64,000 bases of DNA from the NCBI RefSeq assembly GCF_011250565.1, contig NZ_JAANMS010000001.1, forward strand, positions 186,001 through 250,000, read 5' to 3'. The stretch is from Nocardioides sp. IC4_145 (lineage in GTDB: Bacteria > Actinomycetota > Actinomycetes > Propionibacteriales > Nocardioidaceae). The position numbers and the translations under genes are program-made. The number at the start of each line of letters is the position of its first letter. Positions within the stretch are counted from its first letter, which is position 1. Positions 1-64,000 of this stretch are shown piece by piece. The notes below the pieces were generated by a model, which worked only from the letters and a program-made list of their open reading frames with translations, ran no database searches and was not told where the DNA came from.

Positions 1-1112
1 ACGCCCTTGGGGTCGGCGTCCCACGTGGGCAGCACGTCGTCGAGGCCCTCGGGGAGCGCACGGGTCTGCATCCGCTCCCACACCGCGACGGTCTCGGGCG
101 AGGCCGCGGCCTTCCACTCCGCGAACCGCTGCTCCCACTCGGCCTGCTGCTCCTTGCCGCGGGCCACGAGCGAGCGGGTGTGCTCGATGACGTCCTCCGG
201 CACCGCGAAGTGCTCGGCCGGGTCGAGGCCGAGGATCTCCTTGGTCGCCGCGACCTCCTCCTCGCCGAGGGCGGAGCCGTGGGACTTGCCGGTGCCCTGG
301 GCGTTCGGCGCGGGCCAGGCGATGACGGTGCGCAGCACGATCAGGCTCGGCTGGTCGGTGACCTCGGCCGCGGCCTGGACCGCCGCGTGCAGGGCGGGCA
401 CGTCCTCGACGTAGGTCGTCGCGTCCTGCGTCCAGTCGACGGTCTGCACGTGCCAGCCGTACGACTCGTAGCGCTTGGCGACGTCCTCGGTGAACGCGAT
501 GTCGGTGTCGCCCTCGATCGAGATCCGGTTGGCGTCGTAGATGACGGTGAGGTTGCCCAGCTGCTGGGTGCCGGCGATCGAGGAGGCCTCGGCGCTCACG
601 CCCTCCTGGAGGTCGCCGTCGCTGCAGATCGCGTAGACGTGGTGGTCGAAGAGCGACTCGCCCTCGCCCGGGTCCAGCAGGCCGCGCTCACGGCGCGCCG
701 CCATCGCCATGCCGACCGCATTGGCGACGCCCTGGCCCAGCGGGCCGGTCGTGGTCTCGACGCCGGCGGTGTGGCCGTACTCCGGGTGGCCGGGGGTCTT
801 CGAGCCCCACGTGCGCAGGGTCTTGATGTCCTCGATCTCCAGGCCCCAGCCGCCCATGAAGAGCTGCAGGTAGAGCGTGATTGAGCTGTGGCCGGCCGAG
901 AGCACGAAGCGGTCCCGCGCGTGCCAGTGGGGGTCGGCGGGGTTGTGGCGCATGACCTTCTGGAACAGCAGGTACGCCGCGGGCGCCAGGCTCATCGCCG
1001 TGCCGGGGTGGCCGTTGCCCACCTTCTGCACCGCGTCCATCGCCAGGGCCCGGACGGTGTCCACCGCCTTGTCGTCGAGGTCGCTCCACTCGAGGTCGGG
1101 CACAGTCGTCAC
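1..1112 (-). CDS. tkt: Transketolase, N-terminal part (cut by window edge)
   Basis: Thiamine-diphosphate enzyme of the non-oxidative pentose phosphate pathway that moves two-carbon ketol units between sugar phosphates. About 370 residues are visible, covering the N-terminal cofactor domain and a little beyond; the family is usually near 700 residues, so roughly half is missing past base 1. Visible motifs include GHPG at residues 34-37 and the cofactor motif DGDLQEG near residue 163. The start is GTG at 1112, preceded by a GAAAGG ribosome site. It is divergent from ctaB, the same tkt/ctaB arrangement seen in mycobacteria. The identification is secure. Confidence 0.95.
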   Translation of the reverse strand, partial: MTTVPDLEWSDLDDKAVDTVRALAMDAVQKVGNGHPGTAMSLAPAAYLLFQKVMRHNPADPHWHARDRFVLSAGHSSITLYLQLFMGGWGLEIEDIKTLRTWGSKTPGHPEYGHTAGVETTTGPLGQGVANAVGMAMAARRERGLLDPGEGESLFDHHVYAICSDGDLQEGVSAEASSIAGTQQLGNLTVIYDANRISIEGDTDIAFTEDVAKRYESYGWHVQTVDWTQDATTYVEDVPALHAAVQAAAEVTDQPSLIVLRTVIAWPAPNAQGTGKSHGSALGEEEVAATKEILGLDPAEHFAVPEDVIEHTRSLVARGKEQQAEWEQRFAEWKAAASPETVAVWERMQTRALPEGLDDVLPTWDADPKG

Positions 1113-1170
1113 GAGGAACCTTTCGGGGTGGGGATCAGCTGAGGTCGAGCCGGGATCAGGCCGCGGGAGA

Positions 1171-1215
1171 GACCGCTCACACCCGCGAGCGGTCGGGCTC
1201 GGGCGTTTCCGAGCC
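1171..1215. promoter_or_regulatory. Two adjacent perfect inverted repeats between tkt and ctaB
   Basis: GACCGCTC at 1171-1178 pairs with GAGCGGTC at 1187-1194. GGCTCGG at 1196-1202 pairs with CCGAGCC at 1209-1215. They lie between the divergent tkt and ctaB starts, upstream of the likely ctaB -10 box, so operator sites are a possible role. No regulator is recognised. Confidence 0.4.
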
Positions 1216-1231
1216 TACTGACCCCCGGGGC

Positions 1232-1237
1232 TAGACT
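1232..1237 (+). promoter_or_regulatory. Likely -10 box of ctaB (TAGACT)
   Basis: TAGACT matches the actinobacterial TANNNT -10 pattern found before many genes here. Transcription would begin near 1245, leaving a leader of about 30 bases with GAGGAC as ribosome site before GTG 1277. Confidence 0.5.
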
Positions 1238-1276
1238 CACACTCGCTCCACGCTCCCGATCCCACCCGAGGACAAC

Positions 1277-2233
1277 GTGACCCACGTCGGCCAGTCGGCC
1301 ACCGCTCCCGAGCGGCACGAGTCCGGCGAGCCGACCCCGAGGGCGACGGTGCGCGACGTCGTCGCGGCGTACGTCGGGCTCACCAAGCCGCGCGTCATCG
1401 AGCTGCTCCTGCTCACCACCGTGCCGGTCATGTTCTTCGCCGACCGTGGGATCCCCGAGCTGGGCCTGGTGCTCGCGACCGTCGTCGGCGGGACGTTCTC
1501 GGCCGGGTCCGCCTCGGTCTTCAACTGCGTCTACGACCGCGACATCGACGAGCAGATGCGGCGCACCCGTCGCCGCGCGCTGCCGCGGCACATCGTCTCG
1601 CCGGGCGCGGCGCTGGTCTTCGGCTTCGTGCTCGCGGTGCTCTCGACCGTGGTGCTGCTGGTGTGGGTCAACCCGCTGTCGGCGGCGCTCTCGCTGGGCG
1701 CCAACGCGTTCTACGTCTTCGTCTACACGATGCTGCTCAAGCGCCGCACCACCCAGAACATCGTCTGGGGCGGGCTGGCCGGCTGCTTCCCGGCGCTCAT
1801 CGGCTGGACCGCGGTCACCGGCGAGCTGTCGTGGGTGCCGGTCGTGCTGTTCATGGTGGTCTTCTTCTGGACGCCGCCGCACACCTGGGCGCTCGCGCTG
1901 CGCTACCGCGAGGACTACGCGAACGTCGACGTGCCGATGCTGCCCGTGGTCAAGCCGGCCCGTGAGGTCGGCCGGCAGATCGTGATCTACAGCTGGGTCA
2001 TGGTCGCGACCTCGCTGCTGCTGTGGCCGGTCGCCGGAACCGGCGCGGCGTATCCCGTCGCGGCCGCCGTCCTCGGCGCCGTCTTCCTGCTCGAGGCGCA
2101 CCGCATGCACGCCCGCTCCCGCGGCACCGAGGACCTCGGGACCATCCAGCCGATGCGGCTGTTCCACTCCTCGAACCTCTACCTCTCGCTCCTCTTCGTC
2201 GCCGTCGCGCTCGACCCGCTGATCTCCCGCTAG
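1277..2233 (+). CDS. ctaB: Protoheme IX farnesyltransferase (heme O synthase)
   Basis: Integral membrane UbiA-superfamily prenyltransferase that adds a farnesyl group to heme B to give heme O, the precursor of heme A in cytochrome aa3. It has 318 residues, normal for the family, and is rich in membrane segments. The polyprenyl-diphosphate/Mg motif NCVYDRDID lies at about residues 82-90, followed by the basic run RRTRRR; the second conserved motif, YREDYANVDVPMLP, is near residues 211-224. The start is GTG 1277 with GAGGAC upstream. ctaA, the next enzyme of the pathway, lies 2.7 kb downstream on the other strand. Confidence 0.96.
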   Translation: MTHVGQSATAPERHESGEPTPRATVRDVVAAYVGLTKPRVIELLLLTTVPVMFFADRGIPELGLVLATVVGGTFSAGSASVFNCVYDRDIDEQMRRTRRRALPRHIVSPGAALVFGFVLAVLSTVVLLVWVNPLSAALSLGANAFYVFVYTMLLKRRTTQNIVWGGLAGCFPALIGWTAVTGELSWVPVVLFMVVFFWTPPHTWALALRYREDYANVDVPMLPVVKPAREVGRQIVIYSWVMVATSLLLWPVAGTGAAYPVAAAVLGAVFLLEAHRMHARSRGTEDLGTIQPMRLFHSSNLYLSLLFVAVALDPLISR

Positions 2234-2279
2234 GCGGCGGTCCCGGCCGGCTGAGGAAGCCGTGGCGGCGCCGGGGTCC

Positions 2280-2319
2280 GGCTGGTCGAGGAAGGCGCGC
2301 TAGCGCCTGTCTCGAGACC
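2280..2319. repeat. Dispersed ~40-bp element, family GGCTGGTCGAGG, copy 1
   Basis: This copy begins GGCTGGTCGAGGAAGG and ends CTCGAGACC, with the central inverted repeat GGCGC-GCTA-GCGCC. Related copies are at 19004-19043 and 52230-52268, with degenerate arms at 54339-54432. It follows the ctaB stop by 46 bases, so it may also help end transcription. Confidence 0.7.
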
Positions 2320-2585
2320 TGCCCGCGTCTGCGAGGCCGGTGTCGCCGCCCTGCGGCTGCGGGGCGCCTCCGGCTCACTTCCTCGCCGTGCCGGCCTTCC
2401 CCGCTTCGCTCCTCCAGACCGCCACGCCTCCGATCTACGTTCGCCCTCCGGCGCCCCGCCGCCTTCGTGCTCGACCTGCGGATCGTTAAGTGGTCCAGAC
2501 CGGTCGTGACTGCCCGGCCTACCTGCGGTTTCCCGGAGCGGGCATCCCCCGAACGGGTGGTTCCGGTCACGTTCATGTGTCAGCC
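2320..2585. other. Non-coding stretch, nothing recognised
   Basis: Between the repeat after ctaB and the hairpin region before the glycosyltransferase I see no supported gene, RNA or known element. Short open frames here lack ribosome sites and family resemblance. The promoter for the downstream genes probably lies towards the right end, but no convincing -10/-35 pair stands out. Confidence 0.5.
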
Positions 2586-2636
2586 GTGACTATGGCGGGC
2601 ATGGCCCGTTGTGACTATGTCGCACCTTGGGTGCGA
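2586..2636 (+). promoter_or_regulatory. Direct repeats and two hairpins upstream of the GT2 operon
   Basis: GTGACTATG occurs at 2586-2594 and again at 2611-2619, a 25-base period. Each is followed by a hairpin: CGGGC-ATG-GCCCG at 2596-2608 and TCGCACC-TTG-GGTGCGA at 2620-2636, both perfect. This could be a tandem operator or a structured RNA leader. It does not match the c-di-GMP or c-di-AMP riboswitch patterns I know. Confidence 0.4.
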
Positions 2637-2685
2637 GCCGCGCTCCAAGGGGGAGGTACGCGGCGTCTGAACTGGGGGGTTCACG

Positions 2686-2835
2686 ATGTCTCACGCTGTC
2701 CTGGTGCCAGATGGCACCTCACGTCTTCCTGATCGGGAGACCGCTCCGGAGACGCAGGCCGTCGACGACCCGGGCTGGTGCAGCCTGTGCTGGGTCGTCC
2801 ACCGGTCGGTCTCCGCGCCCGCCAGCCGCCCCTGA
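2686..2835 (+). CDS. Possible 49-residue leader protein before the GT2 synthase
   Basis: An ATG frame preceded by GGGGGG (2674-2679) and ending in TGA inside the CCTGAGGGGG that serves as ribosome site of the next gene. The product starts MSHAVLVPDG, is hydrophilic, and contains WCSLCW (two Cys) near residues 34-39. I recognise no family. The stop sits 14 bases before the synthase ATG, an arrangement suited to translational coupling. It may be a real small protein, a regulatory leader, or chance. Confidence 0.35.
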   Translation: MSHAVLVPDGTSRLPDRETAPETQAVDDPGWCSLCWVVHRSVSAPASRP

Positions 2836-2849
2836 GGGGGCGGCACGCG

Positions 2850-3884
2850 ATGGGCGCGACCTGCATCGCCCTGGTGCCCGCCTACAACGAGGAAGCGGGC
2901 ATCGCACAGACCATCGAGTCGCTGCTGAACCAGACGCGGCGGCCCGACCTGGTCGTCGTCGTGGCGAACAACTGCACCGACCGCACGGTGGAGATCGCCC
3001 GCACCTACCCGGTGCAGGTGGTCGACATGTGGCGGAACCCGGACAAGAAGGCCGGGGCGATGAACTTCGCCTGGGAGCAGTACGCCGCCGGGCACGACTT
3101 CGTGTTCACGATGGACGCCGACACCGAGCTGGCGCCGGACGCGATCAAGCACCTGGTCGCCGACCTCGAGGCCGACACCGGCCTCGGGGCGGTGTGCGCG
3201 CGGTACTGGGCCAAGGAGGGCGAGGGCCTGGTGTGGCGGCTCCAGAGGCTGGAGTACGCCCGCTTCGACGACACCCGTGACCTGCGCGGCTGGAAGGTGC
3301 AGGTCGCCTCGGGTGCCGCGGTGATGTACCGCAACGAGGCACTGCTCCAGGTCTGCCGCGAGCTGGGACGCCCCACCCCGTGGGACGGCACCAGCCTGAT
3401 CGAGGACTACGCGCTGACGCTCGACCTCAAGACCGTGGGGTGGCGGGTCGCGGCGTCGTCGACGGCCCACGTCCACACCGACACCCCGGCGACGTTCGGC
3501 GAGCTGTGGCAGCAGCGGCTCCGCTGGTGCCGGGGCGGGATCGACGAGGTCCGCAAGCGGGGCTGGACGCCGGCGACCCGGCGCGACATCGGCGCCTACG
3601 GGTTCTTCGGGTTCTCGACCTTGATGCGAGTGCTGTTCGTGGTCTTCCTCGTCCTGCTGCTCGTCAACGACGGTTCCTGGCGCTTCGCGCTGGTGGGGCT
3701 CATCCCGCTGGCCGTCATGTTCCTCGAGCGCGTCACCAGCTTCATGCGTCTGTCCGGCAAGTCGTGGCGCGACTGGTCGGTCGTCGTGGTGGTCCTCGTC
3801 GAGGACGCCTACGGCCTCTTCCTGGAGGCCTGCACGTTCAAAGCGATCTACAACAGCCTGCGCACCCGGCGCCAGGCGTGGTAA
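2850..3884 (+). CDS. Family 2 processive glycosyltransferase (polysaccharide synthase type)
   Basis: Membrane glycosyltransferase that probably polymerises a beta-linked polysaccharide on the inner face of the membrane. Its 344 residues contain the nucleotide-sugar motif DAD at 89-91, the catalytic ED at 185-186 and the processive signature QRLRW at 222-226, as in the NodC, PgaC/IcaA, chitin and hyaluronan synthase group. Hydrophobic segments lie at about 250-270, 277-297 and 310-330. ATG 2850 is chosen because GAGGGGG lies nine bases upstream; the open frame extends upstream without a ribosome site. A polysaccharide deacetylase follows after 16 bases, which suggests an N-acetylglucosamine-type polymer, but the substrate is inferred. 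Confidence 0.85.
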   Translation: MGATCIALVPAYNEEAGIAQTIESLLNQTRRPDLVVVVANNCTDRTVEIARTYPVQVVDMWRNPDKKAGAMNFAWEQYAAGHDFVFTMDADTELAPDAIKHLVADLEADTGLGAVCARYWAKEGEGLVWRLQRLEYARFDDTRDLRGWKVQVASGAAVMYRNEALLQVCRELGRPTPWDGTSLIEDYALTLDLKTVGWRVAASSTAHVHTDTPATFGELWQQRLRWCRGGIDEVRKRGWTPATRRDIGAYGFFGFSTLMRVLFVVFLVLLLVNDGSWRFALVGLIPLAVMFLERVTSFMRLSGKSWRDWSVVVVVLVEDAYGLFLEACTFKAIYNSLRTRRQAW

Positions 3885-3900
3885 CCGGAAGGATCTCGAG

Positions 3901-4872
3901 ATGTCTGTAGCCGTGCCCACCTCTGTGGACGGCGGACTCGGCGGCGGGGGCGCGGTCGGCGCGGCCGGCGCCGGCGCCGCAGCCGCGAGCGGAGCGCCCG
4001 ACTGGCTGGTGTGGCTGCTCATCGGCTTCACCGTCCTGATGCTGACCTGGTTGATCTGGCGCGTGGGCAAGCGCGGAGGCAAGCGCGCTCCGCTCACGCT
4101 GGCCGTCGTCCTGCTCGTCGGGGTGGGTGCCGTCGTGGTCACCCGGCCGGCGCCCGAGACCGCCGCGGCGGTCGACCGGCAGGCGGCGACCGTCGCGCAG
4201 GAGGCCGCTGCCCGCGGGAAGGTGGCTGCCGGGTCCGAGGGGATGGTGGGGCTGTCCTTCGACGACGGCCCCTCGCCCGAGGTCACCCCGGCCATCCTGC
4301 GGATCCTGCGCCAGCAGGGGGTCCGCGCGACGTTCTTCCTGCAGGGCACCGAGGTCAAGAAGCACCCGGACCTGGTCCGGGCCATCCAGCGTGACGGCCA
4401 CGTGATCGGCAACCACTCCTACAACCACCCGGACTTCTCCACGCTGACCTACGACCAGGCGCGGCAGTCCATCGAGTGGACCAACAACCTCATCGAGCGT
4501 GTCACCGGCGAGCGGCCGACGCTGTTCCGCTACCCGTTCGGCAACTCCAACCCGGAGACCGACCGGGCGGTCCGCGACCTGGGGATGTGGGACGTCCTGT
4601 GGCACTGGAGCGAGCCGGGGACCGGCGACTTCGAGTGCCCGGGCTGGAAGGAGGTCGAGCGCTACGCGATCAACCAGCTGGCCGACCAGGCGATCATCCT
4701 GCTGCACGACGGCAACGACGTGATCGGGTGCGGTGAGAAGCAGCTGAAGTACCTCGACCGGCTGATCCGCACCGCGCGCCAGGCCGGTTACGACTTCGGC
4801 ACGATCGCCACCGCTGACGGCCCGAGCCACATCAACCAGGACTCGTGGGTCCAGGTGGTGGCGCCGGAGTAG
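3901..4872 (+). CDS. Membrane-anchored polysaccharide deacetylase (NodB domain, CE4)
   Basis: Predicted metal-dependent N-deacetylase acting on an acetylated polysaccharide outside the membrane. Of 323 residues, the first 90 are low-complexity plus two membrane segments (about 35-54 and 65-80). The NodB domain follows with motif 1 SFDDGPSP (Asp121-Asp122), motif 2 HSYNH (His172, His176), motif 3 RYPFG from Arg210, and LLHDG with His269. All key catalytic and metal-binding positions are present. The ribosome site GGAAGG precedes ATG 3901. Directly following a NodC/PgaC-like synthase, it probably modifies that product; peptidoglycan is an alternative substrate. Confidence 0.88.
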   Translation: MSVAVPTSVDGGLGGGGAVGAAGAGAAAASGAPDWLVWLLIGFTVLMLTWLIWRVGKRGGKRAPLTLAVVLLVGVGAVVVTRPAPETAAAVDRQAATVAQEAAARGKVAAGSEGMVGLSFDDGPSPEVTPAILRILRQQGVRATFFLQGTEVKKHPDLVRAIQRDGHVIGNHSYNHPDFSTLTYDQARQSIEWTNNLIERVTGERPTLFRYPFGNSNPETDRAVRDLGMWDVLWHWSEPGTGDFECPGWKEVERYAINQLADQAIILLHDGNDVIGCGEKQLKYLDRLIRTARQAGYDFGTIATADGPSHINQDSWVQVVAPE

Positions 4873-4911
4873 CACCGGCCCCGGCCGGCGCCCCGGCGTA
4901 CGACGTCCGCG

Positions 4912-5868
<957 letters not shown>

Positions 5869-5873
5869 GCTTC

Positions 5874-6664
5874 TCACTCCCACTTGAACGTCCGGGCGGT
5901 CAGCACCGTGCCGACCACCGCCCACCCGGCGAGGGTGAGAAGCGCCACGGGCGCGAGGACGCCGTCGACCAGCGCGTCGCGCATCGCGCCGCCGAGGGCG
6001 CCCGACGGCAGCCACTGCACGACGTCGCCGAAGGACCCGTACGCCGACGCCGGCAGCACCACGGCGCCGCCGGCCATGAGCAGCAGGTAGACCAGGTTCG
6101 CGGCGGCCAGGGTGGCCTCCGCGCGCAGCGAGCCGGCGAGGAAGAGGCCCAGCGCGGCGAACGCGGCGGTCCCGAGGAGCACCGCCAGCAGGGCTCCGAG
6201 CACCGCGCCGACCCCGCCGGCCGGGTCCCAGCCCATCGCCAGCGCGACGGCCGAGATCACCGCGACCTGGAGCGCCTCGACCGCGACCAGCGCACCGACC
6301 TTGCCCGCGAGCAGGCCGGACCGGGGGAGCGGGGAGGTGCCGAGGCGCTTGAGGACGCCGTAGCGCCGCTCGAAACCGGTCGCGATCGCCAGCGAGGTGA
6401 ACGCCGTCGACATCACCGCCAGCGCCAGCACGCCCGGCGTGAACACGTCGATCGCGCGGCCGGTGAGCTCGAGGTCGACCCGGTCCGCGCCCTTGACGGC
6501 GCCGACCAGGACGATGACGGGGATGACGACGGCCAGCAGCAGCTGCTCGCCGTTGCGCAGCATGAGCCGCGCCTCCATCGAGGCCTGCGCGCGGACCTGG
6601 CTCAGCCAGGGCGCGCCACCGGGCCGCGGGGTCCAGTCGGTGGTGGGGGTCGGGCTCGTCGTGC

Positions 6665-6668
<4 letters not shown>
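5874..6668 (-). CDS. ABC-2 type transporter permease
   Basis: Membrane half of an ABC exporter, 264 residues with about six hydrophobic helices and a soluble N-terminal stretch of about 35 residues. ATG 6668 overlaps the stop of the ATPase gene (ATGA), so the two are translationally coupled. The same permease-ATPase pair stands next to ctaA in mycobacteria and streptomycetes, where the substrate is unclear; heme or a lipid has been considered only because of the neighbours. No substrate can be read from the sequence. Confidence 0.85.
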
Positions 6669-7603
<935 letters not shown>

Positions 7604-7609
7604 CGCACC

Positions 7610-7615
7610 AGTCTA
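7610..7615 (-). promoter_or_regulatory. -10 box TAGACT for the ABC/ctaA operon
   Basis: TAGACT on the minus strand ends six bases before GTG 7603, predicting a leaderless transcript. It faces the promoter at 7681 in a compact divergent region. Confidence 0.55.
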
Positions 7616-7680
7616 GGAAACCGCCCCCGCCCCGACCTCGCCGGGCGGGGCGCGACCGCGCAGCCCGCTGCCCGACGGCT

Positions 7681-7686
7681 TAGGGT
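7681..7686 (+). promoter_or_regulatory. -10 box TAGGGT for small membrane protein gene
   Basis: TAGGGT followed by seven bases and GTG 7694; a leaderless start is predicted. Confidence 0.55.
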
Positions 7687-7693
7687 TCGAGCC

Positions 7694-8056
7694 GTGAACG
7701 CGGTGCTCCTCTGGCTCGTGCTGGCCACGTCGGTGGTCGCCCTGGTGATGGTCGTCGTCCACCTGGTGCGCGACGAGACCGCCGGCGACCCGACGTTCCT
7801 GGCGCTCGCCGTGGTCGAGGTCCTTCTGCTGGTGCAGGCGGTCCTGGGCAGCGTGGCGCTCGCGGGCACCGACCGCGAGATCTCCGGGGTCACCTTCGTC
7901 AGCTACCTGTGGTCGATCGTGCTGGTGCTGCCTATCGGCGCCTTCTGGTCGCTGGCCGAGCGCACGCGCGCCGGCACCGCCGTGCTGCTGGTCGCGCTGC
8001 TCACCGTGGTCGCCCTCGAGGTCCGCCTGCAGTCGCTCTGGGCCGTCGGTGGGTGA
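7694..8056 (+). CDS. Small integral membrane protein, four helices
   Basis: A 120-residue protein made almost entirely of four hydrophobic segments (about 3-23, 36-55, 67-86 and 94-110). I recognise no family beyond the actinobacterial small membrane proteins commonly found beside suf operons. GTG 7694 lies seven bases after TAGGGT. Its end overlaps the next membrane gene by eight bases, so the two are coupled and may form one membrane complex. In mycobacteria this spot holds a mannosyltransferase gene. Confidence 0.65.
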   Translation: MNAVLLWLVLATSVVALVMVVVHLVRDETAGDPTFLALAVVEVLLLVQAVLGSVALAGTDREISGVTFVSYLWSIVLVLPIGAFWSLAERTRAGTAVLLVALLTVVALEVRLQSLWAVGG

Positions 8057-8447
8057 GCTCTCCAGCGGCCCGGGCCGCGTGCTGGTGGCGGTGTACGCCG
8101 TGTTCGCGGTCGCCGCGACCGGCCGCTCGCTCGTGCAGCTCGGCACGGACGCCGACCGCGCCCCGCTGGCGTACTCCCTGTCGCTCCTCGCCGCGCTCGT
8201 CTACCTCGCCGCGACCACGTGCCTGCTCGTCGGCGGGCGCCGCGGCTGGTGGGCCGCGCTCGTGGCGGTCGTCGTCGAGGCGGTCGGCGTGCTGGTCGTC
8301 GGAACGCTGTCGTACGTCGCCACCGACCTGTTCCCGGACCGGACCGTGTGGTCGCACTTCGGGCAGGGCTACGGCTTCCTCCCGCTGGTGCTCCCGGTCG
8401 CCGGGCTGGTCTGGCTGCGACGTACGTCACCGGCCCGGAGCAGGTAA
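8049..8447 (+). CDS. Small integral membrane protein
   Basis: A 132-residue protein with four likely membrane segments (about 9-28, 41-61, 67-92 and 111-124). GTG 8049 overlaps the end of the preceding gene by eight bases. It contains no catalytic motif that I recognise. A short inverted repeat follows its stop, and sufR begins 48 bases later, so transcription may or may not continue into the Suf operon. Confidence 0.65.
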   Translation: MGELSSGPGRVLVAVYAVFAVAATGRSLVQLGTDADRAPLAYSLSLLAALVYLAATTCLLVGGRRGWWAALVAVVVEAVGVLVVGTLSYVATDLFPDRTVWSHFGQGYGFLPLVLPVAGLVWLRRTSPARSR

Positions 8448-8452
8448 GGGGA

Positions 8453-8494
8453 GCCTTCCTTGAAGGCGCCTGCGCATTAACGTCACACTGGTGT
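8453..8494. promoter_or_regulatory. Inverted repeats in the sufR upstream region, candidate SufR operator
   Basis: GCCTTC-CTT-GAAGGC (8453-8467) is a perfect inverted repeat just after the stop of the previous gene. ACAC-TG-GTGT (8485-8494) abuts the sufR GTG. SufR proteins repress their own operon by binding inverted repeats close to the start, so one of these is a plausible operator. The first could instead be a terminator. Confidence 0.4.
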
Positions 8495-8495
8495 A

Positions 8496-9209
8496 GTGGA
8501 ATTCGAGGAAGCCCGTCCGGGCGGTGACCAGTCGACGCGCCAGCGCGTCGCCCGGTCGATCCTCGTCGACGGTCCCTCGACCGCCGCGGCCCTGGCGCAG
8601 CGCCTCGCGCTGACGCCGGCCGCGGTGCGCCGCCACCTCGACCAGCTGGTCGAGGAAGGTGCCGTCGAGGCCCGCGAGCCGAACAGCACCGCGGTCCGCG
8701 GTCGCGGTCGCCCGGCGAAGGTGTTCGCGCTGACCTCGGTCGGGCGCGACAGCTTCGACCAGCAGTACGACGACCTGGCCGTGCAGGCCCTGCGCTTCCT
8801 GCGGGAGACCGGCGGAGAGAAGGCCGTCCGGGAATTCGCGGGCCGTCGGGTGGCGTTCATCCAGGAGAGGTTCGGCGAGGTCGCCGAGCAGCACCCGGAG
8901 CTCAGCCCGGTGGAGTCCCTGGCCCGCGTCCTGACCGACGAGGGCTACGCCGCCGCGGTGCGCGAGGGGCCGGTGGGGGAGCAGCTGTGCCAGCAGCACT
9001 GCCCCGTCAGCCACGTGGCGCACGAGTTCCCCCAGCTGTGCGAGGCCGAGACCGAGGCCTTCGCCGCGGTCCTGGGCAGCCACGTCCAGCGCCTGGCCAC
9101 CATCGCCCACGGCGACGGGGTGTGCACGACCTGCATCCCGGCCGGCGCCACCAGCACGAGCACCACCCCGAGCACGTCCATCGAGGAGAAAGGGCAGGTC
9201 ACTTCATGA
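8496..9209 (+). CDS. sufR: Fe-S cluster sensing repressor of the suf operon
   Basis: DeoR/ArsR-like winged-helix regulator of 237 residues. The DNA-binding helices lie in about residues 15-60, followed by a basic wing (RGRGRPAK). The C-terminal half carries cysteines at 165, 169, 182, 210 and 213, suited to holding an Fe-S cluster. Known SufR proteins repress the suf genes while loaded with a cluster and release DNA when it is lost. The stop overlaps the sufB ATG (ATGA), so the repressor is made from the transcript it controls. The start is GTG 8496. Confidence 0.92.
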
Positions 9210-10624
9210 CCTCCATCGAGGAGCTCAACCCCGAGCTCAAGGGCATCGGCCGCTACGAGTTCGGCTGGGCCGACCCGGACACCGCCGGTGCGACCGCCAA
9301 GCGCGGTCTCAACGAGGACGTCGTCCGCGACATCTCCGCGAAGAAGAACGAGCCGCAGTGGATGCTCGACCTGCGCCTGAAGGGCCTCAGGCTCTTCGAC
9401 CGCAAGCCGATGCCGACCTGGGGCTCCGACCTCGGCGCGATCGACTTCGACAACATCAAGTACTTCGTGCGGTCCAGCGAGAAGCAGGCCGCGACCTGGG
9501 ACGACCTCCCCGAGGACATCAAGAACACCTACGACAAGCTCGGCATCCCCGAGGCGGAGAAGCAGCGCCTGGTCTCCGGTGTCGCCGCGCAGTACGAGTC
9601 CGAGGTCGTCTACCACTCGATCCGTGAGGACCTCGAGGCCCAGGGCGTGCTGTTCCTGGACACCGACACGGCGCTCAAGGAGCAGCCGGAGCTGTTCAAG
9701 GAGTACTTCGGCACCGTCATCCCCGTCGGTGACAACAAGTTCTCCGCGCTCAACACCGCGGTGTGGTCCGGCGGCTCGTTCATCTACGTGCCCAAGGGCG
9801 TCCACGTGGACATCCCGCTCCAGGCCTACTTCCGGATCAACACCGAGAACATGGGCCAGTTCGAGCGGACGCTGATCATCGCCGACGAGGACTCCTACGT
9901 GCACTACGTCGAGGGCTGCACGGCGCCGATCTACAGCTCCGACTCGCTGCACTCGGCCGTCGTCGAGATCGTCGTGAAGAAGGGCGCCCGCGTCCGCTAC
10001 ACGACCATCCAGAACTGGTCGAACAACGTCTACAACCTGGTCACCAAGCGCGCGACCTGCGAGGCCGGCGCGACGATGGAGTGGGTCGACGGCAACATCG
10101 GCTCCAAGGTGACGATGAAGTACCCGGCCGTCTACCTCATGGGCGAGCACGCCAAGGGCGAGACGCTCTCGATCGCGTTCGCCGGCGAGGGCCAGCACCA
10201 GGACGCCGGCGCCAAGATGGTGCACGCCGCGCCGCACACCTCCAGCTCGATCCTGAGCAAGTCGGTGGCCCGCGGCGGCGGCCGGACGTCGTACCGCGGC
10301 CTGATCCAGGTCAACGAGGGCGCCTACGGCTCGAAGTCCAACGTGCTGTGCGACGCGCTGCTCGTCGACCAGATCTCGCGCTCGGACACCTACCCCTACG
10401 TCGACATCCGCGAGGACGACGTGTCCATGGGCCACGAGGCGAGCGTCTCGAAGGTCTCCGACGACCAGCTCTTCTACCTCATGTCGCGCGGCATGGAGGA
10501 GGACGAGGCGATGGCGATGATCGTCCGCGGCTTCGTCGAGCCGATCGCCAAGGAGCTGCCGATGGAGTACGCCCTGGAGCTCAACCGCCTCATCGAGCTG
10601 CAGATGGAGGGCGCGGTCGGCTGA
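9206..10624 (+). CDS. sufB: Fe-S cluster assembly scaffold protein SufB
   Basis: Core subunit of the SufBCD scaffold, on which Fe-S clusters are built. The 472 residues match the family length. The beta-helix region is very conserved, with [14 protein letters not shown] and the C-terminal SFLYLMSRG-like segment (LFYLMSRGM). No intein is present, unlike in some mycobacterial SufB proteins. ATG 9206 overlaps the sufR stop and has GAGGAGAAAGGG upstream. It is the first structural gene of the operon. Confidence 0.97.
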
Positions 10625-10671
10625 CCGCCGGCCCCGTCCCTCCTGCTGCCGACCGTAGAAAGACAGACGTA

Positions 10672-11895
10672 GTGACCGTGACTGACACCGACCTCGGCAC
10701 TGACCCGAGCATCGCCCGCGACAGCGTCGCGAGCGCGCTCGAGCAGGACCGGGTGGAGTCCCACCTCAACCCGCCGCCGTCGTACGACCTGGCCGACCAC
10801 CCGGTCCCCACCGGGCGCGAGGAGGTCTGGCGCTTCACCCCGCTCAAGCGGCTGCGCGGGATCCTCGACGGCGAGGCGTCCGACAAGCAGCTGCGCCGCG
10901 AGGCCTCGCTGCCCGAGGGCGTGACGCTGACCGAGATCACCGCCGAGCAGGCGCGCGAGCTCGGTGAGCTCGCGCCGAACGACCGCCCCTCGGCGCTGGC
11001 CGTCGCCAATGCCGGCGGCGCGGTGCTGCTCGACGTGCCGGCCGAGCTCGAGGCGACCGAGCCGGTCGTCGTGACGCTGACCGGCAAGAGCGCCGACGAC
11101 CTCGTGTGGGGCCACGTCGTGGTCCGCCTCGGCCGCTTCTCGAAGGCGACCGTCGTGCTGCGCCACGCCGGCTCCGCCCGATACGCCGCCACGACGACCG
11201 TGGTGGTCGGCGACGGCGCCGAGCTCAACATGGTCTCGCTGCAGGACTGGGACGACGACGCGGTCCACCTCGGCCGCGACGCGATCCGGGTCGGCCGCGA
11301 CGCGAGCGTCAAGCACACCTCGGTGAGCTTCGGCGGCGACGTGGTCCGGATGCACGCGAACGTCGAGTACGACGGTCCCGGCGGCGAGGCTGAGCTGCTC
11401 GGCCTGTACTTCGCCGACGCCGGCCAGCACCTCGAGCACCGGCTCTTCGCCGACCACAACCAGCCGCGCACCAAGTCCAACGTCGTCTACAAGGGCGCGC
11501 TCCAGGGCCAGGGCGCGCGGACGGTGTGGATCGGCAACGTGCTGATCCGCAAGGTCGCCGAGGGCATCGAGACCTACGAGGAGAACCGCAACCTCGTGCT
11601 CACCGACGGCTGCCAGGCCGACTCGGTGCCGAACCTCGAGATCGAGACCGGCGAGATCGAGGGCGCGGGCCACGCGTCCGCGACCGCCCGATTCGACGAC
11701 GAGCAGCTGTTCTACCTGCGCTCGCGCGGCGTCTCCGACGCCGAGGCGCGCCGCCTGGTGCTGCACGGGTTCTTCAACGACCTGATCCGCAAGGTCGGCA
11801 TCCCCTCCCTCGAGGAGCAGCTGACCGACACCGTCGAGGCCGAGCTGGCCAAGAACGTCCTCGACGGGCTCGCGCCCGTGGGTGGCGCGCAGTGA
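10672..11895 (+). CDS. sufD: Fe-S cluster assembly protein SufD
   Basis: Partner of SufB in the SufBCD scaffold, 407 residues, homologous in its C-terminal beta-helix (NVVYKGALQGQ, TYEENRNLVL, LFYLRSRG). The conserved opening EEVWRFTPLKRL is near residues 51-62. The gap after sufB is 47 bases with only a weak purine-rich ribosome site (AGAAAGA), and GTG 10678 two codons later is an alternative start. The stop overlaps the Rieske gene start as GTGA. Confidence 0.95.
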   Translation: MTVTDTDLGTDPSIARDSVASALEQDRVESHLNPPPSYDLADHPVPTGREEVWRFTPLKRLRGILDGEASDKQLRREASLPEGVTLTEITAEQARELGELAPNDRPSALAVANAGGAVLLDVPAELEATEPVVVTLTGKSADDLVWGHVVVRLGRFSKATVVLRHAGSARYAATTTVVVGDGAELNMVSLQDWDDDAVHLGRDAIRVGRDASVKHTSVSFGGDVVRMHANVEYDGPGGEAELLGLYFADAGQHLEHRLFADHNQPRTKSNVVYKGALQGQGARTVWIGNVLIRKVAEGIETYEENRNLVLTDGCQADSVPNLEIETGEIEGAGHASATARFDDEQLFYLRSRGVSDAEARRLVLHGFFNDLIRKVGIPSLEEQLTDTVEAELAKNVLDGLAPVGGAQ

Positions 11896-12239
11896 GCTTC
11901 GAGCGTGCCTGCGCCCTGGCCGACGTACCCACCGACGAGGCGCTCGGCGTCACCGTCGGGGCGTACGACGTCGCCGTCGCCCGCGACGGCGACGAGGTCT
12001 ACGCGCTGCAGGACCTCTGCTCCCACGCCGCCGTGTCCCTGAGCGAGGGCGAGGTCGCGGACTGCGCCGTCGAGTGCTGGCTGCACGGCTCGCGCTTCGA
12101 CCTCCGCACCGGCAAGCCCACCGGCCTCCCGGCCACCGAACCCGTCGCGACCTTCCCCGTGGAGGTCCGCGAGGGCCCCGACGGACCCAGCGTCTACGTC
12201 GACACCACCACTACCCTGAACGGAGTCACCCCCTCATGA
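11892..12239 (+). CDS. Rieske-type [2Fe-2S] ferredoxin within the suf operon
   Basis: Small soluble Rieske protein of 115 residues. The cluster ligands are visible as CSH (about residues 39-41) and CWLH (about 59-62). It resembles ferredoxin subunits of non-heme iron oxygenases such as BphF/NdoA. It overlaps sufD (GTGA) and sufC (ATGA), so it belongs to the Suf translation unit; a Rieske gene in this position is common in actinobacterial suf operons. An electron-donor role in cluster assembly is inferred. Confidence 0.92.
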   Translation: MSFERACALADVPTDEALGVTVGAYDVAVARDGDEVYALQDLCSHAAVSLSEGEVADCAVECWLHGSRFDLRTGKPTGLPATEPVATFPVEVREGPDGPSVYVDTTTTLNGVTPS

Positions 12240-12997
12240 GCGAGCTCGTCATCAAGGACCTGCAGGTGTCCGTGGACACCGAGGACGGTCCCAAGGAGAT
12301 CCTCAAGGGCGTCACCCTGACCATCGGGTCGGGGGAGACCCACGCGATCATGGGCCCCAACGGGTCCGGCAAGTCCACCCTGGCCTACTCGATCGCCGGC
12401 CACCCGAAGTACACGATCACCGGCGGCACCGTCACCCTCGACGGCGAGGACGTCCTCGCGATGTCGGTCGACGAGCGCGCCCGCGCCGGCATGTTCCTCG
12501 CGATGCAGTACCCCGTCGAGGTCCCCGGCGTCTCGGTGTCGAACTTCCTGCGCACGGCGAAGACGGCCATCGACGGTGAGGCCCCCAAGCTGCGCACGTG
12601 GGTCAAGGACGTCAACGGCGCCCTCGAGCGCCTCAACCTCGACCCGACCTTCGGCACCCGCTCGGTCAACGAGGGCTTCTCCGGCGGTGAGAAGAAGCGC
12701 CACGAGATCGCCCAGCTCGAGCTGCTCGACCCGAAGGTCGCGATCCTCGACGAGACCGACTCCGGCCTCGACATCGACGCGCTCAAGGTCGTCTCCGACG
12801 GCGTGAACCGCTTCCGCGAGAAGGAGGGCAAGGGCGTCCTGCTGATCACGCACTACACGCGCATCCTGCGCTACATCAAGCCCGACCACGTCCACGTCTT
12901 CGTCGCCGGCCGGGTCGCCGCGTCCGGCGGCCCCGAGCTCGCCGAGGAGCTCGAGGCCGAGGGCTACGACAAGTACCTCAAGGCCGCGGCGGTCTGA
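12236..12997 (+). CDS. sufC: Fe-S cluster assembly ATPase SufC
   Basis: ABC-type ATPase that drives shape changes in SufBCD during cluster assembly; it is soluble, not a transporter. Its 253 residues show Walker A GPNGSGKST near 40-48, signature FSGGEKKR, Walker B ILDETDSGLD and ITHYTRIL. The ETDSGLD sequence is typical of SufC. ATG 12236 overlaps the Rieske stop, and the TGATG junction couples it to sufS. Confidence 0.97.
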   Translation: MSELVIKDLQVSVDTEDGPKEILKGVTLTIGSGETHAIMGPNGSGKSTLAYSIAGHPKYTITGGTVTLDGEDVLAMSVDERARAGMFLAMQYPVEVPGVSVSNFLRTAKTAIDGEAPKLRTWVKDVNGALERLNLDPTFGTRSVNEGFSGGEKKRHEIAQLELLDPKVAILDETDSGLDIDALKVVSDGVNRFREKEGKGVLLITHYTRILRYIKPDHVHVFVAGRVAASGGPELAEELEAEGYDKYLKAAAV

Positions 12998-14259
12998 TGA
13001 CGCTCCCCGGACTCCTCCCCGAGCTGGAGGTCATCCGCAAGGACTTCCCGATCCTCGAGCGCACGCTCGCGGGCGGGATGCCGCTGGTGTACCTCGACAG
13101 CGCGAACACCTCGCAGAAGCCGCAGTGCGTGATCGACGCGATGGTCGACCACCTCGAGCGGCACAACGCGAACGTCGCGCGCGCCATGCACCAGCTCGGG
13201 GCGGAGTCCTCCGAGGCGTTCGAGAACGCCCGCGACGTGGTCGCGCGGTTCATCGGCGCCCCGAGCCGCGACGAGGTGATCTTCACCAAGAACGCCTCCG
13301 AGGCGCTCAACCTCGTCGCGAACACGCTCGCCTGGGCGACCGGCGACCTGGCGATCGGGGAGGGCGACGAGGTCGTCATCACCGAGATGGAGCACCACTC
13401 CAACATCGTGCCGTGGCAGCTGCTCACCCAACGCAAGGGCGCCACGCTGCGGTGGTTCGGCCTGACCGAGTCCGGCGAGCTGGACCTCTCCGACATCGAC
13501 TCGCTGATCACCGAGCGGACCAAGGTCGTCTCGCTGACCTGGGTCTCGAACATGCTCGGCACGATCAACCCGGTCGCCGAGATCGCCCGGCGCGCCCACG
13601 AGGTCGGCGCGATCGTCGTCGTCGACGCCTCGCAGGCCGCGCCGCAGCTGCCGGTCGACGTCACCGAGGTCGACGCCGACGTGCTGGTCTTCACCGGGCA
13701 CAAGGTCGTCGGGCCGACCGGCATCGGCGTGCTGTGGGGCAAGCGCTCGCTGCTCGAGCAGCTGCCGCCGTTCCTCGGGGGCGGCGAGATGATCGAGACC
13801 GTCCGCATGGAGCGGTCGACGTACGCGGGCATCCCGCACAAGTTCGAGGCCGGCACCCCGCCGATCGTCGAGGCCGTCGGCCTCGGTGCCGCGCTGGAGT
13901 ACCTCGCGGCCGTCGGGCTGGACAACATCCACCGCCACGAGCAGGCGATCACGGCGTACGCGCTCGACGGGCTCGCCACGATCCCCGGCCTGCGCGTGCT
14001 CGGCCCCCTCGACGTCACGCGGCGCGGGGGAGCGGTGGCGTTCGAGATGGACGGCGTGCACCCCCACGACATCGCCCAGGTGCTCGACTCGCGTGGCGTC
14101 GCCGTGCGCGCGGGCCACCACTGCGCGAAGCCGGCGCACGCGCGCTTCGGCGTGCAGAGCTCGACCCGGATGTCGTCGTACCTCTACACGACCCCCGCGG
14201 AGATCGACGCCCTCGTGGAGGGCCTCGAGCACACCCGCGCGTACTTCAAGGTGGGCTGA
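12997..14259 (+). CDS. sufS: Cysteine desulfurase, group II (SufS)
   Basis: Pyridoxal-phosphate enzyme that removes sulfur from cysteine for Fe-S assembly. The 420 residues carry the PLP lysine in GHKVVGPTG (Lys236) and the catalytic cysteine in RAGHHCAKP (Cys376), with the short loop of group II enzymes. The ATG shares its first base with the sufC stop. SufU follows three bases after its stop and is the expected sulfur acceptor in Gram-positive bacteria. Confidence 0.97.
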   Translation: MTLPGLLPELEVIRKDFPILERTLAGGMPLVYLDSANTSQKPQCVIDAMVDHLERHNANVARAMHQLGAESSEAFENARDVVARFIGAPSRDEVIFTKNASEALNLVANTLAWATGDLAIGEGDEVVITEMEHHSNIVPWQLLTQRKGATLRWFGLTESGELDLSDIDSLITERTKVVSLTWVSNMLGTINPVAEIARRAHEVGAIVVVDASQAAPQLPVDVTEVDADVLVFTGHKVVGPTGIGVLWGKRSLLEQLPPFLGGGEMIETVRMERSTYAGIPHKFEAGTPPIVEAVGLGAALEYLAAVGLDNIHRHEQAITAYALDGLATIPGLRVLGPLDVTRRGGAVAFEMDGVHPHDIAQVLDSRGVAVRAGHHCAKPAHARFGVQSSTRMSSYLYTTPAEIDALVEGLEHTRAYFKVG

Positions 14260-14262
14260 GGA

Positions 14263-14712
14263 ATGAACGCCGAGCTGGACTCGCTCTACCAGGAGATCAT
14301 CCTGGACCACTACAAGAACCCGCACCACGCGGGCCTGCGCGAGCCGTACGAGGCCGAGGTGCACCACGTGAACCCGACCTGCGGCGACGAGGTGACGCTG
14401 CGCGTCCACCTCGCCGAGGGCAAGGTCGCCGACGTGTCGTACGACGCCGTCGGCTGCTCGATCTCGCAGGCCTCCGCCTCGGTCCTCACCGACCTCGTCA
14501 TCGGCAAGCCGGTCGACGAGGCGATGTCGGTCCACGAGGAGTTCCTGACCCTGATGCAGGGCAAGGGCACCGTGGAGCCCGACGAGGACGTGCTGGAGGA
14601 CGGCATCGCCTTCGCCGGTGTCGCGAAGTTCCCCGCGCGCGTCAAGTGCGCACTGCTGTCCTGGATGGCCTGGAAGGACGCCACCGCCCGATCCCTGGAG
14701 GAGACCCGATGA
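14263..14712 (+). CDS. sufU: SufU, zinc-dependent sulfur acceptor
   Basis: IscU-like protein of 149 residues that accepts persulfide sulfur from SufS. The conserved cysteines are Cys40 (NPTCGD), Cys65 (GCSIS) and Cys129 (VKCALL), and Asp42 completes the zinc site. The loop between the second and third cysteines is longer than in IscU, as expected for SufU. It starts three bases after sufS and overlaps sufT by ATGA. Confidence 0.96.
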   Translation: MNAELDSLYQEIILDHYKNPHHAGLREPYEAEVHHVNPTCGDEVTLRVHLAEGKVADVSYDAVGCSISQASASVLTDLVIGKPVDEAMSVHEEFLTLMQGKGTVEPDEDVLEDGIAFAGVAKFPARVKCALLSWMAWKDATARSLEETR

Positions 14713-15089
14713 CCGAGCTCGACCACTCCGACCTGCCGGAGGTCCCCGAGGCCACCGGTGCCGCGCCCGCCGGCTCCTCGACCGTGTCGCCCGAGGAGGT
14801 CACCGAGGCGATGAAGGACGTCGTCGACCCCGAGCTGGGGATCAACGTCGTCGACCTGGGCCTGGTGTACGACGTGCACGTCGACGAGGGCTCGAACGTC
14901 GTCCTCGACATGACGCTCACCTCTGCGGCCTGCCCGCTGACCGACGTCATCCAGGACCAGACCAACGCCGCGCTCGAGGGCCTGGTCAACGACGTCGCAA
15001 TCAACTGGGTCTGGATGCCGCCGTGGGGCCCCGACAAGATCACCCCCGACGGCCGCGAGCAGCTGCGCGCCCTCGGCTTCAACGTCTGA
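14709..15089 (+). CDS. sufT: SufT/DUF59 metal-sulfur cluster maturation factor
   Basis: Small MIP18-family (DUF59) protein of 126 residues that helps maturation of Fe-S proteins. The core has DPELGINVVDLGLVYD (about 38-53) and a conserved cysteine in TSAACPLTD near residue 78. The first 30 residues are a variable acidic extension. It overlaps sufU by ATGA and ends the Suf operon; the next gene starts eight bases on and may be cotranscribed. Confidence 0.92.
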   Translation: MTELDHSDLPEVPEATGAAPAGSSTVSPEEVTEAMKDVVDPELGINVVDLGLVYDVHVDEGSNVVLDMTLTSAACPLTDVIQDQTNAALEGLVNDVAINWVWMPPWGPDKITPDGREQLRALGFNV

Positions 15090-15096
15090 GCCGCAC

Positions 15097-15615
15097 GTGA
15101 GCACCCAGCCGCCGGAGGTCTCGGCCGAGGTCGAGGCCTTCTGGGTCCTCGCGCGCCGGCAGGCGCGGCTGGAGCGGCTGCCCGGCTACTTCGGCCCGTC
15201 CGCGCTGGCCTCGCTGCCGCCCCCGGCGTGGTCCTTCGGAGCGACGCCAGAGCAGGCCGACGAGCTCGCCGACCTGGTGGCCGGCGGGGTCAAGACGGCG
15301 ACGGCGAGCGCCGTGGACGACTACGCCGCGGAGGGCGTGCCGCTGCCCGAGCCGGGCACGCTCGGCATCGTCCTCGACGGCTCCGGCCGTCCGCGCGCGC
15401 TCGTGACGACCACCGAGGTCGCGGTCGTGCCCTTCGACCAGGTTCCGGCCGAGCACGCGCACGCCGAGGGCGAGGGCGACCGGTCGCTCGCCACCTGGCG
15501 CCAGCGGCACGAGTCGTTCTTCCGCGAGGTCGACCCGCACGGCCGCGGCTTCCGCCCCGACATGCCGGTCGTGCTCGAGCGGTTCCGCGTGCTGCACCCC
15601 AAGCCCGGACGGTGA
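15097..15615 (+). CDS. ASCH domain protein
   Basis: A 172-residue protein whose body fits the ASCH fold, a PUA-like RNA-binding domain: GGVKTATAS near 63-71, a GTLGIVLDGSGRP segment and a closing WRQRHESFF motif. ASCH proteins are thought to bind RNA or modified nucleosides; no precise reaction is known for this one. GTG 15097 follows the sufT stop by seven bases, and its end overlaps the acVLRF1 gene, so it is coupled to a translation-related gene. Confidence 0.8.
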   Translation: MSTQPPEVSAEVEAFWVLARRQARLERLPGYFGPSALASLPPPAWSFGATPEQADELADLVAGGVKTATASAVDDYAAEGVPLPEPGTLGIVLDGSGRPRALVTTTEVAVVPFDQVPAEHAHAEGEGDRSLATWRQRHESFFREVDPHGRGFRPDMPVVLERFRVLHPKPGR

Positions 15616-16244
15616 GCACCTCCACCGTCGTGCCGGTGCCCGCCGAGCGGTGGGAACGGTGGGTGCTGAACTTCCAGGGCCGCCACGGCCCGACCGCGCT
15701 GGCGGTCGCCTCCGGTGCGCTGACCGGCAGCGCCGAGGACGGGTCGACCTTCGCGGCGTCCCTGCCCTTCGAAGAGGCGTACGCCGGCCTGCCGGACGCC
15801 GGCGCGTTCGCCGCTGCCGGAGGCGGGGTCGTGCCGGCCGACTGGGGCGTGCTGCTCGTGCGCAAGGGCGGCTTCGCGGTCGCCCGGCTCGCCGGCGCGA
15901 CCGTCGTCGACTCCAAGGTCGGCCAGCGCCACGTCCAGGGGCGCACCAAGGCCGGCGGGCAGAGCCAGCAGCGGTTCGCCCGCCGCCGCGACAACCAGGC
16001 GCGGGCCGCCTACGAGGCCGCGGCCGGCCACGCCGCCCGCATCCTCGCGGGTCTCGCCGACCTCGACGGCCCGGTCGTCACCGGCGGGGACCGGCCGGCG
16101 GTCGAGGAGGTCCTGGGCGGGGCGCCGCTCGACCGGCTCCGCGTGGTCGGTCCCTGGCTCGCCGTACCCGATCCTCGCCGGGCGGTGCTCGACCAGGCGG
16201 TCCGCGACGCCTGCTCGCTGCAGGTCGCCGTCGTCAACGCCTGA
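15612..16244 (+). CDS. acVLRF1-type peptidyl-tRNA hydrolase (Vms1/eRF1-like)
   Basis: A 210-residue protein of the actinobacterial Vms1-like release factor group, which cleaves peptidyl-tRNA on stalled ribosomes or split 60S-like particles. The key loop, KAGGQSQQRF near residues 115-124, carries the GxxQ-type glutamine, and KVGQRHVQGR precedes it. It overlaps the ASCH gene by GTGA. The name rests on this motif and on overall length; a role in ribosome quality control follows from the family. Confidence 0.85.
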   Translation: MSTSTVVPVPAERWERWVLNFQGRHGPTALAVASGALTGSAEDGSTFAASLPFEEAYAGLPDAGAFAAAGGGVVPADWGVLLVRKGGFAVARLAGATVVDSKVGQRHVQGRTKAGGQSQQRFARRRDNQARAAYEAAAGHAARILAGLADLDGPVVTGGDRPAVEEVLGGAPLDRLRVVGPWLAVPDPRRAVLDQAVRDACSLQVAVVNA

Positions 16245-16323
16245 CCAACGGGCCCGCTGCCGAGACGGGCGACCTGCACAGGACCTGCACATCTCGTCCG
16301 CCTCTCCTGCGCGGCTCCGCACC

Positions 16324-16329
16324 TAGCGT
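16324..16329 (+). promoter_or_regulatory. -10 box TAGCGT for ABC pair
   Basis: TAGCGT with a seven-base gap to ATG 16337; a leaderless start is predicted. Confidence 0.55.
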
Positions 16330-16336
16330 CCTGGCC

Positions 16337-17269
16337 ATGATCAGCGTGCGAGGGCTCACGAAGCAGTACGGCGGGGTGCGGGCCGTGGACGACCTCACCT
16401 TCGACGTGGAACCGGGCAAGGTCACCGGCTTCCTGGGGCCCAACGGGGCCGGGAAGTCGACGACCATGCGGATGGTCCTGGGCCTCGACCGGCCGACGGC
16501 CGGCACCGCGGAGGTCGCCGGCCGTCGGTACGCCGACCTGGCTGCTCCGCTGCGCGAGGTCGGTGCGCTGCTGGACGCCGGTGCGGTGCACCCGGGCCGC
16601 AGCGGCCGGGCGCACCTGCGGATCGCCGCCCGCAGCAACGGCATCACCGTGCGCCGGGTCGACGAGGTGCTCGCTCAGGTGGGCCTCGACCGGGTCGCCC
16701 GCCGGCGCACCAAGGGCTACTCGCTCGGGATGCGGCAACGGCTCGGCATCGCCGGCGCCCTGCTGGGCGACCCGCCCGTGCTCGTCTTCGACGAGCCGGT
16801 CAACGGCCTCGACCTCGACGGGGTGCGGTGGATCCGCGGCCTGCTGCGGGGGTTTGCCGACGAGGGACGCACGGTGCTGGTCTCGAGCCACCTGATGAGC
16901 GAGATGCAGCTGGTCGCGGACCGGGTGCTCGTCATCGGTCGCGGACGCCTGCTCGCGGACGCCGGCATCGAGGACGTGCTGCGCGGCCTCGGTCACCGCG
17001 TCCGGGTCCGCAGCCCGCGGGCCGAGCAGCTGCACGGCGTGCTCGCCGACCGCGCCGCGGTCGAGCGGGTCACCGCGGAGGAGCTGGAGGTCACCGGGCT
17101 CGCCGCGGCAGAGGTCGGCGACCTCGCGCACGCCGCCGGGGTGCCGGTCCACCGCCTGGCCGAGGCCGAGCAGTCGCTCGAGCAGGCGTACCTCGCGCTG
17201 ACCGAGGGCAGCGTCGAGCACGCCGGACACGCGCCCGAGCGGCCGGCGGCGGCCGAGGTGGGCCGATGA
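16337..17269 (+). CDS. ABC transporter ATPase, BcrA/bacitracin-export type
   Basis: Cytoplasmic ATPase of 310 residues with Walker A GPNGAGKST (about 36-44), a variant signature YSLGMRQR in place of LSGGQ (typical of the BcrA/lantibiotic-immunity type), Walker B LVFDEPVNGLD and SSHLMSEM. A C-terminal tail of roughly 90 residues follows. ATG 16337 lies seven bases after TAGCGT, so it is probably leaderless. The permease gene overlaps by ATGA. The substrate is unknown; peptide antibiotics are a common one in the family. Confidence 0.9.
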   Translation: MISVRGLTKQYGGVRAVDDLTFDVEPGKVTGFLGPNGAGKSTTMRMVLGLDRPTAGTAEVAGRRYADLAAPLREVGALLDAGAVHPGRSGRAHLRIAARSNGITVRRVDEVLAQVGLDRVARRRTKGYSLGMRQRLGIAGALLGDPPVLVFDEPVNGLDLDGVRWIRGLLRGFADEGRTVLVSSHLMSEMQLVADRVLVIGRGRLLADAGIEDVLRGLGHRVRVRSPRAEQLHGVLADRAAVERVTAEELEVTGLAAAEVGDLAHAAGVPVHRLAEAEQSLEQAYLALTEGSVEHAGHAPERPAAAEVGR

Positions 17270-18021
17270 GCGCCCTGGGGTGGGCCGCGGCCGCGGAGTG
17301 GAGCCGCATCTGGACCGTGCGGTCGAGCTGGCTGCTGGCCGGGGCGACGATGCTCGTGGTGCTCGGCATCGGCACCCTGGTGGGTCTGGACGCCTCTGGC
17401 AGTCCCTCCGACGTACCTGCGGACGCGAGCGCCTGGGACGGCGGCCGACCGACCGCCATGTTCGCGCTGTTCGGTGTCCTCGCGCTGGCGGTGGTGACCA
17501 GCACGGCCGACCACGGCCACGGCGGCATGGTCCCGACCCTGCAGTGGACGCCCCGGCGGACCGTTCTGCTCGCCGCCCGCGTCGGCGTCATCGTGCTGAC
17601 CACGGCGGGGCTCGGGCTGTTGCTGGTCACCGGCGCCTGCCTCCTGGTGTGGGCGATCGTGCCCGAGGTCGGGCTGGGCGTCGACGGCGCTGCCGAGGTG
17701 GTCGGCGGGACCGGCTACCTCCTGGCCGTGGGCGCCGCGCTCGCCGTGGGGCTCGGCCTGGTGCTGCGCAGCACCGCCGGGGGCCTGGTCAGCGTGATCG
17801 CCCTGGTGCTCGTGCTGCCGATGCTGCTGGCCCAGCTGCCCTACGACTGGTCGCTCGACCTCGCCACCGTGATGCCGGGCTCGGGCGCCCTGTACCTCGT
17901 GTTCGGCGAGGGACCCAGCGACGACATGACGACCACGTCCGCCCGGCTCACCCTCGCCTCTTGGGCGGTCGGAGCCGTGGTGGCCGGCGGGTGGCGCCTG
18001 CTGCGGTCCGACGCCGGCTGA
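17266..18021 (+). CDS. ABC transporter permease
   Basis: A 251-residue membrane protein with six hydrophobic segments (first about 22-42, then 64-80, 100-130, 145-165, 170-190 and 225-242), fitting the ABC-2 permease that partners BcrA-like ATPases. Residues 45-60 form a polar loop outside the helices. It overlaps the ATPase gene by four bases. The sequence shows no substrate information. Confidence 0.85.
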   Translation: MSALGWAAAAEWSRIWTVRSSWLLAGATMLVVLGIGTLVGLDASGSPSDVPADASAWDGGRPTAMFALFGVLALAVVTSTADHGHGGMVPTLQWTPRRTVLLAARVGVIVLTTAGLGLLLVTGACLLVWAIVPEVGLGVDGAAEVVGGTGYLLAVGAALAVGLGLVLRSTAGGLVSVIALVLVLPMLLAQLPYDWSLDLATVMPGSGALYLVFGEGPSDDMTTTSARLTLASWAVGAVVAGGWRLLRSDAG

Positions 18022-18072
18022 CGCGGGGTGATGCGGTCAGCGCGCCTGCGTGACGTGGCGGCCCGCCGTGGC

Positions 18073-18078
18073 TAGCGT
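18073..18078 (+). promoter_or_regulatory. -10 box TAGCGT for kinase-fold gene
   Basis: TAGCGT with a seven-base gap to ATG 18086; a leaderless start is predicted. Confidence 0.55.
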
Positions 18079-18085
18079 CCGAGCC

Positions 18086-18991
18086 ATGTGGCAGCCCGAG
18101 CCGGGGTGGCTGGCGATGCCCGGCGGGAGCGGTACGTCCACCGTCGGGGTCTGGCGCACGGTCCTCGGCGACCAGCCGGTCGTGGTCAAGCGCCTCGCGC
18201 GCCCGGCTCCCGGCGACCCGGCCGAGCTCTCCGACCCGCACCACCCGGCGTACTGGCGACGCGCCGCGGACGTGCTCACGACCGGCATCGTCGTGGGGAC
18301 GCCCGGCCTGCGCGCCGATCCGAAGGCCGCGGCCGAGGAGGACGAGGACGGGATCACGCTGACCCAGGCGTGGGTGGAGGACGCGGCGAACAGCGGGCTC
18401 TTCGTGGCCCGGTGCCTGGGGGCGTTCGCCGGGGCGACGTTCGACGGGCCGGCGCTGGCGCGCGGTCAGCTCAGGCACCGGATGACGCGGGTCGAGCGCA
18501 ACGGCGGGTGGCGGACGCTCGCGCGCACGACCGTCGCCGACGTCGCCGACCACCTGTGGAGCCGACGGCTGGCGCTGCTCGGCGGGCTGGACGACCTGCC
18601 GCAGGTGCCGCAGCACGGGGACCCGACGCCCGCGAACCTCCCCGGCCGCGACGGCGACGACGTCCTCGCTCTCGACTGGGGCACGCTCGGCCACGGGCCG
18701 GTGGGCGCCGACCTCGGCTACTACGCGCTGCAGGCCCGCGAGGAGCTCGAGCCGCTGGTCGAGGCGTACCTCCTCGGCCTGCCGGACGGGCTGGCCACGC
18801 CCGACCAGGTGCTCCACGGCGCTCGCGTGACCGCCGTGCTCACCGCGCTCAACCGTGCGGAGTGGGCGCTCGCCCGCGTCGCCGGGGGAGAGGGGGCCCT
18901 CGCCGGGAAGTACCGACACCCCGCCGTCGCCCCGCACCTGCGCGCCCTCCAGCGCCAGGCCACCCACCTCGAGGCGCTGCTCCGCGGCTGA
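18086..18991 (+). CDS. Aminoglycoside phosphotransferase-fold protein (APH/choline kinase-like)
   Basis: A 301-residue protein with the phosphotransferase catalytic loop QHGDPTPANL (about 174-183) and the metal-binding segment ALDWGTLGHGPVGADLG (about 193-209). An N-terminal lobe lysine is seen in PVVVKRLAR near residue 34. APH-fold enzymes phosphorylate small hydroxylated molecules, sugars or antibiotics; nothing identifies the substrate. ATG 18086 is supported by the leaderless promoter. It stands alone between the ABC pair and a repeat element. Confidence 0.75.
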   Translation: MWQPEPGWLAMPGGSGTSTVGVWRTVLGDQPVVVKRLARPAPGDPAELSDPHHPAYWRRAADVLTTGIVVGTPGLRADPKAAAEEDEDGITLTQAWVEDAANSGLFVARCLGAFAGATFDGPALARGQLRHRMTRVERNGGWRTLARTTVADVADHLWSRRLALLGGLDDLPQVPQHGDPTPANLPGRDGDDVLALDWGTLGHGPVGADLGYYALQAREELEPLVEAYLLGLPDGLATPDQVLHGARVTAVLTALNRAEWALARVAGGEGALAGKYRHPAVAPHLRALQRQATHLEALLRG

Positions 18992-19003
18992 GTCGCCGCG
19001 GCC

Positions 19004-19043
19004 GGCTGGTGGAGGAGCGCGCGCTGGCGCGCGTCTCGAGACC
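19004..19043. repeat. Dispersed ~40-bp element, family GGCTGGTCGAGG, copy 2
   Basis: Starts GGCTGGTGGAGGAGCG and ends CGTCTCGAGACC, with the internal inverted repeat GCGCGC-TG-GCGCGC. It lies between the convergent ends of the kinase-fold gene and the metallopeptidase gene, where it could end transcription in both directions. Copy 1 is at 2280 and copy 3 at 52230. Confidence 0.7.
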
Positions 19044-19049
19044 CGCCGG

Positions 19050-20012
19050 TCAGAGCTGGCGCGCGGCGAAGGTGTCGCAGGCGTCGAGCGAGCCGGTGTC
19101 GTAGCCGGTACGGAACCACCGCACGCGCATCTCTGCCGACCCGTGGGTCCACGACTCCTCGCTGACCTGGCCGCGGGTCTTCTCCTGGATCCGGTCGTCG
19201 CCGACGGCCTCGGCGGCGGCGACGGCCTCCTCGACGTCGCGCTGGGTCAGCTCGCTGATGAGCACCTGGCCGTCGGCGTCCTCGGTGGAGGTGGCCGCGC
19301 GCGTCCACATGCCGGCGTAGCAGTCGGCCTGCAGCTCCAGGCGCACCGCGTCGCTGGTCGGGCCCTGCTGCGTACGCACTCGGCCCATCGTGCCGAGCAG
19401 GTTCTGGATGTGGTGGCCGTACTCGTGGGCGAGCACGTAGGGCTCGACGAACCCGCCGTCCGGTCCGCCGAGCTGGCGCTCGAGCACGGCGTCGAAGAAG
19501 GTCGAGTCGAGGTAGATCGAGGAGTCGGCCGGGCAGTAGAACGGGCCGACGTCGGAGCTCGCCCCGCCGCAGCCGGTCTGCGTCGACCCGGAGAACGTCG
19601 CGAGCTGCTCGACCGGCTGGAACCGGCCGCCGAGCTCGTCGGACCAGAAGTCGTGCAGCGAGTTCTCGACCGCCACCCGGGCGCAGTCGACGTCGTTGTT
19701 GGCGTCCTCGCCGGTCCGGCAGTTCTCGTAGCGGTCGCCGCCGGCGAACCGGCTGGTGTCGTACGACGCCGCGCCCAGGCCCGGCACGCCACCCCCACCG
19801 CCGTCGGTCATGCACTGCGTGAGCACCAGGAACAGCACGACGACGAGGACGCCACCGATGCCGCCACCGGCCCGCATGCCACCGGGGATCATCATCGGAC
19901 CGCCACCGCGACCGCCGCCCAGCCCACCCCCGCGGCCGAGGCCGCCGCCACCGCCGCGCCCGCGGTCGCGGACCCGCCCGGTGTCCAGCCGCGCCTTGGG
20001 GTTGAACCGCAT
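19050..20012 (-). CDS. Neutral zinc metallopeptidase (YpfJ family)
   Basis: A 320-residue membrane-anchored peptidase. Residues 15-50 are a long glycine/arginine-rich stretch, followed by one hydrophobic segment (about 51-67) and then an extracellular domain. The zinc motif HEYGHH is at 196-201, with the glutamate ligand likely in LELQADCYAG. Several cysteine pairs suggest disulfides outside the cell. ATG 20012 has GAGGAG upstream. It is divergent from the ABC-F gene. The family is widespread, but its physiological substrate is not established. Confidence 0.88.
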   Translation of the reverse strand: MRFNPKARLDTGRVRDRGRGGGGGLGRGGGLGGGRGGGPMMIPGGMRAGGGIGGVLVVVLFLVLTQCMTDGGGGGVPGLGAASYDTSRFAGGDRYENCRTGEDANNDVDCARVAVENSLHDFWSDELGGRFQPVEQLATFSGSTQTGCGGASSDVGPFYCPADSSIYLDSTFFDAVLERQLGGPDGGFVEPYVLAHEYGHHIQNLLGTMGRVRTQQGPTSDAVRLELQADCYAGMWTRAATSTEDADGQVLISELTQRDVEEAVAAAEAVGDDRIQEKTRGQVSEESWTHGSAEMRVRWFRTGYDTGSLDACDTFAARQL

Positions 20013-20063
20013 GGTGACTCCTCACACGTGCCTGGGGTTTCGTGCGTGGCCCGTACCCACAAC

Positions 20064-20069
20064 TAGACT
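20064..20069 (+). promoter_or_regulatory. -10 box TAGACT for ABC-F gene
   Basis: TAGACT lies ten bases before ATG 20080; the transcript would have no leader or a leader of a few bases. Confidence 0.5.
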
Positions 20070-20079
20070 CGCTGTCCTC

Positions 20080-21678
<1,599 letters not shown>

Positions 21679-21738
21679 GGGCTCGTCCCGCCCCGCGCGG
21701 CCCTGCTGGCCGGAACGGACGGTGTCGGTGGGCGGACC

Positions 21739-21744
21739 TAGGCT
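21739..21744 (+). promoter_or_regulatory. -10 box TAGGCT for crotonase gene
   Basis: TAGGCT with a seven-base gap to ATG 21752; a leaderless start is predicted. Confidence 0.55.
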
Positions 21745-21751
21745 CGCCGGC

Positions 21752-22555
21752 ATGACCACCCCCACCCCGGAGACCTTGGCCGCCGCCGGCCTGCAGCTCG
21801 GCCTGACCGGACCGGTCGCGACGATCACCCTCGACCGGCCGGACGTGCGGAACGCCCAGACCCCGGCGATGTGGCGCGCGCTGGCCGACCTCGGGGCCGG
21901 GCTGCCCGGCGACGTACGCGTCGTGGTGGTGCGGGGCAACGGCCCGGCGTTCTCCGCCGGCCTCGACCGTCGGCTGCTCGACCCGTCCTCGGTCGGTGGC
22001 GAGGAGGAGTCGGTGGCGGGGCTGGTCGCGCTGTCCGACGAGGAGCTCTCGGCGACGATCGACGCCTACCAGCGCGGGTTCACCTTCCTGCGCGAGCCGC
22101 GGTTCGTCTCGATCGCGGCGGTGCACGGGTACGCCATCGGCGCGGGCTTCCAGCTGGCGCTCGCGTGCGACCTGCGGGTGCTGTCGACCGACGCCCAGCT
22201 GTCGATGAAAGAGGCCGCGCTCGGGCTGGTGCCCGACCTGACGGGAACAAAGCCGCTGGTCGACAGCGTTGGGTACGCCAGGGCACTCGAGATCTGCGCG
22301 ACCGCGCGGATGGTCGGTGCCGACGAGGCCGTGCGGATCGGCCTGGCGCTGGCCGCCGTGCCGACCGAGCAGCTGGACTCGACGGTCGCCGACCTGGTCC
22401 AGGCCCTGGTCGCGCCCCTCCCGGGCGCGGTCACCGAGATCAAGACGCTCCTCCGGGGAGCGGACCAGCGGGACCTCGAGACGCAGCGGCGGCTCGAGCG
22501 CGAGGCGCAGGTGCGCCGGTTCCGCGAGATGGCGTCCCTCGCGGGAGGCCGGTGA
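21752..22555 (+). CDS. Enoyl-CoA hydratase/isomerase family protein
   Basis: Crotonase-fold enzyme of 267 residues. The oxyanion-hole segments are visible as GNGPAFSAGLD (about 59-69) and HGYAIGAGFQLAL (about 126-138). In place of the two usual hydratase glutamates, the second segment reads KEAALGLVPDLTGT with Asp and Glu nearby, so isomerase or other crotonase chemistry is possible. ATG 21752 is leaderless by the promoter spacing. The fused ABC exporter follows after ten bases with its own strong ribosome site. Confidence 0.85.
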   Translation: MTTPTPETLAAAGLQLGLTGPVATITLDRPDVRNAQTPAMWRALADLGAGLPGDVRVVVVRGNGPAFSAGLDRRLLDPSSVGGEEESVAGLVALSDEELSATIDAYQRGFTFLREPRFVSIAAVHGYAIGAGFQLALACDLRVLSTDAQLSMKEAALGLVPDLTGTKPLVDSVGYARALEICATARMVGADEAVRIGLALAAVPTEQLDSTVADLVQALVAPLPGAVTEIKTLLRGADQRDLETQRRLEREAQVRRFREMASLAGGR

Positions 22556-22565
22556 AGGAGCAGCC

Positions 22566-24440
22566 ATGTCGGGGATGTACGGCGCGGGCGCCGCGTGGCG
22601 CCACCTGAGGTCGGACCGGAGCGTGGTCGACAACCGGATCAGCCGGGAGACGCTCGGTCGGGTGCTGGGCTTCGCCCGGCCCCACCGCGGCATCATCACC
22701 GCCTTCCTGGTGCTCACCGTCGTCGACGCGGCCATGGTCGTCGTCACGCCGCTGCTGGTGCAGCGGGTCGTCGACGACGGGATCCTCGAGGGCGACGGAC
22801 GTCTGGTCACGATCATCGCGCTGGGGATGGCGGGCGTGGCGGTGCTCAACGCGGTGCTCGCCGTGCTCGGTGGCTGGTTGTCGTCCCGGATCGGTGAGGG
22901 ACTCATCTACGACCTCCGCACCCAGGTGTTCGGGCACGTCCAGCGCCAGTCGCTGGCGTTCTTCACCCGCACCCAGACCGGCGCCCTGGTCTCCCGGCTC
23001 AACAACGACGTCATCGGCGCCCAGCGGGCGTTCACCTCGACCCTGTCGAGCACGGTGTCGAACTCGATCGCCGTGGTCGTCGTCGGCATCGCGATGTTCG
23101 CCCTGAGCTGGCAGGTCACCCTGCTGTGCCTGGCGATGTTCCCGATCCTCTTCGGCGTCTCCCGCTTCGTCAGCGCACGGCTCGCCGGCCTGACCCGGCG
23201 GCAGATGGACGGCAACGCCGACCTCGGCAACGTGATGACCGAGCGCTTCAACGTCGGCGGCGCGATGCTGCTCAAGCTCTTCGGCCGCCGCGGCGAGGAG
23301 GACGCGCTCTTCGCCTCGAAGGCCGCGAACGTCCGCGACCTCGGTGTCCGGATCTCCCTGATCACCCGGATCTTCGGCGCCTCCATGATGCTCGTGCCCG
23401 CGCTGGCGACCGCCCTGGTGTACGGCGTCGGTGGCCACCTGGTCATCGACGGCACGCTCACCGTCGGCACGCTGCTGGCGCTCGCGACCCTGCTGCTGCG
23501 GCTGCTCGGCCCGCTGCAGGGTCTCTCGAACGTCCGCATCGACGTGATGACCGCGCTGGTCAGCTTCGAGCGCGTCTTCGAGGTGCTCGACCTGCCGTCG
23601 TTGGTCCGCGAGAAGCCCGGTGCGGTGGCGCTCCCGCCGACCGCGTCCAAGCTGGAGTTCGACCACGTCTCGTTCACCTACCCGCGCGCCGACGACGTGT
23701 CGTTGGCCTCGCTGGAGACGGTGGCGCGGCCCGAGGCGCGCGACACCGCTGAGGTGCTCCACGACCTCACCTTCTCCGCCGACGCCGGCCAGATGATCGC
23801 GCTGGTGGGGCCGTCGGGCGCGGGCAAGACGACCGTCACCCACCTGGTCGCCCGGTTGTACGACGTCGACCGGGGCGCGGTGCGCGTCGGCGGCCACGAC
23901 GTGCGAGACGTGACGCTGCAGTCCCTGGAGGACGCCGTCGGGTACGTCACCCAGGACGCCCACATGTTCCACGACACGATCCGCGCCAACCTCGGCTACG
24001 CCCGACCCGGTGCCACCGAGGACCAGATGTGGGAGGCGCTCGAGGCCGCCCAGGTGGCCGGCCTGGTCCGAGCGCTGCCCGACGGGCTCGACACCGTGGT
24101 CGGTGACCGCGGCTACCGGCTGTCCGGCGGCGAGCGCCAGCGCCTGGCGATCGCCCGCCTGCTGCTCAAGGCGCCGTCGATCGTCGTGCTCGACGAGGCC
24201 ACGGCACACCTCGACTCCGGGTCCGAGGCCGCTGTGCAGTGCGCGCTCGACGCCGCCCTCGCCGGTCGCACGTCGTTGGTGATCGCCCACCGCCTCTCGA
24301 CGGTCCGCGACGCCGACCTCATCCTCGTGCTCGAGGACGGGCGGATCGTCCAGTCCGGCACGCACGCCCAGCTGCTGGCCCAGGGCGGGCTCTACGCCGA
24401 GCTGCACCGGACGCAGTTCTTCGAGGACGTCCCGGCGTAG
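22566..24440 (+). CDS. ABC exporter, fused membrane and ATPase domains
   Basis: A 624-residue half-transporter of the MsbA/LmrA type, which works as a dimer. Six membrane helices occupy about residues 40-320. The ATPase domain has Walker A GPSGAGKTT near 420, signature LSGGERQR, Walker B IVVLDEATAHLD and switch IAHRLSTV. Between the domains is an insert of about 30 residues (RADDVSLASLE...) that is longer than usual. ATG 22566 has GAAGGAG upstream. It could export lipids, peptides or drugs; the neighbours do not decide. Confidence 0.92.
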   Translation: MSGMYGAGAAWRHLRSDRSVVDNRISRETLGRVLGFARPHRGIITAFLVLTVVDAAMVVVTPLLVQRVVDDGILEGDGRLVTIIALGMAGVAVLNAVLAVLGGWLSSRIGEGLIYDLRTQVFGHVQRQSLAFFTRTQTGALVSRLNNDVIGAQRAFTSTLSSTVSNSIAVVVVGIAMFALSWQVTLLCLAMFPILFGVSRFVSARLAGLTRRQMDGNADLGNVMTERFNVGGAMLLKLFGRRGEEDALFASKAANVRDLGVRISLITRIFGASMMLVPALATALVYGVGGHLVIDGTLTVGTLLALATLLLRLLGPLQGLSNVRIDVMTALVSFERVFEVLDLPSLVREKPGAVALPPTASKLEFDHVSFTYPRADDVSLASLETVARPEARDTAEVLHDLTFSADAGQMIALVGPSGAGKTTVTHLVARLYDVDRGAVRVGGHDVRDVTLQSLEDAVGYVTQDAHMFHDTIRANLGYARPGATEDQMWEALEAAQVAGLVRALPDGLDTVVGDRGYRLSGGERQRLAIARLLLKAPSIVVLDEATAHLDSGSEAAVQCALDAALAGRTSLVIAHRLSTVRDADLILVLEDGRIVQSGTHAQLLAQGGLYAELHRTQFFEDVPA

Positions 24441-24454
24441 GGCAGGCTGGCCGC

Positions 24455-25213
24455 GTGGACCTCTCGCTGACTGATCGTGTGTACGTCGTCACGGGCGGCG
24501 CCCGCGGGCTCGGCCGGGCCACGGCGGACGTCCTCGTGGCCGAGGGGGCGCGGGTCGTGCTCTCGGGCCGCTCCGAGGACGCGCTCGCCAACGCCCGCTC
24601 TGAGCTGGGGGCCGACCGCGTGGCCACCGTCGTCGCCGACAACGCCGACCCGGCCACGCCCGGCCGGCTGCTCGAGGCCGCGACCGGTTCGTTCGGCCGG
24701 GTCGACGGCGCGCTGGTGAGCGTCGGCGGGCCGCCGAAGGGGCCGGTTATCGGGACGACCGACGAGCAGTGGTCGACCGCCTTCGACTCGGTCTTCCTCG
24801 GCGCGGTGCGGATCTGCCGCACGGTCGCCGCCGCGCTGCCCGCGGGTGGCTCCATCGCGCTGGTGCTGTCCTCCAGCGTCCGGTCGCCCCTGGCCGACAT
24901 GGCGATCTCCAACGGGCTCCGCCCCGGCCTGGCCATGGTCGCGAAGACGCTGGCCGACGAGGTCGGGCCACGCGGCGTACGCGTCAACGGGCTGTTGCCC
25001 GGACGCCTGGCCACCGACCGGCTGACCGAGCTCGACGCGCTCGCCGACGACCCCGACGAGGCGCGGGCCGAGGCGGAGGCCGCGATCCCGCTGCGTCGTT
25101 ACGGGCGGCCGGAGGAGTTCGGCCGGGCGGCGGCGTTCCTGCTGTCGCCCGCCGCGTCGTTCGTCTCCGGCGTGATGCTGCCGGTCGACGGCGGGGCGCT
25201 GCGCACGCTTTGA
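24455..25213 (+). CDS. Atypical short-chain dehydrogenase/reductase
   Basis: Rossmann-fold SDR of 252 residues with the cofactor motif TGGARGLG (about 13-20) and a C-terminal end VSGVMLPVDGG. The catalytic serine position is Ser139 (SSSVRS). The normal YxxxK is replaced: the aligned residues are Ser152 and Arg156 in ISNGLRPG. Several SDR subgroups share this SN-LR pattern, so it may use different chemistry or have lost reductase activity. GTG 24455 gives full length. Its last 115 bases overlap the oppositely oriented SURF1 gene. Confidence 0.82.
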   Translation: MDLSLTDRVYVVTGGARGLGRATADVLVAEGARVVLSGRSEDALANARSELGADRVATVVADNADPATPGRLLEAATGSFGRVDGALVSVGGPPKGPVIGTTDEQWSTAFDSVFLGAVRICRTVAAALPAGGSIALVLSSSVRSPLADMAISNGLRPGLAMVAKTLADEVGPRGVRVNGLLPGRLATDRLTELDALADDPDEARAEAEAAIPLRRYGRPEEFGRAAAFLLSPAASFVSGVMLPVDGGALRTL

Positions 25214-26031
25214 CGCTCGCGCGGGGGCCGGGGCGGACGCTTGCCGGTCCGCGGGTCGGCCTTCGGCCGCGGCGGGCGCTTGCCACGCGGGCCGCGCTCG
25301 CCAGGGGCGCCCCTCTTGAGCTCGTCGTAGGCCAGGTAGAGGAAACCGAAGATGGCCAGCACGCCGAAGAACCACCACTGGAGGCCGTAGAAGAAGTGCG
25401 GCCCGTTGTCCTGCTCGGGCAGGGCGCGCGGCGTCAGCGCCTCCGCGGGCTCGGGGTCCTCCGAGCGCAGGTCGACGAAGCCGCCGTACGTCGGCCGGTC
25501 GATCGCCTCGCCGATCTCGGTGCTCGAGACCGCCCGGGTGCTGCCGTCGACCACCTTCGTGCTGTCGCCGGTGCCGTCGGCGCGGACGTAACCGGTGATC
25601 GTGACCTCGCCCGACGGCGGCTCGGGCACGCCCGAGGCGTCCCCGCCGCGGTTGTCGGTGGCCAGCCAGCCGCGGTCGACGACGAGCGCCGTGCCGTCGT
25701 CGGTGACCAGCGGGACCACGACCTCGATGCCCGACTGGCCCTCGCGGGTGCGGTAGCGGACGATGACGGTGTCCTCGACCGCGTACTCGCCCGTGGCCGT
25801 GACCACGCGCCACTCCTGGTCGTCGGGGACCTCGCCCCCGGGTGAGAGGACGTCCTCGACCGGCGCGGGCTCGAGGTTCTCGTTGCGCTCGACGACCCGG
25901 TTGGACTCCTGGCGGTCGTCGAGACGGTCGAACTGCCAGTTCCCGAGCCACCAGGTCGCCCACGCGACGACGACGATGGCCACGGCGAAGAGGGCCCACC
26001 GTCGACTCATCAGGAACCGGAAGCGACGCAC
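25099..26031 (-). CDS. SURF1 family cytochrome oxidase assembly protein
   Basis: Membrane protein of 310 residues needed for assembly or heme A insertion of cytochrome aa3 oxidase in the families studied. It has the expected two helices, at about 12-32 and 217-237, with the conserved GNWQFDRLD after the first, and an outer domain between them (VDRGWLA). After LAYDELKRG there is a Pro/Arg/Lys-rich tail of about 70 residues, longer than usual; its final part is encoded antisense to the SDR gene. GTG 26031 follows TAGCCT by six bases (leaderless). Confidence 0.9.
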   Translation of the reverse strand: MRRFRFLMSRRWALFAVAIVVVAWATWWLGNWQFDRLDDRQESNRVVERNENLEPAPVEDVLSPGGEVPDDQEWRVVTATGEYAVEDTVIVRYRTREGQSGIEVVVPLVTDDGTALVVDRGWLATDNRGGDASGVPEPPSGEVTITGYVRADGTGDSTKVVDGSTRAVSSTEIGEAIDRPTYGGFVDLRSEDPEPAEALTPRALPEQDNGPHFFYGLQWWFFGVLAIFGFLYLAYDELKRGAPGERGPRGKRPPRPKADPRTGKRPPRPPRERQSVRSAPPSTGSITPETNDAAGDSRNAAARPNSSGRP

Positions 26032-26037
26032 CCCTCG

Positions 26038-26043
26038 AGGCTA
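26038..26043 (-). promoter_or_regulatory. -10 box TAGCCT for SURF1 gene
   Basis: Minus-strand TAGCCT with a six-base gap to GTG 26031; a leaderless start is predicted. Confidence 0.55.
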
Positions 26044-26106
26044 TCCGGGCGGTGCCGCCGGGCCACGGCGGGTGCGCGTGATCCTCGACTCCCGGGGTGC
26101 GCCACC

Positions 26107-26112
26107 TAGACT
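26107..26112 (+). promoter_or_regulatory. -10 box TAGACT for moaA
   Basis: TAGACT with a six-base gap to GTG 26119; a leaderless start is predicted, facing the SURF1 promoter 64 bases away. Confidence 0.55.
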
Positions 26113-26118
26113 GCTGGA

Positions 26119-27117
26119 GTGACGACGAGACCCCTGGAGGACCGGTACGGCCGGGTGGCCACGGACCTGCGCGTCTCGCTGACCGACCGGTGCAACCTGC
26201 GGTGCAACTACTGCATGCCGGCGGAGGGTCTCGACTGGCTGCCCGACGACTCGGTGCTCACCGACGACGAGGTCGTCCGGCTGATCGGGATCGGTGTGGA
26301 GCACCTCGGGATCCGCGAGGTCCGGTTCACCGGCGGCGAGCCGCTGGTACGCCGTGGCCTGGTCGGCATCGTCGAGCGCACCCGCGCCCTCGGCCCTGAC
26401 CTCGAGCTGTCGATCACCACCAACGCCCTCGGCCTGGCGCGGACCGCCGACAAGCTCGCGGCGGCCGGCCTCGACCGTGTCAACGTCAGTCTCGACACCG
26501 TCCGCGCGGACACGTTCCACACGATCACCCGTCGCGATCGCTTCCACGACGTGGTCGCCGGCCTCGAGGCGGCCCAGGCCGCCGGGCTCGGACCGGTGAA
26601 GGTCAACGCCGTGCTGCTGCGCGGCACCAACGACGACCAGGCCGGCGAGCTGCTGGCCTGGTGCCTCGAGCGCGGCTACGAGCTGCGGTTCATCGAGCAG
26701 ATGCCGCTGGACGCCCAGCACGGCTGGTCGCGGACCGGCATGGTCACCGCCGAGGAGATCTTCGAGCGCCTGGCGCGCGACTTCGTGCTGACCCCGGCGG
26801 TCGAGCCGCGGGGGAGCGCCCCGGCGGAGCTGTTCCTCGTCGACGGCGGCCCCGGCACGGTCGGTGTCATCGCGTCGGTGACCCGGCCGTTCTGCGGCGA
26901 CTGCGACCGGGTGCGGCTCACGGCCGACGGGCAGGTGCGCAACTGCCTGTTCGCCCGCGAGGAGTCCGACCTGCGGGCGGCGCTGCGCGCCGGCGCCCCC
27001 GACTCCGAGATCGCGGACCGCTGGGTCGTCGCCATGCGCGGCAAGCGCGCCGGCCACGGCATCGACGACCCCGCGTTCCTGCAGCCCGACCGCCCGATGT
27101 CGGCCATCGGCGGCTGA
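26119..27117 (+). CDS. moaA: GTP 3',8-cyclase MoaA (molybdenum cofactor)
   Basis: Radical SAM enzyme catalysing the first step of molybdopterin synthesis from GTP. The 332 residues carry both clusters: CNLRCNYC (Cys25, Cys29, Cys32) for the radical SAM cluster and Cys259, Cys262 and Cys276 for the C-terminal cluster. The protein ends with the essential Gly-Gly (MSAIGG). Start GTG 26119. No other moa gene is in the window, so moaA is separate from the rest of the pathway here. Confidence 0.97.
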   Translation: MTTRPLEDRYGRVATDLRVSLTDRCNLRCNYCMPAEGLDWLPDDSVLTDDEVVRLIGIGVEHLGIREVRFTGGEPLVRRGLVGIVERTRALGPDLELSITTNALGLARTADKLAAAGLDRVNVSLDTVRADTFHTITRRDRFHDVVAGLEAAQAAGLGPVKVNAVLLRGTNDDQAGELLAWCLERGYELRFIEQMPLDAQHGWSRTGMVTAEEIFERLARDFVLTPAVEPRGSAPAELFLVDGGPGTVGVIASVTRPFCGDCDRVRLTADGQVRNCLFAREESDLRAALRAGAPDSEIADRWVVAMRGKRAGHGIDDPAFLQPDRPMSAIGG

Positions 27118-27151
27118 CGCCGGCTGTTGCTCCCGGCGGGTGCTCCGGGCG

Positions 27152-27358
27152 CTACTCCGGGTGCGTGCTGCCGTCGTGCGGCACGACGTCCTTGAGGAAG
27201 CCGCGCGCGCCGAGGAAGTCCGACAACGACCCGCGGTGGTCGTCGCAGGCGAGCCACACCTTGCGGCGCTCCGGCGTGTGCAGCTTCGGGTTGTTCCACT
27301 GCAGCTGCCACGCGGCCGGGGCCTGGCAGCCCTTGGCCGAGCAGGTGTCGGGGTCCAT
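27152..27358 (-). CDS. Small cysteine-containing protein, possible zinc ribbon
   Basis: A 68-residue soluble protein with Cys6, Cys11, Cys38 and His41 (CSAKGC ... ACDDH), a pattern that could hold one zinc ion. It has aromatic residues WQLQWNN and a basic stretch PERRKVW. I recognise it only as an actinobacterial conserved small protein of unknown role. It starts 10 bases after the DUF3099 gene stop; GTG 27361 one codon upstream is an equal choice. Both genes point toward moaA and end convergently with it. Confidence 0.6.
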   Translation of the reverse strand: MDPDTCSAKGCQAPAAWQLQWNNPKLHTPERRKVWLACDDHRGSLSDFLGARGFLKDVVPHDGSTHPE

Positions 27359-27368
27359 CACGCGAGGA

Positions 27369-27710
27369 TCATCGCGCGGGGCGGCCCACCTCGGGCTCGC
27401 GGGGGGCGGCGCCGAGCTGCGGCGCGGCGTACGCCGCGTCCTGGAGCGCGAACCCCTCCTTGCGCGTGGCCTGCACGTTCGCCAGCACCACCGCGACGTA
27501 CGGCAGCACGATCGCCCCGGCGATGAGGAACGGCCACACCCACTGCCAACCGGCGAGGGCGGTCACGACGGCCCCGACGAAGCAGATCGACCGGATGCTC
27601 ATCGACAGCAGGTAACGCTTCTGCCGAGCGGCGATGTCGGCGTTGCGGCTGGCCGCCGCCGTGGTGATGCGCACCGCGTCGTCGCGGTCCCTGCGCTGGT
27701 CGCGGGCCAT
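27369..27710 (-). CDS. DUF3099 membrane protein
   Basis: A 113-residue protein with the DUF3099 pattern: ITTAAASRNADIAARQKRYL near the N-terminus, then two membrane helices (about 38-53 and 58-80) and a polar tail. The function of the family is unknown; it is confined to actinobacteria. The start is ATG 27710, and the small cysteine protein follows in the same direction. It is divergent from the dodecin gene. Confidence 0.75.
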   Translation of the reverse strand: MARDQRRDRDDAVRITTAAASRNADIAARQKRYLLSMSIRSICFVGAVVTALAGWQWVWPFLIAGAIVLPYVAVVLANVQATRKEGFALQDAAYAAPQLGAAPREPEVGRPAR

Positions 27711-27729
27711 GTCCTCCAGCGTACGTCGC

Positions 27730-27735
27730 TAGGCT
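27730..27735 (+). promoter_or_regulatory. Possible -10 box TAGGCT for dodecin gene
   Basis: TAGGCT 32 bases before ATG 27768, leaving a short leader that contains the ribosome site GGAAGG. Confidence 0.45.
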
Positions 27736-27767
27736 GCGCTTCCCACGCGTCCAACGGAAGGCTTCCT

Positions 27768-27980
27768 ATGACGAACCGCACGTACCGCGTCACCGAGATC
27801 GTCGGCACCTCGCCCGAGGGCATCGACGAGGCCATCCGCAACGGCGTCGAGCGCGCCGCGCGCACCCTGCGGCACCTCGACTGGTTCGAGGTCACCCAGG
27901 TCCGCGGCCAGGTCAAGGACGGAACGGTCGAGCACTTCCAGGTCGGCCTCAAGGTCGGCTTCCGCCTCGAGGACGACTGA
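27768..27980 (+). CDS. Dodecin (flavin-binding storage protein)
   Basis: A 70-residue protein matching dodecin in length and motifs: TYRVTEIVGTSPEGIDEAI at the start, the conserved Trp in LDWFEV (about residue 38) that stacks on flavin, and VEHFQVGLKVGF at the end. Dodecins assemble as dodecamers that bind FMN, riboflavin or CoA and are thought to buffer free flavin. GGAAGG precedes ATG 27768. Confidence 0.93.
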   Translation: MTNRTYRVTEIVGTSPEGIDEAIRNGVERAARTLRHLDWFEVTQVRGQVKDGTVEHFQVGLKVGFRLEDD

Positions 27981-28031
27981 GGTCGAGCGGGGGCGCCGAC
28001 CGCGCCATTCGGCGTACCTGGCGGTAATCAC

Positions 28032-28037
28032 TAGCGT
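28032..28037 (+). promoter_or_regulatory. -10 box TAGCGT for fabG-fabI
   Basis: TAGCGT with an eight-base gap to GTG 28046; this supports that start over TTG 28040 and predicts a leaderless mRNA. Confidence 0.55.
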
Positions 28038-28045
28038 CCTTGGAC

Positions 28046-28783
28046 GTGAGTGAGACAGACCCCGGGGAGGGGCTCCCGACCGGCCGTTCGGTGCTGGTCA
28101 CCGGCGGCAACCGAGGCATCGGCCGCGCCATCGCCGAGGCGTTCCTCGCCCAGGGCGACCGGGTCGCGGTGACCACGCGGAGCGGCGGGGCGCCCGAGGG
28201 TGCGCTCGACGTCCGCTGCGACGTGACGGACCCGGCGGCGGTCGACGCGGCGTTCGCCGAGGTCGAGGCGGCGCACGGCCCGGTCGAGGTGCTGGTCGCG
28301 AACGCCGGCATCACCCAGGACACGCTGCTGCTGCGGATGAGCGAGGACGACTGGTCCTCGGTCATCGACACCAACCTCACCGGCTCCTACCGCCTCGCCA
28401 AGCGGGCGGCGAAGGGCATGCTGCGGCTGCGGCGCGGCCGGATCATCCTCATCTCCTCGGTGGTGGGCCTGCTCGGCTCCGCGGGCCAGGCCAACTACGC
28501 CGCGTCGAAGGCGGGCCTCGTCGGCATGGCCCGGTCGTTGGCGCGGGAGCTGGGATCGCGCTCGATCACCACGAACGTCGTCGCGCCCGGCTTCGTCGAG
28601 ACCGACATGACCGGCGTGCTCACCGACGAGCAGCGCGACACGATCAAGGCGCAGGTGCCGCTGGGGCGCTACGCCGTGCCGGCCGAGGTCGCCTCCGCGG
28701 TGACCTGGCTGGCCTCCGACGACGCGGGCTACGTCACCGGGGCCGTGATCCCCGTCGACGGCGGCCTCGGGATGGGGCACTGA
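28046..28783 (+). CDS. fabG: 3-oxoacyl-ACP reductase (MabA-like)
   Basis: NADPH-dependent SDR that reduces beta-ketoacyl-ACP in fatty acid elongation. The 245 residues have the cofactor motif TGGNRGIG (about 19-26), NAGIT, and the catalytic Ser-Tyr-Lys with Tyr151 and Lys155 (NYAASK). The next gene is enoyl-ACP reductase, the same pairing as mabA-inhA in mycobacteria, which makes this a dedicated FAS II enzyme rather than a generic SDR. GTG 28046 is chosen from promoter spacing. Confidence 0.92.
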   Translation: MSETDPGEGLPTGRSVLVTGGNRGIGRAIAEAFLAQGDRVAVTTRSGGAPEGALDVRCDVTDPAAVDAAFAEVEAAHGPVEVLVANAGITQDTLLLRMSEDDWSSVIDTNLTGSYRLAKRAAKGMLRLRRGRIILISSVVGLLGSAGQANYAASKAGLVGMARSLARELGSRSITTNVVAPGFVETDMTGVLTDEQRDTIKAQVPLGRYAVPAEVASAVTWLASDDAGYVTGAVIPVDGGLGMGH

Positions 28784-28784
28784 C

Positions 28785-29591
28785 ATGACCGACTCCACTG
28801 CAGCCACCGGCACCGGCATCCTCGCCGGCAAGCGCATCCTCGTGGCGGGGGTGACGATGGACTCCTCCATCGGCTTCGCCACCGCGAAGGTCGCCCAGGA
28901 GCAGGGCGCGACCGTGCTCATCTCGAACTTCGGGCGAGCGCTGGGCATCACCCGGCGCATCGCCAAGCGGCTGCCGGTCGAGCCGCCGGTGCTCGAGCTC
29001 GACGTCACCGACCCCGAGCACCTCGAGCGGCTGCCCGACCTGGTCCGCGAGCACCTCGGCCCCGACGCCGGGCTGGACGGGGTCGTCCACTCGATCGCGT
29101 ACGGCAACCCCGAGACCCTGCTGGGCGGTCGCTTCCTGGACGGTCCGTGGGAGGACGTCGCGCAGGCGGTCCAGGTGTCGGCGTACTCCCTGAAGTCGCT
29201 GGCGCTGGCATGCAAGCCGCTGATGGGGCGCGGCGGGTCGATCGTCGGGCTGACCTTCGACGCGACGGTCGCGTGGCCGGCGTACGACTGGATGGGTGTG
29301 GCGAAGGCCGGGCTCGAGTCGACCTCGCGCTACCTGGCCCGCGACCTCGGCCCGGACGGCATCCGCTGCAACCTCGTCTCCGCGGGGCCGTTGCGGACGC
29401 TCGCCGCCAAGGCGATCCCCGGGTTCAGCGACCTCGAGGACATGTGGGGCACCCGCGCGCCGCTCGGCTGGGACAACACCGACCAGGAGCCGACCGCGCG
29501 GGCGGTGTGCGCGCTGCTGTCGGACTTCTTCCCGGCCACGACGGGTGAGATCGTCCACGTCGACGGCGGCTTCCACGCCATGGGCGCCTGA
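28785..29591 (+). CDS. fabI: Enoyl-ACP reductase (InhA/FabI type)
   Basis: NADH-dependent enzyme for the last step of FAS II elongation. The 268 residues have an InhA-like cofactor motif (SSIGFATAK), the substrate-side VHSIAYG, and Tyr167 and Lys174 in the spacing YDWMGVAK seen in InhA. It is close to the isoniazid/triclosan target family; drug sensitivity is not predictable from this alone. It begins one base after the fabG stop, so the two are coupled. Confidence 0.94.
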   Translation: MTDSTAATGTGILAGKRILVAGVTMDSSIGFATAKVAQEQGATVLISNFGRALGITRRIAKRLPVEPPVLELDVTDPEHLERLPDLVREHLGPDAGLDGVVHSIAYGNPETLLGGRFLDGPWEDVAQAVQVSAYSLKSLALACKPLMGRGGSIVGLTFDATVAWPAYDWMGVAKAGLESTSRYLARDLGPDGIRCNLVSAGPLRTLAAKAIPGFSDLEDMWGTRAPLGWDNTDQEPTARAVCALLSDFFPATTGEIVHVDGGFHAMGA

Positions 29592-29622
29592 GCCCACCGC
29601 GGACCTGACACACTTCGGCACC

Positions 29623-30144
29623 GTGAGCGCAGACGAGGGCACCCGGACGCTGGTGATCGTGCGGCACGCGGAGGCCTTGGCGGACGGACCGAGCGACGCC
29701 GAGCGCCGGCTCTCCGAGCGGGGACACGCCGACGCGTCCGCCGTCGGCGCCTGGCTCGCCTCGCGGGGGATCTCGCCCGACCACGCGCTGGTCTCCGCCG
29801 CCGTCCGCACGCTCCAGACCTGGGAGGACCTCGCCGACGCCGCCGGCTGGGACCTCGAGCCGGACGTCGACGAGAGCCTGTACGCCGCCGGCCCCGAGAC
29901 CGCCCTCGACCTCCTGCGCATCGTCCCCGACGACGTCCGCACGCTCGTCGTCGTCGGCCACAACCCCACCGTGGCCTCCCTCGCCCAGCTCCTCGACGAC
30001 GGCGAGGGCGACCTCGACGCCGGCAACCGCCTCGCCCTGGGCTACCCGCCCTCCGCCACCACCGTCCTCTCCTACGACGGCGACTGGGAGCACCTCGCCG
30101 ACGCCTCTGCCTCCGTCGTCGCGTTCTTCGTGGCTGGGCGGTAG
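29623..30144 (+). CDS. sixA: SixA-type histidine phosphatase
   Basis: Histidine phosphatase superfamily protein of 173 residues with the catalytic RHAEA motif near 14-18 and the second histidine in VVGHNP (about 108-113). Such SixA proteins dephosphorylate phosphohistidine, for example on HPt or PTS proteins. GTG 29623 starts 31 bases after fabI and may be cotranscribed. In mycobacteria the third gene of this operon is hemZ; here it is sixA. Confidence 0.85.
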   Translation: MSADEGTRTLVIVRHAEALADGPSDAERRLSERGHADASAVGAWLASRGISPDHALVSAAVRTLQTWEDLADAAGWDLEPDVDESLYAAGPETALDLLRIVPDDVRTLVVVGHNPTVASLAQLLDDGEGDLDAGNRLALGYPPSATTVLSYDGDWEHLADASASVVAFFVAGR

Positions 30145-30150
30145 GTGAGG

Positions 30151-30180
30151 TGCGCGTACCACCTATAGGTGGTACGCGCA
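30151..30180. repeat. Perfect 30-bp palindrome, type A left copy
   Basis: TGCGCGTACCACCTA is followed directly by its exact complement TAGGTGGTACGCGCA. It sits six bases after the sixA stop and upstream of the AbiEi-like/DUF559-like gene. A near copy (11-bp arms, TATT loop) lies at 31344-31369, so the gene is bracketed. Confidence 0.9.
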
Positions 30181-30182
30181 CC

Positions 30183-30210
30183 CTTCTGGGGCGATACATC
30201 GACCCAGAAG
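30183..30210. repeat. 28-bp near-palindrome, type B left copy
   Basis: CTTCTGGG, CGAT and their complements ATCG, CCCAGAAG surround the centre, with one mismatch. A related copy is at 31308-31343, and a further half (CCCAGAAGC) recurs near 30222-30230. Types A and B occur together on both sides of the gene. Confidence 0.85.
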
Positions 30211-30297
30211 CGGGTGCATAGCCCCAGAAGCAGGCACGTTGTCCACAGGCCAGCCAGGCCCGGTGTCCGAGGGGCAGTGGCCGGGCATCCGCGTCGC

Positions 30298-31257
30298 ATG
30301 ATGATCCCCAAGACGACCAGACCCGCCGACGACCCGCGGAACGGTCCCGTCGTGCTGCGGCGTGACCTGCTTGCGAACGGCTACACGAGCAACTCCATCC
30401 AGCGGTTGCTGTCGCGCGGGGACCTCGTCCGCGTGCGGCCCGGCGCCTACGTGAGCCCCGATGTCTGGCGAGCGCTCGACGAGGTGGGCCGCTTCGGCCT
30501 GCGCGGGCGGGCGGTGCAGGGTCAGGCCAAGACGACGATGGCGTTGTCCCACCTTTCTGCGCTCGCCGAGCTGGGAGCGCCGCTGTGGGGCTTTGACCTC
30601 AGTGACGTGCACGTGACCCGCACCGACGGCTTGTGGGGACGGCACGAAGCAGGCGTCCACTCACACGTCGGCCGGATCTGCCCTGCGGATCTCGCGACGG
30701 TGAACGGCGTGCTCGTGACCAACCCCGCTCGTGCTGCGCTCGAGGCTTGCGCGGTCGGCCCCTCAGAGGCGGCCTTCTGTGTCCTGAACGACCTCCTGCA
30801 CCGAGGCATGGTCACCGAGACGGACCTTCGTTCCCAGCTGGTGGAGATGGAGTCGTGGCCGGGGACGGTGGCGGGCGAGGTCCTGCTCCGCCTGGCGGAC
30901 GCACGGATCGAGTCGGTCGGTGAGAGTCGTACCTTCTGGCTGCTCTACCAGCAGCACGTGCCGAAGCCGGTGCTGCAGCACGAGGTCAAGGACAGCACCG
31001 GCCGGGTCGTCGGTCGTCTCGACTTCGCGTGGCCCGAGCTGGGCGTGTGGTTGGAGTTCGACGGTCGGGAGAAGTACGAGAAGCATCGCCGGCCCGGCGA
31101 GAGCGTGGCCGACGCCGTGGTACGCGAGAAGAACCGCGAGGACCTCGTCCGTCGGATCACCGGCTGGCGTTGCGTCCGGATCACGTGGGCGGACCTCCGG
31201 GACCCGGCGCGGGTCGCAGCGATCATCTGCTTGGCGCTGTTTCCCGCACGGGTCTGA
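30298..31257 (+). CDS. AbiEi-like antitoxin domain fused to DUF559/Vsr-like nuclease domain
   Basis: A 319-residue protein. The N-terminal part (about 15-75) resembles the AbiEi winged-helix domain (LLANGYTSNSIQRLLSRGDL, then RVRPGAYV). The C-terminal part (about 225-305) resembles the DUF559/very-short-patch-repair nuclease fold: Asp242 in RLDFAW, Glu253 and Asp255 in LEFDG, and REKNREDLVRR before a GWRCVRITW strand. No toxin partner gene lies beside it. ATG 30298 (or 30301) is chosen by domain start; the ribosome site is weak. Many actinobacteria carry multiple stand-alone copies of this type; a defence or mobile-element role is suspected, not shown. Confidence 0.75.
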   Translation: MMIPKTTRPADDPRNGPVVLRRDLLANGYTSNSIQRLLSRGDLVRVRPGAYVSPDVWRALDEVGRFGLRGRAVQGQAKTTMALSHLSALAELGAPLWGFDLSDVHVTRTDGLWGRHEAGVHSHVGRICPADLATVNGVLVTNPARAALEACAVGPSEAAFCVLNDLLHRGMVTETDLRSQLVEMESWPGTVAGEVLLRLADARIESVGESRTFWLLYQQHVPKPVLQHEVKDSTGRVVGRLDFAWPELGVWLEFDGREKYEKHRRPGESVADAVVREKNREDLVRRITGWRCVRITWADLRDPARVAAIICLALFPARV

Positions 31258-31307
31258 CCCTCGAGCGGAGGTTGAGGTCGTCAAGCGCGAACTTCAGGGC
31301 CTTTGCC

Positions 31308-31343
31308 ACCCCTTCTGGGGCAATGCATCGGCCCGGAAGGGGT
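31308..31343. repeat. 36-bp near-palindrome, type B right copy
   Basis: ACCCCTTC at the left end pairs with GAAGGGGT at the right end, and the interior matches the type B copy at 30183-30210 with several changes. It lies between the convergent ends of the nuclease gene and serB and could fold as a terminator on either strand. Confidence 0.85.
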
Positions 31344-31369
31344 CGCGTACCACCTATTGGTGGTACGCG
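31344..31369. repeat. Palindrome type A, right copy
   Basis: CGCGTACCACC-TATT-GGTGGTACGCG has perfect 11-bp arms and directly follows the type B copy. It is nearly identical to the centre of 30151-30180, the other end of the bracketed segment. Confidence 0.88.
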
Positions 31370-31388
31370 CGCCCCACTGGACGAGCCC

Positions 31389-32597
31389 TCAGACCGGCGG
31401 GGCGGGGGTGACGATGCCGGCGGCGGCGTCGGCGGCCTCGATCTCCTCGCGGGAGATGCCGAGGAGGTAGAGGATGGCGTCGAGGTAGGGGACGTTGACG
31501 GAGGTGTCGGCGGCGTCGCGGACGAGGGGCTTGGCGTTGTAGGCGATGCCGAGGCCGGCGGCGTTGAGCATGTCGAGGTCGTTGGCGCCGTCGCCGATCG
31601 CGATGACGGCGTCGAGGGGGACGCCGATGTCGGCGGCGAACTCGCGCAGGGCGCGGGCCTTGCCGGCCCGGTCGACGACCTCGCCGACGACGCGGCCGGT
31701 GAGGTGGCCGTCGACGACCTCGAGCTCGTTGGCGCGGGCGTAGTGGATGCCGAGGTCGGCGGCGAGCCGGTCGGTGACCTGGGAGAAGCCGCCAGAGACG
31801 ATCGCGAACCGGTAGCCGAGCCGCTTGAGCGTGCGGACCATGGTGCGGGCGCCGGGGGCGAGCTGGAGGTTGTCGTACACCGAGTCCAGCGCGGACGACG
31901 GCACGCCCTCCAGCAGCGCGACGCGGGCGCGCAGCGACTCCTCGAAGTCGACCTCGCCGCGCATCGCGCGCTCGGTGACGGCGGCGACCTCGGCCTCGCA
32001 GCCGGCGTGGGCGGCGAGCATCTCGATGACCTCGCCCTGGACCAGCGTGGAGTCGACGTCCATGACGATGAGCCGCATGCCGCGCCGCAGCAGGTTGGCG
32101 GGCTGCACGGCGATGTCGATCCCGCGCTCGGAGGCCTCGGTGGCCAGCACGGTGCGCAGCGCCTCGGGGGAGGCGCCGGAGACGTGCAGCTCGATCGCGG
32201 TGACGGGGTAGCGCGCCATCCGCTCGATCCGGTCGATGTTCGCGCCGCTCTCGGCGATCCGCCCGGCGACGACGGCCATGTCGGTGGCGCGCAGGGGGGT
32301 GCCGAGCACGGTGACGTGCGCACGCCCGCCGGCGCGGGCGCGGTTGTCGCCGGTGCCGCGCTCGACCTCGACGCTCATGCCGAGCTCGGTGGCGGTCGAG
32401 GTGACGGCGTCGCGCAACTGCTCCCAGTCGCGCGGCACGGTCACGAGGACGCCGAGGATCAGTCGCCGCCGCAGCACGATCTGCTCGATGTCGACGACCT
32501 CGACACCGGTGCGGGCGAGCGTGGCGAAGATCGCCGAGGTGACGCCCGGGCGGTCCTTGCCGGTGAGCGTGATGAGCAGGGTCTCCGGGGTCTCCAT
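31389..32597 (-). CDS. serB: Phosphoserine phosphatase with two ACT domains
   Basis: HAD-family phosphatase that makes L-serine from phosphoserine. The 402 residues carry two N-terminal ACT-like regulatory domains (about 5-80 and 95-165), as in mycobacterial SerB2, which usually bind serine. The catalytic part has DVDST (Asp180, Asp182), VSGGFSQV and GDGANDLDM near 334. ATG 32597 has TAGCCT eight bases upstream, so it is leaderless. An ABC ATPase gene nearby is also conserved next to mycobacterial serB2. Confidence 0.96.
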   Translation of the reverse strand: METPETLLITLTGKDRPGVTSAIFATLARTGVEVVDIEQIVLRRRLILGVLVTVPRDWEQLRDAVTSTATELGMSVEVERGTGDNRARAGGRAHVTVLGTPLRATDMAVVAGRIAESGANIDRIERMARYPVTAIELHVSGASPEALRTVLATEASERGIDIAVQPANLLRRGMRLIVMDVDSTLVQGEVIEMLAAHAGCEAEVAAVTERAMRGEVDFEESLRARVALLEGVPSSALDSVYDNLQLAPGARTMVRTLKRLGYRFAIVSGGFSQVTDRLAADLGIHYARANELEVVDGHLTGRVVGEVVDRAGKARALREFAADIGVPLDAVIAIGDGANDLDMLNAAGLGIAYNAKPLVRDAADTSVNVPYLDAILYLLGISREEIEAADAAAGIVTPAPPV

Positions 32598-32605
32598 CGC
32601 GGGCG

Positions 32606-32611
32606 AGGCTA
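32606..32611 (-). promoter_or_regulatory. -10 box TAGCCT for serB
   Basis: Minus-strand TAGCCT with an eight-base gap to ATG 32597; a leaderless start is predicted. Confidence 0.55.
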
Positions 32612-32629
32612 TCGCCCGTGGGCCGGGGC

Positions 32630-33370
32630 TCAGGCGGGCGGCCAGACCTCGGGCGAGCAGGCGGCCACGAGTGCCCGCCGGCCGGCCCGCGCGAGCGGCA
32701 CCAGCGCGTCGCGCCGCGCGGTCATCTCGTACGCCGTGACGGCGCCGCCGTCGTCGGCGAGCGCCAGGTCGGCGATCCCGAGCGCCTGGAGCCCGCGGGC
32801 GGCGAGGTCCACGCACCGGTCCGGCACGCCGGGCGGAGCCGCCAGGGCGGGTCGGTGCCGCAGGTTCATCAGCTGGTCGGCGACCTCGGGGTTCCACCGG
32901 GCGACGTCGAGCTCGGCCAGGAGCCCGGCCGACTCGAGCAGCGCCGCGCGCAGCCCGCGGTCGGCCTCACCGACGTCGGGCAGCTGCCGCCGGGCGGCGG
33001 GGTGGAGCACCCAGGCGACGGCCGCGCCGGTCCGCTGGGGCACCAGCCCCAGGTCGGCGCCGGCCACGACGACGGCCGAGCCCGCCTCGAGGGCGGCGGC
33101 GTTGAACGGCGCCGGCCCGCCGAGCCCGACCGGGTCGCCCTCGGCCGGGAACGCCGCGCCGAAGGCCGTCGCGCCCTCCGCCCGCAGCCGCGCCAGCCCG
33201 CCGACCAGCGTGTCGGTGCCCTGGAACGGGTCGGCGACGGTGTGCGTCGCGTCGCCGCCGATGACCGCGTCGACGAGCAGGTCGGTCACCACGGCACCCC
33301 GCAGCCAGGCGGTGCCCCACCAGGCCAACCGGGCGGCGGCCGGGAGCGTCTCGGTGTGGTCGTCGGGCAC
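32630..33370 (-). CDS. Conserved actinobacterial protein of unknown function
   Basis: A 246-residue protein, soluble by composition and rich in Ala, Leu and Val. I do not recognise a domain. Visible features are an N-terminal ARLAWWGTAWLRG segment, a TVADPFQGTDTL stretch and a central hydrophobic WVLHPAARRQLPDV. GTG 33370 follows TACAGT by eight bases on the minus strand, so a leaderless start is predicted. It is divergent from the ABC ATPase gene with only 61 bases between starts, suggesting shared control. Confidence 0.6.
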   Translation of the reverse strand: MPDDHTETLPAAARLAWWGTAWLRGAVVTDLLVDAVIGGDATHTVADPFQGTDTLVGGLARLRAEGATAFGAAFPAEGDPVGLGGPAPFNAAALEAGSAVVVAGADLGLVPQRTGAAVAWVLHPAARRQLPDVGEADRGLRAALLESAGLLAELDVARWNPEVADQLMNLRHRPALAAPPGVPDRCVDLAARGLQALGIADLALADDGGAVTAYEMTARRDALVPLARAGRRALVAACSPEVWPPA

Positions 33371-33378
33371 GGCCCGAG

Positions 33379-33384
33379 ACTGTA
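33379..33384 (-). promoter_or_regulatory. -10 box TACAGT for unknown-function gene
   Basis: Minus-strand TACAGT with an eight-base gap to GTG 33370, forming a bidirectional promoter region with 33419-33424. Confidence 0.5.
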
Positions 33385-33418
33385 CGACGGGGCGCCGCGG
33401 GAGCGGCAGCGCACTCGC

Positions 33419-33424
33419 TAGGGT
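33419..33424 (+). promoter_or_regulatory. -10 box TAGGGT for ABC ATPase gene
   Basis: TAGGGT with a seven-base gap to ATG 33432; a leaderless start is predicted. Confidence 0.55.
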
Positions 33425-33431
33425 GAGGGCC

Positions 33432-34241
<810 letters not shown>

Positions 34242-34251
34242 GGTCGGGGAC

Positions 34252-34713
34252 ATGGACTGGCTCGGAGACAACGCCTGGGCGGTGTGGCTCGGACTCGGGT
34301 TCACCCTGGGGGTCGCCGAGCTGTTCAGCCTCGACCTGATCCTGCTGATGCTGGCCGTCGGCGCGCTCGCCGGCATGGTCGCCGGGCTGCTCTCGGCGCC
34401 CCTGGTGGTGCAGATCCTCGTGGCTGCGGCGACGTCGGTCGCGATGCTCGCGCTGGTGCGCCCCTCGGTGGTCAAGCGCCTGCACAGCGGGCCGGACCTC
34501 GAGATGAGCCACCACAAGCTCGTCGGCCAGCAGGGCGTCGCCGCCAAGCCGATCAGCACGCTCGAGCCCGGCATCGTCCGGGTCTCCGGCGAGGACTGGA
34601 CAGCCCGCCCGTACGACGAGCACGTCACGATCGCGGAAGGAGAGGCCGTCGAGGTCCTCCAGATCCGCGGCGCCACCGCCTACGTCCACCCCGTCCCTCG
34701 CCTCGAGAGCTGA
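34252..34713 (+). CDS. NfeD-like membrane protein
   Basis: A 153-residue short NfeD protein. Two to three hydrophobic segments (about 10-70) are followed by a small beta-barrel (OB-fold) domain from about residue 85 (LVGQQGVA, PGIVRVSGEDWTA). Short NfeD proteins pair with stomatin/SPFH proteins; the SPFH gene follows after nine bases, fitting that rule. The pair is thought to organise membrane domains or control membrane proteolysis. Confidence 0.9.
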   Translation: MDWLGDNAWAVWLGLGFTLGVAELFSLDLILLMLAVGALAGMVAGLLSAPLVVQILVAAATSVAMLALVRPSVVKRLHSGPDLEMSHHKLVGQQGVAAKPISTLEPGIVRVSGEDWTARPYDEHVTIAEGEAVEVLQIRGATAYVHPVPRLES

Positions 34714-34722
34714 GGAGCTCCC

Positions 34723-35907
34723 ATGCCCGTCGTCCTCGTCCTGCTGGCGCTGCTGCTGGTCTTCGTGATCACCGTGCTCGCCAAGACGGTGCGGATCGTG
34801 CCCCAGGCGCGCGCCGGCATCGTCGAGCGGTTCGGCAAGTACAAGCAGACGCTGCCCGCCGGCCTCAACATCGTGGTGCCGTTCATCGACAAGGTGCGCT
34901 ACCTGATCGACCTGCGCGAGCAGGTCGTCAGCTTCCCGCCGTCGTCGGTGATCACCGAGGACAACCTGACCGTCGAGATCGACACGGTCATCTACTTCCA
35001 GGTGATCGACCCCGTGGCAGCGACCTACGAGATCGCCAACTACATCCAGGCCGTCGAGCAGATCACCATGACCACGCTGCGCAACATCGTCGGTGGCATG
35101 GACCTCGAGCAGACCCTGACCAGCCGCGAGACGATCAACTCCGGCCTGCGCGGCGTGCTCGACGAGGCCACCGGCAAGTGGGGCATCCGCGTCGGCCGGG
35201 TCGAGATCAAGAGCATCGACCCGCCGCCGTCCATCAAGGACACGATGGAGAAGCAGATGCGCGCCGACCGCGACAAGCGCGCCGCGATCCTCACCGCGGA
35301 GGGCCAGCGCCAGTCGGCGATCCTCACCGCGGAGGGCCAGAAGCAGTCCGCGATCCTCCAGGCCGAGGGCCAGCGCGAGTCGCAGATCCTGCGCGCGCAG
35401 GCCGACCGCGAGGCCGCGATCCTGCGGGCCCAGGGTGAGGGCCAGGCGATCCAGACGGTCTTCCAGGCGATCCACGACGGCCAGCCCGACCAGTCGCTGC
35501 TGGCCTACCAGTACCTCCAGATGATGCCGAAGATCGCCGAGGGCGACGCCAACAAGGTCTGGATCATCCCGAGCGAGTTCAACGAGGCGCTCAAGGGCCT
35601 CGGCTCGACGATGAGCCAGCTGCAGGGCATCCCGCAGGAGGTCGACGGCCCGAGGACCCGCGTCGACATGGGGCCGGCCGAGCCGCAGCTCCCGCGCGGC
35701 GCCAACCGCGACGACGGCGAGCTCAGCGAGGCCAACGAGGCCGTGCAGGCGGCCATCCGCGAGGCCGCGACGGCCGCCGAGCCGCGCTCGCGCTCGGGCT
35801 CGGCAGGTACGCCGGGCACGCAGGCCCAGGGCACCGACCCGTCCATCGACTCCGTCGACGTACCCCCGGAGCCGCCGGCACCCCCGGCAGCGCCTCCGGT
35901 CTCCTAG
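34723..35907 (+). CDS. SPFH/band 7 (stomatin-like, QmcA type) protein
   Basis: A 394-residue membrane-bound protein. One N-terminal helix (about 2-20) is followed by the SPFH domain (VPQARAGIVERFGKY, then FPPSSVITEDNL), and then a coiled region with five imperfect 12-residue repeats of the type AILxAEGQRQS (about 185-245). The C-terminal 90 residues are Pro/Ala-rich and probably disordered. It is coupled to the NfeD gene, and the TauE-like gene starts directly after its stop. Confidence 0.92.
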   Translation: MPVVLVLLALLLVFVITVLAKTVRIVPQARAGIVERFGKYKQTLPAGLNIVVPFIDKVRYLIDLREQVVSFPPSSVITEDNLTVEIDTVIYFQVIDPVAATYEIANYIQAVEQITMTTLRNIVGGMDLEQTLTSRETINSGLRGVLDEATGKWGIRVGRVEIKSIDPPPSIKDTMEKQMRADRDKRAAILTAEGQRQSAILTAEGQKQSAILQAEGQRESQILRAQADREAAILRAQGEGQAIQTVFQAIHDGQPDQSLLAYQYLQMMPKIAEGDANKVWIIPSEFNEALKGLGSTMSQLQGIPQEVDGPRTRVDMGPAEPQLPRGANRDDGELSEANEAVQAAIREAATAAEPRSRSGSAGTPGTQAQGTDPSIDSVDVPPEPPAPPAAPPVS

Positions 35908-36669
35908 GTGCTGCTGGAGTCGGCGGCGATCCTGCTGGCGGGGGTCGCCGCCGGCACCATCAACACCGTCGTCGGTTCGGGCACGCTCATCACGTTCCCG
36001 ACCCTGCTCGCCTTCGGCGTGCCGCCGGTGACCGCCAACGTCTCGAACAACATCGGCCTGGTGCCCGGCTCGATCTCCGGCGCGATCGGCTACCGCCGCG
36101 AGCTCGCGGGCCAGCGCGCCCGCGTGCTGCGCCTGGTCTCCGGCTCGCTGCTCGGCGGCCTGGTCGGCGCCGTGATGCTGCTGGTGCTGCCGGAGGGCGC
36201 GTTCGAGACGATCGTGCCGGCGCTCATCGGCCTCGGGATCGTGCTGGTCGCGGCCCAGCCGCGGATCTCGCGCGCCGTGGCCCGGCGGCGGGAGGCGCGG
36301 CCGGTCGAGGGGACCCGTCCCGACCCGTGGTGGATCTGGCCCGCGACCGCGCTGACCGGTGTGTACGGCGGCTACTTCGGCGCCGCCCAGGGCGTGCTGC
36401 TGATGGGCGTGCTCGGCATCGGTGTCGAGGAGTCGCTGCAGCGGCTGAACGCGGTGAAGAACATCCTCGCCGCGGCGGTCAACGGCGTGGCCGGCCTGTT
36501 GTTCGTCGTGGTGGCCGACGTCGACTGGCGGATCGTCGCCCTCATCGCGGTGGGCTCGGTCATCGGCGGCCAGATCGGCGCCACCGTCGGTCGGCGGCTG
36601 CCCCCGGCGGTGCTGCGGGCGGTCATCGTCGTGGTCGGGCTGGTCGCGCTGGTGTCGTTCGCGCTCTGA
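35908..36669 (+). CDS. TauE/SafE family anion permease
   Basis: A 253-residue membrane protein with about seven to eight helices and the two-fold repeat typical of TauE/SafE proteins (GTINTVVGSGTLITFP near 17-32 and GGYFGAAQGVLLM near 155-167). Relatives export sulfite, sulfoacetate or other organic anions; the substrate here is not defined. GTG 35908 starts directly after the SPFH stop, so the three genes from 34252 probably form one operon. Confidence 0.88.
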   Translation: MLLESAAILLAGVAAGTINTVVGSGTLITFPTLLAFGVPPVTANVSNNIGLVPGSISGAIGYRRELAGQRARVLRLVSGSLLGGLVGAVMLLVLPEGAFETIVPALIGLGIVLVAAQPRISRAVARRREARPVEGTRPDPWWIWPATALTGVYGGYFGAAQGVLLMGVLGIGVEESLQRLNAVKNILAAAVNGVAGLLFVVVADVDWRIVALIAVGSVIGGQIGATVGRRLPPAVLRAVIVVVGLVALVSFAL

Positions 36670-36717
36670 GACGAGCACCAGCGCGACCGCAGCCGCGGGT
36701 CAGCGCAGGAGGGGGCG

Positions 36718-37089
36718 TCAGTCGGTGACGGTCTTCCCCGTGCGCAGGCCGAGGAGGCCGGCGACGACCGCGCCCGAGGCCACGGCGGTCATGCCCTGGC
36801 CGGCCTTGACCGGCGCCGAGCCGTCCTTGACAGCGAGGTAGCCGGTGGCCGCGTCGGCCGCGTCCACGAGGATGCCGAGCAGCACCAGCGTGCGCCGCGC
36901 CTTGCCGGTGGCGAGCAGCGTGGCCGCGCCGAGGGCGATCTCCCGGGTGCCGAACAGGCGGGTCACGTAGGGCACCTGCGGGTTGCTCCGCGGGTCCAGC
37001 ATCATCTGCTGCGCGGCCATGGTCGGGTTGGCGAGCGAGGCGACGCCGATGGCGATGCGGCCCAGGGAGAGTCCGGTCACGGGGTTCAT
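36718..37089 (-). CDS. DUF4267-like small membrane protein
   Basis: A 123-residue protein with four weak hydrophobic segments (about 7-25, 45-60, 66-86 and 97-117) and the pattern FGTREIALG seen in DUF4267 proteins. The function is unknown. ATG 37089 is chosen because TAGTGT lies eight bases upstream on the minus strand; GTG 37101 is an in-frame alternative but overlaps the -10 box. It stands alone between a convergent permease gene and the hydrolase pair. Confidence 0.65.
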   Translation of the reverse strand: MNPVTGLSLGRIAIGVASLANPTMAAQQMMLDPRSNPQVPYVTRLFGTREIALGAATLLATGKARRTLVLLGILVDAADAATGYLAVKDGSAPVKAGQGMTAVASGAVVAGLLGLRTGKTVTD

Positions 37090-37097
37090 GCCGCCGG

Positions 37098-37103
37098 ACA
37101 CTA
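37098..37103 (-). promoter_or_regulatory. -10 box TAGTGT for DUF4267-like gene
   Basis: Minus-strand TAGTGT with an eight-base gap to ATG 37089; it decides the start. Confidence 0.5.
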
Positions 37104-37137
37104 GCGGGACGGTGGGCCGCCGCGTGGAGGGGTCCGG

Positions 37138-38085
37138 TCAGCCGACCCAGGCGTCGTGCCACCGCCCGATCGCGTCGTACGCCGCGGCGCGCGGCGCGGG
37201 CAGGGACAGCACGACGTCGTGCCGGGCGTCGGGCACGGCGACGTACGTGACGTGCGGGCCGACGGCGGGGGACCACCGGCGGATCTGGGGCACCTCGAGC
37301 ACGATGTCGTGGCGGTGCACGTCGTCGCCCATGGCGCTCGGCTGCGCGCTGGCGCCCGACGACAGCACGAGCACCGGGCAGGGCACCGCGAGGCCGGCGT
37401 GGAGCCGGGCGTGCCCGCGGCGGACGGCGCGCAGCCAGCCGGCGTGCACGGTGAACGACTCGAGCGGCTTCCACGCCAGGTCGAAGTCCCACTCGCCCTC
37501 GTGGTCGCGGTGCAGGCTGCGGGCGTAGAAGCCGCTGACCGAGCGCGGTAGCACCCGCTTCGGGGTGCGGCGGCCGACCTGCTCGACGACGACCGTGCCG
37601 AGGGTGCGGAGCAGGACGCTGCCCTGCATGTCGAACCAGGGGGAGTTGAGCACCATCCCGGCCAGCTCGTCCGGCTTGCGCGCGTCGGCCCACAGCGACG
37701 TGGTGAGCCCGCCGGTGGAGTGCCCGGTCAGCACCACGTGGTCGTGGCTGTCGCGGCCGGTGACGAGCGCCCACGCGGCGTCGAGCTCCGCGGCGTACTC
37801 CGACAGGTCCGCGACGTAGTTGGGGGTCTGGTGCGGGCGGATCGAGCGGCCGTACTTGCGCAGGTCGAGGGCGTAGAAGTCGTAGCCGCGCCCGGTCCAC
37901 CACTCGGCGTACCCGGTCTGGAAGAAGTAGTCGGCGAAGCCGTGCACGTGCAGGACCGCCCGCCGCGTCGGCGTCGCCGCCCGCCGCTGGACCAGCGTCG
38001 CGACGACGGGGCCCTCGTCGTCGTCGGGCAGGACGATCTCCTCGGCCAGGTAGGGCTCGCCGAGGACGTCGGGGGTCGTGCTCAT
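37138..38085 (-). CDS. Alpha/beta hydrolase, monoacylglycerol-lipase-like
   Basis: A 315-residue soluble hydrolase of the serine aminopeptidase S33/lysophospholipase group. Visible are the oxyanion strand HGFADY (about 47-52), the nucleophile elbow GHSTGG (about 120-125) and the late histidine in DARHDVV (about 289-295). It overlaps the phosphodiesterase gene by ATGA; together they could act on a glycerolipid or glycerophosphodiester. The exact substrate is not shown by the sequence. Confidence 0.85.
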   Translation of the reverse strand: MSTTPDVLGEPYLAEEIVLPDDDEGPVVATLVQRRAATPTRRAVLHVHGFADYFFQTGYAEWWTGRGYDFYALDLRKYGRSIRPHQTPNYVADLSEYAAELDAAWALVTGRDSHDHVVLTGHSTGGLTTSLWADARKPDELAGMVLNSPWFDMQGSVLLRTLGTVVVEQVGRRTPKRVLPRSVSGFYARSLHRDHEGEWDFDLAWKPLESFTVHAGWLRAVRRGHARLHAGLAVPCPVLVLSSGASAQPSAMGDDVHRHDIVLEVPQIRRWSPAVGPHVTYVAVPDARHDVVLSLPAPRAAAYDAIGRWHDAWVG

Positions 38086-38837
38086 GCCCGGATTCTGCCG
38101 GTACGCCGTCCGCGGATCGCGAGGGCCTCCTGCGGACGGTTGGTGGTCACTAGCCAGGCGCGGCCGGGCCGCAGCCAGTGGCGCAGCGAGCCGGGGGTGT
38201 CGATCGTCCACACCAGCAGCGGCATCCGGCGCCGGCGGGCGAAGCCGGCCAGGCCGGCGCGGGCGAGCCAGTGGTGCGCGACGACGAGGTTGGCCCGCGA
38301 CTGGCGGTAGCGCAGGTGCGGCCACACCTCGGACGCGCGCACGCGCAGCTGCCGCCAGACCGGGAAGCCGGTGACCTTGCGGCCCAGCGAGAGACCGACG
38401 AGCAGGTCGGGGAGGCCGTTCGCCTCGGCCCAGTCGCGGACCTCGCGCACCGACTCGTCGTCGAGCGTGGTCACGATGAGGTTGTCGCCGCCCAGCCGCT
38501 CCACGGCCCGGGCGGTCGCCTCGGCGCAGCTGCCGACGAACTTCAGGTCCAGGTGGGCGCGGCGGCGGCCGGCGAGGGCGTCCAGCACCTCGTCGTACGT
38601 CATCAGGTCCGGCACCGCGGCTCGCAGCTCGTCGACCGTCATCGAGCCGAGGGCGACCTCCTCGCCGGCGACCTCGACGACCGAGTCGTGGAAGACCACG
38701 AGCGTGCCGTCGCCGCACCGCTCGACGTCGAACTCCACGAAGTCGACGTCGAGCGCGAGGGCCTGGTCGACGGCTGCGCGGGTGAGGCAGCGGTGGGCGC
38801 TGAGCTGGACGGGCGCGGGTCGCGTCACGGGCACCAT
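38082..38837 (-). CDS. Glycerophosphodiester phosphodiesterase family protein
   Basis: A 251-residue TIM-barrel phosphodiesterase. The key motifs are AHRCLT (usually HRG; here HRC), EFDVERCGDGTLVVFHD (about 35-51) with metal-binding Glu/Asp and catalytic His, and LDLKF. The Gly to Cys change after the first HR is mild. No signal peptide is seen, so it is probably cytoplasmic. ATG 38837 gives full length; GTG 38828 is a possible leaderless start (GAGGAT, seven-base gap). Confidence 0.85.
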   Translation of the reverse strand: MVPVTRPAPVQLSAHRCLTRAAVDQALALDVDFVEFDVERCGDGTLVVFHDSVVEVAGEEVALGSMTVDELRAAVPDLMTYDEVLDALAGRRRAHLDLKFVGSCAEATARAVERLGGDNLIVTTLDDESVREVRDWAEANGLPDLLVGLSLGRKVTGFPVWRQLRVRASEVWPHLRYRQSRANLVVAHHWLARAGLAGFARRRRMPLLVWTIDTPGSLRHWLRPGRAWLVTTNRPQEALAIRGRRTGRIRA

Positions 38838-38878
38838 CCTCGGGTGCCCCGGCGGGCGGCGCGTGAGACGGTGGCGTG

Positions 38879-39544
38879 ATGGATCTCTCCGAGGCGATGC
38901 GCACGACGGCCGCCGTGCGGGAGTTCACCGACGACCCGCTGCCCGACGAGGTGCTGCACCGCATCCTCGACGACGCCCGGTTCGCGCCGAGCGGGGGGAA
39001 CCGCCAGGGCACCCGGGTGGTGGTGGTCCGCGACCGGGCGACCCGGCAGCGGCTGGCCGGGCTGAACGAGCCGGCGGTGCGGCGGTACGTCGCGCAGTCG
39101 AAGGCGGGGGAGAGCCCCTGGAACCCGGTGCACCCGCCCGGGCCCACGCCCGAGGAGATCGCGGCGACCCGGGTGCCGGCGTCGTTCACCGAGCCGGTGC
39201 TGCGCGCGCCGGTCGTGCTGGTCTTCGTCGTCGACCTCGCAGTCGTCGCCGCGATGGACCAGGACCTCGACCGGGTCGGCATCGTCGGCGGCGCGTCGGT
39301 CTACCCCCTCGTGTGGAACGTGCTGCTCGCCGCCCGCGCCGAGGGCTACGGCGGCACGATCACGACCATGGCCACCGCGATGGAGCCGGAGGTCAGGGCG
39401 CTGCTCGGCGTGCCGGAGACGTACGCCGTCGCCGCGGTCGTCCCCCTCGGCCGGCCGGTCAAGCAGCTGACCCGCTTGAAGCGGCTGCCCGTCGAGGAGC
39501 TGGCCGTCCGCGAGCGGTTCGACGGCGAGCCGTTCGGCCGCTAG
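38879..39544 (+). CDS. Nitroreductase family protein
   Basis: FMN-dependent oxidoreductase of 221 residues. The N-terminal RTTAAVREF and FAPSGGNRQGTR (about 37-48) bind the FMN phosphate; GGTITTM near residue 158 fits the second FMN region. Relatives reduce nitro compounds, quinones or similar electron acceptors. ATG 38879 has only a weak ribosome site, and the start lies 41 bases from the divergent phosphodiesterase gene. Confidence 0.85.
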   Translation: MDLSEAMRTTAAVREFTDDPLPDEVLHRILDDARFAPSGGNRQGTRVVVVRDRATRQRLAGLNEPAVRRYVAQSKAGESPWNPVHPPGPTPEEIAATRVPASFTEPVLRAPVVLVFVVDLAVVAAMDQDLDRVGIVGGASVYPLVWNVLLAARAEGYGGTITTMATAMEPEVRALLGVPETYAVAAVVPLGRPVKQLTRLKRLPVEELAVRERFDGEPFGR

Positions 39545-39549
39545 GACCG

Positions 39550-40038
39550 TCACCCGGCGCCGAGCCCGCGGGTCAGGAAGACGCTGTGCGGGTCGAGTGC
39601 GTAGTCGCCGAACGGCGGGCACTCCTCGAAGCCGCGCGAGCGGTAGAGGGTGCGGGCCGGCGCGAAGTACGGCTCGGTGCCGGTCTCCAGGCTGATCCGC
39701 TCGTGCCCGGCCGCCTCGGCCTCGGCCAGGACGCGGTCGAGCAGGCCGGCGCCGACCCCGCGCCGGCGGGCCGCGGTGGCGGTGCGCATCGACTTCAGCT
39801 CGACGTGGCCCGCGCCGAGATCCTGGAGCGCGACGCAGCCGAGTACTGCGCCCTCGTCCGACCGCGCGGTCCAGAACGCCGTGCCCGGAACGGCCAGCGC
39901 GGCCGGGTCCAGCGCGTGCACGCTCTCGGCCGGGCTGGTCGCGTGCATGTCGCGCAGGTGCTCCTCCAGCAGAGCGACGACCTCGGGTCGCAGGGGCGAG
40001 TCCGGCGCCACGGTCCAGGCCGCGAGCACGTCGCTCAC
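39550..40038 (-). CDS. GNAT family N-acetyltransferase
   Basis: A 162-residue acetyltransferase. The acetyl-CoA loop is visible as RRRGVGAGLLDRVL (about 93-106), preceded by VELKSMRT and followed by SLETGTEPYFAPARTLYRSRGF. The last pattern, with the cluster of acidic and Pro residues, is common in putative GNATs of the YiaC/PA4866 type. It overlaps the glutamine amidotransferase gene by GTGA and is the final gene of the amine operon; whether it acts in that pathway is unknown. Confidence 0.82.
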   Translation of the reverse strand: MSDVLAAWTVAPDSPLRPEVVALLEEHLRDMHATSPAESVHALDPAALAVPGTAFWTARSDEGAVLGCVALQDLGAGHVELKSMRTATAARRRGVGAGLLDRVLAEAEAAGHERISLETGTEPYFAPARTLYRSRGFEECPPFGDYALDPHSVFLTRGLGAG

Positions 40039-40757
40039 CGGGCGGTCCGCTCCACGGCGTACGCGGCGGCGGCGCGCACCAGCCCGGCGAGCAGGCCGAC
40101 GTCGGCGGCGGTCTCGGGGTGCCACTGGACCGCGACGCAGAACCGGTCGCCGGGCACCTCCATCGCCTCCAGCGTCCCGTCCTCCGCGCTGGCGGCGGCG
40201 ACCCAGCCGGGGTGGGTGGCCACCGACTGGTGGTGGTGGCAGCTGACCTCGAGCGTCTCGCCCACGAGGCCGGCGACCAGCGTGCCCGGCACCGTGCGGA
40301 CCGGCACGTGGCCGAAGACGTCGCCGCCGGGGGAGTGCTCCTCGTGCCCGACCAGGTCGGGCGTGTGCTGGTCGAGTGATCCACCTGCGTGGACGGCCAT
40401 GAGCTGCATCCCGCGGCACACGCCGAGCACCGGCAGGCCGGCCGCCGCGGCGGCGTCGAGCAGCGCGAGCTCCCACGCGTCCCGGTCCGGGCGCCAGCCG
40501 GCCGTGCGCGGGTGCGGCTCGGCGTCGTACTGCGCCGGGTCGACGTCCGCGCCGCCGGCGACGACGAGGCCGTCGAGGCGGCGCACCACGGCGTCGGCCG
40601 CGCCGACCTGCGCGACCGGCGGCAGCAGCACCGGCACGCCGCCGGTGGCCTCGACGGCCTCGGCGTACTGGGTCGGCAGCAGGTCGGCGCGCTGGTCCCA
40701 CACGCCCCAGCGCGCCGGCTCGCGATAGGTCGACAGCCCGATGACCGGTGCGCTCAC
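40035..40757 (-). CDS. Gamma-glutamyl hydrolase, class I amidotransferase-like (PuuD type)
   Basis: A 240-residue enzyme with the nucleophile Cys in GVCRGMQ (about 113-119) and the catalytic HPE in QWHPE (about 215-219). PuuD-type enzymes split gamma-glutamyl-amino acids such as gamma-glutamyl-GABA. In this operon the likely substrate is the gamma-glutamyl acid formed by the dehydrogenase, so glutamate is recovered. GTG 40757 starts 10 bases after the SDR gene stop. Confidence 0.9.
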   Translation of the reverse strand: MSAPVIGLSTYREPARWGVWDQRADLLPTQYAEAVEATGGVPVLLPPVAQVGAADAVVRRLDGLVVAGGADVDPAQYDAEPHPRTAGWRPDRDAWELALLDAAAAAGLPVLGVCRGMQLMAVHAGGSLDQHTPDLVGHEEHSPGGDVFGHVPVRTVPGTLVAGLVGETLEVSCHHHQSVATHPGWVAAASAEDGTLEAMEVPGDRFCVAVQWHPETAADVGLLAGLVRAAAAYAVERTAR

Positions 40758-40767
40758 CCGACGGCCC

Positions 40768-41547
40768 TCACAGCGGCGTGACGTAGGCGCCGGAGATGCC
40801 GCCGTCGACCAGGAAGGTGTTGGCGGTCATGAACGAGGAGTCGTCGGAGGCCAGGAACAGCACCGCCGACGCCATCTCCTCCGGGTCGCCGAAGCGGCCC
40901 ATCGGCACGTGCACGAGCCGGCGCGCGGCCCGCTCGGGGTCGCTGGCGAAGAGCTCCTGCAGGAGCGGGGTGTTGACCGGCCCCGGGCACAGCGCGTTGA
41001 CCCGCACGCCCTGACGCGCGAACTGCACGCCGAGCTCGCGGGTCATCGAGAGCACGCCGCCCTTGGAGGCGGAGTAGGAGATCTGCGAGGTCGCGGCGCC
41101 CATGACGGCCACGAACGACGCGGTGTTGATGATCGAGCCCTTGCCCTGCTCGAGCATGTAGGGCAGTGCTGCCTTGCAGCACAGGTACACGCTCGTCAGG
41201 TTGACCTCCTGCACCTTGCGCCAGGCGTCGAGGTCGGTGTCGAGGATCGAGTCGTCCTCCGGCGGGCTGATGCCGGCGTTGTTGAAGGCGATGTCGACCG
41301 AGCCGTAGGTGTCCTTCGCCGTCCGGAACAGCGCGTCGACCTGCTCCTTGTCGGTGACGTCGACGTGGACGTACGTCGCGAAGTCGGTGCCGCCGAGCTG
41401 CCCCACCAGCTGGTGCCCGCGCTCGTCGTCGATGTCGCCGATGACGACCTTCGCGCCCTCCTCGACGAAGCGCTGGACGGTCGCCAGGCCGATGCCCGAG
41501 CAACCGCCGGTGACGACCGCGACCCGGTCCTGGATGCGTCCTGCCAT
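40768..41547 (-). CDS. SDR family oxidoreductase of the amine operon
   Basis: NAD(P)-dependent SDR of 259 residues with TGGCSGIG (about 13-20), NNAGIS and an intact catalytic SYSASK motif (Tyr near 158, Lys near 162). It could oxidise a gamma-glutamyl amino-alcohol to the aldehyde, feeding the next enzyme; this role is inferred from the neighbours. A strong ribosome site (AGGAGGG) precedes ATG 41547. A 46-bp repeat lies between it and the aldehyde dehydrogenase gene. Confidence 0.88.
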   Translation of the reverse strand: MAGRIQDRVAVVTGGCSGIGLATVQRFVEEGAKVVIGDIDDERGHQLVGQLGGTDFATYVHVDVTDKEQVDALFRTAKDTYGSVDIAFNNAGISPPEDDSILDTDLDAWRKVQEVNLTSVYLCCKAALPYMLEQGKGSIINTASFVAVMGAATSQISYSASKGGVLSMTRELGVQFARQGVRVNALCPGPVNTPLLQELFASDPERAARRLVHVPMGRFGDPEEMASAVLFLASDDSSFMTANTFLVDGGISGAYVTPL

Positions 41548-41570
41548 GCGTGTGTCCCTCCTGGGGTCGG

Positions 41571-41616
41571 GTCGTGTGCCTCACGACGCGCGGGGGCGCG
41601 TCCTCGGGCACACGAC
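41571..41616. repeat. 46-bp palindromic element, copy 1
   Basis: Ends GTCGTGTGCC and GGCACACGAC with an inner ACGCG/CGCG pair. It is inside the amine operon, in the 96-base gap between the aldehyde dehydrogenase and SDR genes. Other copies are at 57247, 57401 and 59465. Confidence 0.85.
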
Positions 41617-41643
41617 CCCGGGGTTGGTGTGCGGGTGCTGCGG

Positions 41644-43002
41644 TCAGTGGGCGATGAAGACGTTCTTCTCCTCGGTGAACGCCTGGGGCGCGTCGGGTCC
41701 GAGCTCGCGGCCGAGGCCGGACTGCTTGTAGCCGCCGAACGGCGTCCAGTAGCGGACCGAGGCGTGGGAGTTCACCGAGAGGTTGCCGGCCTCGACGGCG
41801 CGGGCGACGCGGAGGCCCCGCCCGAGGTCGCGGGTGTAGATCGAGCCCGACAGGCCGTAGTCGGTGTCGTTGGCCCGGGCCACCGCGTCGGCCTCGTCGT
41901 CGAACGGCATCACCGCGACGACCGGCCCGAAGACCTCCTCGCGCCAGATCCGCTGCGCCGGGTCGTCGACCGCCACGACGGACGGGGCGACCCAGAATCC
42001 GTCGCCACCGGGCGTCGAGCCGCTGATGGTCACGTCGACCTCGGACAGGTAGCCCGCGACCGTGTCGCGCTGGCGCGCCGAGATCAGCGGGCCCATCTCC
42101 GAGGCCTCGTCGGTCGGGTCGAGCACCCGCAGGCCGGTGACGCCGGGCTCGAGGAGCGAGAGGAACTCGTCGTACGCCGAGCGCTCGACGAGGATCCGCG
42201 AGCGTGCGCAGCAGTCCTGGCCGGCGTTGTCGAAGACGGCGTACGGCGCCGCCGCGGCCGCCGCGGCGAGGTTGGCGTCGGCAAAGACGATGTTGCTGCT
42301 CTTGCCGCCCAGCTCCAGGGTGACCCGCTTGACCTGGTCCGCGCAGCCGGCCATCACCCGCTTGCCGACCGCGGTCGACCCGGTGAAGCAGACCTTGCGC
42401 ACCAGCGGGTGGGTCACAAACCGCTCGCCGACGACGTCGCCGCGGCCGGGCAGCACGGTCAGCACCCCCTCGGGGATGCCGGCCTCGAGCGCGAGCTCGG
42501 CCAGCCGCAGCGCGGTCAGCGGGGTGAGCTCGGCGGGCTTGAGCACGACCGTGTTGCCGGCGGCCAGCGCGGGGGCCATGCCCCACGCGGCGATCGGCAT
42601 CGGGAAGTTCCAGGGGACGATGATCCCCACGACGCCGAGCGGCTCGTGGAAGGTCACGTCCGTGCCGCCGGCGACCGGGATCTGCCGGCCGAAGAGCCGC
42701 TCGGGCGCGCCGGCGTAGTAGTTGAGGCAGTCGCGGACGTTGCCGGCCTCCCAGCGGGCGTTGCCCCAGGTGTGGCCGGCGTTGCGGACCTCGATCTCGG
42801 CGAGCTCCTCGACGTGGGCGTCGACGACCGCGGCGTACCTGCGCAGCAGCGCCGCCCGTTCGCCGGGCGCGACGGCCCGCCAGCTCGCGAACGCCTCGTG
42901 GGCGCGCGCGATGGCGGCGTCGGCCTCCTCCACCGAGGCCAGCGGCACCTCGGTGATCGGGCGTGCGGTGGCCGGGTTCACCACGGTGAACAGGTCGGTC
43001 AT
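41644..43002 (-). CDS. Aldehyde dehydrogenase (PuuC-like)
   Basis: NAD-dependent aldehyde dehydrogenase of 452 residues, full length for the family. The catalytic pair is visible: Glu in TLELGGKS near 240 and Cys in GQDCCARS near 276; the cofactor loop FTGSTAVGK is near 220. In the amine operon it would oxidise a gamma-glutamylated aldehyde to the acid. ATG 43002 has GAGGGGAG upstream. The gap to the ligase gene is 36 bases. Confidence 0.93.
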   Translation of the reverse strand: MTDLFTVVNPATARPITEVPLASVEEADAAIARAHEAFASWRAVAPGERAALLRRYAAVVDAHVEELAEIEVRNAGHTWGNARWEAGNVRDCLNYYAGAPERLFGRQIPVAGGTDVTFHEPLGVVGIIVPWNFPMPIAAWGMAPALAAGNTVVLKPAELTPLTALRLAELALEAGIPEGVLTVLPGRGDVVGERFVTHPLVRKVCFTGSTAVGKRVMAGCADQVKRVTLELGGKSSNIVFADANLAAAAAAAPYAVFDNAGQDCCARSRILVERSAYDEFLSLLEPGVTGLRVLDPTDEASEMGPLISARQRDTVAGYLSEVDVTISGSTPGGDGFWVAPSVVAVDDPAQRIWREEVFGPVVAVMPFDDEADAVARANDTDYGLSGSIYTRDLGRGLRVARAVEAGNLSVNSHASVRYWTPFGGYKQSGLGRELGPDAPQAFTEEKNVFIAH

Positions 43003-43038
43003 GCAGCTCCCCTCGTCGGGCCGGGGGTCACATGCGGC

Positions 43039-44430
43039 TCACATGCGTTCGAAGCCCCGGCGCAGCTCCCAGTCGGTGACGGCCGCGTCGAACGCCTTGA
43101 GCTCGACGTCGGCCATGTTCGTGTAGTGGTCGACCACGGCGTCACCGAACGCAGATCGTGCCACCTGCGAGGACGTGAAGGCGTCCCGGGCCTCCCGCAG
43201 CGTCTGCGGCACCAGCTCGAGGCCCTGGTTGTAGGCGTTGCCCTCGGTGGGCGGGACGGGGTCGAGCTCGTTCTCGATGCCGTGGAGGCCGCCGGCGATC
43301 ATCGCGGCGATGGCGAGGTAGGGGTTGACGTCGCCGCCGGGCACGCGGTTCTCCAGGCGGGCCGAGGGGCCGGACCCGACCAGGCGCACCGCGCAGGTCC
43401 GGTTGTCCATCCCCCAGGCGATCGCGGTCGGCGCGAACGAGCCGTCGGCGAAGCGCTTGTAGGAGTTGACGTTCGGGGCGTAGAGCAGCGTGAAGTCGCG
43501 CATCGTGGCCAGCAGGCCGGCGATGAACTGGTCGTAGACGCGGGTCCGGTCGTCGCGCTCGGCGTCCCAGAACACCAGCTCGCCGTCGGTGCCGCGCAGC
43601 GAGAGGTGGATGTGGCAGGAGCTTCCCTCGCGCTCGTTGAACTTCGCCATGAACGTCAGCGACTTGCCGTGCAGCGCCGCGATCTCCTTGGCCGCGGTCT
43701 TGTAGACGACGTGGTGGTCGGCGGTCACCAGCGCCTCGTTGTAGAGGAAGCCGATCTCGTGCTGGCCCAGGTTGCACTCGCCCTTGGCGCCCTCGACGTC
43801 CATGCCGGCGGCGTACATGGTGTTGCGGATGTCGCGCAGCAGCGGCTCGACGCGTGTGGTGCCGAGGATGGAGTAGTCGACGTTGTACTGGTTGGCCGGC
43901 CGCAGCTGCTGGTAGCCGCGGTCGAAGGCCTCCTCGTAGGTGTCCTCGAAGACGATGAACTCCAGCTCGGTCCCGGCGTGCGCCTCCCAGCCGCGCTCGC
44001 GCGCCCGGTCGAGCTGGGTCTTGAGGATCGTGCGGGGCGACTCGGCGACCGGCGTGTGGTCGGGCCACACCAGGTCGCACTGGACCATCGCGGTCGCCGG
44101 GAGGTGGGGGAGCAGCCGCAGCGTGCTCCAGTCCGGCAGCCACTCCATGTCGCCGTAGCCGCGCTCCCAGGAGGAGATCGCGTAGCCGTCGACGGTGTTC
44201 ATGTCGACGTCCACCGCGAGCAGGTAGTTGCAGCCCTCGGTGCCGGCCTCGAGCGCCACGTCGAGGAAGTACGCCGCGTGCAGCCGCTTGCCCTGGAGCC
44301 GGCCCTGCATGTCGGTGAAGGCCATCACCACCGTGTCGACCTCGCCGTCGGCGACGAGCCGGCGCAGCCGGTCCAGCGTGAGCATCCGGTCGTTGACCGG
44401 CTGCTCGGTCCCTGCGGTCAGGTCGGTCAC
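43039..44430 (-). CDS. Glutamine-synthetase-family gamma-glutamyl amine ligase (PuuA/GlnA4-like)
   Basis: ATP-dependent ligase of 463 residues that probably joins glutamate to a primary amine. GS-type motifs are present: GTELEF near 150, HEIGFLYNEAL (about 210-220), SCHIHLSL near 266 and RLENRVPGGDVNPYLA near 355. The tyrosine-adenylation region of true GlnA is absent. With an amino-acid/ethanolamine permease beside it, ethanolamine or a polyamine is the likely substrate; a similar gene in Streptomyces (glnA4) acts on ethanolamine. It overlaps the permease gene by GTGA. Confidence 0.9.
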   Translation of the reverse strand: MTDLTAGTEQPVNDRMLTLDRLRRLVADGEVDTVVMAFTDMQGRLQGKRLHAAYFLDVALEAGTEGCNYLLAVDVDMNTVDGYAISSWERGYGDMEWLPDWSTLRLLPHLPATAMVQCDLVWPDHTPVAESPRTILKTQLDRARERGWEAHAGTELEFIVFEDTYEEAFDRGYQQLRPANQYNVDYSILGTTRVEPLLRDIRNTMYAAGMDVEGAKGECNLGQHEIGFLYNEALVTADHHVVYKTAAKEIAALHGKSLTFMAKFNEREGSSCHIHLSLRGTDGELVFWDAERDDRTRVYDQFIAGLLATMRDFTLLYAPNVNSYKRFADGSFAPTAIAWGMDNRTCAVRLVGSGPSARLENRVPGGDVNPYLAIAAMIAGGLHGIENELDPVPPTEGNAYNQGLELVPQTLREARDAFTSSQVARSAFGDAVVDHYTNMADVELKAFDAAVTDWELRRGFERM

Positions 44431-45836
44431 GAGAGTCCCTTCTCGGCGTCCTCGATGGCGGCGAACTCCTCTTCGGGAGCCCCCGCGACGATGTGGTGGC
44501 GGCTGTACAGGGCGAAGTAGGCGATCGCCAGCGCGAAGACGCCCGCGGTGATGAGCACCGCGGTGGAGTTGACGAAGAAGCCCGCGACGACGGCGACGCA
44601 GGCGAGCACGAAGCCGATGCCGGTGGTGACGACGCCGCCCGGGGTGCGGTAGGGCCGCTCGAGCTCGGGCTCGCGGATGCGCAGCACGATGTGGGAGAGC
44701 GTCATCAGCACGTAGGAGATCGTCGCGCCGAAGACCGCCACGAGGATGAGCAGGTCGCCCTCGTTGAGCATCGCCATGACGAAGCCGATGATGCCGGGCA
44801 CGATCAGCGCGAGGTACGGCGTCTTGCGGCTGCCGGTGCGCGAGAGCACCTTCGGCAGGTAGCCGGCCCGCGAGAGCGCGAAGGTCTGGCGCGAGTAGGC
44901 GAAGATGATCGAGAAGAAGCTGGCGACCAGGCCGAGCAGCCCGACGACGTTGACGAACGTGCTGACCGCCGTGGAGCCGCCGTACGCCGTCTCGAGGGCG
45001 TCGACGAGCGGGTTGCCGGACTCCTGGAGCGACTCCGCGCCGGCCGCGCCGGGGGCGACGAGCAGGATCATCGCGGCGAACGCCAGCAGCGTCAGCATCG
45101 CGGCGATGATGCCGCGCGGCATCGAGCGGGCCGGGTCCTTGGTCTCCTCGGCGGCGAGCGGCACGCCCTCGACGGCGAGGAAGAACCAGATCGCGTAGGG
45201 GAGGGCGGCCCAGATGCCGATCAACCCGAACGGCAGGAAGTCGCTGGCCCCGGCGGCGTCGGTCGGGGTGATGTCGACGAGGTTGGCGGCGTCGAACTTC
45301 AGCGCGGCGGCGACGACGAAGGCGAGCAGCGCGATGACCGCGATGGCCGTGATCGCGAACATCAGCTTCAGCGCCTCACCGACGCCCCACAGGTGCAGGC
45401 CGATGAACACGAGGTAGAAGACCGCGAAGACCAGCGGGCCGTCGATGCCGACGAGGGAGTCGACGTAGGCGCCGATGAAGTTGGCGATCGCGGCGGGCGC
45501 GATGGCGTACTCGATGAGGATGGCCGTGCCGGTGAGGAAGCCGCCCCACGGGCCGAGCGCGCGGCGCGCGAAGCCGTACCCGCCGCCGGCGGTCGAGATG
45601 GTGGAGGACATCTCCGCCAGCCCGAGCACCATGCACAGGTACATCACGCCCATGATGACCGTGGCGACCAGCAGGCCGCCCCAACCGCCCTCGGCGAGGC
45701 CGAAGTTCCAGCCGGCGAAGTCGCCGGAGATGACGTAGGCGACGCCGAGCCCGGCCAGGAGGACCCAGCCGGCCACGCCGCTGCGCAGCTGCCGCTCCTC
45801 GAAGTAGGCGGCGTCCTCGTGCTCCCGTGTGGTCAT
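44427..45836 (-). CDS. APC-family permease, ethanolamine-permease-like
   Basis: A 469-residue membrane transporter with about twelve helices. The segment GWVLLAGLGVAYVISGDFAG (about 24-43), followed by WNFGLAEGGWGG, and TAGGGYGFARRALGPWGGFL match the ethanolamine permease (Eat) subgroup of the amino acid/polyamine/organocation family. It is the first gene of the amine operon and supplies the substrate for glutamylation. AGGA precedes ATG 45836; a candidate promoter lies about 60 bases upstream. Confidence 0.9.
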   Translation of the reverse strand: MTTREHEDAAYFEERQLRSGVAGWVLLAGLGVAYVISGDFAGWNFGLAEGGWGGLLVATVIMGVMYLCMVLGLAEMSSTISTAGGGYGFARRALGPWGGFLTGTAILIEYAIAPAAIANFIGAYVDSLVGIDGPLVFAVFYLVFIGLHLWGVGEALKLMFAITAIAVIALLAFVVAAALKFDAANLVDITPTDAAGASDFLPFGLIGIWAALPYAIWFFLAVEGVPLAAEETKDPARSMPRGIIAAMLTLLAFAAMILLVAPGAAGAESLQESGNPLVDALETAYGGSTAVSTFVNVVGLLGLVASFFSIIFAYSRQTFALSRAGYLPKVLSRTGSRKTPYLALIVPGIIGFVMAMLNEGDLLILVAVFGATISYVLMTLSHIVLRIREPELERPYRTPGGVVTTGIGFVLACVAVVAGFFVNSTAVLITAGVFALAIAYFALYSRHHIVAGAPEEEFAAIEDAEKGLS

Positions 45837-45891
45837 GTCGAGTCCTGTCTGCCGTCACGGTGGCGGGGCCCGAGCCCACCGGGGTTGCTAG

Positions 45892-45921
45892 ACGGTAGTG
45901 ACCACTTCCGGCACCCGACAA
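45892..45921 (-). promoter_or_regulatory. Candidate promoter of the amine operon
   Basis: On the minus strand TTGTCG (45921-45916) and TACCGT (45897-45892) are 18 bases apart, a standard spacing, upstream of the permease ATG at 45836. The leader would be about 50 bases long. Confidence 0.45.
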
Positions 45922-45993
45922 GCATCGTGTCGGCGCGGCGACAGGACGGATCCCGCGACGGGTTCCACGACGGGCCCCGCGCGGGCCCCGTGC

Positions 45994-46491
45994 TCAGCGC
46001 AGGCCGAGGCACCCGGAGACGTCGGGCTCCCAGGGCAGCTCGGCGTGCTCGGCGATCCGCCGGTCGAGCCCTGCGGCGACCTCCTCGGGCCACGGCGCCG
46101 TGCGGCGGGTGGTCATGTCGATGTGGAGGAAGACCTCCTCCATCACGTAGCTGAGTCGCTGGTGGGTGTCGTCGAGCAGGTGCACCAGCGCGTGCGCGGC
46201 GCGGTCGGAGCGACCGAGCAGCCGCACCCGCGCGGACATCCGGTCACCGGTGCGGAGCTCGGCGACGTAGCGCAGGTGGTGCTCCGCGGTGAAGCAGGCG
46301 TGCCCCAGGGCCGGCCAGTTCTGCGGGATGCCGAGGTCGACGAGCGACTCGTCGAGCCCCTCGCTGGCGATGCCGGTGTAGTGGCGCACGTTGAGGTGCC
46401 CGTTGGCGTCCTCGAAGGCGATGGGGACCGGCTGCTCGGCGTAGGCCGGGAGGGTGGCCAGCTGCTCGTAGGTGGGGTGTGGGGTGCTCAC
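45994..46491 (-). CDS. Acyl-CoA thioesterase family protein (hot-dog fold)
   Basis: A 165-residue hot-dog fold protein of the 4-hydroxybenzoyl-CoA thioesterase type: the conserved NGHLNVRHY segment (about 30-38) replaces the usual D-x-N-GH-N-Y pattern, and FTAEHHLRYVAEL follows near 68-80. It also resembles the thioesterase part linked to carnitine dehydrogenase. The substrate is unknown. GTG 46491 is chosen because TAGTGT lies eight bases upstream; GTG 46503 overlaps that box. A GGGCCC-loop-GGGCCC hairpin follows the stop. Confidence 0.8.
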   Translation of the reverse strand: MSTPHPTYEQLATLPAYAEQPVPIAFEDANGHLNVRHYTGIASEGLDESLVDLGIPQNWPALGHACFTAEHHLRYVAELRTGDRMSARVRLLGRSDRAAHALVHLLDDTHQRLSYVMEEVFLHIDMTTRRTAPWPEEVAAGLDRRIAEHAELPWEPDVSGCLGLR

Positions 46492-46499
46492 GCTCCGCG

Positions 46500-46505
46500 A
46501 CACTA
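46500..46505 (-). promoter_or_regulatory. -10 box TAGTGT for thioesterase gene
   Basis: Minus-strand TAGTGT with an eight-base gap to GTG 46491; it decides the start and predicts a leaderless mRNA. Confidence 0.5.
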
Positions 46506-46561
46506 GCGGCCGGCTCCGGCGTGCCCGGTGGAGAACGCGTCCCGCGGGTCGTCCGCGCCAC

Positions 46562-46567
46562 TAGTCT
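46562..46567 (+). promoter_or_regulatory. -10 box TAGTCT for phosphatase/exporter operon
   Basis: TAGTCT with a seven-base gap to GTG 46575; a leaderless start is predicted. Confidence 0.55.
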
Positions 46568-46574
46568 TCGGGCC

Positions 46575-47657
46575 GTGGGCCGGTCCGGGACGTTCGTCAG
46601 CGACTGGCGTTCGGGTTCCTGGGACAGCCAGGTGCGCGTCCTCGCGCTGCTCGTCGTCGGCGTGCTGGTCTCGGGGGTGGTGTCGTGGGTGGACTACGGG
46701 ACGCTGCCGGCGGCGACGTACGTCGTGTGGCTCATCCTCGGCATGCTCACGCTCCGCTTCCAGCCGCTGGTGCCGCTGACCGGCCTCGTGCTCGTCGTGG
46801 CGCTGGTCGCCATGGCCCACGACGGCCCGCTGACGGACGCCCGGGTCTCGGTGGCGATCACGCTGCTCGTCTGCGCGGCCCTCGTCCTCGTCCAGTCGGG
46901 ACGTCGGCGCAGCGGCCTCCCGACGCTGCTGAGCGAGTCGCTGCTGACCGAGCTCAAGGGCCGGCTGCAGGCACAGGGCACGGTGCCGGAGCTCCCGGCG
47001 GGCTGGTCGGCGCAGAGCGCGATGATCGCCTCCCACGGCACGGGCTACGCCGGCGACTTCCTCGTCGCCGACCTCACCGACGACGGCCACCGGCTGGAGA
47101 TGGTGCTCGTCGACGTCTGCGGCAAGGGCATCGCGGTCGGGCCACAGGCGCTGCAGTTCGCCGGCGCGCTCGGCGGCCTGATCGGGGCGCTGCCGCCCGA
47201 GCAGCTGCTGCGCGCCGCCAACGCCTTCCTGCTGCGGCAGCGGGCCGACGAGTCCTTCGCCACCGCCGTCCACGTGCTCGTCGACCTGCGCGACGGGCGG
47301 TGGACGGTCACGAGCGCGGGCCACCCGCCGGCCCTGCGGTACGACGCGGCCGACCGCGCCTGGCACGTGGACGGCGCCCGCGGCACGGCGTTGGGGGTGG
47401 TGCCGGAGCCCGAGCTGCACGCCTCCACCGGCACGCTCGCGCCCGGTGACGCGTTGATGTTCTACACCGACGGCGTGGTCGAGTCGCGCGGCACCGACAT
47501 CGACGCGGGCATCGTCTGGCTCCAGCGGACCGCGGGCGAGGCCGTCGACGGCCGCCACGGTGGGTTCGACGGGGCCGCCCGCCGGATCATCGACCAGGTG
47601 CCGCGGGGCGACGACGACCGTGCCGTGCTGGTCCTGCACCGGGCCGGCGGGCAGTAG
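46575..47657 (+). CDS. Membrane PP2C/SpoIIE-type protein phosphatase
   Basis: A 360-residue protein. Three to four N-terminal helices (about 20-110) are followed by a SpoIIE/RsbU-type PP2C domain from about 135: GYAGDFLVADL, VLVDVCGKGI (metal-binding Asp) and LMFYTDGVVESR near 293-304. Such phosphatases usually control anti-sigma antagonists or other Ser/Thr phosphoproteins. GTG 46575 is leaderless. Its stop shares a base with the start of the big permease gene, so phosphatase and exporter are made together. Confidence 0.88.
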   Translation: MGRSGTFVSDWRSGSWDSQVRVLALLVVGVLVSGVVSWVDYGTLPAATYVVWLILGMLTLRFQPLVPLTGLVLVVALVAMAHDGPLTDARVSVAITLLVCAALVLVQSGRRRSGLPTLLSESLLTELKGRLQAQGTVPELPAGWSAQSAMIASHGTGYAGDFLVADLTDDGHRLEMVLVDVCGKGIAVGPQALQFAGALGGLIGALPPEQLLRAANAFLLRQRADESFATAVHVLVDLRDGRWTVTSAGHPPALRYDAADRAWHVDGARGTALGVVPEPELHASTGTLAPGDALMFYTDGVVESRGTDIDAGIVWLQRTAGEAVDGRHGGFDGAARRIIDQVPRGDDDRAVLVLHRAGGQ

Positions 47658-50395
47658 TGCCGACCCCGCACCGGGGGCGGCACCCGCTCTGGACGACCGC
47701 GCCCGCCCGGCTCCTGCACTCGCCCGGCTGGCTCGTGCTGGTGCTCCTCGCGGCCTCGCTGCTGGTCGCCTCGGTCGTCGCGCCCGCGCTCTTCCGCACC
47801 AGCGCGCGCACCGCCGCGCTCGACGCCCGGGTCGAGACGGCGGCGGCCGAGCCGGCGCCGGGCGCGTCCGCGGACCTCCGCGCGTCGTGGGTCGGCGGCG
47901 TCCTGCCGACCCCGGGCGAGGGGCTGGTGCTCGAGCGCCTCGACGCGCTCCCCGGCTTCGGCCCGCCGGTCCTCGGCGCGGCGGGGGCGGCGCAGGAGCG
48001 GCGGCTCCGGGCCGTCGTCCGCGTGGGCGGGACGTCGACGGGCGCGGCGCTCTTCACCCACGACGGCGTCGTCGAGGCGCTCGGCGGCGACGAGGACGAC
48101 CGAGGCGTCTGGCTGCCCACGGAGATCGCCGAGGGGCTCGGCGTGGTGCCGGGCGACCGGGTGCGCGTCGGGCTCGAGAGCGTCTCCGCGACCTCCGCCG
48201 CCTCGCGGTACGCCGGCGCCCCGCTGGCCGGCACGTACGACCCCGCCCCGGGCTCCGTGCTGCCGGCCGCCGTCGCCGACACGCCCGGGAGCGAGGACTG
48301 GGTGCTGCCGCTCGACCCGGCCCGCCCCGGTTCCGCCAGCCCGCTCGTGGTCACGGGCCGGGCGACGTTCGCCCGACTCGCCCGCGCCGTCGACGAGGAA
48401 CCGTTGTACGCCGTGGACCTCGCGGCCGACCCCGCCCTCGACCCGGACCTGGCCGAGGGCGCCGTCGCCGCGCTCCAGCAGCTCGCGGTCGAGGCGTTCG
48501 ACGACAGCACCGAGCTCGCCCGGGCGACCCAACGCGCCGTGCCGATCGGGACGCGCCTCGAGCTGGCCTCCGGCCTGCCCGACCTGGTGGACGAGGCGAC
48601 GGAGGCCGCGTCGAGCGCCGAGCAGCAGGTGGGGCCCTACGCCACCGCCGGGCAGGTGCTCGCCGCCGCGCTGCTCCTCACCGCGTGGGTGCTCGTCGGG
48701 CGGAGCCGCCGCCGGGAGGAGGCGCTGTCCGCCGGCCTCGGCGTCCACCCCGCCGCGACGGGCGCCCTCACGCTGCTCGAGCTGCTGCCGGTCGCGCTGG
48801 TGGCCGTGCCGCTCGGCACCGTGGCCGCGGTGGTGGCGATCGACGTCGCCGGCCCGCCCGCCGACCTGGGCCTCGGCGACCTCACGGCCGGTGACCGCGG
48901 CCTGGCCCTGCTCGGCGGTGGGCTCGTGCTGCTGCTGCCGAGCCTGGTCGCGGTCCTGGCGGCGCTCCGCGCGGAGGTGGGCGGGCGCGGCCGGCTCGGC
49001 GCCCGGGTCCGCGCCGTCCCGTGGGGGCCGCTCGTCCTCGTCGCGACCGCTGTGGTGCTCGTCGGGGTCCTCTCCACCGACCCGGCCCGCCGGGGCGGTT
49101 CGCCGCTGACCACCGTGCTGCCGCTGCTGGTCGCCGCCTCCGCGGCCGCCGTCGTCGTGCGGCTCGCCGGTCTCGTCCGGCTGCCCGGCGCACGGCCGGG
49201 CGGCGCTCGCTGGCTCGCCGGCCGCCGGTCCGCCGGGGCGGCCGCCGCCGACCGCGGCCAGCAGGCGCTGACGGCGGTGCTCGCCGTCACGCTCGGGTTG
49301 TTCGCCTACACGCTGACCGTCCACCGCGGGCTCGTCGAGGGCGCGGACGACAAGGTCGCCGCGCTCGTCGGCGCTCCGACCGTCACGTCCTTCGAGGACG
49401 CACTCCGCGGCACCGGTCGCCGGGCCATCCCGCCGCCGGTCGACGGCTCCACGCTGGTCTGGCGCCAGCGGGCGACGCTGCCGCCGGTCTTCGGCGCGCA
49501 GCAGCTGCTGACGATCGACCCGCCCACCTTCGGCGACGTCGCCGACTGGGGCTCGACCGGCACGCTGGCGCCGGGGCGCGACCTGATCGACCGGCTCGCG
49601 GACCCGGCCGCCGACGGCGTACCGGTGCTCCTCGCCGGTGACACCGAGCGCGCCGTCGGGGACCGGGGGACGCTGGAGGTCAACGAGGAGATTGGCCTCC
49701 CCTACATCGTGGTCGGCGTCCTGCCCGCCTTCCCCGGCTCCGAGGCCCGCACCGGGGACGCGGCGGTGGTCGCGAGCAGCCGCGTGGTCTTCCCGCGGCT
49801 GCCGGGCTACCTCGACCCCCGTGACCCGCTGTCGGTCGACGCCACCGGCCCCTTCACCGCCGAGGTCTGGTCGCAGGCGGCGCCCGAGGAGCTCCGCGAC
49901 CGGCTGCGCGGCATCGGCCTGGTCCCGGACGACGTCGTCACCATGGCCGGCGCCGCCGTCGGCGAGGGACTCCTGTCGTCGTCGTGGGCGGCGCAGTACG
50001 TCGTCGTCCTCGGGCTGGTCGTGCTGCTGCTCGCGCTGGCGAGCGCGCTGGCCCTCGGTCTCCGGCTGGCCGACCGGGACGCCGTCTCCGACGTGCTGCT
50101 GGCCCGGATGGGCTGGCGGCCGCGGCAGCTCGCCGCGGCGCGGACCTGGGAGGTGGTGCGGGCCGTGCTCACCGCGGGTGTCGCGACGCTGGTGACGACA
50201 GCGGCGATGCTGCTCGGCCCGAGCCTGGTCGACCAGGTGACCTCCGTGCTGCCCGTCAGCCGCCCGCGGGTGGGCCTGACCGAGGTGCTGGCCGTCGCGG
50301 CGCTCGGCGTCGCGATGGTCCTCGCGTCCGCCGGGGTCGGCCTGGCCCGGGCCCGGGGCCGATCGAGTGCGGAGGTGCTGCGTGGCAACGGGTGA
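47657..50395 (+). CDS. FtsX/MacB-like large ABC permease
   Basis: A 912-residue membrane protein. One N-terminal helix (about 25-47) is followed by a large outer domain, a central block of about six helices (roughly 330-560), a second outer domain and three C-terminal helices (about 775-905). This matches long FtsX-like permeases with two repeated units, which act on the outside of the membrane, for example in lipoprotein or peptide handling. GTG 47657 overlaps the phosphatase stop. Two ATPase genes follow with overlaps. Confidence 0.8.
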   Translation: MPTPHRGRHPLWTTAPARLLHSPGWLVLVLLAASLLVASVVAPALFRTSARTAALDARVETAAAEPAPGASADLRASWVGGVLPTPGEGLVLERLDALPGFGPPVLGAAGAAQERRLRAVVRVGGTSTGAALFTHDGVVEALGGDEDDRGVWLPTEIAEGLGVVPGDRVRVGLESVSATSAASRYAGAPLAGTYDPAPGSVLPAAVADTPGSEDWVLPLDPARPGSASPLVVTGRATFARLARAVDEEPLYAVDLAADPALDPDLAEGAVAALQQLAVEAFDDSTELARATQRAVPIGTRLELASGLPDLVDEATEAASSAEQQVGPYATAGQVLAAALLLTAWVLVGRSRRREEALSAGLGVHPAATGALTLLELLPVALVAVPLGTVAAVVAIDVAGPPADLGLGDLTAGDRGLALLGGGLVLLLPSLVAVLAALRAEVGGRGRLGARVRAVPWGPLVLVATAVVLVGVLSTDPARRGGSPLTTVLPLLVAASAAAVVVRLAGLVRLPGARPGGARWLAGRRSAGAAAADRGQQALTAVLAVTLGLFAYTLTVHRGLVEGADDKVAALVGAPTVTSFEDALRGTGRRAIPPPVDGSTLVWRQRATLPPVFGAQQLLTIDPPTFGDVADWGSTGTLAPGRDLIDRLADPAADGVPVLLAGDTERAVGDRGTLEVNEEIGLPYIVVGVLPAFPGSEARTGDAAVVASSRVVFPRLPGYLDPRDPLSVDATGPFTAEVWSQAAPEELRDRLRGIGLVPDDVVTMAGAAVGEGLLSSSWAAQYVVVLGLVVLLLALASALALGLRLADRDAVSDVLLARMGWRPRQLAAARTWEVVRAVLTAGVATLVTTAAMLLGPSLVDQVTSVLPVSRPRVGLTEVLAVAALGVAMVLASAGVGLARARGRSSAEVLRGNG

Positions 50396-51221
50396 CGTGC
50401 TCCCCGGGCCGGTCGTGGAGGCCGCCGACCTGACCCGGGTCTACCGGTCGGCGACGGGGGAGACCTACGCCCTGCGCGGCGTGGACCTGGCGCTGCTGCC
50501 CGGCTCGCTGACCGTCGTGGCCGGCCCGTCGGGCAGCGGCAAGAGCAGCCTGCTGACCCTGCTGTCGGCCCGCGAGCGCCCGAGCGCGGGCGAGCTCCGC
50601 GTGCTCGGCGGCGACGTGGCGGGTGCCTCCGCGGCGCTGCTGCGCCGGCTGCGCCACCGGCGGATCGGCTACGTCCCGCAGCGCGCGTCCACCGGGCTCT
50701 TCCCGCACCTCACCGCCGCCGCACACGTCCGCCAGGTCGCCAGCTGGCGGCGCGACCGGCACGCGGACGTCGACGCGGTCCTGGACGTCGTCGGGCTCGG
50801 GGCCCGGGGCGGCCACCGCCCGGCCACGATGTCCGGTGGCGAGCAGCAGCGGCTCGCGGTCGCGATGGCGCTGGTCGCCCGCCCGGCGCTGGTCGTCGCC
50901 GACGAGCCCACCGCCGAGCTCGACCACGGCCACGCCGACCGGGTGCTCGACGCGCTCGCCGCGGCCGCCGACGAGGGCAGCGCGGTGGTCGTGAGCAGCC
51001 ACGACCCGCGGGTGACCGAACGGGCTGGGCGGCTGCTGCGGCTGCGCGACGGCGTGCTGTCCAGCGAGACCGCGCAGTCCCGCGAGACGGTCGCCGTCAT
51101 CGACAACGCGGGGCGGCTCCAGCTGCCGCCGGCGCTGCTCGCCCGGTTCCCGTCGCGCCGGGTGGTCGTCGAGGCCGACGGCGAGCACGTGCGGCTCCGG
51201 GCGCCCGAGGACCCGGCATGA
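50382..51221 (+). CDS. ABC ATPase 1 of FtsX-like exporter (LolD/MacB type)
   Basis: A 279-residue ATPase with Walker A GPSGSGKSS (about 48-56), signature MSGGEQQR and Walker B LVVADEPTAELD. A C-terminal stretch of about 60 residues (TVAVIDNAGRLQLPPALL) resembles a small AbrB-like or regulatory extension. GTG 50382 has GGAGG six bases upstream and overlaps the permease gene by 14 bases. The second ATPase gene overlaps by ATGA. Confidence 0.88.
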   Translation: MATGDVLPGPVVEAADLTRVYRSATGETYALRGVDLALLPGSLTVVAGPSGSGKSSLLTLLSARERPSAGELRVLGGDVAGASAALLRRLRHRRIGYVPQRASTGLFPHLTAAAHVRQVASWRRDRHADVDAVLDVVGLGARGGHRPATMSGGEQQRLAVAMALVARPALVVADEPTAELDHGHADRVLDALAAAADEGSAVVVSSHDPRVTERAGRLLRLRDGVLSSETAQSRETVAVIDNAGRLQLPPALLARFPSRRVVVEADGEHVRLRAPEDPA

Positions 51222-51865
51222 ACGGCAAGACCGGCCTGTCGCTGCGCGGCGTGAGCCACGGGTACGGCGCCGGCAGCCGCCGCGTCGCGGTCCTCCACGA
51301 CATCACGCTGTCGGTCGAGCCCGGCGAGCTCGTGGCGCTGCTCGGCCCGTCGGGCTCGGGCAAGACGACCGTGTGCCACCTGGCGGCCGGGTTCGAGGAG
51401 CCCGAAGTCGGCACGGTCGAGGTCGACGGCCGGTCGCCCGCCGCGGCCGCGGACTGGTCGCTCGTCGCCGTCGTGCCCCAGCAGCACGGGCTCGTCGAGG
51501 GGCTCGGCGTCGAGGAGAACGTGCTCCTGCCGACGTACCGTTCCACCACGCCGGCCGTGCCCTTCGCCCGCCTCGCGGACGAGCTCGACCTCGGCGCGTT
51601 CGCGCACCGGCGGGTGGGGGAGACCTCGCTCGGTGAGCAGCAGCGGATCGCCGTGGCGCGCGGGCTGGTGCTCTCGCCGCGGGTGCTCGTGCTCGACGAG
51701 CCGACCGGTCACCAGGACGACGACCGGGCCGAGCTGGTCACCGCCGCGCTGGTCGGGGCGGCGCGGGCCGGCAGCGCCGTGCTCGTCTCGAGCCACGACG
51801 CGCGGGTCCGGGCCATCGCGGACCGGGTGCTCAGGCTCGAGGAGGGCCGGCTGCTCCACGACTGA
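51218..51865 (+). CDS. ABC ATPase 2 of FtsX-like exporter
   Basis: A 215-residue ATPase with Walker A GPSGSGKTT (about 46-54) and Walker B VLVLDEPTGHQD. The signature is TSLGEQQR instead of LSGGQQR, and Q-loop features (PQQHGLVEG) are intact. Two different ATPase genes beside one large permease suggest an asymmetric heterodimer, or one ATPase with a regulatory role. Its last 35 bases overlap the convergent membrane-protein gene. Confidence 0.87.
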   Translation: MNGKTGLSLRGVSHGYGAGSRRVAVLHDITLSVEPGELVALLGPSGSGKTTVCHLAAGFEEPEVGTVEVDGRSPAAAADWSLVAVVPQQHGLVEGLGVEENVLLPTYRSTTPAVPFARLADELDLGAFAHRRVGETSLGEQQRIAVARGLVLSPRVLVLDEPTGHQDDDRAELVTAALVGAARAGSAVLVSSHDARVRAIADRVLRLEEGRLLHD

Positions 51866-52463
51866 CGCTCCGCGCCACCAGGAACCCGGCCACCAGCGCG
51901 CCGAGCGTCCCGAGCGCCTCGTCGCCCAGGGTGTCCTCGTACGCCGTGTCGGCCTCGGTGCCGTGCCGGATGAACGTGAACCACTCACCGAGCTCCCACC
52001 CGATCGCCAGCGCGGCGCCGAGCCCGGTCACGAGCACGACCACCGCCCAGGCCGGGCGGACCGAGCGGCACAGCAACAGCCCGAGCCCGGCGCAGAGCAG
52101 GAACCAGTTCACGAGGTGGTTGAGGTCGTCCCACCACACGACCGCGTCGTAGAGGTCGAGGCTGTTGCCGGTCACGTCGACCAGGAACGGCAGCATCACC
52201 AGCGTGAACGCGCCGTGCGGCGCCCCATCGGCTGGTCGAGGAAGGCGCGCAGCGCCGGTCTCGGAGCCCGCCGACGACGCCTGCCGGGCCCACAGGAACC
52301 ACACGGCGGGCGCCAGCAGCATCAGGAGGGGATAGGCGACCAGCCGCGCTCCGAACGCCTTGCCCTCGAAGCGCTCGATGCCCGGCACCCACTGGGCGAC
52401 GGCGAGCTGGGCCACGGTCGCGAGGAGGACGAGGGCAGGGATCCACCACGGCACGCGACGCAT
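51831..52463 (-). CDS. Integral membrane protein with in-frame repeat element
   Basis: A 210-residue membrane protein with five to six helices. DLNHLVNWFLL and the later GWELGEWFTF are the only conserved-looking motifs; they are seen in DUF2238/YjdF-like membrane proteins. Residues of about 66-78 are encoded by a copy of the GGCTGGTCGAGG repeat (52230-52268) and form a polar loop between the second and third helices. The frame stays open through it. ATG 52463 is chosen because the protein starts properly there. The function is unknown. Confidence 0.7.
   Translation of the reverse strand: MRRVPWWIPALVLLATVAQLAVAQWVPGIERFEGKAFGARLVAYPLLMLLAPAVWFLWARQASSAGSETGAARLPRPADGAPHGAFTLVMLPFLVDVTGNSLDLYDAVVWWDDLNHLVNWFLLCAGLGLLLCRSVRPAWAVVVLVTGLGAALAIGWELGEWFTFIRHGTEADTAYEDTLGDEALGTLGALVAGFLVARSVSRGAAGPPRA
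52230..52268. repeat. Dispersed ~40-bp element, family GGCTGGTCGAGG, copy 3 (inside a gene)
   Basis: Begins GGCTGGTCGAGGAAGG like copy 1 at 2280, with a small central deletion and a CTCGGAGCC end. The length of 39 bases keeps the reading frame of the membrane protein gene (minus strand) and adds about 13 codons. Confidence 0.75.
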
Positions 52464-52501
52464 GCCGCCACTGTCGCGGAATAGCCTGACCGGATCCCTC
52501 G

Positions 52502-52507
52502 TTGACA
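52502..52507 (+). promoter_or_regulatory. Possible -35 box TTGACA before the flavin oxidoreductase gene
   Basis: A perfect TTGACA 75 bases upstream of ATG 52582. The expected -10 position 17 bases on reads AACCAG, a poor match, so the promoter is uncertain; GATAGT at 52510-52515 may be the real -10 of another promoter. Confidence 0.3.
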
Positions 52508-52581
52508 CGGATAGTTCGCCTTTCAACCAGCCATTTCCATCACGCCGAGCCGCGGAGCGACCGCGAGAGACGGGGACCGTC

Positions 52582-53724
52582 ATGCAGATCGGGATCTTCA
52601 GCGTCGGGGACGTCACCACCGACCCGACCACCGGACGCACGCCTACCGAGCACGAGCGGATCAAGGCCACGGTGGCGATCGCCAAGAAGGCCGAGGAGGT
52701 CGGGCTCGACGTCTTCGCGACCGGCGAGCACCACAACCCGCCGTTCATCTCCTCCAACCCCACCGCGACGCTCGCCTACATCGGCGCGCAGACCGAGCGG
52801 ATCGTGCTGTCGACCGCGACCACGCTGATCACCACCACCGACCCGGTGCTGATCGCCGAGGACTACGCCAAGATCCAGCACCTCACCGACGGCCGCGTCG
52901 ACCTGATGATGGGCCGCGGCAACACCGGTCCGGTCTACCCGTGGTTCGGCAAGGACATCCGCCAGGGCATCAACCTCGCGATCGAGAACTACGCGCTGCT
53001 GCACCGCCTGTGGCGCGAGGACGTCGTCGACTGGTCCGGCCGCTTCCGCACGCCGCTGCAGGACTACACCTCCACGCCGCGGCCGCTGGACGGCGTACCC
53101 CCGTTCGTGTGGCACGGCTCGATCCGCAGCCCCGAGATCGCCGAGCAGGCGGCGTACTACGGCGACGGCTTCTTCCACAACCACATCTTCTGGCCGGCCT
53201 CGCACACCCAGCAGATGGTCGACCTGTACCGCCGCCGCTTCGAGCACTACGGCCACGGCCCGGCCGACACGGCGATCGTCGGGCTGGGCGGGCAGTTCTT
53301 CATGCGCCGCAACAGCCAGGACGCGTGGAACGAGTTCCGTCCCTACTTCGACAACGCCCCGGTCTACGGCCACGGCCCCTCGATGGAGGACTTCACCGAG
53401 GCCACGCCGCTGACCGTCGGCTCGCCCCAGCAGGTGCTGGAGCGGACGCTGTCGTTCCGCGACTACGTCGGGCACTACCAGCGCCAGCTGTTCCTCGTCG
53501 ACCACGCCGGCCTGCCGCTGAAGACGGTGCTGGAGCAGCTCGACCTGCTCGGCGAGATCCTCCCGGAGATGCGCAAGGGCTTCGCCGAGGGTCGTCCCGC
53601 GCACGTCCCGGACGCGCCCACCCACGGCTCGCTGGTCGCGGCCGCCGGCGGGGCCAAGGACGCCACGGTGTACGCCGCCGCCGACTCCGCCACGGGTCAC
53701 CGCGCCGAGGACGTGCTCGCATGA
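52582..53724 (+). CDS. Luciferase-like FMN-dependent monooxygenase (CE1758 type)
   Basis: TIM-barrel LLM-class oxidoreductase of 380 residues. EVGLDVFATGEHHNPPF (about 41-57) and the FMN-side GRVDLMMGRGNTGP fit the family. It is followed by an FMN reductase gene overlapping by ATGA; in Corynebacterium and relatives the CE1758 and CE1759 proteins form the same two-gene unit, giving a reductase-monooxygenase system. The substrate is not known. ATG 52582 (MQIGIFSVG) is the natural start. Confidence 0.9.
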   Translation: MQIGIFSVGDVTTDPTTGRTPTEHERIKATVAIAKKAEEVGLDVFATGEHHNPPFISSNPTATLAYIGAQTERIVLSTATTLITTTDPVLIAEDYAKIQHLTDGRVDLMMGRGNTGPVYPWFGKDIRQGINLAIENYALLHRLWREDVVDWSGRFRTPLQDYTSTPRPLDGVPPFVWHGSIRSPEIAEQAAYYGDGFFHNHIFWPASHTQQMVDLYRRRFEHYGHGPADTAIVGLGGQFFMRRNSQDAWNEFRPYFDNAPVYGHGPSMEDFTEATPLTVGSPQQVLERTLSFRDYVGHYQRQLFLVDHAGLPLKTVLEQLDLLGEILPEMRKGFAEGRPAHVPDAPTHGSLVAAAGGAKDATVYAAADSATGHRAEDVLA

Positions 53725-54344
53725 CCTCGGTCGTGGTCGTCTCCGCGGGCCTCTCGAACCCCTCGTCGACGCGGCTGCTGGCCGACCGGCTCGCCGCCGC
53801 GACGTCGCAGGCGCTCGAGGAGGTCGACGTCACCGTGGTCGAGCTGCGCGACGTGGCGCACGAGCTCACCGACCACCTGCTGACCGGCTTCCCCGGCCCG
53901 CGGCTGGCGGCGGCGATCGACGCGGTCCGGTCCGCCGACGGGCTGGTCGTCGTGACGCCGGTGTTCTCCGCGTCGTACTCCGGGCTGTTCAAGACGTTCT
54001 TCGACGTGCTGGAGCCCGGCACGCTCGACGGGACGCCGGTGCTGGTTGCCGCGACCGCCGGCACGGCCCGGCACTCGCTGGTGCTCGACCACGCCCTGCG
54101 GCCGCTCTTCGCCTACCTGCGCGCCGTCGTCGTCCCGACCGGGGTGTTCGCCGCGACCGAGGACTTCGCGAGCCCGGAGCTGGAGCAGCGGATCGCCCGC
54201 GCCGCCGGCGAGCTGGCCGCCCTGGTGGGCAAGGTCAGCCCTGCCGACGCCGCCGGCCCCGCCCGCCGCTCCGTCGACGACGAGCTGGCCGCGCCCACAC
54301 CGTTCGAGGAGCTCCTCCGCCGCGCCTCGGGCTCCGCTGGTTGA
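53721..54344 (+). CDS. NAD(P)H-dependent FMN reductase (CE1759 type)
   Basis: Flavodoxin-fold reductase of 207 residues: SAGLSNPSSTRLLAD (about 8-22) binds the FMN phosphate, and PVFSASYSGLFKTFFD (about 75-90) is typical of the NADPH-dependent FMN reductase family. It supplies reduced FMN to the monooxygenase just upstream. The last codons and the stop (TGA in GGTTGAGC) lie inside a repeat-like sequence, so the C-terminal end RRASGSAG may be repeat-derived. Confidence 0.9.
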   Translation: MTSVVVVSAGLSNPSSTRLLADRLAAATSQALEEVDVTVVELRDVAHELTDHLLTGFPGPRLAAAIDAVRSADGLVVVTPVFSASYSGLFKTFFDVLEPGTLDGTPVLVAATAGTARHSLVLDHALRPLFAYLRAVVVPTGVFAATEDFASPELEQRIARAAGELAALVGKVSPADAAGPARRSVDDELAAPTPFEELLRRASGSAG

Positions 54345-54432
54345 GCAGCGACCGAAGCGAGCGTGTCGAAACCCCGGTGACGATGGGCCGGGCCCCACGC
54401 CCGTCACCGGGTCTCGACACGCCGGTTGCTCA
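54339..54432. terminator. Long imperfect stem-loop from two repeat arms, between convergent genes
   Basis: The strand at 54363-54382 (GTGTCGAAACC...) pairs with 54402-54420 (...GGTCTCGACAC) over about 19 bases with one bulge. CCGGTGACG/CGTCACCGG is perfect within it, and GGGCC-G-GGCCC caps the loop. The outer parts (GGTTGAGCA, CGGTTGCTCA) supply the stop codons of both neighbouring genes. This looks like a two-way terminator; the arms are related to the GGCTGGTCGAGG family. Confidence 0.7.
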
Positions 54433-54963
54433 GTGCTGGTATGTGCCCTGGAGGATCGCGCGGGCGGCGGTCTTGAACGCCAGGTTGAACGACACGACGG
54501 CGGGCGAGGCGTCCGAGTCGACGCCGAGGGTCTCCTCGGTGACGGCGTGGACGACGAAGAAGTACCGGTGGACCTGGTCGCCCTGCGGCGGCGCGGCGCC
54601 GGTGAACGCCTTCGACCCGCCGTCGTTGCGGCACATGAACGCCGACCCGGGCAGCTCGCTGCCTTCCGCGCCGATGCCGGCGGGGAGCTCGGTGACGTCG
54701 GCGGGCACGTCGACGAGCACCCAGTGCCAGAACCCGCTGGGCGTCGGGGCGTCGGGGTCGAAGCAGGTGATGGTGTAGCTCTTCGTCCCCTCGGGCGCAC
54801 CCGACCACGACAGCTGCGGCGAGGTGTCGCCGCCGTCGGCCACCTGGTCCTGCTTCAACGGCTGCCCGTCGGTCACGTCGGTGCTGGTGACGGTGAACGA
54901 CGGCACGGCCGGCAGCAGGTCGTAGGGGTTCGGGCTCACCGGGCGGTCGAGGGACGAGGACAT
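54430..54963 (-). CDS. PEBP family protein (YbhB/YbcL type)
   Basis: Phosphatidylethanolamine-binding-protein-like fold of 177 residues: [16 protein letters not shown] (about 53-68), [15 protein letters not shown] (about 73-87) and HRYFFVVHA carry the conserved Asp/His pocket. Bacterial members of this family are of unknown role, some binding small anions or inhibiting proteases. AGGAG precedes ATG 54963. It is divergent from the siroheme synthase gene. Confidence 0.9.
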
Positions 54964-55058
54964 CGGGCTCCTATCGCAGAGGCGGGTCGCGACCGAACGT
55001 AGTCCGGTCCCCGAACCCGTACCACCAGCCGCCGGCCCGCACACGGGAGGATGGGCGG

Positions 55059-56318
55059 GTGGACGACTTCCCGACGTACCCCTCCGGCCTGCGCCTGGCC
55101 GGCCGCCGTGTCGTCGTGGTCGGCGGGGGACACGTCGCCCAGCGGCGCGTGCCGCAGCTGATCGCGGCCGGCGCCGACGTCCACGTGGTGGCCCCGGAGG
55201 CCACCCCCGCCATCGAGGGCCTGGTCGGGTCCGGCGAGCTGACCTGGCACGAACGTGAGTTCGACGACGCAGACCTCGACGACACCTGGTACTGCATCGC
55301 CGCGACGAACCTGCCCACCGTCAACGAGCGGGTCAGCCGCGCCGCGGAGGCGCGGCGGGTCTTCTGCGTGCGGGCGGACGACGCCACCCGCGCCACGGCG
55401 TGGACCCCGGCGACGGGTCGGCACGACGGCGTCACGGTCGCGGTGCTGAGCAACCGTGAGCCGCAGCGCTCCGCGTCGATCCGCGACGCGGTCGTCGAGC
55501 AGCTGCGCGAGGGGGTGCTGGCGACGCGCCGCGGACGCGACCGTGCGCCGGGCGTCGTGCTGGTCGGCGGAGGTCCGGGGGAGCCGGAGCTGATCACCGT
55601 CGCCGGCCGCAAGGCGCTCATGGACGCCGACGTCGTGGTCGCCGACCGGCTGGCGCCGCGGGAGCTGCTCGGCGACCTGCCGGCCGACGTGGAGCTGGTG
55701 GACGTCGCCAAGCTGCCCCGGGGGCGGAGCGCGCAGCAGGAGGAGATCAACCGCGTCATCGTCGACCGCGCGCTCGCCGGCAAGCGGGTCGTGCGGTTCA
55801 AGGGCGGCGACAACTTCGTGTTCGGCCGTGGCTACGAGGAGGTCCTCGCCTGCCGCGAGGCCGGCGTGCCGGTGACGGTCATCCCCGGGCTGACCAGCCC
55901 GGTGTCGGTGCCCGCGGTCGCCGGGATCCCGGTGACGCACCGCGGCGTCGCGCACGAGTTCACCGTGATCTCCGGCCACCTGCCGCCCGGCCACCCGGAG
56001 TCGCTGACCGAGTGGGCGGCCGTCGCGCAGCTGCGCGGGACGCTCGTGCTGATGATGGCGGTGCAGAACGCTCCCGCGATCGCCGACGCGCTCGTCGCCG
56101 GCGGTCGCGACGCCGGGACCCCCGTCGGCGTCGTGTGCGACGGGACGATGCCGGGGGAGCGGACGGTGCTCTCCACCCTCGGTACCCTCGCCGCCGACCT
56201 CGAGGCGGAGCGGGTCAAGCCGCCGGCGATCATCGTGGTCGGCGACGTCGTCGCGGTGGCCCACCCCGAACGCTTCGGCGACCGCGCGGGTGGCTCCTCG
56301 GGCGGGGACGGCGCCTGA
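55059..56318 (+). CDS. cysG: Siroheme synthase (CysG-type fusion)
   Basis: Fusion of two domains, 419 residues. The N-terminal precorrin-2 dehydrogenase/ferrochelatase part has [12 protein letters not shown] (about 20-31). The C-terminal uroporphyrinogen-III methyltransferase part starts near 165 ([12 protein letters not shown]) and has PVTHRGVA and the GDVVAVA end. It makes siroheme for sulfite or nitrite reductase. GTG 55059 has GGGAGG upstream. The SpoU gene follows directly after the stop. Confidence 0.94.
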
Positions 56319-57122
56319 ATGGCCACGATCGTCGAGATCGCCGACCCCGCCGACCCACGGCTCGCGGACTACCGGGACCTGCGCGACGTCGAGCTGCGCA
56401 AGAACCTCGAGGCCGAGCACGGGCTGTTCCTCGCGGAGGGCGAGAAGGTCGTCCGCCGCGCGGTCGAGGGCGGCCACGTCCCGCGCTCCTTCCTGATGGC
56501 GCCGCGCTGGCTGGACGGGCTCGCCGACGTGCTCGACCGCTCCGACGCACCCTGCTACGTCCTGTCCGAGGCGCTCGCCGAGCAGGTCACCGGGTTCCAC
56601 GTCCACCGCGGCGCGCTCGCCTCGCTCGAGCGGCGCTCCCTGCCGTCGGTCGACGACGTCCTCGACGGCGCCCGGTCGGTGCTCGTGCTCGAGGACGTCG
56701 TCGACCACACGAACGTCGGGGCGATCTTCCGTTCCGGTGCCGCGCTCGGCTTCGACGCCGTCCTGCTCGCCCCGCGCTGCGCCGACCCGCTCTACCGGCG
56801 CTCGATCAAGGTCGCGATGGGCACGGTCTTCAACGTGCCGTGGACCCGGCTCCCGGACTGGTACGACGCCCTGCCCGACCTCTCCGCGCGCGGCTTCACC
56901 ACCGTCGCCCTCACCCTCGCCGACGACTCGTCCCCGATCGAGGACGCCGTCGCGGGGCTGGACAAGGTGGCGCTCGTGCTCGGGTCGGAGGGCCACGGGC
57001 TCTCGCCGCGCTGGGAGCAGTCCGCCGACCGGCGCGCGATCATCCCGATGGCCGAGGGGGTCGACTCGCTCAACGTCGCCGCCGCCACCGCCGTCGCCTG
57101 CTACGTCACCGCCCGCCGCTGA
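56319..57122 (+). CDS. SpoU/TrmH family RNA 2'-O-methyltransferase
   Basis: A 267-residue SPOUT methyltransferase. An N-terminal RNA-binding part (about 1-110) is followed by the knotted domain with NVGAIFRSGAALG near 129-141, VLGSEGHGLS (about 222-231) and the closing IPMAEGVDSLNVAAA near 243-257. The target nucleotide, in tRNA or rRNA, cannot be read from this. It begins directly after the cysG stop and is probably cotranscribed. Confidence 0.93.
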   Translation: MATIVEIADPADPRLADYRDLRDVELRKNLEAEHGLFLAEGEKVVRRAVEGGHVPRSFLMAPRWLDGLADVLDRSDAPCYVLSEALAEQVTGFHVHRGALASLERRSLPSVDDVLDGARSVLVLEDVVDHTNVGAIFRSGAALGFDAVLLAPRCADPLYRRSIKVAMGTVFNVPWTRLPDWYDALPDLSARGFTTVALTLADDSSPIEDAVAGLDKVALVLGSEGHGLSPRWEQSADRRAIIPMAEGVDSLNVAAATAVACYVTARR

Positions 57123-57246
57123 CGCCGCTCGCGTCGCACCACTCCCGGGGTGGTTGCGCTGCCGGCGGCGGCACGGCGTACCCGGCCCCGCGGCTGGCCT
57201 GGCGCTCACTCGCCCCGGCCGCCCCGGCCGCCCCGGCCCCACGGGC

Positions 57247-57292
57247 GTCGTGTGTCTCTGGACGCGTTCCGGCGCGTCCTCGGGCACACGAC
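57247..57292. repeat. 46-bp palindromic element, copy 2
   Basis: GTCGTGTG and CACACGAC ends with inner ACGCG/CGCGT, 46 bases in all, the same layout as the other copies. Its right end is also the first unit of the 26-bp tandem. Confidence 0.85.
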
Positions 57293-57359
57293 CGCCGCTC
57301 GGTCATCGGGCACACGACCGCCGCTCGGTCATCGGGAGCACGACCGCCGCTGGGTCATC
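57282..57359. repeat. Tandem repeat, three 26-bp units
   Basis: Units begin GGGCACACGACCGCCGC and end TCATC; the third has two changes (GGGAGC, CTGGG). The start of each unit equals the right arm of the 46-bp element, so the tandem probably grew from it. Confidence 0.85.
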
Positions 57360-57400
57360 GGGCTGCTGGGGTCACCGGCCGCTGTCGGGCCGCCACGGGG

Positions 57401-57446
57401 GTCGTGTGCCTCTCGACGCGGCCGGCCGCGGCCTCAGGCACACGAC
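57401..57446. repeat. 46-bp palindromic element, copy 3
   Basis: GTCGTGTGCC and GGCACACGAC ends with ACGCG and CGCGG inside; same length as the other copies. Confidence 0.85.
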
Positions 57447-57500
57447 CAATCCCGGCCGACCGCATATCCAGCCGACCGCGGACGACCGACCGCCTCAAGC

Positions 57501-57540
57501 AGGCCGGCGCAGGCCGGCGCAGGCCGGCGCAGGCCGGCGC
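57501..57540. repeat. Perfect tandem repeat, four 10-bp units
   Basis: AGGCCGGCGC is repeated four times without change, ending one base before the hemerythrin stop codon. A one-helical-turn period; copy number may vary between strains. Confidence 0.9.
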
Positions 57541-57541
57541 G

Positions 57542-58120
57542 TCAGCGGGTGACGGCGCGGATCGCGTCGCGGGTGCGGTCGACCAGTGAGGCGACCGGTC
57601 CGGCTATCCACTGGGCGGCGGGGGAGCCGGCGGTCGAGGGGTGCGGGTGTGTGGGGGCGACCGCCTCCGCGGCGAGCAGCGCCTTGCCCATCACTCGACG
57701 CATCGGCTGGTCGCAGGTCTCCAGGATCCGCGGGAGCTCCTCGCGCTCCTCGGCCTCGGCGTGGTCGACCACCATCTCCTGGAACGCCCGGAGCCGGTCG
57801 CCAAACTCCGCGCTCGCCACGTCGAGGTGCTCGAGCTCGGCGAGCACGACGTTGGACTCCGCCTCCTCACGGTTGCGCGCGTCGGCCACCCCCGCGTCGG
57901 TCCGGGCGGTGACCGGCCGGAGGATCATCTCCTCGGCGGTCTCGTGGACCGCGAGGAAGGCGCGCAGCCGGTCGAAGTGCTGCTGCCGGTGCTCCCCGTC
58001 GGCGTCCGCGACCGTGCGGAACATCTCACGGATGCGGTCGTGCTGATCGAGCAGCACCGCGACGACGTCGCCCTCCGGCAGCTCGGCGGCGCGGGCACGC
58101 AGGTCGGTGGGCTCGGTCAT
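57542..58120 (-). CDS. Hemerythrin HHE domain protein
   Basis: A 192-residue helical protein with the hemerythrin-like iron ligands spread over the helices: LLDQHDRIREM (about 24-34), HFDRLRAFLAVHETAEE (His and Glu, about 48-64) and VVDHAEAEEREELP (about 117-130). Such proteins bind a di-iron centre and respond to oxygen, nitric oxide or oxidative stress. GGAAGGAG precedes ATG 58120. It is divergent from the Rpf-like gene. Confidence 0.88.
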   Translation of the reverse strand: MTEPTDLRARAAELPEGDVVAVLLDQHDRIREMFRTVADADGEHRQQHFDRLRAFLAVHETAEEMILRPVTARTDAGVADARNREEAESNVVLAELEHLDVASAEFGDRLRAFQEMVVDHAEAEEREELPRILETCDQPMRRVMGKALLAAEAVAPTHPHPSTAGSPAAQWIAGPVASLVDRTRDAIRAVTR

Positions 58121-58448
58121 GGCAGGTGCTCCTTCCGGGTGCGGACGCGAGCCGGGTACCCGGCCCCTCCACCCGCACACGCGACCGACGTCACACCGGC
58201 ACCCCTGGAACGCCGCCAGGCCCGGCTCCTCGGCTGTCCGCCCGGCGGCCGTGGCCGGCCGGATCGGCGGTCCGGCGTCTCCTGATTCGACTCACCCGGG
58301 GGCCTCACGTACCGTCGACGGCCGTTCCGCCGGGCGGCCCCTGATGCCGTTCCGGGCGGGCTCCCGCGGCCGCACGCCGGCCGTGTCACGACCCGGAGAC
58401 CCTCGCAGCACGGCGAGGGCGTCGACATCCCGTTTGGACCTCCCCCTC
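58121..58448. other. 328-base intergenic region between hemerythrin and Rpf-like genes
   Basis: Holds the divergent promoters. I see no convincing c-di-AMP riboswitch, which often precedes rpf genes, no tRNA and no small ORF with a ribosome site. TACCGT near 58311 may be a -10 for the Rpf-like gene, giving a leader of over 100 bases. Confidence 0.4.
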
Positions 58449-59309
58449 ATGCACCTGCACCCTGTCCTGCCTTCCGTCCTGCCCATCGGCCGTCCGTCCC
58501 GGCTCACGGCCACCTCGACCCTCACGGCAGCGGTCGTCCTGGCGCTGCTGCCCGCCACGGCCACGGCCGCCGAGAGCGGGCCCGCGCCCGCCGGCACCGA
58601 GGCCGTGGCTGCTGCTGCCGACCCGTCGGAAGCCACGCCCGTCCGCCTCCGTGTCGGCCGGAACGACACGCGACCGGTGCGCACCTCCGCCGCGTGGCCG
58701 GCGGGCGTCCTGCGCCAGCAGGGCGTCGAGGTCTCCCGGCGCGACCAGGTCCGCGTCCTGCGCGCCGACCGCCGCGTGAGCGGCGAGCAGCGCCGGCTCC
58801 GCCGTGGGGACACCGTCAAGGTCGTCCGGGTCGAGCGCAAGGTCGACACCCGCCGCGTCAAGGTGCGCGCCGGCGTCGAGGAGCGGCGTACGACGTCGCT
58901 GCGACCCGGCCATCGGCGCGTGGTGCGTGACGGCCGCCCGGGGGTGCGCAAGGTGCGCGTCATCCGGGTGACCCACAACGCCCGCGTCGTCGACCGCGCC
59001 GTCCGCAAGCAGATGGTCCGGGACCCGCGGCCGCGCCGGGTGCTCGTCGGCGCCCCGCGCCGGTCCGTCCCGGCCGCCGACCACCTGAACTGGCGTGGGC
59101 TCGCCCGCTGCGAGTCCGGCGGCAACCCGCGGGCCGTCAACGCGGCCGGCTACTACGGCCTGTACCAGTTCGACACCGGCACCTGGCGCAGCGTCGGCGG
59201 CCGCGGCATGCCGCACCGGGCCTCGGCGGGGGAGCAGACCTACCGCGCGAAGCTGCTCTACAAGCAGCGCGGCCGGTCGCCGTGGCCGCACTGCGGTCGC
59301 TACCTGTGA
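58449..59309 (+). CDS. Secreted Rpf-like transglycosylase with DUF348/G5 domains
   Basis: A 286-residue exported protein. The signal sequence ends near ATATA-AES (about 36-37). Then come a variable part, a DUF348-like ubiquitin-fold section (about 85-130) and a G5 domain (RTTSLRPGHRRVVRDG, about 141-156). The Rpf/lysozyme-like domain begins near 215 with CESGGN; Glu222 is the catalytic residue, and Cys221 and Cys282 probably form the disulfide. It resembles a short RpfB with one DUF348 unit and acts on peptidoglycan outside the cell. Confidence 0.88.
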   Translation: MHLHPVLPSVLPIGRPSRLTATSTLTAAVVLALLPATATAAESGPAPAGTEAVAAAADPSEATPVRLRVGRNDTRPVRTSAAWPAGVLRQQGVEVSRRDQVRVLRADRRVSGEQRRLRRGDTVKVVRVERKVDTRRVKVRAGVEERRTTSLRPGHRRVVRDGRPGVRKVRVIRVTHNARVVDRAVRKQMVRDPRPRRVLVGAPRRSVPAADHLNWRGLARCESGGNPRAVNAAGYYGLYQFDTGTWRSVGGRGMPHRASAGEQTYRAKLLYKQRGRSPWPHCGRYL

Positions 59310-59464
59310 CCCGCACCCCCGCCGGCTGAACCCGGCCCGCACCGCCACCGGCGCTCGACCACCCGCACGACACGGTGTCCCGGGTCCCTCGACCGGGGGT
59401 GCGAGGTACGCCTGGACGGGCCAGACCGCCCGGGCTCCCGCGCTCCCGAGCCACCGGGCGGGCG

Positions 59465-59510
59465 GTCGTGTGCCCCACGACGCGGTTCGGCGCGTCCGCA
59501 GGCACACGAC
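59465..59510. repeat. 46-bp palindromic element, copy 4
   Basis: GTCGTGTGCC and GGCACACGAC ends with ACGCG/CGCGT inside; outer GGCG and CGCC flanks extend the pairing. It lies in the 264-base gap between the Rpf-like and epimerase genes, where I see no other feature. Confidence 0.88.
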
Positions 59511-59573
59511 CGCCGGTCGGCGGACACCGCGAGAAGCCGTGTGAGGCCCCCGCGCGCGGGGCACCGAGCGCTC

Positions 59574-60683
59574 ATGCGCATCGCGATCACCGGAGCGTCC
59601 GGCAACATCGGCTCGGCGCTGGTGCGACGACTGCAGGCCGACGGCACCCACGACCTGGTCGGCCTCGCCCGGCGCCCACCCGAGGACCACGACAGCGACC
59701 ACGACAGCGACCACGACAGCGACCACGACAGCGCCCACGGCGACGGGGTGACCTGGCACAGCGTGGACCTCAGCACCGACGCCTGCCACGACACGCTGGT
59801 CGAGGCGTTCCGCGGGGCCGACGCGGTGGTGCACCTCGCCTGGGGCTTCCAGCCCTCTCACGACCTGACCTACCTCGCCGAGACCGGCATCGGCGGCACC
59901 CGTCGGGTGCTCCGCGCGGTGACCGAGGTGGACGTGCCCCACGTGGTCCACATGTCCTCGGTCGGCGCCTACGCCCCCAAGCAGGACGACCGGCCCGTCG
60001 ACGAGTCCTGGCCCACCGAGGGCGTGCCGACCAGCCGCTACAGCCGTCACAAGTCCGCCGCCGAACGGCTCCTGGACCAGCACGAGACGGCCCACCCCGA
60101 CCGGGTCGTCACCCGGATCCGCCCCGGCATCGTCGGCCAGCGCGCCGCCGGGTCGGCGCTGCTGCGCTACGGCGTACCCGCCCTCGTCCCGTCCCGCGCC
60201 CTGAGCCTGCTGCCGGTCCTCCCGATGGACCGTGGCCTCGTCATCCCGATGGTCCACACCGACGACGTGGCCGAGGCGATCGCGACCGTGCTCCGCCAGG
60301 GGGCGGCCGGGCCGTTCAACCTCGCCGCCGACCCGCCGGTCACCGCGCAGGTGATTGCCGACGCGCTCGGCGCCAGGCTCGTGCACGTCCCGTCGCAGGT
60401 CGTCCGGGCGGTCATGTCGGCCGCCTGGCACGCCCGCCTCCAGCAGGTCGACACCGGCTGGCTCGACATGGGCTTCGCACTGCCGACCATGGACACCACC
60501 CGCGCCCGGGTCGAGCTGGGCTGGGCACCGACGAAGGACGGTCCGACCGTCTTCGCCGAGGTCGTCGCCGGCATGAAGGACGCCGCCTCCGGGCGCACGC
60601 CCGCCCTGCGCCCCCGCTCGGTCATCGGGGCGGTGAGCGACGCCGTACGACGCGGGCCGGTCGCCGTGCGGCGCCGGCCGTGA
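59574..60683 (+). CDS. NAD-dependent epimerase/dehydratase family protein with DHDS repeat
   Basis: Extended-SDR protein of 369 residues: TGASGNIGSALV (about 6-17) binds NAD; SSVGAYAP near 130 and the YSRHK (Tyr/Lys) catalytic pair near 157 are intact. At residues 38-53 the tetrapeptide DHDS occurs four times in tandem, encoded by a perfect 12-bp repeat. The substrate is unknown. ATG 59574 (MRIAITG) is the natural start. The UbiA gene overlaps by GTGA, tying it to the polyketide cluster. Confidence 0.85.
   Translation: MRIAITGASGNIGSALVRRLQADGTHDLVGLARRPPEDHDSDHDSDHDSDHDSAHGDGVTWHSVDLSTDACHDTLVEAFRGADAVVHLAWGFQPSHDLTYLAETGIGGTRRVLRAVTEVDVPHVVHMSSVGAYAPKQDDRPVDESWPTEGVPTSRYSRHKSAAERLLDQHETAHPDRVVTRIRPGIVGQRAAGSALLRYGVPALVPSRALSLLPVLPMDRGLVIPMVHTDDVAEAIATVLRQGAAGPFNLAADPPVTAQVIADALGARLVHVPSQVVRAVMSAAWHARLQQVDTGWLDMGFALPTMDTTRARVELGWAPTKDGPTVFAEVVAGMKDAASGRTPALRPRSVIGAVSDAVRRGPVAVRRRP
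59685..59732. repeat. In-frame tandem repeat, four 12-bp units
   Basis: GACCACGACAGC is repeated four times exactly and codes for four DHDS units in the epimerase-like protein. Adding or losing units would keep the frame. Confidence 0.9.
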
Positions 60684-61534
60684 CGACGAGCGCGGTCCCC
60701 GCCCGATCGGGTCCGCGCGCCCGGCCCCGGTCCGGGCGCGTCGCCGCGCTGCTCGCCGCCGCCCACGGCGGCCCCGCCCTCGCCGTCACCACGATCGCCG
60801 GACTGCTGGCGGTCCGCAGCGACCTCGGCGCGACCGACGCCATGCTCGTCACCGCCGCCGTGCTGACCGGCCAGCTCACCATCGGCTGGGGCAACGACCT
60901 GCGCGACCTGCCGCGCGACCGCGCGGTCGGCCGCACCGACAAGCCGCTGGTCACCGGCGCGCTGCCGGTGCGGTGGGTGGTTGTCGCGCTCGGCACCTCG
61001 GCCGTGGCCTGCCTCGTGCTCTCCGGGTCCGTCGGCTGGCGCAGCGCGCTGGTCAACGTCGTGCTCGGCGCCGGCGCGGGCCACGCATACAACCTCGGGC
61101 TCAAGGCGACGTGGTGGTCCTGGGCGCCCTACGCCTGCGCCTTCGGCACGCTGCCCTCCGTCGTCACCCTCGCCGGGCCGGACCCCGCCTGGGCGCCGGC
61201 CTGGATGACCGCCGCGGGCGCGCTGCTCGGCGTCGGCGCCCACCTGCTCAACACGCTGCCCGACCTCGACGACGACGAGCGCACCGGCGTGCGCGGACTA
61301 CCGCACCGGATCGGGGCGACGCCCTCGCGCGTGCTGGCCGCCGCCCTGCTCGCCGGCGCCTCGGTCGCCGCCGTCCTCGGCCCGGCCGGCAGCCCGCCGG
61401 CGTGGGCCTGGGCGACCCTAGCGCTGGCCGTGGCCCTCGCGGCCGTGACGCTGGTGACCCGAGGACGGACGCCGTTCCGGGCTGCCGTCGCCGTCGCCCT
61501 GCTCGACGTCGTGCTGCTGGTGGCCGCCGGATGA
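60680..61534 (+). CDS. UbiA-family prenyltransferase
   Basis: Membrane prenyltransferase of 284 residues with about eight helices. The two Mg/diphosphate motifs are NDLRDLPRD (Asn72, Asp73, Asp76, Asp80) and NTLPDLDDD near 191-199. In the alkyl-O-dihydrogeranyl-methoxyhydroquinone pathway of Actinoplanes a UbiA enzyme attaches the terpene part; the same role is likely here. GTG 60680 overlaps the epimerase stop, and the FAD enzyme overlaps by ATGA. Confidence 0.9.
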   Translation: MTTSAVPARSGPRARPRSGRVAALLAAAHGGPALAVTTIAGLLAVRSDLGATDAMLVTAAVLTGQLTIGWGNDLRDLPRDRAVGRTDKPLVTGALPVRWVVVALGTSAVACLVLSGSVGWRSALVNVVLGAGAGHAYNLGLKATWWSWAPYACAFGTLPSVVTLAGPDPAWAPAWMTAAGALLGVGAHLLNTLPDLDDDERTGVRGLPHRIGATPSRVLAAALLAGASVAAVLGPAGSPPAWAWATLALAVALAAVTLVTRGRTPFRAAVAVALLDVVLLVAAG

Positions 61535-62745
61535 GCCCGCGCGAGGAGCGCCGGGACAAGGAGCGCTGGGACCTCGTCGTCGTCGGCGCCGGGCCGGCCG
61601 GCGCCGCCACCGCGATCGGCGCGCTCCACGCCGAGCCGCGGCTGCGGGTCCTCCTGCTGGACCGCGCCGACTTCCCCCGCGACAAGGCGTGCGGCGACGG
61701 CGTCGCCCCGCACGTGCTCGACCTGCTCGCCGAGGCCGGCGTCACCGGGCTGCTCGCCGACCGGACGCCGGTCGACCGCCTGCGGCTGGTCCGCGGCGGC
61801 GTCGAGGCGGAGCGGACGATGGCCCGACCGGCGTACGTCGTCCCGCGGGCCGTCCTCGACGCACGCCTGGTCGAGGCGGCGGTCGCCGCGGGTGCCGAGC
61901 TGCGGCGGCACCGGGTCCGCGCGCTGCACGAGGAGCCCGGGTGCGTCGTGCTCGACGGCGAGCTGCCCGCGGCTGTGGTGGTCGGGGCGGACGGCGCGCA
62001 CTCGGTCGTCCGGCGGGCGCTGGACCGGCCGCGCGGACCGGTGGCGCTGGCGATTCGCGGCTACGCACCGGTCACGGCGGCCCACGCCGGCCGCCAGGTC
62101 ATCGAGCTCGGCACCGAGCACCAGCCGTCGTACGCCTGGTCCTTCGACTCCGGCGACGGCACCGCCAACGTCGGGTACGGCGAGGTGCTGCACGACGACC
62201 GGCCCGCCCCCACCCGCGCAGAGCTCTTCGAGCGGCTCGAGCGGCTGCTGCCCGGCGTGACCGCCGGCGGCACCGACTGGAAGGGACACCACCTGCCGCT
62301 GTCGACCGCCTGGTGGCGCCCGCGCAACGGCCGCGTCCTGCTCGTCGGCGACGCGGCCGGCCTCGTCAACCCGCTGACCGGCGAGGGGATCTTCTACGCC
62401 GTCGCGACCGGGCTGGCCGCGGGCCGCGCCGCCGCCGAGGCACTGCGCCGGGGGAGTCCCGAGCGCGCCGGGGCGCTGCACCGCCGGTCGACCCGGACGA
62501 TCCTGCTGCCGCACCTGCGCCACACCGCCCTGGCCGCGACCCTGACCCGCAGCAGCCGGGTGCTCGAGGCCGGCATCGCCGCCGCTGCGGCGGACCAGCG
62601 CGTCTTCGACGACCTCGTCGAGCTCGGCCTCGCCCGGGGCCGGCTCACCCCGTCCCTCGCGCTCGGGCTCGGCCGCGCGCTGCTCAGACCTCCGCCCGCC
62701 ACCCGCCTCGACCCGCGACCGCCCGCCCTCAAGGAGCCCGCATGA
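61531..62745 (+). CDS. FAD-dependent oxidoreductase, geranylgeranyl-reductase-like
   Basis: FAD enzyme of 404 residues with the N-terminal dinucleotide motif VVVGAGPAGAAT (about 15-26), CGDGVAPHVL and the second FAD motif LLVGDAAGLVNPLTGEG near 270-286. It resembles geranylgeranyl reductases and aromatic hydroxylases. In the cluster it could hydroxylate the aromatic ring or reduce the prenyl chain (to dihydrogeranyl). It overlaps the UbiA gene and the PKS gene, both by ATGA. Confidence 0.88.
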   Translation: MSPREERRDKERWDLVVVGAGPAGAATAIGALHAEPRLRVLLLDRADFPRDKACGDGVAPHVLDLLAEAGVTGLLADRTPVDRLRLVRGGVEAERTMARPAYVVPRAVLDARLVEAAVAAGAELRRHRVRALHEEPGCVVLDGELPAAVVVGADGAHSVVRRALDRPRGPVALAIRGYAPVTAAHAGRQVIELGTEHQPSYAWSFDSGDGTANVGYGEVLHDDRPAPTRAELFERLERLLPGVTAGGTDWKGHHLPLSTAWWRPRNGRVLLVGDAAGLVNPLTGEGIFYAVATGLAAGRAAAEALRRGSPERAGALHRRSTRTILLPHLRHTALAATLTRSSRVLEAGIAAAAADQRVFDDLVELGLARGRLTPSLALGLGRALLRPPPATRLDPRPPALKEPA

Positions 62746-63890
62746 CCGCCACCAGCCTCCCGAGCCGCCCGAGCCGGGTCGTCAGCGTCCGCGGGGCGCT
62801 GCCGGAGCACCGCTACGCGCAGAAGGAGATCACCGCCTCCTTCACCGACACGCTTATCGAGGGGTCGGTCAACCCAGCCGTCGTCGAGCGCTTCCACGGC
62901 AACGCCTGCGTGGACACGCGGCACACCGCGATGCCGCTCGAGGAGTACGCCGGGTTGGGCGACTTCGGGGAGTCCAACGACGTGTTCATCCGCGCCGGCG
63001 TCGAGCTCGGCGCCCGGGCCGTGGTCGACGCGCTCAAGGCGGTCGGTCTCACGCCGGCCGACGTGGACGTCATCGTCTCCTGCACCGTCACCGGCCTCGC
63101 CGTGCCGTCGCTGGAGGCACGGGTGGCCCAGGAGATCGGACTGCGCCCCGACGTCGTCCGGCTGCCGCTGGTGGGCCTCGGCTGCGTGGCCGGCGCGGCG
63201 GGCGTCGCCCGGCTCCACGACCTCCTGCGCGGCCGCCCCGACGGGGTCGCGGTGCTGATGTCGGTCGAGCTCTGCTCGCTCACCCTGCAGCGCGACGACA
63301 CCTCGGTGGCCAACCTGGTCGCCAGCGGCCTGTTCGGCGACGGCGCCGCCGCGGTGGTGGCGGTCGGCGCCGACCACCCGCTCGCGCAGGTCGCCGAGCC
63401 GACCCAGCCCGAGGTGCTCGCCTCGCGCAGCCGGATGTACCCCGACTCCGAGCGCACGATGGGCTGGGACGTCGGCGCCGGTGGCCTGAAGATCGTCCTC
63501 GACTCCTCGGTGCCGGACCTCGTCCGGCAGCACGTCGGCGACGACGTGAGCGGCTTCCTCGCCGACCACGGGCTCACGCACGACGACGTCGAGTGGTACG
63601 TCGCGCACCCGGGCGGCCCGAAGGTGCTCGAGGCGCTGCAGGACGCGCTCGAGGTCGACCGCGACGCGCTCGAGATGACGTGGGACTCGCTGCGCCGCAT
63701 CGGCAACCTGTCCTCCTCCTCGGTGCTGCACGTCATGGCCGACACGCTCGCCGACCGGCCACCCCGGCCCGGCTCCTACGGGCTGATGCTCGCCATGGGC
63801 CCTGGCTTCTGCTCCGAGCTCGTGCTGCTGCGTGCGCCGGACGCGGGGACCGCCCGGGACGCCGTGGACGCCCCGGGGGCCACCGCGTGA
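62742..63890 (+). CDS. Type III polyketide synthase (alkylresorcinol/alkylhydroquinone type)
   Basis: Chalcone-synthase-fold enzyme of 382 residues that extends a fatty acyl-CoA with malonyl-CoA and closes an aromatic ring. The triad is complete: Cys148 (GLGCVAG), His289 (AHPGGPK) and Asn322 (GNLSSSS). It fits the bacterial alkylresorcinol synthase group (SrsA/AgqA) by context. ATG 62742 overlaps the FAD gene stop, with AAGGAG upstream. The methyltransferase gene overlaps its end by GTGA. Confidence 0.93.
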   Translation: MTATSLPSRPSRVVSVRGALPEHRYAQKEITASFTDTLIEGSVNPAVVERFHGNACVDTRHTAMPLEEYAGLGDFGESNDVFIRAGVELGARAVVDALKAVGLTPADVDVIVSCTVTGLAVPSLEARVAQEIGLRPDVVRLPLVGLGCVAGAAGVARLHDLLRGRPDGVAVLMSVELCSLTLQRDDTSVANLVASGLFGDGAAAVVAVGADHPLAQVAEPTQPEVLASRSRMYPDSERTMGWDVGAGGLKIVLDSSVPDLVRQHVGDDVSGFLADHGLTHDDVEWYVAHPGGPKVLEALQDALEVDRDALEMTWDSLRRIGNLSSSSVLHVMADTLADRPPRPGSYGLMLAMGPGFCSELVLLRAPDAGTARDAVDAPGATA

Positions 63891-64000
63891 GCCTGGAGGT
63901 CGCCTTCACGCTGCTCGTGGCCGCCGTGGCCGTCGAGCGGGTCGCGGAGCTCGTCGTGTCCAACCGCAACGCAGCGTGGAGCCTGGCCCAGGGCGGTGTC
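63887..64000 (+). CDS. ICMT-like methyltransferase (cut by window edge)
   Basis: Only the first 38 residues are visible: a hydrophobic helix (about 2-14) followed by VAVERVAELVVSNRN, the typical opening of isoprenylcysteine carboxyl methyltransferase-like membrane proteins that follow type III PKS genes (SrsB/AgqB). It would O-methylate the phenolic product. GTG 63887 overlaps the PKS stop. The assignment rests mainly on context and this short N-terminus. Confidence 0.7.
   Translation, partial: MSLEVAFTLLVAAVAVERVAELVVSNRNAAWSLAQGGV

Follow-up and report, generated by a model that had tools for sequence, protein, structure and literature searches.

Palindromic repeats that lie in frame within many unrelated genes are known from Rickettsia, where each type of element (RPE) carries a conserved peptide and is retained in working genes, as set out in PMC10969869 and PMC2229807. 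REPs of the GTAG/CGTC superfamilies are described as short palindromes, single or in dimers, that are mostly intergenic and placed between convergent or unidirectional genes; in several species some of them, dimers included, are found inside ORFs, and some ORFs have been struck twice (sections on intragenic REPs in PMC3733652). Bacterial MITEs, such as QMITE2 of Coxiella and the Correia elements, are likewise described as supplying in-frame protein parts (passages in PMC5896051 and PMC2229807). The family described here resembles the RPEs in that a palindrome lies in frame in several unrelated genes (9 copies in 6 genes), but is set apart from them by description: RPEs are about 100–150 bp long and Rickettsial in the cited passages (PMC10969869, PMC2229807), whereas the present copies are 43–46 nt long and come from an actinobacterium. 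It is REP-like in the wide sense, being a short covarying hairpin with 72 copies, mainly outside genes and often near converging ends. Unlike GTAG/CGTC REPs, however, its consensus (CGGCTGGTCGAGG...AAACCCGCCG) has neither GTAG nor CGTC at either end, and no Y1/RAYT-type transposase was found in this draft genome; the main text of PMC3733652 mentions neither actinobacteria nor Nocardioides. QMITE2 and the Correia elements are longer and, in the passages cited above, have target duplications, whereas none is readable here. A search of open-licence papers found no description of the Nocardioides family or of in-frame palindromes in Nocardioides. The kind of element is already known; the present family, actinobacterial and without the GTAG/CGTC tag, is new.

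The 64-kb window, by which we mean the whole stretch of DNA that was analysed, belongs to a Nocardioides genome of 4.27 Mb, a draft of 103 contigs (G000). It was predicted from the letters to contain a 39-base repeat in frame inside a membrane protein gene. The features concerned are as follows.

52229 to 52273, + strand (antisense to the host gene): palindromic repeat element, 45-nt variant (covariance model E 2.3e-11, 29-copy alignment, translation).
52230 to 52268, + strand: 39-nt core (GGCT...AGCC), inside the 45-nt unit (sequence).
51831 to 52463, - strand: host gene, encoding a 210-residue multi-helix membrane protein (sub-threshold DUF2238 similarity, predicted helices, dN/dS).
2279 to 2324, + strand: second window copy (E 3.3e-13), outside genes by the codon model.
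19003 to 19048, + strand: third window copy (E 1.2e-11), which the codon model places between convergent coding regions.

The host ORF ran uninterrupted across the element, and codon usage on both sides was coding-like in the same frame, so that the in-frame position given by the original prediction was borne out. Translation of codons 66–78 returned the predicted peptide, GSETGAARLPRPA. The size needed amendment: the 39-base core is present, but the full family unit is 45 nt, and it touches, in part or whole, residues 64–79 (numbered from the ATG at 52463; peptide SAGSETGAARLPRPAD). AlphaFold2 modelled six helices of at least 19 residues in the host protein and placed a low-confidence coil (pLDDT 69/57) between those at 37–65 and 83–101; the assignment of the element to the loop that joins the second helix to the third is therefore correct as well. 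The only Pfam match, to DUF2238, was below threshold. A dN/dS of 0.14 was obtained against G115, the closest relative, and the named relatives that carry the gene are mainly Nocardioides.

The repeat family was characterized from 29 aligned genomic copies, which are 43–46 nt long, follow the form CGGCTGGTyGAGGA...TCTCGArACCCGCCG and give the consensus CGGCTGGTCGAGGAAGGCGCGCTAGCGCCTGTCTCGAAACCCGCCG. The core sequence GGCTGGTCGAGG occurs exactly at 52230 and 2280 in the window, and 86 matches were obtained with up to two mismatches, compared with a mean of 23 in shuffles. Genome-wide, the pattern TGGTCGAGGN{8,26}TCTCGAGACC was found 12 times and its reversed control not at all. A covariance model gave at least 82 genomic matches, at least 72 of them at E<0.01 (scored among the best 150 of 13946 candidates), three of which are the window copies. 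Pairing within the hairpin is well maintained: 97.5% of pair cells are standard, and five pairs show changes on both sides. Such double-sided changes numbered 25, compared with 5.8 in shuffles, a value that none of 500 shuffles reached, and pairing fell to 36–53% when the partners were slid out of register. All 29 copies keep a G-U at one pair, and 13 have a G-U at a second. Folded as single-stranded DNA, the window copy was no more stable than shuffles (z -0.14). Across the genus Nocardioides, the model matched 131 of 209 genomes at E<=0.001, scoring being limited to about 30 matches per genome. One locus of G117 (L277) holds a dense array, with many copies of the element within about 3 kb.

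The orthologues were expected to lack residues 66–78 or to differ in length at this point, and they do. The aligned segment from residue 36 to 98 is 63 residues long here, compared with 46–57 in 61 other sequences (63 were aligned, some of them one genome taken from two collections, and L098 and L100, which are truncated or frameshifted, were set aside). The repeat covariance model had no match inside the host gene in 59 orthologue loci, the four matches found there falling outside the gene, and a search for the same residues in distant orthologues, the finding that would have counted against the prediction, did not turn them up. The gene of N. deserti (L073), the closest relative, shares 93.7% identity across 591 aligned bases and is shorter by 42 nt; G115, which is probably the same organism, gave the same picture. 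Since the segment is shorter in orthologues, no model match is present at the site and the N. deserti gene is 42 nt shorter, the element at 52229–52273 is, judged by these alignments, a lineage-specific gain, and the comparison also serves as the polarity check that had been proposed. The inserted unit was less well defined: a gain was seen, but because the net difference is 42 nt for a repeat of 45 nt and neighbouring loop bases also differ, the clean unit was not recovered exactly. Given its absence from orthologues and the dN/dS of 0.14, the insertion is recent and the gene still under selection. In L045 (G010) and L080/L110 this loop holds other extra residues, about 5 above the common length and of unrelated sequence.

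Two other histories of the loop were considered. The loop could have grown by drift or slippage, with a chance resemblance to the repeat in a GC-rich genome; indeed, no part of the protein varies more, and orthologues show changes there of up to about 8 residues, different in sequence (for example G010 and L110/L080). Chance does not account, however, for a match of the full-unit model at E 2.3e-11, for BLAST alignments with other genomic copies at 89% identity (62 nt) and 97% identity (35 nt), or for the retention of four independent arms and the loop of a covarying hairpin. On the strength of the match, the excess over shuffles and the absence of the reversed pattern, we rejected this explanation and give it practically no weight. 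It is also very improbable that the element is ancestral in the gene and was lost by all relatives. Copies can be old, since G115 and G150 share the insertions in an E2 acyltransferase and a sensor kinase of this genome, but the only hint of a remnant in the host gene is GSEP in N. abyssi, which is too short to count. With the element in none of the 59 orthologue loci, the closest relative included, ancestral presence would need many independent, exact, in-frame losses; the shorter segments and the lack of any model match led us to reject it as well.

A search for further in-frame copies in the genome, also suggested by the original prediction, was productive. Copies were called in frame when the ORF was open through the element and both sides were coding in that frame by a codon model trained on 25 genes hand-picked by codon-position GC, which was right for 80 of 84 left-out 300-nt windows and superseded an earlier model (91 of 138 windows right). 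By this measure 9 of 72 genome copies are in frame in 6 genes, that is, 8 more in 5 genes other than the host gene.

Biotin-carboxylase subunit (BC): two abutting copies, residues 308–336, between the ATP-binding domain (end 303) and Biotin_carb_C (start 341).
APS-kinase/low-molecular-weight-phosphatase fusion, first linker: one copy, residues 227–242, before APS_kinase (262–415).
APS-kinase/phosphatase fusion, second linker: two copies, residues 443–477, between APS_kinase (262–415) and LMWPc (482–588).
Carboxyltransferase subunit (CT): one copy, residues 259–274, inside a single Carboxyl_trans match (34–521).
E2 acyltransferase: one copy, residues 226–241, between E3_binding (182–217) and the catalytic domain (247–477).
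Sensor kinase: one copy, residues 319–334, between HATPase_c (195–309) and DUF4153 (420–776).

BC and CT are subunits of acyl-CoA carboxylase. Six of these eight copies lie between two Pfam domains, one has an unassigned region on one side and a domain on the other, and one lies within a domain. Together with the orthologue comparison, the in-frame position supports the proposal that repeat DNA has been turned into protein sequence.

Filled and empty sites were compared among eight relatives. In CT, this genome and G144 each have a copy in the same loop, and the other seven relatives, G115 included, have none; because closer relatives lack it, the two copies probably represent separate events. 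In BC, the sense copy is found only in this genome, and G115 shares the antisense copy; at another place in its BC gene, G010 carries a different in-frame copy. The first linker of the APS-kinase fusion holds a copy here and another form in G144, with none in the other seven, and the second holds two copies in each of three genomes, both sense here and in G144, one antisense and one sense in G115. G147, G150 and G232 have the second linker with no recognisable copy, and the G127 fusion (L329, 930–2825) has at least three in-frame copies, in both linkers. G115 and G150 share the E2 copy and also that of the sensor kinase, for which G147 has a similar peptide with no model match. Some insertions are thus private and young, others are shared and decaying, and some linkers have been struck repeatedly.

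The screen was extended to the genus. The 220 rows listed include five repeats of overlapping loci; 188 rows and a further 27 that were weaker or partial were screened, and the loci were drawn from the best matches listed, so that the genus is unevenly sampled. Among the 188 copies from other genomes, 13 were in frame in genes (copies less than 120 nt from a locus end are counted in the 188 without a frame test). The 27 weaker rows added two in-frame copies, both in L329, and two others were too near the locus end. The weakest in-frame assignments were L339 (score 0.15), L247 (0.16), L344 (0.21) and L269 (0.27). Among the hosts in the genus are an acyltransferase, which has the element in a linker in G197, G219 and G214, a GCV_T-domain protein in G185 (L293) and a class-III aminotransferase ORF in G004 (L279, 1113–2501), which has two in-frame copies, one directly before the conserved VFFTNSGTEANE stretch.

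All 22 in-frame copies from this genome and the 188-row screen used a single frame per orientation: E-E in each of the 12 sense copies (peptide type VEEGALAPVSKP) and E-T in each of the 10 antisense copies (GFETGA or GFETGAxAPSS). The same frames were used by the further in-frame copies, two from the new rows and 12 in orthologue loci. Agreement was counted from the arm nearest the 5' side of the gene; anchored on the far arm, the antisense copies split 4/6 because the length of the hairpin loop varies. Among the 72 genome copies, the sense frame in use was free of stops in 71, compared with 55 for +1 and 38 for +2, and the antisense frame in use was free of stops in 69, compared with 71 and 55. 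Stop content explains the choice of frame partly for sense copies, and not for antisense copies. Multiplying the 1/k values naively gives about 1e-8; this is not taken as a probability because the count was post hoc and the sites, at partly homologous copies, are not independent.

Three views of function were weighed. In-frame copies could be selected linkers, with VEEGALAPVSKP and GFETGAxAPSS favoured and spread partly by recombination between linkers. Consistent with this, six of the eight other copies sit between two Pfam domains, the APS-kinase/phosphatase linker is filled in this genome, G115, G144 and G127 with differing orientations, and one frame is used per orientation although 71 of 72 copies have no stop in antisense +1. 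The same placements are expected under neutral tolerance, however, and three relatives (G147, G150 and G232) do without a recognisable copy in the linker; we regard selection of linkers as unlikely. In a bolder form, being read would be what the palindrome is made for: because both arms carry the same GAG codon, each orientation would give one open frame with a flexible, linker-like peptide, the frame used in every in-frame copy examined. The family would then be a portable linker, usable in both orientations to extend the loops and domain boundaries of core enzymes, and re-used at the same linkers in several species; this too seems doubtful to us. It is a serious possibility, at somewhat short of even chances, that the function is intergenic, as an RNA hairpin near gene ends, and that the intragenic copies are rare, meaningless accidents. 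Just 9 of 72 copies are in frame, the 25 otherwise flanked by coding sequence are convergent or codirectional and never divergent, and the G-U pairs (29/29 and 13) fit pairing in the sense-strand RNA; an intergenic role leaves the common frame and the repeated hits on the same linkers unexplained. The peptide may be merely tolerated or may be used as a linker, and both fit the in-frame placement.

Outside the in-frame set, 63 copies were placed relative to genes: 15 were convergent, 10 codirectional and none divergent, and 38 had one side that was not coding-like. A search of G000 for Y1_Tnp (PF01797, RAYT) found nothing at E<=0.01, although a gap is possible in a draft of 103 contigs; the family was detected in 6 of 14 control genomes. 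The element's ends, CGGC...GCCG, pair with each other, and sites filled here and empty in G115 show no clean target duplication. No phage match to the element was found, and the single plasmid record, from Thioclava and covering 67% of the query, was taken as chance.

For the observed family, its in-frame position, absence from orthologues, recurrence and common reading frame, we propose that a short non-autonomous palindrome was, very probably, copied into the helix 2/3 loop after the split from N. deserti, and that the loop tolerates it. A non-autonomous palindromic (REP-like or MITE-like) Nocardioides element would spread through the genome, mostly to gene ends, and we infer that it moves as DNA, helped by a trans-acting enzyme, and that its sites are explained by survival rather than targeting. 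The copy in the membrane protein gene would have entered the loop between helices 2 and 3 after divergence from N. deserti. It would have arrived as the 45-nt variant, 15 codons long and in antisense orientation; the frames of this variant have no stops, so the host gene stayed open. The protein would thereby have acquired extra flexible, polar residues at a place where the loop tolerates them. Selection would remove the element from most genes, and copies would persist in loops and linkers when their length and frame keep the gene open, becoming protein sequence. The same family has done likewise several times here and in relatives, mostly at domain boundaries where selection permits.

With this family, palindromic repeats that code for protein are extended to free-living actinobacteria, and the cases are dated. 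Relatives at 94–97% host-gene DNA identity show filled and empty places in the same genes, carboxylases and an aminotransferase of known fold included, and make testable the old question of whether such inserts are tolerated or used as linkers. Annotators should be aware that identical short peptides (VEEGALAPVSKP, GFETGA) in unrelated Nocardioides proteins represent repeat DNA and not a domain. The window also holds another palindromic family, GTCGTGTGCC...GGCACACGAC, with at least four copies (41570–41619, 57242–57296, 57396–57447 and 59461–59515); three tandem units with 26 bp spacing, at 57276–57363, overlap these palindromes.
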